DNA from: a virus | DNA length: 20,477 nucleotides | Strand: one strand, 5' to 3' | IMG/VR virus record: IMGVR_UViG_3300031566_000466 | Location: 1-20,477 of that record | Shown: positions 1 through 20,477 of the stretch, in pieces | Numbering within the stretch: the first letter of the stretch is position 1 | Layout of the letters: each line of letters starts with the position of its first letter | Position numbers and translations under genes: made by a program | Notes under the pieces: model-generated | The model's database searches: none | What the model was told of the DNA's origin: nothing | The model's input: the letters and a program-made list of their open reading frames with translations, nothing else

Positions 1-111
1 GCCGATAGGGGTTGCGTCGATGCCGGTTAGGACTAGTGCACCTACGCGAGAACTAGCAGCGCGTGAGTCCGCATCGGTTGGATCATAGATTAACCTAGAT
101 GTTACGCCCAT
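1..111 (-). CDS. Start of a gene running off the left edge (37 residues visible)
   Basis: A frame opens with ATG at 111 (MGVTSRLIYDPTDADSRAAS, then SRVGALVLTGIDATPIG) and stays open to the window edge, so its 3' end is missing. A GAGG ribosome binding site lies about eight bases upstream, in the short gap after the 192-residue gene. The visible part is mixed beta-like, with no signal peptide. Too little is present to name a family. Same strand and spacing as the operon suggest another structural or accessory protein. Confidence 0.6.
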   Translation of the reverse strand, partial: MGVTSRLIYDPTDADSRAASSRVGALVLTGIDATPIG

Positions 112-159
112 TTCAGATACCTCATTATAAGTAGTTTATACGGTCTGGTATCGGAGTAT

Positions 160-738
160 TTACTTCCAGCTTAAGATGATAAGCCGCTGGATGCCTGCTA
201 TGTTGCTGGTAATTCGGGTATAAATAGTTTGATCCGCCCCGATTTCTTCCTCGAAATGGGACGTGGAGGCTCCGATCGGATACCAATTTCCCGCAATGCC
301 AGAATCTCCCGCCGCATAGGCAGCTTGGATTTCACGGCTTCCTACATTTTGCAGTAGGAACCTTTTCGTACCTGCGGGCATGGCGTAGCTGTATTCGACA
401 TTTTGTGCGAGGAAATCTATCCAAGCGATCGTAGGCGTTGTAACTACGTTGGTGTCGGTAACGCCCGCAATAGGGGTATTGCCCTCGCAAGGAGGGAAGT
501 AAGAAGCCCGTAGGTTCCACACGGCATTGTACTTGGCGTCATTGGCAAACAGAGTCGTTACCACGCCGTCTTTATTTTCGACGCGCTTAATCTGCCACTT
601 CGGCTCGTTGATGCCGGTAGCCATTTTCGGAGTCATGCCGATGTAGATGCAAGTCACGTCGGACGTGTCTTCTTTTAATTGCTGGACAGGATCGCCCCTC
701 CGCAAAATGTCTACATGTGCTGCGCCGGTTATGGTCAC
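160..738 (-). CDS. 192-residue beta-rich protein, unknown function
   Basis: A 192-residue protein, not recognised. It starts with GTG at 738, with AAGGAA six bases upstream and a GTGA overlap with the preceding gene. The sequence is mostly beta-like: CIYIGMTPKMATGINEPKWQ, a central Thr/Val-rich stretch (GVTDTNVVTTPTIAWIDFLA), YSYAMPAGTKRFLLQNVGSR, and a closing strand IQRLIILSWK. The central 'AMPAGTKRFLLQN' region resembles the strands of small virion or decoration-type beta-sandwiches. No signal peptide or membrane segment is visible; two cysteines are present (CIYIG and PPCEG). It is the last complete gene in the window, 48 bases before the next start. A virion surface or accessory structural protein is possible. 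Confidence 0.68.
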   Translation of the reverse strand: MTITGAAHVDILRRGDPVQQLKEDTSDVTCIYIGMTPKMATGINEPKWQIKRVENKDGVVTTLFANDAKYNAVWNLRASYFPPCEGNTPIAGVTDTNVVTTPTIAWIDFLAQNVEYSYAMPAGTKRFLLQNVGSREIQAAYAAGDSGIAGNWYPIGASTSHFEEEIGADQTIYTRITSNIAGIQRLIILSWK

Positions 739-947
739 TGGACTTTCCTTGCAGAATCGCCCTCATTGGAGAGGTCCCGGAGGTCTTGGATTTTAGTAAT
801 CTTACCACTTTTTTCTTTGAGGTGTTGCTGGACCAATCGGAAGAGTTTGTCGTCGGCTTTAATGTCTTCAGCCGTGAGGATAATCTCGCCCATTTCGTCG
901 AGTTCTTCCTCTGTATAGCTGTAGTTTTTACCGAAGGGTTTAAACAT
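735..947 (-). CDS. 70-residue charged protein, unknown function
   Basis: A 70-residue acidic and basic mixed protein starting MFKPFGKNYSYTEEELDEMG. The frame is open upstream to a TTG at 989, but that start has no ribosome binding site and lies inside the lysine-rich mini-gene; the ATG at 947 overlaps that gene's stop by eight bases and is preferred. The body is predicted helical (EEELDEMGEIILTAEDIKAD, DKLFRLVQQHLKEKSGKITK). Its stop overlaps the next GTG start as GTGA. The family is not recognised. It may be a small regulatory or assembly protein; no helix-turn-helix can be argued with confidence. Confidence 0.6.
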   Translation of the reverse strand: MFKPFGKNYSYTEEELDEMGEIILTAEDIKADDKLFRLVQQHLKEKSGKITKIQDLRDLSNEGDSARKVQ

Positions 948-1044
948 TTTTCTTATCCATTTCTTTACTGTACGCCCTAAGTTCCTCAACCGTTTTAAAT
1001 TTTTTCTTAGCTTTTTTCTTTTTCTTTACGTCTGCTTTTTTCAT
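940..1044 (-). CDS. Lysine-rich 34-residue mini-protein
   Basis: A short reading frame of 34 residues, MKKADVKKKKKAKKKFKTVE followed by ELRAYSKEMDKKNV, with 14 lysines. It starts with an ATG that overlaps the stop of the acidic 590-residue gene as ATGA, the same coupling used elsewhere in this operon, and ends with TAA at 940-942, overlapping the ATG at 947 by eight bases. Without it, about 95 bases between two tightly packed genes would be empty. The N-terminal half is a nearly pure basic patch; the second half could form a short helix. A nucleic-acid-binding or acidic-partner role is a guess from charge. Its small size leaves some doubt that it is expressed. Confidence 0.6.
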   Translation of the reverse strand: MKKADVKKKKKAKKKFKTVEELRAYSKEMDKKNV

Positions 1045-2813
1045 GGTTGCAACTCCTTTGCCTCTTTCTTTAGATCATCTAAAATACCCTTAATGTCCTC
1101 GTTATCTAGTGCTTTTTCGAGTGATCGTTTTCTCATGTCGGCGATATTATCAAGCGCCACATCGACTTGTTCCCTCACCTTTTTGTTATTTTTAAGCGTA
1201 TCTTGCGCTCCGACCCTGCCATTAAGATGATAAATCAAATCATCATAGGCATTCTGGTCCATATCGTCAGCCACTTCCCTGAGGTAATCTTTCAGATATT
1301 TTTCGTCCCACTGATCTAACGGCTTACCTCTCCCAGGAACGGGATCTACCATGTCGTCGATTATTTGCTCTTTAAGCCCGTCATCGAAAAATGAATTTTC
1401 CCACCATTCTTTTGTGTTTTGGCCTCTCAACGGCTCTTGAAAATTATCATAGATTTCATTAAAAATAGAATCGGAGGTTCTTTCGTCAGTTTCTTTCGCG
1501 ATTATTTCCTTTTCACCCTTGTATTCAGATTCGTAGCGACGGCGGCGTGTCACATCACCAAAGATTCGCTCGTCTCCGTAGTCGGCCATAGAGAAATCAT
1601 ATCGTTCATTGTCATCAATCCAATGCCAATCTATTTCCTCATCACCACTATCGCCCAACTCATCGCGGTACTTTTTCATATTATCCTGGTGTGCCTCGAA
1701 AGCATTTTCAGCTTCTTCTTGAGCCCAGTCATCTAGCCATTCATTAACTACATCTTCATCTTTATCGGTCGATTCGTTATCTTCCCAACGCCTAAGTATC
1801 TCAGCGTCTTCAGCGTTTTGGTTGGCGTGCTTTATCCTGAATCTCTGAGGTAAATTGTCTTGGTCTATGCGCTCCGAGATGTCGTCTTTGATTTTATCAA
1901 TTATATCTGACGCATAGTAATCAAACGCATCTATTTGGCCCTGCGCTCTATCGTATTCTGTTGGGACTTCGTTATGGTTGTAATTATCATCAAGCCAATC
2001 TCGCTCCCAAGAATCATGAATTTCATAGTTGTTATCTTGATCGAATTTATACCACCAGTCATCTTCATACCCAGCGTCTGGGCTTAGGGACTCCATGAAT
2101 GTATCGAGATCTTCACTCTCTGACTTCGGGACTTTTTTCTCTGCGGCGATTTTATCTACTAATTCGTTCGATTCACGAAACGGGCTATCAGGCGCTCGCC
2201 TTTCCATCGGCAAACCGGTATCCGGGTCTATGACTCTATTTTCCATCTCGTCATATTTCTTTAATCCCTCGTAGGGATTCCCAGAATCCGTAGCGTATGG
2301 GTCTATCGGCCCCGCCGATTCGGATCCGCCCATCATTTCCCTCTGTTTTGCCATGGCTTCTTCAGCGGCTTTTCTAGCCTCCGGATTCATATAATCGAAA
2401 ATGCTTTCGATTTTCTTGCCGCCGCCGCCGCCAGCCATCCCGAAGCCGAAGCCTTCGGGACCAGGAATCAGGTCCAAGCCAGTAGATAAAGCAGCGCCAA
2501 AACCGGCTCCCATATTCGGATAACCAGCGGCTCCCATCGGATTCACTACGTTTTCACCAACCCATTGGTTCCCTGATTTTATCCAATCCTGATACTTGCG
2601 TTCAGATATAGGATCCATGGAATCCTGAGACGATCCGAGCCTAACCGGAGGCCCCATAGCACCGGGGTTTTGCTCGTAACCAGCAGACATCATATTTTCT
2701 TCGGCTATCTTCATCTGTTCTGGATCCATATAGACCCATGGATTGAAGGAGTTACGTCCCCCGTATCCACCCTTATAGCCGCCTAAAATTATTTGCTCGT
2801 ATGGGTTAGGCAC
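1041..2813 (-). CDS. Large, very acidic protein of unknown function (590 residues)
   Basis: A 590-residue protein, not recognised. The N-terminal 135 residues are Gly/Pro/Met-rich with little charge and include a glycine tract (GFGFGMAGGGGG, 121-132). From about residue 140 on it is helical and highly acidic: in residues 231-320, 29 of 90 residues are Asp or Glu, with many Trp and Tyr (YEDDWWYKFDQDNNYEIHDS; later EEIDWHWIDDNERYDF). No enzymatic motif, signal peptide or membrane segment is visible. It starts with GTG at 2813, overlapping the preceding gene by eight bases, with GGAG about ten bases upstream. Its stop overlaps the ATG of a lysine-rich mini-gene. Possible roles are an internal virion protein, a DNA-mimic ejected with the genome, or a charge-neutralising partner of the basic proteins next to it; all are inference. 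Confidence 0.7.
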   Translation of the reverse strand: MPNPYEQIILGGYKGGYGGRNSFNPWVYMDPEQMKIAEENMMSAGYEQNPGAMGPPVRLGSSQDSMDPISERKYQDWIKSGNQWVGENVVNPMGAAGYPNMGAGFGAALSTGLDLIPGPEGFGFGMAGGGGGKKIESIFDYMNPEARKAAEEAMAKQREMMGGSESAGPIDPYATDSGNPYEGLKKYDEMENRVIDPDTGLPMERRAPDSPFRESNELVDKIAAEKKVPKSESEDLDTFMESLSPDAGYEDDWWYKFDQDNNYEIHDSWERDWLDDNYNHNEVPTEYDRAQGQIDAFDYYASDIIDKIKDDISERIDQDNLPQRFRIKHANQNAEDAEILRRWEDNESTDKDEDVVNEWLDDWAQEEAENAFEAHQDNMKKYRDELGDSGDEEIDWHWIDDNERYDFSMADYGDERIFGDVTRRRRYESEYKGEKEIIAKETDERTSDSIFNEIYDNFQEPLRGQNTKEWWENSFFDDGLKEQIIDDMVDPVPGRGKPLDQWDEKYLKDYLREVADDMDQNAYDDLIYHLNGRVGAQDTLKNNKKVREQVDVALDNIADMRKRSLEKALDNEDIKGILDDLKKEAKELQP

Positions 2814-3036
2814 CTTTTAACATCTCCATAAGTTTCTTCATTTGATTTTCAGCTTGACCAATTTTTTTGCGCTCGTATGTAGCTACATCTTTTTGAAAAT
2901 CTAACTCAGTCTTTTGCGAATTTAGCTGGTCCAAAATTCTCTCGACGCCCTGCATGTCACCAATGCCTTGCGTCCTGGGGAATCTATCATGAGGACCTTG
3001 GACAAAAGTCCATGGAGACTGTTGTGGCATCATCAT
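2806..3036 (-). CDS. 76-residue coiled-coil protein, unknown function
   Basis: A 76-residue protein that I do not recognise. The first 28 residues are polar and aromatic (QQSPWTFVQGPHDRFPR) and probably extended. Residues 30-74 form one long charged helix with heptad-like hydrophobic spacing (VERILDQLNSQKTELDFQKD, ENQMKKLMEMLKG), suitable for a coiled coil. Three consecutive ATG codons open the gene; the first, at 3036, overlaps the preceding stop as ATGA and is preceded by AAGGAG and AAGGG, so it is chosen. The end overlaps the next gene's GTG start by eight bases. A small virion oligomerisation or assembly factor is possible, but nothing proves it. Confidence 0.66.
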   Translation of the reverse strand: MMMPQQSPWTFVQGPHDRFPRTQGIGDMQGVERILDQLNSQKTELDFQKDVATYERKKIGQAENQMKKLMEMLKGA

Positions 3037-3425
3037 TTCCCTTGCTCCTTAATACGCTTTCGCTGATCGCCTTTTTTCATGCGGCCCTTGCCATAATCGT
3101 ATTCGTCGGATGGGGTAGGCGAGTTATCAAGATTCGCGCTACTATAAGATGACCTGTGGGTACGGCCCGTTCCCTTGGCCTTCTCTGACCTGTCCTGGGT
3201 ATTGCCAGATTTCGAGCGGGTTGCGCTGCCCTGGATCCCTGTATTTGGTTCACCAGTGCCGGTACGGTTCTTTTTAGTAGAAACCTTCTTACCATAACCA
3301 GACAACCCCTGCATGTCGTCGTACATATCCTTGGTATAGGCTTTTTTACGAGCGTCAGGGGAACCGGGAATGATATATTCCTCATCTGATTTCTTCATGC
3401 CTTTTCCGTAATGTGATTCATACAT
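3033..3425 (-). CDS. Basic low-complexity 130-residue protein, unknown function
   Basis: A 130-residue, strongly basic protein rich in Lys, Arg, Gly, Ser and Thr, with little hydrophobic core and therefore probably disordered. The motif YGKG followed by MKK occurs twice, near the N-terminus (YGKGMKK, residues 6-12) and near the C-terminus (YGKGRMKK), and a related YGKK lies between them. The last 20 residues are almost all charged (KKGDQRKRIKEQGK). It has no recognisable fold; packaged DNA is a plausible partner because of the charge, and the gene lies in the ejection cluster. The start at 3425 has GAGGT about ten bases upstream. Its stop overlaps the next ATG as ATGA. Its GC content appears normal for the window, so low complexity rather than transfer explains its odd composition. 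Confidence 0.62.
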   Translation of the reverse strand: MYESHYGKGMKKSDEEYIIPGSPDARKKAYTKDMYDDMQGLSGYGKKVSTKKNRTGTGEPNTGIQGSATRSKSGNTQDRSEKAKGTGRTHRSSYSSANLDNSPTPSDEYDYGKGRMKKGDQRKRIKEQGK

Positions 3426-3432
3426 AAAAAAA

Positions 3433-4407
3433 TTACCTCATTCTTGGGGCTGGCCCTACTGAGCCTCCTCCGGTTATATCTTCTAACGTCGGCTCTTGAC
3501 TTGTTGCACCATGATAAATAGCTGGAAAAGCACCCTTAGTAAGATATGGATTAGTCAGCATTTTAGACCATGGATTCCTTGTATCTATAGTTTCCATAAT
3601 TACACCCGCAGCATTCTTTCTAAATTCTTCTTTGGGAGTAATTTTTTTAGCAAGATATGACGCTATTTCAGCGGATTTCGGCATGACGAGAGTATTAAAA
3701 GGAATATAATCAATTACCTTACCCGCTTTTTCTATAGCCGGTCCTGCAATTTGGGCCGTACCAATAGCGGCCTTCCCGGTCGCGCGACCAACGGATCCGC
3801 CTACAGCAGGGACCATACCAAGTAACCCAGCGCGTCCGATCCTTTGAGTATCCATTTCTTGATCTAATCCAAAATATTTACCAAGCCCTTGGCGTAACGC
3901 CTCCATGCCAGCACTAACAGCTCCGCCGCTTGCCGCCGCGCCTACCGGTCCACCGCCAAAAAAACCAGCCGCTCCCGCTGCCGTTGTGACCGCCGTATCA
4001 ACGGCGTCATACAAGACATCACCAACATCGCTTAAAGTGTCTGACCACTCGCCAAAAGCAGGGTCTAAAACACGATAAAAATCCTCACCTTTTTTTCGCC
4101 CCTGAATTCTTCCGTTACGCCAACTTATATCTTCAATATCCGGATTGAGTTTTTTCAACTCTTTTATAGAAGCCTCTGGATTATTCGAGAAGTTTTTAAC
4201 AAACATCCTGCCTTCAGCGTCTAATGGTAATTCTTTTGTGGGCACCACTAATTTACTAATATCTCTTAACTCATCAATCGGCCTATTGCGAAGCCAATCT
4301 TGCCAAGTTGGATCCTGTTTAGGTAGATCGCGCATTCTCTCGACGAATATCTTTCGTTGAGTCGCGTTCATCCTTGGCCAAGCTTTCTTAGCAGCTTCAA
4401 TATCCAT
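3433..4407 (-). CDS. Putative internal virion / DNA ejection protein with Gly-Ala membrane segments
   Basis: A 324-residue protein. Residues 1-60 are helical and charged (AWPRMNATQRKIFVERMRDL). A small domain follows to about 115. Residues 127-180 form a Gly/Ala-rich hydrophobic stretch (DAVDTAVTTAAGAAGFFGGG, then PVGAAASGGAVSAGMEALRQ, GLGKYFGLDQ), and a second one spans about 188-226 (RAGLLGMVPAVGGSVGRATG). This pattern of glycine-spaced helices after a polar head is shared by podovirus internal virion proteins that form part of the trans-envelope conduit. The C-terminal 90 residues are polar, ending in GGGSVGPAPRMR. No lytic transglycosylase signature is seen. The start at 4407 abuts the previous stop directly. 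The role is inferred from composition and place; I cannot name the family. Confidence 0.68.
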   Translation of the reverse strand: MDIEAAKKAWPRMNATQRKIFVERMRDLPKQDPTWQDWLRNRPIDELRDISKLVVPTKELPLDAEGRMFVKNFSNNPEASIKELKKLNPDIEDISWRNGRIQGRKKGEDFYRVLDPAFGEWSDTLSDVGDVLYDAVDTAVTTAAGAAGFFGGGPVGAAASGGAVSAGMEALRQGLGKYFGLDQEMDTQRIGRAGLLGMVPAVGGSVGRATGKAAIGTAQIAGPAIEKAGKVIDYIPFNTLVMPKSAEIASYLAKKITPKEEFRKNAAGVIMETIDTRNPWSKMLTNPYLTKGAFPAIYHGATSQEPTLEDITGGGSVGPAPRMR

Positions 4408-5472
4408 CTATATGCCCAATGCTTTCATTTCTTCAGGAGTTAAGCCATCGCCTGTGGTTTTCGGTTCCGAATTTACCGGGGTATTAGATGGCACTTTGTA
4501 ACCGCTTGAGCCTAACGATTTTATCCTTTTTTCCTTTGTTGTTTTAAGTAGATAAATTATCTCTGATAGTTTCTTTTTTGGATCTCCATAAATTTTATCA
4601 GAACTAAGATTGGGAAACATTTTTCTATATTTTATCTCATCACCAGCGGCAAGCTTTCCGCCTTCTAAAATAGTACCAACCGCTTGCAATGTAGGTAGAA
4701 GCCTTGCATCATAGCTTGCTCTATCAGAAGGGCTTAGAGGATTAAAAGAATCATAGTCGCCTGAAAGTCTCTCTACCAATTCTATTGCTGTGTCGATATC
4801 GCCAATGTCTTGGGCAGAAGTCTGAGAAAGATTTTTATCTCCACCACCACCACCACCTGGCTTACTAAGCCCCGTGGTATTTGTTTTCCCCGTTACCTCT
4901 CCGGAAGAATATATATTTCTAAATTGATTCTTGAAGAAATCATTGTAATTTTTAACGTAGTTATTTTGTTCTTTTGAAGCCGCTTCTTTAAGCCTCAAAC
5001 CAAAATCCATCCATTCTTTTTTGGTCATAGATGGCTTGTACATATCCGATATGTTGTACTGACCGCGATTAAACCAATCCGTAAATTTCATTAACGGAGT
5101 TAAATCTGTTTGAGGTGGTTTTGATAAAAACTGAGCCAAAGCACCTTTTAAGTTTTGTACGCCCTGCTTTTGTTCTTTTAATGGCTGGAATTGCTCCGCC
5201 CTAACTGTGAAATCTATATATTGCTCCGGAGATATAACCCCTATCTCTTTCGCCTGTTCTGATAATTTGCTCGTTTCAATATTAGATGAATAACGACCAT
5301 CAGCAGCAGGACCAGCAGCAGGACCAGCAGCAGGACCAGCAGCAGGACCAGCAGCAGGACCAGCAGCAGGACCAGCAGCAGGACCAGGAATTTCTGGCAA
5401 TAGCTTTGCAGGCTGGCCGGATTGAAACGGAGCGGAATAAAAATCTCTCAGATATTGCATAGCGTCAGACAT
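4408..5472 (-). CDS. Putative ejection protein with seven GPAA repeats
   Basis: A 354-residue protein, not recognised. After a 29-residue N-terminus it carries seven tandem Gly-Pro-Ala-Ala units (residues 30-57), which should form an extended flexible spacer. Residues 65-195 are mainly helical and charged (LSEQAKEIGVISPEQYIDF, KKEWMDFGLRLKEAASKEQN, NDFFKNQFRNIYSSGE). A second flexible joint follows (PGGGGGGD, near residue 207). The C-terminal 140 residues form another helical domain (IDTAIELVERLSGDYDSF, YDARLLPTLQAVGTILEGG, KLSEIIYLLKTTKEKRIK). This bead-and-linker design and its place among Gly/Ala-rich genes suggest an internal virion protein. The ATG at 5472 follows a weak GGCGGG site. No enzymatic motif is visible. 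Confidence 0.66.
   Translation of the reverse strand: MSDAMQYLRDFYSAPFQSGQPAKLLPEIPGPAAGPAAGPAAGPAAGPAAGPAAGPAADGRYSSNIETSKLSEQAKEIGVISPEQYIDFTVRAEQFQPLKEQKQGVQNLKGALAQFLSKPPQTDLTPLMKFTDWFNRGQYNISDMYKPSMTKKEWMDFGLRLKEAASKEQNNYVKNYNDFFKNQFRNIYSSGEVTGKTNTTGLSKPGGGGGGDKNLSQTSAQDIGDIDTAIELVERLSGDYDSFNPLSPSDRASYDARLLPTLQAVGTILEGGKLAAGDEIKYRKMFPNLSSDKIYGDPKKKLSEIIYLLKTTKEKRIKSLGSSGYKVPSNTPVNSEPKTTGDGLTPEEMKALGI
5301..5386. repeat. 12-bp tandem repeat, seven copies, in frame
   Basis: The plus strand reads cagcagcaggac seven times in a row from 5301 to 5384, then a partial unit. The copies are identical, which points to recent expansion by slippage or recombination. Because the unit is 12 bases, gain or loss of copies changes the protein by four residues (GPAA) and keeps the frame. 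Confidence 0.95.
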
Positions 5473-5473
5473 T

Positions 5474-5953
5474 TTAATACCCGCCTGTCATCATTGCCTC
5501 GTATGGAGATGATCGGTTTTTAGAGTTTGTATTATTAGCATTTGAGCCGCGCATATAAGGATGTTCCTCATAATAATCAGCTCTGGTAGGAGGACCTACA
5601 AATTCGTCATTTACATACGGATCGCTATATTCTGCCGATGTCCAGCCAGTGGAATCTCCATAGTGATTAGGGCTTTTCTGTCCGCCCAACCCATCCCACC
5701 ATTGGTTAGCTGCCTGGCCTACGTTAGTCATCCCTAATTGTTCGCCAAGTCCCATACCTCCCATAGCACCGGAGGTAATATTACCGATTATGGACGGAGT
5801 ATTCATAACACCCATATTAGGAGGTGTGCGCCCAGCCGCCGCCATACGCGCATACATATCCTTTCTTGGCCCATACTCTTTTTGTTCTTGACCATATCGG
5901 ATTATTCCTAATCCAGCTCCCAATGCTGCCGGTAAAAATGCTGGTATAGCCAT
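5474..5953 (-). CDS. Putative small internal virion protein with hydrophobic N-terminus
   Basis: A 159-residue protein, not recognised by family. It begins with a hydrophobic, Gly/Ala-rich helix (residues 2-19, IPAFLPAALGAGLGIIRYG) and has a second Gly/Met-rich hydrophobic patch (SIIGNITSGAMGGMGLGEQL, around residues 54-73). The C-terminal half is polar with many Tyr, Asn, Ser and Asp and looks disordered. Such glycine-spaced membrane-active helices are typical of small podovirus ejection proteins. It lacks a basic n-region and cleavage site, so it is not a Sec signal peptide. The start at 5953 has GGTGG about seven bases upstream, and the gene is spaced one base from both neighbours in a chain of similar genes. 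An ejection or membrane-penetration role is inferred. Confidence 0.65.
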   Translation of the reverse strand: MAIPAFLPAALGAGLGIIRYGQEQKEYGPRKDMYARMAAAGRTPPNMGVMNTPSIIGNITSGAMGGMGLGEQLGMTNVGQAANQWWDGLGGQKSPNHYGDSTGWTSAEYSDPYVNDEFVGPPTRADYYEEHPYMRGSNANNTNSKNRSSPYEAMMTGGY

Positions 5954-5954
5954 A

Positions 5955-6743
5955 TTAAAACCACCCCCCGCCGCCGCCGCCGCCGCCGCCTAATCCGTTT
6001 ACTATAGATCTTCCCTGAGTATAAACAGGTCCGCCCATTAGATCGCCAGCCTGTATCCCAGTGCCGCCAATATCTTGAGTAAGAAAATCGCCGCCTGGTA
6101 ATCCGCTCATCATACTACCCCATGGCGAACCGTCACCCCCCTGACCAGCGCCTTGGCTTGCTATGGCTTGTGACATCATCGCATCCCTTGCCGCCTGATC
6201 CTTGGCCGCAGCATTGTATTGATCTATTCTTGACCCATAACCTGCGGCCCCTAATTCAGCCTGCCCTAACTGCCCTACAAGATCTCTCTGGCGTTGATCG
6301 CCGTATGATCTTAACTGCGCCTCCCGACCTGCGGCTCCCCTAGCTAAATTCGATCGCCCTTGTAACGCAGCCATCATATTCTGGGATCCCAGTCTTTCCG
6401 TCGCGCCCGACGTAAGCCCGCCGCGCATAGCCATTTGTCCCTGCTGCGTAGCCAGCGAAGAAGCGCCTTGGCTTTGCAATGCGTCCAAATCACCGGCCTG
6501 CCTAATGCGCTCGGCTTCCATTTGTCCTTGCATCCATTGGCCGCTCATCGGATCCTCAGAAGCCATACCCCTAAGTTGATCTAGGTATCCAGTATTAAGG
6601 TTATTGTTAACCATGGTGGGATCAAAGGAATAACCATTACTATTGCTGCCGCTGCTGCCGCCGCCGCCGCCGTTACCAGGACCAGCAAAGAGTCCCTCTT
6701 TTCTATTCCATTGAGACGCCAAGTTTGGAATTTCTATTCCCAT
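5955..6743 (-). CDS. Gly/Ala/Gln/Met-rich putative internal virion (ejection) protein
   Basis: A 262-residue protein, very rich in Gly, Ala, Gln, Met and Ser. A Gly/Ser/Asn linker lies at residues 24-37. Residues 50-200 are predicted mostly helical, with small residues and regular Gln/Arg spacing (ERIRQAGDLDALQSQGASS, REAQLRSYGDQRQRDLVGQL), and the C-terminus ends in nine glycines followed by WF. This style resembles the internal or ejected proteins of podoviruses (the P22 gp7/gp20/gp16 class and T7 gp14), which leave the capsid with the DNA and help it cross the envelope. It starts two bases after the adaptor stop, with GAGGAG about ten bases upstream. No lytic domain is visible. The family is not identified; the ejection role is inferred from composition and place. 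Confidence 0.68.
   Translation of the reverse strand: MGIEIPNLASQWNRKEGLFAGPGNGGGGGSSGSNSNGYSFDPTMVNNNLNTGYLDQLRGMASEDPMSGQWMQGQMEAERIRQAGDLDALQSQGASSLATQQGQMAMRGGLTSGATERLGSQNMMAALQGRSNLARGAAGREAQLRSYGDQRQRDLVGQLGQAELGAAGYGSRIDQYNAAAKDQAARDAMMSQAIASQGAGQGGDGSPWGSMMSGLPGGDFLTQDIGGTGIQAGDLMGGPVYTQGRSIVNGLGGGGGGGGGWF
5968..5990. repeat. CCG trinucleotide tract encoding poly-glycine
   Basis: Nearly eight uninterrupted CCG units on the plus strand, read on the minus strand as GGC glycine codons at the end of the 262-residue protein. A shorter, imperfect tract encoding Gly/Ser lies near 6648-6674 in the same gene. Both are slippage-prone; changes by three bases keep the frame. Confidence 0.85.
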
Positions 6744-6745
6744 TT

Positions 6746-7705
6746 TTAACTATGCTCCTCGTAAGCTGAAAAATCAGGCTCTATTAGATTCTCGGCGTCT
6801 GGTACAATCTCTTGCAGAACGCCGATCATTTCATTCATTTCAAGTAACACCTCAGGATAGTCACCGCTTTGTACCTGGCCGTGTAAACGCTTTTCTTTAA
6901 TATCGCATTTCATCTTGACAAATTCTACCACGTAATTGAACGCTTCCGGGATGTCTAAGATATTGTTTGGATCGGCAACAGGGAAAACAAAGCGGTTTGC
7001 CTGTCTTATGTACCATACAGTCACCGAATCCCCGGTTTCCGAAGGGGAAGGTACAAATAGCATTTCCGGCTGTCCTGGGGTGTCATTTGTCAGGAAATAC
7101 TCATAGCAGCCCGAACCGCTATTTATATCTGAGATCGCTTTAATCTCGAATTTTTTCCAGTCCTGTAGGCGCGTAATTTTATAAACCCTGCTTCCGTTCG
7201 CATACACGACACGGCGAATCTTATGCGCGTATATATTTGGCGGAAGGGTGTATCTTCTTTGGCCTGAAGTTAAACCTCTGTGGCGGATTTGAAAACCCTG
7301 ACCAGCGCCTACGGATGGGTCGCCGTCAATTACCAACGTGTCCCCGGATACACTTAAGATCGTATACCAAGTGTCGTACGACTCAGACTGAAGTGATATC
7401 TCATCCCCTGCCAGAACATCGGAAGGCCATGGCCCGCCGAAAAGAACCACATCGTTTGGATCGAGTCCGGTTATTTCAACAGGTCCAATATCTAAGTTAC
7501 TATAAGTGAGCGTCAAAAGACTCTCGCTAGATAAGAAATAATCCTTGTGTATGCCAATAATCTTTTGCTCTGCCCGGTCGATTGCCGCATTGCAGTAGCG
7601 AATCAATTCCTCGTCATCTACGAAAGTTTCTTCGGTTAGGTCCAACTCATCTTTTACGCGATCCAAGATGTTTTGGGCTGTCCAATATTGCTTGGTAATG
7701 GCCAA
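6746..7705 (-). CDS. Head-tail adaptor-like (connector) protein
   Basis: A 319-residue protein with the layout of podovirus head-tail adaptors (T7 gp11 and P22 gp4 types), which form a ring below the portal. The N-terminal 55 residues are helical (ILDRVKDELDLTEETFVDDEELIRYCNAAIDRAEQKIIG, quoted in parts: ILDRVKDELDL, ELIRYCNAAIDRAEQKIIG), typical of this class. A beta-rich insertion occupies about residues 70-180, ending in RRYTLPPNIYAHKIRRV, a strand pattern also common in such proteins. The C-terminal part returns to helices (EAFNYVVEFVKMKCDIKEK, LEMNEMIGVLQEIV). The start is a TTG at 7705, supported by GGGGAG seven bases upstream; no ATG fits. It is unusually placed after the hub gene and before the ejection genes. 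A minor neck protein is the alternative. Confidence 0.72.
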   Translation of the reverse strand: MAITKQYWTAQNILDRVKDELDLTEETFVDDEELIRYCNAAIDRAEQKIIGIHKDYFLSSESLLTLTYSNLDIGPVEITGLDPNDVVLFGGPWPSDVLAGDEISLQSESYDTWYTILSVSGDTLVIDGDPSVGAGQGFQIRHRGLTSGQRRYTLPPNIYAHKIRRVVYANGSRVYKITRLQDWKKFEIKAISDINSGSGCYEYFLTNDTPGQPEMLFVPSPSETGDSVTVWYIRQANRFVFPVADPNNILDIPEAFNYVVEFVKMKCDIKEKRLHGQVQSGDYPEVLLEMNEMIGVLQEIVPDAENLIEPDFSAYEEHS

Positions 7706-7706
7706 T

Positions 7707-8093
7707 TTAAGCTCCCCTATAGAACAGCGTTACGCGGTAGCCTAGCGACTTAGTGTTACTGACATTTTGGCAGCGTATTTTAACGTAGTTTCCAAATTCA
7801 TTATCCTGCTCTAAAGCGAAAAAACACTGCCCGGAAGGAAATGCTACGGAATAAAGCATAGGAGCCCAGTATGACAAACTCTGATTTTGAGTCATGCCGC
7901 TATACCCGTATACGAATCCATCCACGTACAGATACCTTTCTTCTTGGTGCCCTAGCGTACCCGTAAAAGTTTTTACAGATGGGTACGCATTATCTTCTCT
8001 GAACTCGTGCCACGCTCTTAATTGCTCAAATTGCTCTTGCGTAGGACGGTCATTTATTTCACGGAGAAAAAATTCTACTTTCGGCTCGGTCAC
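7707..8093 (-). CDS. 128-residue protein between hub and adaptor, unknown function
   Basis: A 128-residue protein that I do not recognise. The N-terminal 40 residues are helical and charged (REINDRPTQEQFEQLRAWHE). The rest is beta-rich with many aromatic residues (RYLYVDGFVYGYSGMTQ, SYWAPMLYSVAFPSGQCFFALEQ, YRVTLFYRG), like a small virion domain. It starts with GTG at 8093, overlapping the hub stop as GTGA, and ends one base before the TTG of the adaptor gene, so the three genes are translated as a block. A minor tail or head-completion protein is the likely class, given both neighbours, but nothing in the sequence identifies it further. Confidence 0.72.
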   Translation of the reverse strand: MTEPKVEFFLREINDRPTQEQFEQLRAWHEFREDNAYPSVKTFTGTLGHQEERYLYVDGFVYGYSGMTQNQSLSYWAPMLYSVAFPSGQCFFALEQDNEFGNYVKIRCQNVSNTKSLGYRVTLFYRGA

Positions 8094-10114
8094 GGCTCCA
8101 CCCCGCTCTCTGTGTGGCCTTCGCCAGGGGCATTGAACATGATCGTAATTTCACTGATCTCAGGACGCTGGGCTGTATTCGCCGTATCTCCTGAAATATA
8201 TAACTGGCGAGTCGAGGAACGTAATGTCCCTTTTGTAAACCAACGCTTCAGGAATTTAATTTTTGAAGTTATGCCGGTTTCATCTACGGGATTCAAGAGA
8301 CGGAAATCATCACTTTCATCTCTCGCGCTTGCTATGGAAAAGGAGAAAGTCGAACCGATAAGAGGCTTAACCCCCAAGAGCAAACGGGTGAACCATTTCC
8401 TTTTCATAGATGTTCCAAAAGACATCACAGACGAATACCAATTCCAAGCTATAGGGACATTGGCCCCGCCAGCGGAAATAGGGAAATCATAAGTTCTGTT
8501 TGAATCTTGCTTCAGTACAGAACCGTCTAAGGAGGTGAAATATATGTCCCCGTCGATCGCCGATACAGAAGTTACGTCGTGGCTGACAGAGCCCGAAGTT
8601 ATCGCGTAGCCTTCTTCGTGCGGATAGTTGAGGTGTAGGGTTAAAACCTTTCTCAGATACTTACCACCCTCATTGGGGAAGAACCAATGCGCCCTTTGAT
8701 TCTTTTCGTCGTAGCAGGCATCGGCAATAGCGTACCCGTATAGCTCTACGTTTGACTCGTCAAGAGCACGAACATCTACAAGGTCAAGATATCTCTCGTC
8801 ATAGTGTCCAGTGACCTTCCTAGCTGTGAATCCGTTTGTTTCGTATATCCCATCAGTGGACAGGAATAGGATTTTGTTATTCGCCTTGATAGTCGTTTTA
8901 TTAGAGAGAGCGCCGTATTCCTCAGAAACCGTCCTCAGTCTATGAGTTCCGTTTCCAGAATCATCTACGATTCCCTCAATTCGGTACACGCCCTTATCTG
9001 TGAAAAGTATCGGGTAAATATCCAGCGTTTCAATGCCAGTAACGTACTCGCCTTCTCGAATGGTCATATTAAATGAGCCTGGGTTAGCGTCCGGTATCCC
9101 AACTTTTGCTTGCCAAACTGCTGCCGTACTCGCCAGCCAAAGTGTGTCGTTGGCAAAGGTCGCATACTCTATCCTGGAATTAACCATTTCATTCGGCTGT
9201 ACGCCGCCTGTCGTGTATAGAAGTTCGCCCGACACAATCGCAGAATCTAAATCATTATCTAAGTAAGTAGGAGTACCGCCATTCGTAGCGGCTTCTCCTA
9301 TTTTAAAGAAAATATTACCATCATCTACGGTGCGGTATATTTCCCAGACTATATTTGAATAATCGAAAAAAGCTTCGCCACTCACAATTCTGGATTGGTT
9401 GTCTGTGTAATTTGCCAAAGTGGCATTGCTAAAGGTCGGTATATTTATCTGTACGATACCGTCATTACTTAATGCCTCATAGAATACAGGAGCACTCCGT
9501 ACTATCTTGTCTATGCTTAGAGATATGCCCTGGTCATATAGATTATAATCAGCCTTTAAAACAAGAGCGTAAGTCCAATTATTCCCGCCTGGGTTGTACG
9601 TAGAACTAAGATTGAGCCTATACTTAGGCAGACCCAAAGAAACGTACTTCCATTCACCCACCGAGGATTCCCTGTAAAATTTTAATGGGTAATAGAGTGA
9701 AGAAATCAGAATAAATTCGTTCTGATTTAATCTCACGTAATTTCCCTGATACCGGGTGACAAATTGCGCCCTGTTCTCCCCAGTCGTCGTCTCTACTACT
9801 TCCCATCCTGGGTTTTCCTGGTCGTTCCTTCTTACCGCTCGATTGCTTGATATAAAAGTCTCAAAAGTCCTAGCCCGGTTAAAGGAACCGCTCAGAGTTT
9901 GCCTGCTTATGCGATGGTGCCACACTTTATCTATTCTTTGCGACCCAAAGGGCCTCTGGTCAGACGGGCCTAATGGGCCGAAACCCTCCCTTGGGCGCAT
10001 CCCCTTTTGGTCGGTAAAATACATATTAAACGCACGTTGGCAAAACTTAGGGTTACCATCTCGGTAACTGTCAGTTTCACCACCCGTAAAATCATTTATA
10101 CGCAATTCTGGCAT
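8090..10114 (-). CDS. Tail hub / stabilisation protein, P22 gp10-like (beta-propeller type)
   Basis: A 674-residue beta-rich protein that probably forms the tail hub below the portal, the role of gp10 in P22. The N-terminus (INDFTGGETDSYRDGNPKF, then NMYFTDQKGMRPREGFGPLG) has the pattern 'D-F-x-G-G ... N-x-x-x-x-x-x-G-x-x-x-R-x-G-F' common in this class. The body repeats blade-like units, for example EYATFANDTLWLASTAAVWQ, IYPILFTDKGVYRIEG, KTTIKANNKILFLSTDGIYE and AIDGDIYFTSLDGSVLKQ, as in a beta-propeller. The C-terminal 130 residues form a further beta domain. It follows the small 107-residue gene (TAATG overlap), and its stop overlaps the next start as GTGA. A T7 gp12-like nozzle role is an alternative. 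Identification is by pattern, not by alignment. Confidence 0.72.
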   Translation of the reverse strand: MPELRINDFTGGETDSYRDGNPKFCQRAFNMYFTDQKGMRPREGFGPLGPSDQRPFGSQRIDKVWHHRISRQTLSGSFNRARTFETFISSNRAVRRNDQENPGWEVVETTTGENRAQFVTRYQGNYVRLNQNEFILISSLYYPLKFYRESSVGEWKYVSLGLPKYRLNLSSTYNPGGNNWTYALVLKADYNLYDQGISLSIDKIVRSAPVFYEALSNDGIVQINIPTFSNATLANYTDNQSRIVSGEAFFDYSNIVWEIYRTVDDGNIFFKIGEAATNGGTPTYLDNDLDSAIVSGELLYTTGGVQPNEMVNSRIEYATFANDTLWLASTAAVWQAKVGIPDANPGSFNMTIREGEYVTGIETLDIYPILFTDKGVYRIEGIVDDSGNGTHRLRTVSEEYGALSNKTTIKANNKILFLSTDGIYETNGFTARKVTGHYDERYLDLVDVRALDESNVELYGYAIADACYDEKNQRAHWFFPNEGGKYLRKVLTLHLNYPHEEGYAITSGSVSHDVTSVSAIDGDIYFTSLDGSVLKQDSNRTYDFPISAGGANVPIAWNWYSSVMSFGTSMKRKWFTRLLLGVKPLIGSTFSFSIASARDESDDFRLLNPVDETGITSKIKFLKRWFTKGTLRSSTRQLYISGDTANTAQRPEISEITIMFNAPGEGHTESGVEP

Positions 10115-10437
10115 TAAACGTCCGTTGTTCCAGTGGTAAAGTCTACTGGATTCGTCAAGGTTTTCAGGTAAACGTAGGCGCGCTCAAGTGGGTTTTGGTT
10201 CACCACGTCAAGAACAGCGGGTGCGAAGTATGATGTGTAATCTGCGCCTTCGACTATATTTTGAGTGTTTTCTAAAGGGGAACTTCCCCCTGACCTAGCC
10301 GCTGCGTCTTTATACAGGGCTAGTTCGATAAATACCCTCGGATTTGAATCATCTGACAGATAGAATTTTATGTCAGAGATTCGGTGATAGTCTGCGCTTA
10401 CGCCTTGCCCCGATGTTACCGTTTTTTGTAGTGCCAT
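10114..10437 (-). CDS. 107-residue protein in the fibre/hub cluster, unknown function
   Basis: A 107-residue protein, not recognised. It reads as a compact beta-rich domain: a conserved-looking N-terminus (GQGVSADYHRISDIKFYLS), a central strand pair (RVFIELALYKD), a flexible Gly/Ser loop (SGGSSPLEN), and a C-terminal strand (RAYVYLKTL). No signal peptide, transmembrane segment or cysteine is visible. Both ends are joined to the neighbours by TAATG overlaps: its start shares a base with the stop of the S74 gene, and its stop with the start of the hub gene. That implies coupled translation and a structural role tied to the fibre or hub, for example a collar or fibre connector, but the role is inferred only from position. 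Confidence 0.72.
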   Translation of the reverse strand: MALQKTVTSGQGVSADYHRISDIKFYLSDDSNPRVFIELALYKDAAARSGGSSPLENTQNIVEGADYTSYFAPAVLDVVNQNPLERAYVYLKTLTNPVDFTTGTTDV

Positions 10438-12029
10438 TATTTTTCTGCCTCCAATTGTTCGATTCTAGTTCTTAACTTTTTCATTTCAGCTAGCAATAAC
10501 GCTGTCATGTGCGTGTAATGGACACCTTCAATTAAGTTGTTTCCTTCAGCGTCTTTTTTTATTTCCAAGGTCCCATCCTCTTTGCCCTCTGTTGCATAGT
10601 AGGTAAGAAGTGGAATTTTCTCGTGAACCTCTTCTGCAACAAAGCCATAGTTCATCTCGTTCGATTCCTTCCATGTATACCGAACTGGCCGCAAATCCCA
10701 TACTTTTTCCGACTCAGAATCTGGTATGTCCACAACGTCTTTTTTATACCGTATGGATGACGAACAGTTATCTACCGAAACAAGCCCAGAACTAGCATTG
10801 GCGCAAACAGTGGTGGCAAAGGTAGAGGCATCAAATTTAAGAAAGGTATCGTTAGCCGTCCCGAAAAACGTAGTTGCTCCACCGAAATACAGTGCTATGC
10901 CACCCCCTGATGGTAGGGCTAAACCGCTATCTTGGGAAAGATTAAAGGAATACGTAGGAGATACCACATCTCCGTTTGGACCGTGCATCGGTTCAATAAA
11001 TAAATTCCGACTAGATCCGAATGCAAATCTTTCCAAGCCACCAGCAGAAACCCTAACGGCAGTCCCGCTCCTGAATAAACCCGTTTGAGTGTCACCATTA
11101 AAATATATCGAAGGTGTTCCTGCGCTACCTACGGGGAATTGAGTTTGAGCCGGGTTGATTGTAACGAGAGAACTCGATATAGACATTCTAGTAGCAGCAC
11201 TAGTTATAAGGCTCATTGTATCCGCAGAATGGTCGTAAAATATTCGACCTACATCGTTATCGGCGGTATCACCAAACTCAAGTATGGAATCTGCCGCACC
11301 TGGAGTTGTGTGGTTAGCATCCAAACGAAGTATGCTTCCACCCTGATTTCCGGTTACGACTAAAGTGTTTGCACCATTTGTATTGTTAAAATTTGTTGTC
11401 CCATCTGAAATTGATACAAGTAATTCCGTAGCAGCATAAAAATTGAAATTATCAGTAGAATGGTCGTAGTAAAGACGGCCAGAATCCCCATCTGCCGCAT
11501 CGCCGAATTCTATTACCGAATCACTTGTCCCTACCCCATCGCTGGCTTGTATCCTTAAGAATGAAGAACCCACACCCGAATCAATGAGGAGTCGCATCGC
11601 GTTATTCGGGTCTGAAAAAGTAGCACCAGAACTCACGCTATCTGAAAGTGTGAGCCTTGTTTCATTGCCCGCACTAAAACCAATGTCATTAGCACCTGCG
11701 TTATACATCCCAGTATCAGTGTCCAAAGAAAAGCTATAGGTCGGGTTTAAAGCAGTACCATTGCCCAAAAGAAGTGGATCGGGAACAACGCTAGACCCGA
11801 TAAGAACTTGTTGCCAAGCGCCACCGTCCCACATACGCGGTTCGCTCGCTACCGTGTTCCAATAGATGCGACCGTCAGGACATGTCGTTGCAGGTACGCA
11901 AGTAGGATCGGCAGCTAGGTTTTCGAGAGCTGCGGAATTTAAATAGCCCTGGACCTGTATATCGGCCCAGGACAAAGAAGGAATAAGCCATGTGATTAAC
12001 AATCCCAATAATAATCTGCTAAGTCGCAT
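10437..12029 (-). CDS. Fibre-like protein with Sec signal peptide and C-terminal S74 chaperone
   Basis: A 530-residue protein. Residues 1-22 form a classic Sec signal peptide: basic MRLSR, hydrophobic LLLGLLITWLIPSL, cleavage region SWA before Asp23. The middle holds fibre shaft units: NPTYSFSLDTDTGMYNAGAN (related one near residue 365), and paired units with SVIEFGDAADGDSGRLYYDH and SILEFGDTADNDVGRIFYDH. Residues 423-530 form an intramolecular chaperone (peptidase S74 type), with the Ser-x-x-Arg-x-Lys core Ser424/Arg427/Lys429, then FVAEEV and a C-terminal coiled coil (MTALLLAEMKKLRTRIEQLE). In endosialidases the matching Ser/Lys pair self-cleaves and releases the folded trimer. There are exactly four cysteines, in two close pairs (44/50 and 409/422), which would suit disulfides outside the cytoplasm. 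TAATG overlaps tie it to both neighbours. It could be a second tail fibre or an exported adhesin-like protein. Confidence 0.85.
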   Translation of the reverse strand: MRLSRLLLGLLITWLIPSLSWADIQVQGYLNSAALENLAADPTCVPATTCPDGRIYWNTVASEPRMWDGGAWQQVLIGSSVVPDPLLLGNGTALNPTYSFSLDTDTGMYNAGANDIGFSAGNETRLTLSDSVSSGATFSDPNNAMRLLIDSGVGSSFLRIQASDGVGTSDSVIEFGDAADGDSGRLYYDHSTDNFNFYAATELLVSISDGTTNFNNTNGANTLVVTGNQGGSILRLDANHTTPGAADSILEFGDTADNDVGRIFYDHSADTMSLITSAATRMSISSSLVTINPAQTQFPVGSAGTPSIYFNGDTQTGLFRSGTAVRVSAGGLERFAFGSSRNLFIEPMHGPNGDVVSPTYSFNLSQDSGLALPSGGGIALYFGGATTFFGTANDTFLKFDASTFATTVCANASSGLVSVDNCSSSIRYKKDVVDIPDSESEKVWDLRPVRYTWKESNEMNYGFVAEEVHEKIPLLTYYATEGKEDGTLEIKKDAEGNNLIEGVHYTHMTALLLAEMKKLRTRIEQLEAEK

Positions 12030-14116
12030 TATGCCACCCCTACAAGCGTATAAGTTCCAGATGCCGGTGGTATCGTAAAAGTAACCGTCACTGTCGTTGC
12101 GGTTTTTGTAAGCACTGCGCCTTGTACACTACGAAAGCTATTCGTATTGTCTAAGAAATCCCAAACAGCAAACCTTGCGTCATCAACATCAGCAGACACG
12201 TCGTAAGGATGGGATGTGTTTACACCGTCCCAATTTACAGCGTCCTGGACTACATGCTTATCTGAAGTTAGTTTTTTCCACGTCCCGCCAGTGTCCACAT
12301 ACATTTGGTTTATATCGGTGGCCCAAGTAATTCGACCTACGTTAGAAGCCGATGCCGCTGGCAACCCGCCCGACGTGGTATTCTCAAGCCTAAAACCTAT
12401 ACCCTGGCCAGCAATATATAAATCCCCAACCCGCAAACCAGAAGTGCCGATGTCAAAAGTAGCGTCAGCATTAGGTACAAGATTGGATGCAAAGCGTACA
12501 TGTCCCTTAGTCGCATTTGATGTAGACTCAAGAACAAGATTGCCACTAGCAGCACTGTCGCCAATAAGGGTCTGGCCCCCGTTACGTCCTGCCAGAAGCG
12601 CATATTGTAAGTGATCGTCATCAGCAAGCCCTGAAATAACTCCATGATCTATCTCCGTATCCGGAGCGCTCGATACAAATTTTGTTCCGTCATAGAAAAT
12701 CGAATCCCCAGCGCCTACCCCTACAAGAATATCTCTTAACGACATGATTACCGAAATATCTGTGGTATTCGTCCCGTCGCCAATGACGCCGCTCAGGAAT
12801 AAATCCTGCCAACGAGTAGCCGGTAGGCCAAGGTCATACGTGTCATCTACATTCGGCTTAACGGTCGCTACGAAATTAGCCACTTCCGTAAACGGATCAA
12901 TGTTTATATCGCCAGCGATCGTCGAAAAGGTGAAAGCATTTTCAGAGATGAAAGTTGTCGCCGTAATTTCTAGGTCGTCCGCTGGTCCTATTACCACTTG
13001 GCCCGATACATCGAGGTCCCCAGTAATGAACGTATTCGCATTTACGAGTAGGTCGGCAAAAGGAACGACAATGATATTTCCAGCACTGCTGGAAAATGTA
13101 TTGCCGTCCAGGCTCAGATTATCTACATCCACTTGGCCAAAAGTACCGATACCAGTAGTCGTTAGATTCTCATCGTCGAAATCTATCAGACCGCCAGAAT
13201 CGACAATGCTACCGTCGCCAAGCGTCAAGGTTCCTATCGTCGTACCGCTAAAAAACGCACTAGCAGAGCCAAGGGCCTGCACGTTATCCGCCGTTACCGT
13301 TCCCGTAGTCGTTAAGTTCTCATCGTCGAAATCTATCAGCCCAGAACCATCGGTTATAGAGCCTCCCGCGAGCAATAAAGTGCCGACAGATACAGTGCCG
13401 TCAGTGCTAAGATTGTTCGTCGAGAAATCAATCGACCCGGTTGAGTCAATAATAGACCCACCCAGTATTTGCATCGTCGAAACATTTGCTTCGTCCGTGA
13501 AGAAATTTAGAAAGCGATAAAGATCAGTACCGAGGCTAACGCTACTATCGACAAGAGGCCGACTATCATCGCCAAATTGAATAAATCCAGTGTTGGGTCC
13601 GGTTCCGTCCCCTGAGTTTGCGTAAAGAAGGAGATGAGTGCCAGCAGTAGCACCACCATAAATCCGCTGACCAGCCAAGTCTCCCGCAAAAGGGGTACCG
13701 GTTTCATCGAGATCGTCAACGCCAAATCGGTAAACATAAACGTCCTGGGTTTTCAGGAGGAAATTGGACAGGATAGAATCTTCGCCCCAATCCATATCGT
13801 ATATTTTATACCAAAGCGGAGCAACATCACCTTCCCGTTGTTCCCAACGGTAGGATGCCGCTTTACCGTCGCCGTCGTCCAAAACCACCCGGTAATCGTT
13901 TAGAGTGTTCCCGGCCAGAGGCAAAGCCGCAGGCGTAGCAACGGCGTCCTGTGTCTGGGGGTAAATCACACCAAAGAGCCAATTAATGGCTTGCTCTACG
14001 TTTATGACCTCGCCCGGAGGAAGGGACGGATGCGAATATAAAAACTCCGTAAGGCTATGCCTATACGGATGTTGGTTTCCATTATGTATCAGATACCGGT
14101 GATGTTGTGTAAACAT
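12029..14116 (-). CDS. Repeat-containing tail fibre / tail appendage protein
   Basis: A 695-residue structural protein with the layout of a phage fibre. Residues 1-210 are a globular N-terminal part (LDDGDGKAASYRWEQREGD and FIQFGDDSRPLVDSSVSLGT), probably the virion attachment domain. A repeated shaft follows: three units sharing D-S-x-G-x-IDF and NL-T-x-G, two of them exactly 50 residues apart. Then come two T-x-D-I/L-G-x-x-x-x-R-x-x-D-L-x-x-x-G units (DDTYDLGLPATRWQDLFLSG and its relative near residue 560), a unit common in fibres. Between them is DDDHLQYALLAGRNGGQTL, a frequent phage fibre motif. The C-terminal part is beta-rich (KTATTVTVTFTIPPASG), a possible receptor-binding or trimer cap. 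It contains no cysteine. The start has an AGGGG site 7 bases upstream; the stop forms TAATG with the next gene, so translation is coupled. Receptor specificity cannot be read. Confidence 0.82.
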   Translation of the reverse strand: MFTQHHRYLIHNGNQHPYRHSLTEFLYSHPSLPPGEVINVEQAINWLFGVIYPQTQDAVATPAALPLAGNTLNDYRVVLDDGDGKAASYRWEQREGDVAPLWYKIYDMDWGEDSILSNFLLKTQDVYVYRFGVDDLDETGTPFAGDLAGQRIYGGATAGTHLLLYANSGDGTGPNTGFIQFGDDSRPLVDSSVSLGTDLYRFLNFFTDEANVSTMQILGGSIIDSTGSIDFSTNNLSTDGTVSVGTLLLAGGSITDGSGLIDFDDENLTTTGTVTADNVQALGSASAFFSGTTIGTLTLGDGSIVDSGGLIDFDDENLTTTGIGTFGQVDVDNLSLDGNTFSSSAGNIIVVPFADLLVNANTFITGDLDVSGQVVIGPADDLEITATTFISENAFTFSTIAGDINIDPFTEVANFVATVKPNVDDTYDLGLPATRWQDLFLSGVIGDGTNTTDISVIMSLRDILVGVGAGDSIFYDGTKFVSSAPDTEIDHGVISGLADDDHLQYALLAGRNGGQTLIGDSAASGNLVLESTSNATKGHVRFASNLVPNADATFDIGTSGLRVGDLYIAGQGIGFRLENTTSGGLPAASASNVGRITWATDINQMYVDTGGTWKKLTSDKHVVQDAVNWDGVNTSHPYDVSADVDDARFAVWDFLDNTNSFRSVQGAVLTKTATTVTVTFTIPPASGTYTLVGVA
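13155..13339. repeat. 35-bp direct repeat with a 150-bp period in the fibre gene
   Basis: The segments 13155-13189 and 13305-13339 are nearly identical (two adjacent differences seen over 35 bases) and lie exactly 150 bases apart, that is 50 codons. Both encode the LIDFDDENLTTTG unit of the fibre shaft. A more diverged third copy (IDFSTNNLSTDG) lies around 13410-13440. Nucleotide-level conservation of two units suggests a recent duplication or recombination between them. Confidence 0.85.
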
Positions 14117-14125
14117 CCGTTACCC

Positions 14126-14380
14126 CTAGATGTCGTAGGACGCATCCCATACGTCATTTGATTCGCGCATTTTCTCAACCTGAGGTGATGTGGGATTTAT
14201 GTACGTATAGTCTACACGAGTACAGCCCGTTCCGGTTATGGCATTGTAGCCAGCCGTATATACTGTCACTAACCGATTGTTTACGTCATATATGTTGTAC
14301 TGTTTAAACAACTCGTTGCGTTGAGTCGTTAAACCCTGCGTTGCTAACCCTGTAGATGTTCCCACTGTGGAAAACCCCAT
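14126..14380 (-). CDS. 84-residue protein of unknown function, first gene after the terminator
   Basis: An 84-residue protein, not recognised. The N-terminal 20 residues are Thr/Gly/Ser-rich (STVGTSTGLATQGLTTQ), followed by beta-like strands with many tyrosines (LFKQYNIYDVNNRLVTVYTAGYN) and a cysteine-containing strand. The C-terminus is acidic. The ATG lies only three bases after the T-run of the terminator hairpin and has no visible Shine-Dalgarno sequence. No later ATG gives a better start; the only other candidate is a GTG at codon 6, also without a clear site. It ends ten bases before the fibre gene, so it may be a fibre attachment or head-tail joining factor, by position only. The high density of coding sequence around it and its sensible composition support it as a real gene despite the weak initiation signal. 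Confidence 0.62.
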   Translation of the reverse strand: MGFSTVGTSTGLATQGLTTQRNELFKQYNIYDVNNRLVTVYTAGYNAITGTGCTRVDYTYINPTSPQVEKMRESNDVWDASYDI

Positions 14381-14383
14381 GTG

Positions 14384-14408
14384 AAAAAAAGGGGGCAGAA
14401 GCCCCCTT
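14384..14408 (-). terminator. Rho-independent terminator after the head genes
   Basis: On the minus strand there is a perfect six-pair stem, GGGGGC paired with GCCCCC, around a four-base loop (TTCT), flanked by AA on the 5' side and running straight into seven T residues. It lies between the stop at 14414 and the ATG at 14380. It should end or reduce transcription after the capsid-associated genes, like the terminator after gene 10 in T7. The fibre and connector genes downstream would then depend on read-through or on a promoter that I could not identify. Confidence 0.88.
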
Positions 14409-14413
14409 CGGGA

Positions 14414-14611
14414 TTAAATCGCTGTATCTGCTGTGTCGAGCAAATCAACTAAATCGTCTTGTAGCTTTTGAGCTAAAGAAGCAACACGCGCCTTGTAGCC
14501 CTGAGCCAACGCGCTAGAAAGCGTGTTGGTAGGCCAATCCGTACCGTCTTCAAGAACAAAATAGTAATTTCTTAAATCATCAACTTCTGCCTGTGTAGTC
14601 AATGCAGCCAT
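14414..14611 (-). CDS. 65-residue protein after the capsid gene, unknown function
   Basis: A small protein of 65 residues, not recognised. It has an acidic N-terminal half with a short aromatic strand (NYYFVLEDG) and a C-terminal amphipathic helix from about residue 35 to 62 with alternating charged and hydrophobic residues (RVASLAQKLQDDLVDLLD). The AAGGAGGTGG ribosome binding site overlapping the capsid stop, and the intrinsic terminator six bases beyond its own stop, make it the last gene of the head operon, translated with the capsid gene. High predicted output and position would suit a capsid-associated protein such as a head decoration or cement factor, but that is inference from context. 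No transmembrane segment or nucleic-acid-binding motif is visible. Confidence 0.72.
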   Translation of the reverse strand: MAALTTQAEVDDLRNYYFVLEDGTDWPTNTLSSALAQGYKARVASLAQKLQDDLVDLLDTADTAI

Positions 14612-14614
14612 GAG

Positions 14615-14624
14615 CCACCTCCTT
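14615..14624 (-). promoter_or_regulatory. Extended ribosome binding site after the capsid gene
   Basis: The minus strand reads AAGGAGGTGG six bases before the ATG at 14611, overlapping the capsid stop codon. It is the longest anti-16S match noticed in the window and suggests that the following 65-residue protein is made in large amounts. Confidence 0.75.
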
Positions 14625-15888
14625 AATAATTAATTGAATGAATCATCGCTGAGTGGCCAGGCTTCTTATATTCCATCTCGCCAAACAGAGAACAGTCCAC
14701 AACATATTGATATCCCGACGGATTTCGCACTTCAAAGTATTCTCTGCCATCTGGGGAGATACGTTTCTTGAAGTAGCCGTTTGAGCGGAACGTAATCGAG
14801 CGCCAGTCAACCAACGCAATTTCTGAATCGCCCCATTCCTGAATGCCGACAATTTTTACAACCTGCCCTGTGACGTTAGCGATCCGCATTTCCATCCAGC
14901 CGAATAACGATTCTTTCGGATCGCCAACGACTCGGTAAGCACCTTTTTGAAGCTCTAATTGTTTCATGACCGAGCCGTAATTCTTAAGGCTCATCAGGTA
15001 CTCAGTAGCGCGGCCCTTGCTACGTCTGCGAACTTCTGTAAATGCGTCAAACAACGCATCCAAGATGTTTGTAGCAGTAATCAAGTTGCCTGGGATGTTA
15101 ACAGCCTGAAGAATTGGTGCAGATGTTTTTTGAACGCCATGAAGCGTCGATGACCCGCCGTTCGCAGCAGAAAGAAAAGCCTGCTTAAACGAAATGAAAG
15201 TATTGAAGTTACCAGCTCCATCAGAAACGCCCGGATGATACGCTTTAGCTGCTGCCGTGAAAACAGTACCAGCAGTCAAATCGTTAGCAGGCCCACCAGG
15301 AGTCAATGAAACCGTTATAGTTTCATCATCAATATTAATTGATGTGACGAACTGTTCTTCTTCAACGCCAGCAGATTCTACCAGCATAAACTTTTGTCCG
15401 ATTTGGAATCGGTCAATTTTATCAACTTGTAAAACACCACTCGCAAGAACGGTATTACCAGCGACTACACTAGCAAATTCAGGGCCGGTTCCGAATTGAA
15501 TGGATACAACTTCTTTCTTGTAATCCATAAATTCTTCTAGCTCATCAGGCAAAATACGCAAGAAAGTAGATTCTAAAATCTTACCTGAATGTTCCTGCAA
15601 ATCGCGCTGATCGAAAATTAAGCTGCCCCAAACTTCCCTATAATCATCGATACTTCCGCGAACATACTGGGATTGGTTAATATCTGCTACCGGCGTCAGT
15701 TGGTTAAAACTAACCGATGAAGCCCCGCTTTTCTTGAAAGGGACAATTAACTTCCCCCCGTGCCATCCATTATCCTTTTGAACATTCTGGATAAGATAAT
15801 CACGCATAATAAGTTCTTCTTTCAACATTTCGTTGGGAAGATACTCATTTAGCATATCCTGAAAATTTCGTTTTGTACCCTTAGCCAT
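14623..15888 (-). CDS. Major capsid protein (HK97-fold, with beta-rich insertion)
   Basis: The major coat protein of 421 residues that builds the icosahedral shell. It follows the scaffold and has the strongest type of ribosome binding site in the window. The N-terminal helix (residues 8-35) and the region to about residue 95, with GGKLIVPF and two strands before DQRDLQEH, fit the N-arm and E-loop of the HK97 fold. Residues 104-128 form a long acidic helix that could be the spine helix. Residues 133-218 are a separate beta-rich segment with repeated hydrophobic strands (FQIGQKFMLVE, QFVTSINIDDETITVSL), like the inserted beta-barrel domains of P22-class coats. The C-terminal part, with TEVRRRSKGRATEYLMS and the tail GEMEYKKPGHSAMIHSINY, fits P- and A-domain elements. 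The length is close to P22 coat (430). The fold is inferred, not proven. Confidence 0.88.
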   Translation of the reverse strand: MAKGTKRNFQDMLNEYLPNEMLKEELIMRDYLIQNVQKDNGWHGGKLIVPFKKSGASSVSFNQLTPVADINQSQYVRGSIDDYREVWGSLIFDQRDLQEHSGKILESTFLRILPDELEEFMDYKKEVVSIQFGTGPEFASVVAGNTVLASGVLQVDKIDRFQIGQKFMLVESAGVEEEQFVTSINIDDETITVSLTPGGPANDLTAGTVFTAAAKAYHPGVSDGAGNFNTFISFKQAFLSAANGGSSTLHGVQKTSAPILQAVNIPGNLITATNILDALFDAFTEVRRRSKGRATEYLMSLKNYGSVMKQLELQKGAYRVVGDPKESLFGWMEMRIANVTGQVVKIVGIQEWGDSEIALVDWRSITFRSNGYFKKRISPDGREYFEVRNPSGYQYVVDCSLFGEMEYKKPGHSAMIHSINY

Positions 15889-15894
15889 AATTGA

Positions 15895-15900
15895 CTCCTT
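15895..15900 (-). promoter_or_regulatory. Strong ribosome binding site of the capsid gene
   Basis: On the minus strand AAGGAG lies six bases before the ATG at 15888, inside the 22-base gap between scaffold and capsid genes. This near-ideal site fits the need for hundreds of coat subunits and fixes the capsid start. Confidence 0.8.
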
Positions 15901-15910
15901 TTAAATTTTT

Positions 15911-16927
15911 TTATACCCCGTATCTCTCAGCAGAGATTTTACGCAGATCGCTAATTGACCTAGGCGCAGTTTTTACCGGAGACGCCCCGCTACCAACAAC
16001 CCGTGGCAACGTAGGCTTATTTTTATCCATAACAACGACTTTTTGACGGCGACTTTCCGCGCCGCGATGATTTTGCGCTGCATGGTCAGGAGTAATTGGC
16101 TGGCTATACCATTTATTAATCACTTCCTTGGATAATTGTTCCGGAGGAACAACCCCGCGTCCTTGCTTATAATAATAGTCGCCCAAAGCCGCTATTTCCC
16201 TGCGGAAAGCGCCAGGCCCCTTTTGAGAATCATAGTTACGAACATGCTCAGAAATTTCTGGCCTACTCAACGTCTGATCTACCGCCGACGAAAGCTGATT
16301 AACTTGTAGTTGGTAGTTCTGCTGTTGTAGTTGGCTGTATTGTTGCTGCAAAGTCATACTTTCCAGCCTGGCCTGTTCGTTAGCCTCAAAAGCTGCCCTT
16401 TGTTCCGGAGGCAATTCCATCAATTGAATTCTCTGCTGCATGTATTGAGCGAGTTTATTATCGTCAATACCCCAGGTATCCATAAATGGCTTTAAATCGC
16501 CTTTTTGGACAAAATTCTGCAATTGCTGGACGGCTTGTTGCCTTGTATTCTCCGTTTCCATCAAACGAAAATTATCATCACGTAAAACCTGCCGATCCTG
16601 ACGAACGCCATCAATGCCGTCCGCTCGACTCAACAAATCACGGAACAATTCCTCGTCCTCTGGCGACTTGATGTATTTCTTAATACGATCATCCATCTCG
16701 TATTCATCATCAAGAACGCGATAAGTAAAATCAGGATCATATTTTTCTTTTGATGGGCTTTCCGGCTCATCATCCGATTCAATAGATTCTTCATTACTCG
16801 ATTCGACTTCATCGCTTTCCGGCGAATCCATCATCTCTAAATCAGACTCGATTTCCGTCTCGTCCGACACTTCGCTTTCGATCTCGTCACTGTCCGGTAA
16901 CGGATCATTCTCTAATTCTTCACTCAT
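15911..16927 (-). CDS. Scaffolding protein
   Basis: A probable capsid assembly scaffold of 338 residues, which fills the procapsid and is lost before or during packaging. Residues 1-60 are almost entirely Asp, Glu and Ser. Residues 63-125 are charged and helical. Residues 128-215 are Gln-rich with heptad-like spacing, fitting a long coiled coil. The C-terminal 50 residues are basic (RRQK, then KTAPRSISDLRKISAERYGV), as expected for the part that binds the acidic inner face of the coat protein. It sits directly between portal and capsid, the usual scaffold position. The start is supported by a GGAGGAA ribosome binding site about 8 bases upstream and by the ATGA overlap with the portal gene. 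No protease motif (Ser-His or Clp-type) is visible, so a fused maturation protease is unlikely. Confidence 0.85.
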   Translation of the reverse strand: MSEELENDPLPDSDEIESEVSDETEIESDLEMMDSPESDEVESSNEESIESDDEPESPSKEKYDPDFTYRVLDDEYEMDDRIKKYIKSPEDEELFRDLLSRADGIDGVRQDRQVLRDDNFRLMETENTRQQAVQQLQNFVQKGDLKPFMDTWGIDDNKLAQYMQQRIQLMELPPEQRAAFEANEQARLESMTLQQQYSQLQQQNYQLQVNQLSSAVDQTLSRPEISEHVRNYDSQKGPGAFRREIAALGDYYYKQGRGVVPPEQLSKEVINKWYSQPITPDHAAQNHRGAESRRQKVVVMDKNKPTLPRVVGSGASPVKTAPRSISDLRKISAERYGV

Positions 16928-19086
16928 TGAATCATTCCTCCCTGTGGCATTGCCGGTCCTGGCATTGCCGGTCCTTGGGGAGCCGGGCCTGGCATCCCCA
17001 TACCTGGGGGTAGCTGTCCGGCTCCCCCTTGTGGCTGTTGTTGTTGCGCCAACGCTTCGGCAAGGCCGGATAAAGCCCCACCTGTAAGCTGACTCATTGA
17101 GTCAATCGGGCCGGATTGGAATTCAAGCTGTTTGACCAGCCAATTCAACGCATTTTGTGGAATCCGTGCTCGCTTCGGCGCTTTTTCTGGATCGTCTGAT
17201 TCTACGTACATATCGCAAGCAATCATTGGTCCATCTTGAGGAATAAATTCGTTTTTAGCTTGCTGCGCTTTAGCCATCTGCTGGGCAAATAGCTGATGAT
17301 ACGCACCTCTCGCCTGCTGGTATGCCTGCTGGATCTGAGGATGCAAGAATTTATAATCCGGTTGTTTCATACGATTAGACAATTTCTTAATCATATATTC
17401 TGGATTATCTTCTTTATCTATATCAGGCAATTCGCCGCGCTCTAGTGCCAACATTACATTTTTGGCACTGTCGTAATCGAGAGTAAAATCCTGGAACATT
17501 TCTTCAGTATTTGCGAAAGGCATATTCCTAGCGATCATGCCAATATCGTCGCGACCCATATTCTTGCCGCTATATTGCAACAAATGCATCATAGACACCT
17601 GGCGTCCAAATTTCGTTTCCAGTGTGTCGTCTTGTGGCTCAATAGTTATCCTGTAACTTAATGGCTCTGAATTTCGGAATTCAGACATATTAACCATCTC
17701 GCTACGGCCAACGGCTACAATAGCCATCTCGTCAGAATAATATTCGCGGGCCAGTTTCAAAAATGTCTCGCATACATCCATCAAAAACATTTCAAATTTT
17801 TGAGTGTAATAAAAAAGATTCTGCCTTTGCTTACCGGAACGATAGAGCAAAGCTAAAGGGTCGAATTGGGCATTTTTTTCCGCCCCTAATTCCATAACGT
17901 CGGTAATATTATATAATTCGTTTATTTGCTGGTCGATGTAGGCCGTAAATTGCGACCCGTCTCGTCCTGGCAAGATTGTTGGCATGGCTCCCTGATAGCT
18001 AATACCCCTAACCCCAGGCAGTAAAGCACCCGGCGCAAGCTTTGTTCCAGATTGATATAAAATCTTGTCATCGCCGATCGTAATTTGATGCATACCGAGA
18101 GCAGATGCGGCCCTATTAATTTCCGCCTGGTAAGGTCTTGCTTGCTTAACAATTGACCGCGCTCTTGCCGCTGTTGCATGTTCATCAAAACCTTGCCATA
18201 TAATTGGCCATACTCCGAATGGCAGCTCGCCTTCTTCAAGTATTCCAGCAGATGTGGTGATAAAGAATCTTCCCTTTGGATATTCTTTGCTCGGTCGATA
18301 ATAATATTCCTTGAACATAACTTGGTCTGATGTTCTGTCATATCCGCCCTTAACCGCATCGAAAATTATAAAATCGTCGCCTTTTTCATCCGTCAAAAGT
18401 TTTAACTTATCCGGATCATTCGCGTACATGGATTTCGCTACTTTTTTCGGAACCAATTTCCTTACGATTAGAAATTCAGACTCGCGCATATTCTTAGCTG
18501 CTGGATCCCGCAACAAATTGAACGGATACAAACGCTCAAATTCAAATCCACCAGAAAAAACCGGCGATTCCTCATCAGGCATCATTTGGCCAAACTCATC
18601 TAGCAAAGGCTCGTCTGTTTGTTCATCCAAAAGCGGATCATAACCGGCAATCTCGCCGATATCAGGATTCCAACGGATTAAAACAGCGACTTCTCCGATT
18701 CTGACGTAATCAGCAATCCATTCCCGTTCCTTATCCTTCAAGCGCCAGCGGTTACGGCCATCCTGCCAAACAGAATGATTCATTTCCGCTGATTTCTGAT
18801 CTTGTATCTCGCTATCTCGTTGCGGCTTGATCGCTACACCCGACGCATACTCCATCAAGTGCGTTTCATAGTGACGAGTGACCTTTTGGACGTGATTTTT
18901 CGTTAAGCGTAGTTTTTGAGTGTCCGAGATGTCTCGGTTGTCGCGGATTTGGGAAAAATAACGGTCAGCTCGCTTCTGATAATGATCGCCAGCGACAAGC
19001 AAAATATTGGATCGCATTTCCGCGAATACTTCGCGGTCTGACGATTCGGCCTTTTGGTAAATTTCGTTTAATTCACCGATTTCCAT
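16924..19086 (-). CDS. Portal protein (P22-type, about 720 residues)
   Basis: The portal forms the dodecameric ring at one capsid vertex through which DNA enters and leaves and to which the tail attaches. The length of 720 residues matches the large P22-type portals (P22 gp1 is 725) rather than the shorter ones typical of siphoviruses. The N-terminal 130 residues are helical and charged, with KNHVQKVTRHYETHLMEY near residue 65, a pattern seen near the start of such portals. A mixed alpha/beta wing and clip region follows, then a long helical stem and crown region with RMKQPDYKFLHPQIQQAYQQ. The last 40 residues (681-720) are low-complexity Gln, Pro, Gly and Met, including repeated GPAMP units, and probably disordered. 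It lies between the terminase pair and the scaffold. Its stop overlaps the scaffold start as ATGA. Assignment rests on size, composition and position. Confidence 0.87.
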   Translation of the reverse strand: MEIGELNEIYQKAESSDREVFAEMRSNILLVAGDHYQKRADRYFSQIRDNRDISDTQKLRLTKNHVQKVTRHYETHLMEYASGVAIKPQRDSEIQDQKSAEMNHSVWQDGRNRWRLKDKEREWIADYVRIGEVAVLIRWNPDIGEIAGYDPLLDEQTDEPLLDEFGQMMPDEESPVFSGGFEFERLYPFNLLRDPAAKNMRESEFLIVRKLVPKKVAKSMYANDPDKLKLLTDEKGDDFIIFDAVKGGYDRTSDQVMFKEYYYRPSKEYPKGRFFITTSAGILEEGELPFGVWPIIWQGFDEHATAARARSIVKQARPYQAEINRAASALGMHQITIGDDKILYQSGTKLAPGALLPGVRGISYQGAMPTILPGRDGSQFTAYIDQQINELYNITDVMELGAEKNAQFDPLALLYRSGKQRQNLFYYTQKFEMFLMDVCETFLKLAREYYSDEMAIVAVGRSEMVNMSEFRNSEPLSYRITIEPQDDTLETKFGRQVSMMHLLQYSGKNMGRDDIGMIARNMPFANTEEMFQDFTLDYDSAKNVMLALERGELPDIDKEDNPEYMIKKLSNRMKQPDYKFLHPQIQQAYQQARGAYHQLFAQQMAKAQQAKNEFIPQDGPMIACDMYVESDDPEKAPKRARIPQNALNWLVKQLEFQSGPIDSMSQLTGGALSGLAEALAQQQQPQGGAGQLPPGMGMPGPAPQGPAMPGPAMPQGGMIQ

Positions 19087-19393
19087 TTAATGGAGCCCTA
19101 TTTCTATGAACGAGACGATCGACGTTATAAGTCTCCCAACCCTCAGGGTCGGAAATCATCATGTCGGCCAACTCGGCGTCCTCCATCATAGACTGGGTAT
19201 CGGCGCTCAATTCGATTGATACGTCACCCTCGCCCAATTCAGGCCGCTGCATTTGGAATGTTTCCTGTGAAACATTGTTAACAATTGGTTCTCCACCAAA
19301 GTTAACCTCAACATCACCAAATTTCAAGCTAGATACTTTTGCTTTTTGACATGCTCTTATAATAGCACATAGTCCCGTCGCATCAACTTCCAT
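19073..19393 (-). CDS. Small conserved-type protein between terminase and portal
   Basis: A 106-residue acidic protein of unknown function. The start is placed at the ATG at 19393, which overlaps the terminase stop by 11 bases; the frame is open further upstream (to 19480), but that extension lies inside terminase coding sequence. The N-terminal part (about residues 5-35) looks like an amphipathic helix followed by short strands (KFGDVEVNFGG). The C-terminal part holds DMMISDPEGWE, similar to a short motif I recall from small proteins encoded next to portal genes in podovirus-like phages. The end overlaps the portal start by 14 bases, so translation is probably coupled. Its place suggests a role in packaging or portal assembly, but this is inferred from position only. 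It is not an obvious small terminase, since no helix-turn-helix is visible. Confidence 0.72.
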   Translation of the reverse strand: MEVDATGLCAIIRACQKAKVSSLKFGDVEVNFGGEPIVNNVSQETFQMQRPELGEGDVSIELSADTQSMMEDAELADMMISDPEGWETYNVDRLVHRNRAPLNGNR

Positions 19394-20477
19394 ACTGCTC
19401 GTTCCAAAACTTCCACTCCGCATCCCAGGCGGCGGAATCTCGACTTTCTGGGTTGTTCCTTTTTTCACGCTCCGCATCAATCGTACCCCTTCGCTGTTTT
19501 TCTACCCATTCATCATATTCTTCCGCCGTGAAAGTCCTCCTAGACGCGGCCTTCACCTCTTTCGACTCCTCACTCTCCTCGCCCGTTATCGCTGTCCAGT
19601 CCCAACCGATCCCACAACATGGATACCTGATCGCCCCATCAATAAAATCATCTGCCGCCTTGCGCTTCACAATATCAGTACGCAGCGTAACCAACTCCTG
19701 GCCCAATTTTCTCAAATCAGAAGTATCGAAAATAAACAACATGTCATTCTTAAATAAAGTATTGACAATATCCTCGCCCAGCTCGTGGCTCTTTTCAGAT
19801 TTTGTAAACGACTCGCCAGCCCTAGACGAAACAATATGGAAATCTTTACTAGCCTGGTCGTAAAACTGATTTCGTAACGTCCAACTACCGCGCATTTCAC
19901 GAAACTTGTTTAAAATATCACCAGAAGTCGTGTCCTCACCATCCATTCGGAAACCGCGAACCACATAAGCCAGGCGGTAATCCGAACGAACCGCAATAAT
20001 ACCCATCGCAGCAGGATGACCCGTAGCACCGCCACCGCCAGGATCAACACCACCATACAAATGCCACTTCCCCGGCTCAATCGGGAACGGAGTCACAAAA
20101 TGACGGCTCGGATCAAAAGCCGGATACTTACGGCCAGTATCCGCAATAAAACGCCCGTAAACTCGACGCTTCACCTCATTATCCGATTTGCATTGGGAAA
20201 TTATCTTGCGGATTCGCTCATCATCAAAAGCACCCTTGGATCCATTCCTATATCGCTGGCAATTGTACATCGAAATCTGCTGCTTAAACGCATCGGGGAA
20301 CTTCTCCTCCTCGCCCGATCCCTCCATCGCCTGCCACCACAACTTCTGATTTAAAGTCGCCGTGAAAACCATGTGGAAATGACCGTCCGTACCAGCAAGA
20401 CGAAACTGTAATTCATCGTAAATATTTTCTGGCAATTCCTCGTCACAGTTATGTACCAGTAATGATTGGGAAAAATA
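19383..20477 (-). CDS. terL: Terminase large subunit (partial, 5' end beyond window)
   Basis: This is the DNA-packaging motor of a tailed phage: an N-terminal ATPase that drives DNA into the procapsid and a C-terminal RNase H-like nuclease that cuts the concatemer. The frame stays open to the window edge, so 364 residues are visible and the Walker A part is missing. A TTG at 20435 is not the real start, because the codons before it encode a Walker B-like strand ending in CDEEL (fragment residues 11-15, catalytic Glu probably 13). A TAT coupling motif follows at 39-41. The nuclease acidic residues are visible as GGVDPG (Asp145), YDQA (Asp207) and DDFIDG (Asp276/277 and Asp280). The acidic/basic C-terminal tail may contact the portal. 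The stop overlaps the next gene's start. The family is clear from motif order and from the portal and scaffold downstream; packaging type (cos, pac or terminal repeats) cannot be read. Confidence 0.93.
   Translation of the reverse strand, partial: YFSQSLLVHNCDEELPENIYDELQFRLAGTDGHFHMVFTATLNQKLWWQAMEGSGEEEKFPDAFKQQISMYNCQRYRNGSKGAFDDERIRKIISQCKSDNEVKRRVYGRFIADTGRKYPAFDPSRHFVTPFPIEPGKWHLYGGVDPGGGGATGHPAAMGIIAVRSDYRLAYVVRGFRMDGEDTTSGDILNKFREMRGSWTLRNQFYDQASKDFHIVSSRAGESFTKSEKSHELGEDIVNTLFKNDMLFIFDTSDLRKLGQELVTLRTDIVKRKAADDFIDGAIRYPCCGIGWDWTAITGEESEESKEVKAASRRTFTAEEYDEWVEKQRRGTIDAEREKRNNPESRDSAAWDAEWKFWNEQYGS

Follow-up and report, generated by a model that had tools for sequence, protein, structure and literature searches.

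We found that the minus-strand gene at 1041..2813 of IMGVR_UViG_3300031566_000466, a 20,477-base virus fragment analyzed over its whole length (the window), encodes a real and unusual 590-aa acidic orphan protein, which on balance we read as a lineage-specific virion cargo ejected into the host. The gene starts with GTG and is in the last part of the structural run, after the tail and adaptor genes and overlapping its neighbors, i.e., in the position of an ejection cluster. Because this position is joined by the absence of cysteine and by a short shared motif, the protein is a probable ejected cargo. The cluster position, the gene overlaps, the exclusion of cysteine from the cluster, and the motif were directly observed, as was the fact that the same place is occupied by a different protein in the contig L092. 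No homolog of the protein was found, and thus its packaging has no evidence from a family.

Gene layout and composition of the acidic protein

The window comes from an uncultured podovirus whose adaptor is of the SU10 type. All the window genes described here lie on the minus strand, in the order terminase, portal, scaffold-like protein, coat, fibers, 674-aa virion protein (matching phrog_3287, E 3.1e-9), SU10-type adaptor, and finally a cluster of genes without assigned names. The coat protein call is weak (phrog_14242, E 1.4e-4), and the portal and the scaffold-like protein, which had no PHROG match, were named from gene position. The adaptor (6746..7705) was recognized by PF24175 (E 2.8e-8, 34.9 bits, cut-off 27); it has an insertion of about 80 aa (residues 64-144) that is absent from the relatives' aligned adaptors. 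As for the terminase large subunit, the window begins within its last residues (20448-20477); the whole gene, at L002:1152-3230 on the plus strand, carries an intein-like insertion of roughly 165 aa just ahead of the conserved CDEELPE stretch. This insertion matched the Pfam Intein_splicing model with E 7.6e-7, below its cut-off, and the terminases of the relatives L003 and L004 do not have it.

Beyond the adaptor, the cluster comprises a 262-aa protein (5955..6743), belonging to a putative ejection or virion family, and a 159-aa protein with a hydrophobic N-terminus (5474..5953), whose family has an SPWTGM-like motif and weakly matched T7_gp14 in one of eight members (E 0.062). Two putative ejection proteins follow, one of 354 aa (4408..5472), belonging to a cysteine-free family, and one of 324 aa (3433..4407), a short homolog of proteins of 494-720 aa whose hydrophobic stretches are rich in Gly; the “internal virion protein” phrog_342 was weakly matched by 2 of the 20 members of this 324-aa family. 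AAGP repeats are present close to the N-terminus of the 354-aa protein (window about 5302-5382). The run continues with a 130-aa protein (3033..3425), a 76-aa protein (2806..3036), the acidic protein, a lysine-rich mini-protein of 34 aa (940..1044), a 70-aa protein (735..947, analyzed as 735-953, i.e., 72 aa and two codons too early) from a small family kept beside the ejection genes in relatives, and a 192-aa protein (160..738), which is the right-hand flank of the region. The genes are tightly packed head to tail: the 76-aa gene overlaps the start of the acidic gene by 8 nt, the letters ATGA contain both the stop of the acidic gene and the start codon of the mini-gene, and the mini-gene in turn runs 8 nt into the next gene, whose ATG is at 947. 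The translation of the mini-gene is credible, since a Shine-Dalgarno sequence of its own, AAGGAG, stands 8 nt 5' of its ATG.

The acidic protein contains 75 Asp, 63 Glu, 38 Lys, 31 Arg, and no Cys, for an overall Asp/Glu content of 23.4% and a net charge of −69. Residues 1-140 are Gly/Pro-rich and near neutral (net −6), residues 231-320 include 29 Asp/Glu out of 90 (32%) and 14 Phe/Trp/Tyr, and residues 480-590 are a Lys/Glu-rich mix (net −8). These values confirm what a preliminary description had reported, namely a very acidic protein with about one Asp/Glu in three residues along an aromatic-rich stretch, a stop overlapping the start of a 34-residue peptide with 14 lysines, and a basic 130-residue protein (net +11) encoded two genes upstream. 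Such acidity is unusual in this phage group: among the relatives' ORFs of at least 150 aa, real and spurious together, only 3/268 reach 20% Asp/Glu overall or 30% in a 90-aa stretch, and their most acidic values are 20.6% and 0.29, versus 23.4% and 33/90 in the acidic protein. An internal duplication, residues ~145-370 against ~370-566, is suggested by an alignment score reached by 0/100 full shuffles and 2/500 block shuffles.

No domain above cut-off was found in the acidic protein with Pfam, NCBIfam, or PHROGs, and no match was found among PDB sequences. Searches for sequence homology to known ejection proteins were also negative. By tblastn, the annotated phage collection gave no match to the portal (E ≤ 1e-5), the coat protein (E ≤ 0.01), or the acidic and 130-aa proteins (E ≤ 1). 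The relatives' records (38, then 33, many of them fragments) contained no match to the acidic protein, which the same tool detected in its own record; scans of viral contigs with the acidic, 324-, 130-, and 76-aa proteins returned nothing new besides L092. The protein was also considered as the lost C-terminal half of the 500-700-aa family to which the 324-aa protein belongs, and this was rejected (profile comparison probability 0.3%). Single-sequence AlphaFold2 gave no usable model (pLDDT 38.6, pTM 0.21).

The composition calls to mind a DNA mimic, an idea already in the preliminary description: the acidic part would be ejected and would block restriction or another DNA-binding defense as T7 Ocr does. 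In this reading, the basic proteins of the operon would mask it until use. Residues 231-480, with a net charge of −50 and 35 aromatics out of 250, are consistent with such a role, as is the ejection that the cysteine and motif counts make probable. Nevertheless, no DNA-mimic family (Ocr or ArdA type) was matched in Pfam, NCBIfam, or PHROGs, no PDB sequence matched, the AlphaFold2 model is of no use here, and in relatives the basic proteins occur independently of the acidic one (see below); we consider a DNA mimic quite unlikely.

The place of the acidic gene in related phages

Relatives were collected with a coat-protein alignment, which yielded 41 viral contigs plus a single contig from a bacterial MAG, and with an adaptor alignment, which yielded 49 loci; 34 of the latter were analyzed, and 15 were omitted, being already in the set or having too little downstream DNA. 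A set of 49 loci was then examined for flanks, and both the 324-aa and the 70-aa families were recognized in 27, which include near-identical contigs and therefore represent fewer independent phages. The recurring order is adaptor, homologs of the 262-, 159-, 354-, and 324-aa proteins, and then the 70-aa family. The distance between the last two ranges from −37 to +18 nt in 26/27 loci and is 1842 nt in L092; in the window it is about 2.5 kb. The whole insert between these two genes is missing from the 26 relatives with short spacing.

L092, a contig of 43.4 kb, is the closest relative found to hold the region, and it shares with the window homologs of the 324-, 130-, 76-, 70-, and 192-aa proteins (69% identity for the last). 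Its gap contains a 113-aa homolog of the 130-aa protein (45% identical over 120 columns), a 96-aa homolog of the 76-aa protein (54% identical), and, in the place of the acidic protein, a 400-aa slot protein (L092:14894-16096); the 70-aa homolog comes directly after it, with no lysine mini-gene. The slot protein has 16% Asp/Glu, a net charge of −4, and no cysteine. It weakly resembles radical SAM proteins (PF04055, E 1.9e-4, 22.1 bits, cut-off 29.5; phrog_13321, E 1.8e-5). A radical SAM protein without cysteine cannot hold the usual iron-sulfur cluster, and the slot protein, having none, is without the usual ligands. AlphaFold2 gave no usable model of it (pLDDT 41.3), and Foldseek with that low-confidence model returned nothing at E ≤ 0.001. 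A similarity between the acidic protein and the slot protein was evaluated and discarded: the best BLASTP piece had E 0.22, and local alignment scores were equaled by 47/300 and 231/300 shuffles for the N-terminal parts and by 49/300 for the whole proteins.

Comparison with relatives also bears on the 34-aa mini-protein (14 Lys, net +10). Lysine-rich mini-proteins are present in L106 (45 aa, 13 Lys, net +10) and L088 (67 aa, 13 Lys, net +6), where each overlaps the end of a 70-aa-family gene and the flanking genes enclose no acidic gene. In both, the lysine tract is followed by a segment like IRSIQDLR or IKTLQDLA, and the window 34-mer has FKTVEELR. The C-terminal half of the 34-aa protein resembles the “tSI.DLR” end of the 70-aa family. 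It scored 12.5 bits with a first profile of this family (0/1000 shuffles) and 6.0 bits with a broader one (84/5000 shuffles), with which the L106 mini-protein reached 20.8 bits, the top score among 749 short control ORFs. These mixed profile results no more than suggest that the 34-aa protein is a shortened form of a 70-aa-family protein. Because the L106 and L088 mini-proteins adjoin the 70-aa family without an acidic gene, the mini-gene seems better read as part of the small-gene locus that follows than as a partner of the acidic protein.

A second match to the 70-aa family lies beside the first in four loci (L105, L107, L106, and L112), of which L105 and L107 look like one phage. Two full-length copies are present at L105:15343-15797, L107:15343-15797, and L112:16081-16543, while the second match at L106:10776-11136 is shorter and lysine-rich.

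The preliminary description, whose title couples the acidic protein to the mini-protein, had proposed that the acidic, 34-aa, and 130-aa proteins are partners by opposite charge. This pairing was not upheld, and we rejected it on the evidence of L092, L106, and L088: L092 keeps the 130- and 76-aa homologs beside a slot protein that is not acidic, and the lysine mini-proteins of L106 and L088 occur without the acidic gene. The absence of the mini-gene in a relative and a charge pattern that is not conserved, two results named beforehand as speaking against the pairing, were both found. The other part of that interpretation, membership in a virion-ejected set, probably stands, on the basis of position, absence of cysteine, and motif.

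Cysteine scarcity and a short shared motif

A way to evaluate whether a late gene without homologs encodes an ejected protein is to count cysteines. In SU10, the ejection proteins gp20-24 have none in 2956 aa, versus 35 in the 5798 aa of 12 other virion or packaging proteins; T7 gp14-16 have 1 in 2261 aa (15/2731 in other T7 proteins) and P22 gp7, gp20, and gp16 have 0 in 1309 aa (31/3646 in other P22 proteins). In N4, cysteine is absent from the vRNAP (0/3500) and from gp51 (0/644) and gp52 (0/150), which we take to be the ejected partners of vRNAP. The crAss001 cargo proteins gp45, 46, 47, 49, and 50 have 7 cysteines in 7478 aa. For N4, two ejection proteins are mentioned, without names, in the relevant passage of PMC12633501. 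The lack of cysteine in N4-like vRNAPs, and its explanation by passage through the tail and the oxidizing periplasm, is treated in sections of PMC3715699, PMC3915230, and PMC4837373. Every ejected set counted here (SU10, T7, P22, N4, and crAss001) is free or almost free of cysteine, which goes beyond this published case. We note that a cysteine-free composition is a regularity counted here and not a formal criterion for ejection proteins, and that T7 gp9, P22 gp8 and gp26, and the N4 coat protein (0/401) are cysteine-free though not ejected. Cysteine scarcity is a possible sequence-only marker of ejected proteins.

The window follows the same pattern. Its cluster of nine proteins, including the acidic one, has no cysteine in 2001 aa, versus 23 in the 4693 aa of 13 other ORFs (Fisher 3.8e-4); outside the cluster, the 695-aa first fiber and the 338-aa scaffold-like protein are cysteine-free as well. 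Across 15 relatives, selected because both flanks were present and no duplicates were evident (the same set used for motif counts), there are 32 cysteines in 23,664 aa of the cluster (71 ORFs) versus 293 in 38,729 aa upstream (107 ORFs). Window included, none was found in the 9841 aa of the 324-aa family (16 members) or in the 5790 aa of the 354-aa family (15 members). Taken alone, the absence of cysteine in the acidic protein is weak evidence (Fisher 0.10 versus the window's other proteins, 0.025 versus the relatives' upstream proteins). Furthermore, 12 of the relatives' 71 cluster ORFs do hold cysteine, so the genes placed there need not all be ejected. Small cysteine-bearing accessory ORFs lie between the 262- and 159-aa genes at L106:6309-6755, L125:11340-11816, L118:8393-8806, and L112:12117-12539; the two that were tested, those of L106 and L112, had no Pfam match.

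The second feature is the motif [NSKQDG]P[WY]..[MLI], which occurs three times in the acidic protein, versus 0.12 expected (1/2000 shuffles), and three times in the L092 slot protein, versus 0.10 expected (0/2000 shuffles); these shuffle figures are overstated, as the motif was picked by eye from sequences including both slot proteins and members of a family are related. In the cluster of the 15 relatives, with the slot protein omitted, it was found 30 times versus 2.06 expected, and upstream 3 times versus 4.91, counts that are not independent within homologous families. Among 11 window proteins encoded outside the cluster, it was found 0 times versus 0.55 expected. The motif is carried by 14/14 members of the 159-aa family and 9/16 of the 262-aa family, and it is not enriched in the 324-aa (2/16 members) and 354-aa (2/15) families. 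Its shorter form of three residues shows at most a mild enrichment in the ejection proteins of SU10 (3 versus 1.2 expected), T7, and P22; the motif would thus be characteristic of the present group of phages.

The same data were weighed against two other readings, both of which we regard as unlikely. The protein could be an internal structural part of the virion (a pilot, core, or conduit that holds or threads the other ejection proteins and never becomes cytoplasmic), as would suit its cluster, its lack of cysteine, a motif common to the 159- and 262-aa families, and the mostly helical fold predicted in the unreliable AlphaFold2 model (pLDDT 38.6). A conduit should be conserved, yet the gene is absent in 26/27 relatives with both flanks recognized and an unrelated protein stands in the 27th. 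Alternatively, it could be a non-virion accessory gene (a moron) sitting among late genes and working in the infected cell. It is indeed a lineage-specific insertion between conserved genes, and other, cysteine-bearing accessory ORFs occur within the same cluster of relatives; however, the four-member family of such ORFs has 17 cysteines in 583 aa and no motif, whereas the acidic protein has no cysteine and three motifs.

Proposed role and comparison with known systems

Under the favored reading of the protein as ejected cargo, gene order and overlap suggest that it would be made late together with the ejection proteins. It would then be packed into the head and leave with the first DNA, by way of the portal, the adaptor, and the tail. 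The Gly/Pro-rich N-terminal part, with its NPY/NPW motifs, may serve packaging or docking, and the acidic, aromatic-rich middle may act in the cell envelope or in the cytoplasm. As a guess that we hold with low confidence, the acidic part could occupy a basic nucleic-acid-binding protein of the host during DNA entry, possibly a DNA-binding defense. If the cargo reading is true, the proteins known to precede phage DNA into the cell gain an acidic type, and this in a group with no member found among annotated phage records; moreover, cysteine exclusion and the shared motif would be cheap sequence tests to tell ejected proteins from ordinary late genes without homologs. If it is wrong, what we describe is just one orphan gene in one lineage.

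A broader and rather doubtful extension is that a modular cargo bay lies between the 324- and 70-aa genes. Its constant part would be the 130- and 76-aa proteins, and the next gene would be swapped among unrelated payloads (acidic in the window, degenerate radical-SAM-like in L092), recognized by the head through an NP[WY]xx[MLI] tag common to the ejection proteins and kept cysteine-free for transit. If this were true, sequence alone would be enough to find the payloads carried by uncultured phages.

T7 Ocr and other DNA mimics combine a strong net negative charge with aromatics. The acidic protein resembles them in both respects; it differs in having no family match and, within its 590 aa, a Gly/Pro-rich, non-acidic N-terminal part.

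The ejection proteins of SU10 (gp20-24), T7 (gp14-16), and P22 (gp7, gp20, and gp16) are encoded, like the acidic protein, at the end of the structural run and have no or nearly no cysteine, and the window shares with SU10 the type of adaptor; for SU10, this position is described in the relevant section of PMC9509320. Nevertheless, no sequence similarity to them was found, the acidic protein is not conserved in relatives, and Asp/Glu reaches only 2.6-17% in these proteins (n=11) versus 23.4%. The N4 vRNAP and the crAss001 cargo gp45-50 are also large and free or nearly free of cysteine; unlike them, the acidic protein is much smaller, has no recognized enzyme domain, and its packaging is a prediction.

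Phage polyvalent proteins are presented, in the portion of PMC5512222 that deals with them, as packaged effectors of the early phase. The acidic protein would be similar to them in being a packaged effector of the early phase, as predicted here, and in its apparently distinct regions. Polyvalent proteins combine several recognizable domains with different activities; the acidic protein has no recognizable effector domain, and only the L092 slot protein is weakly radical-SAM-like, without cysteines. In crassviruses, the set of cargo proteins differs between groups, as stated in a passage of PMC10172136. Given such variation and the packaged early effectors already known, an exchangeable cargo slot would fit known biology in a new form.
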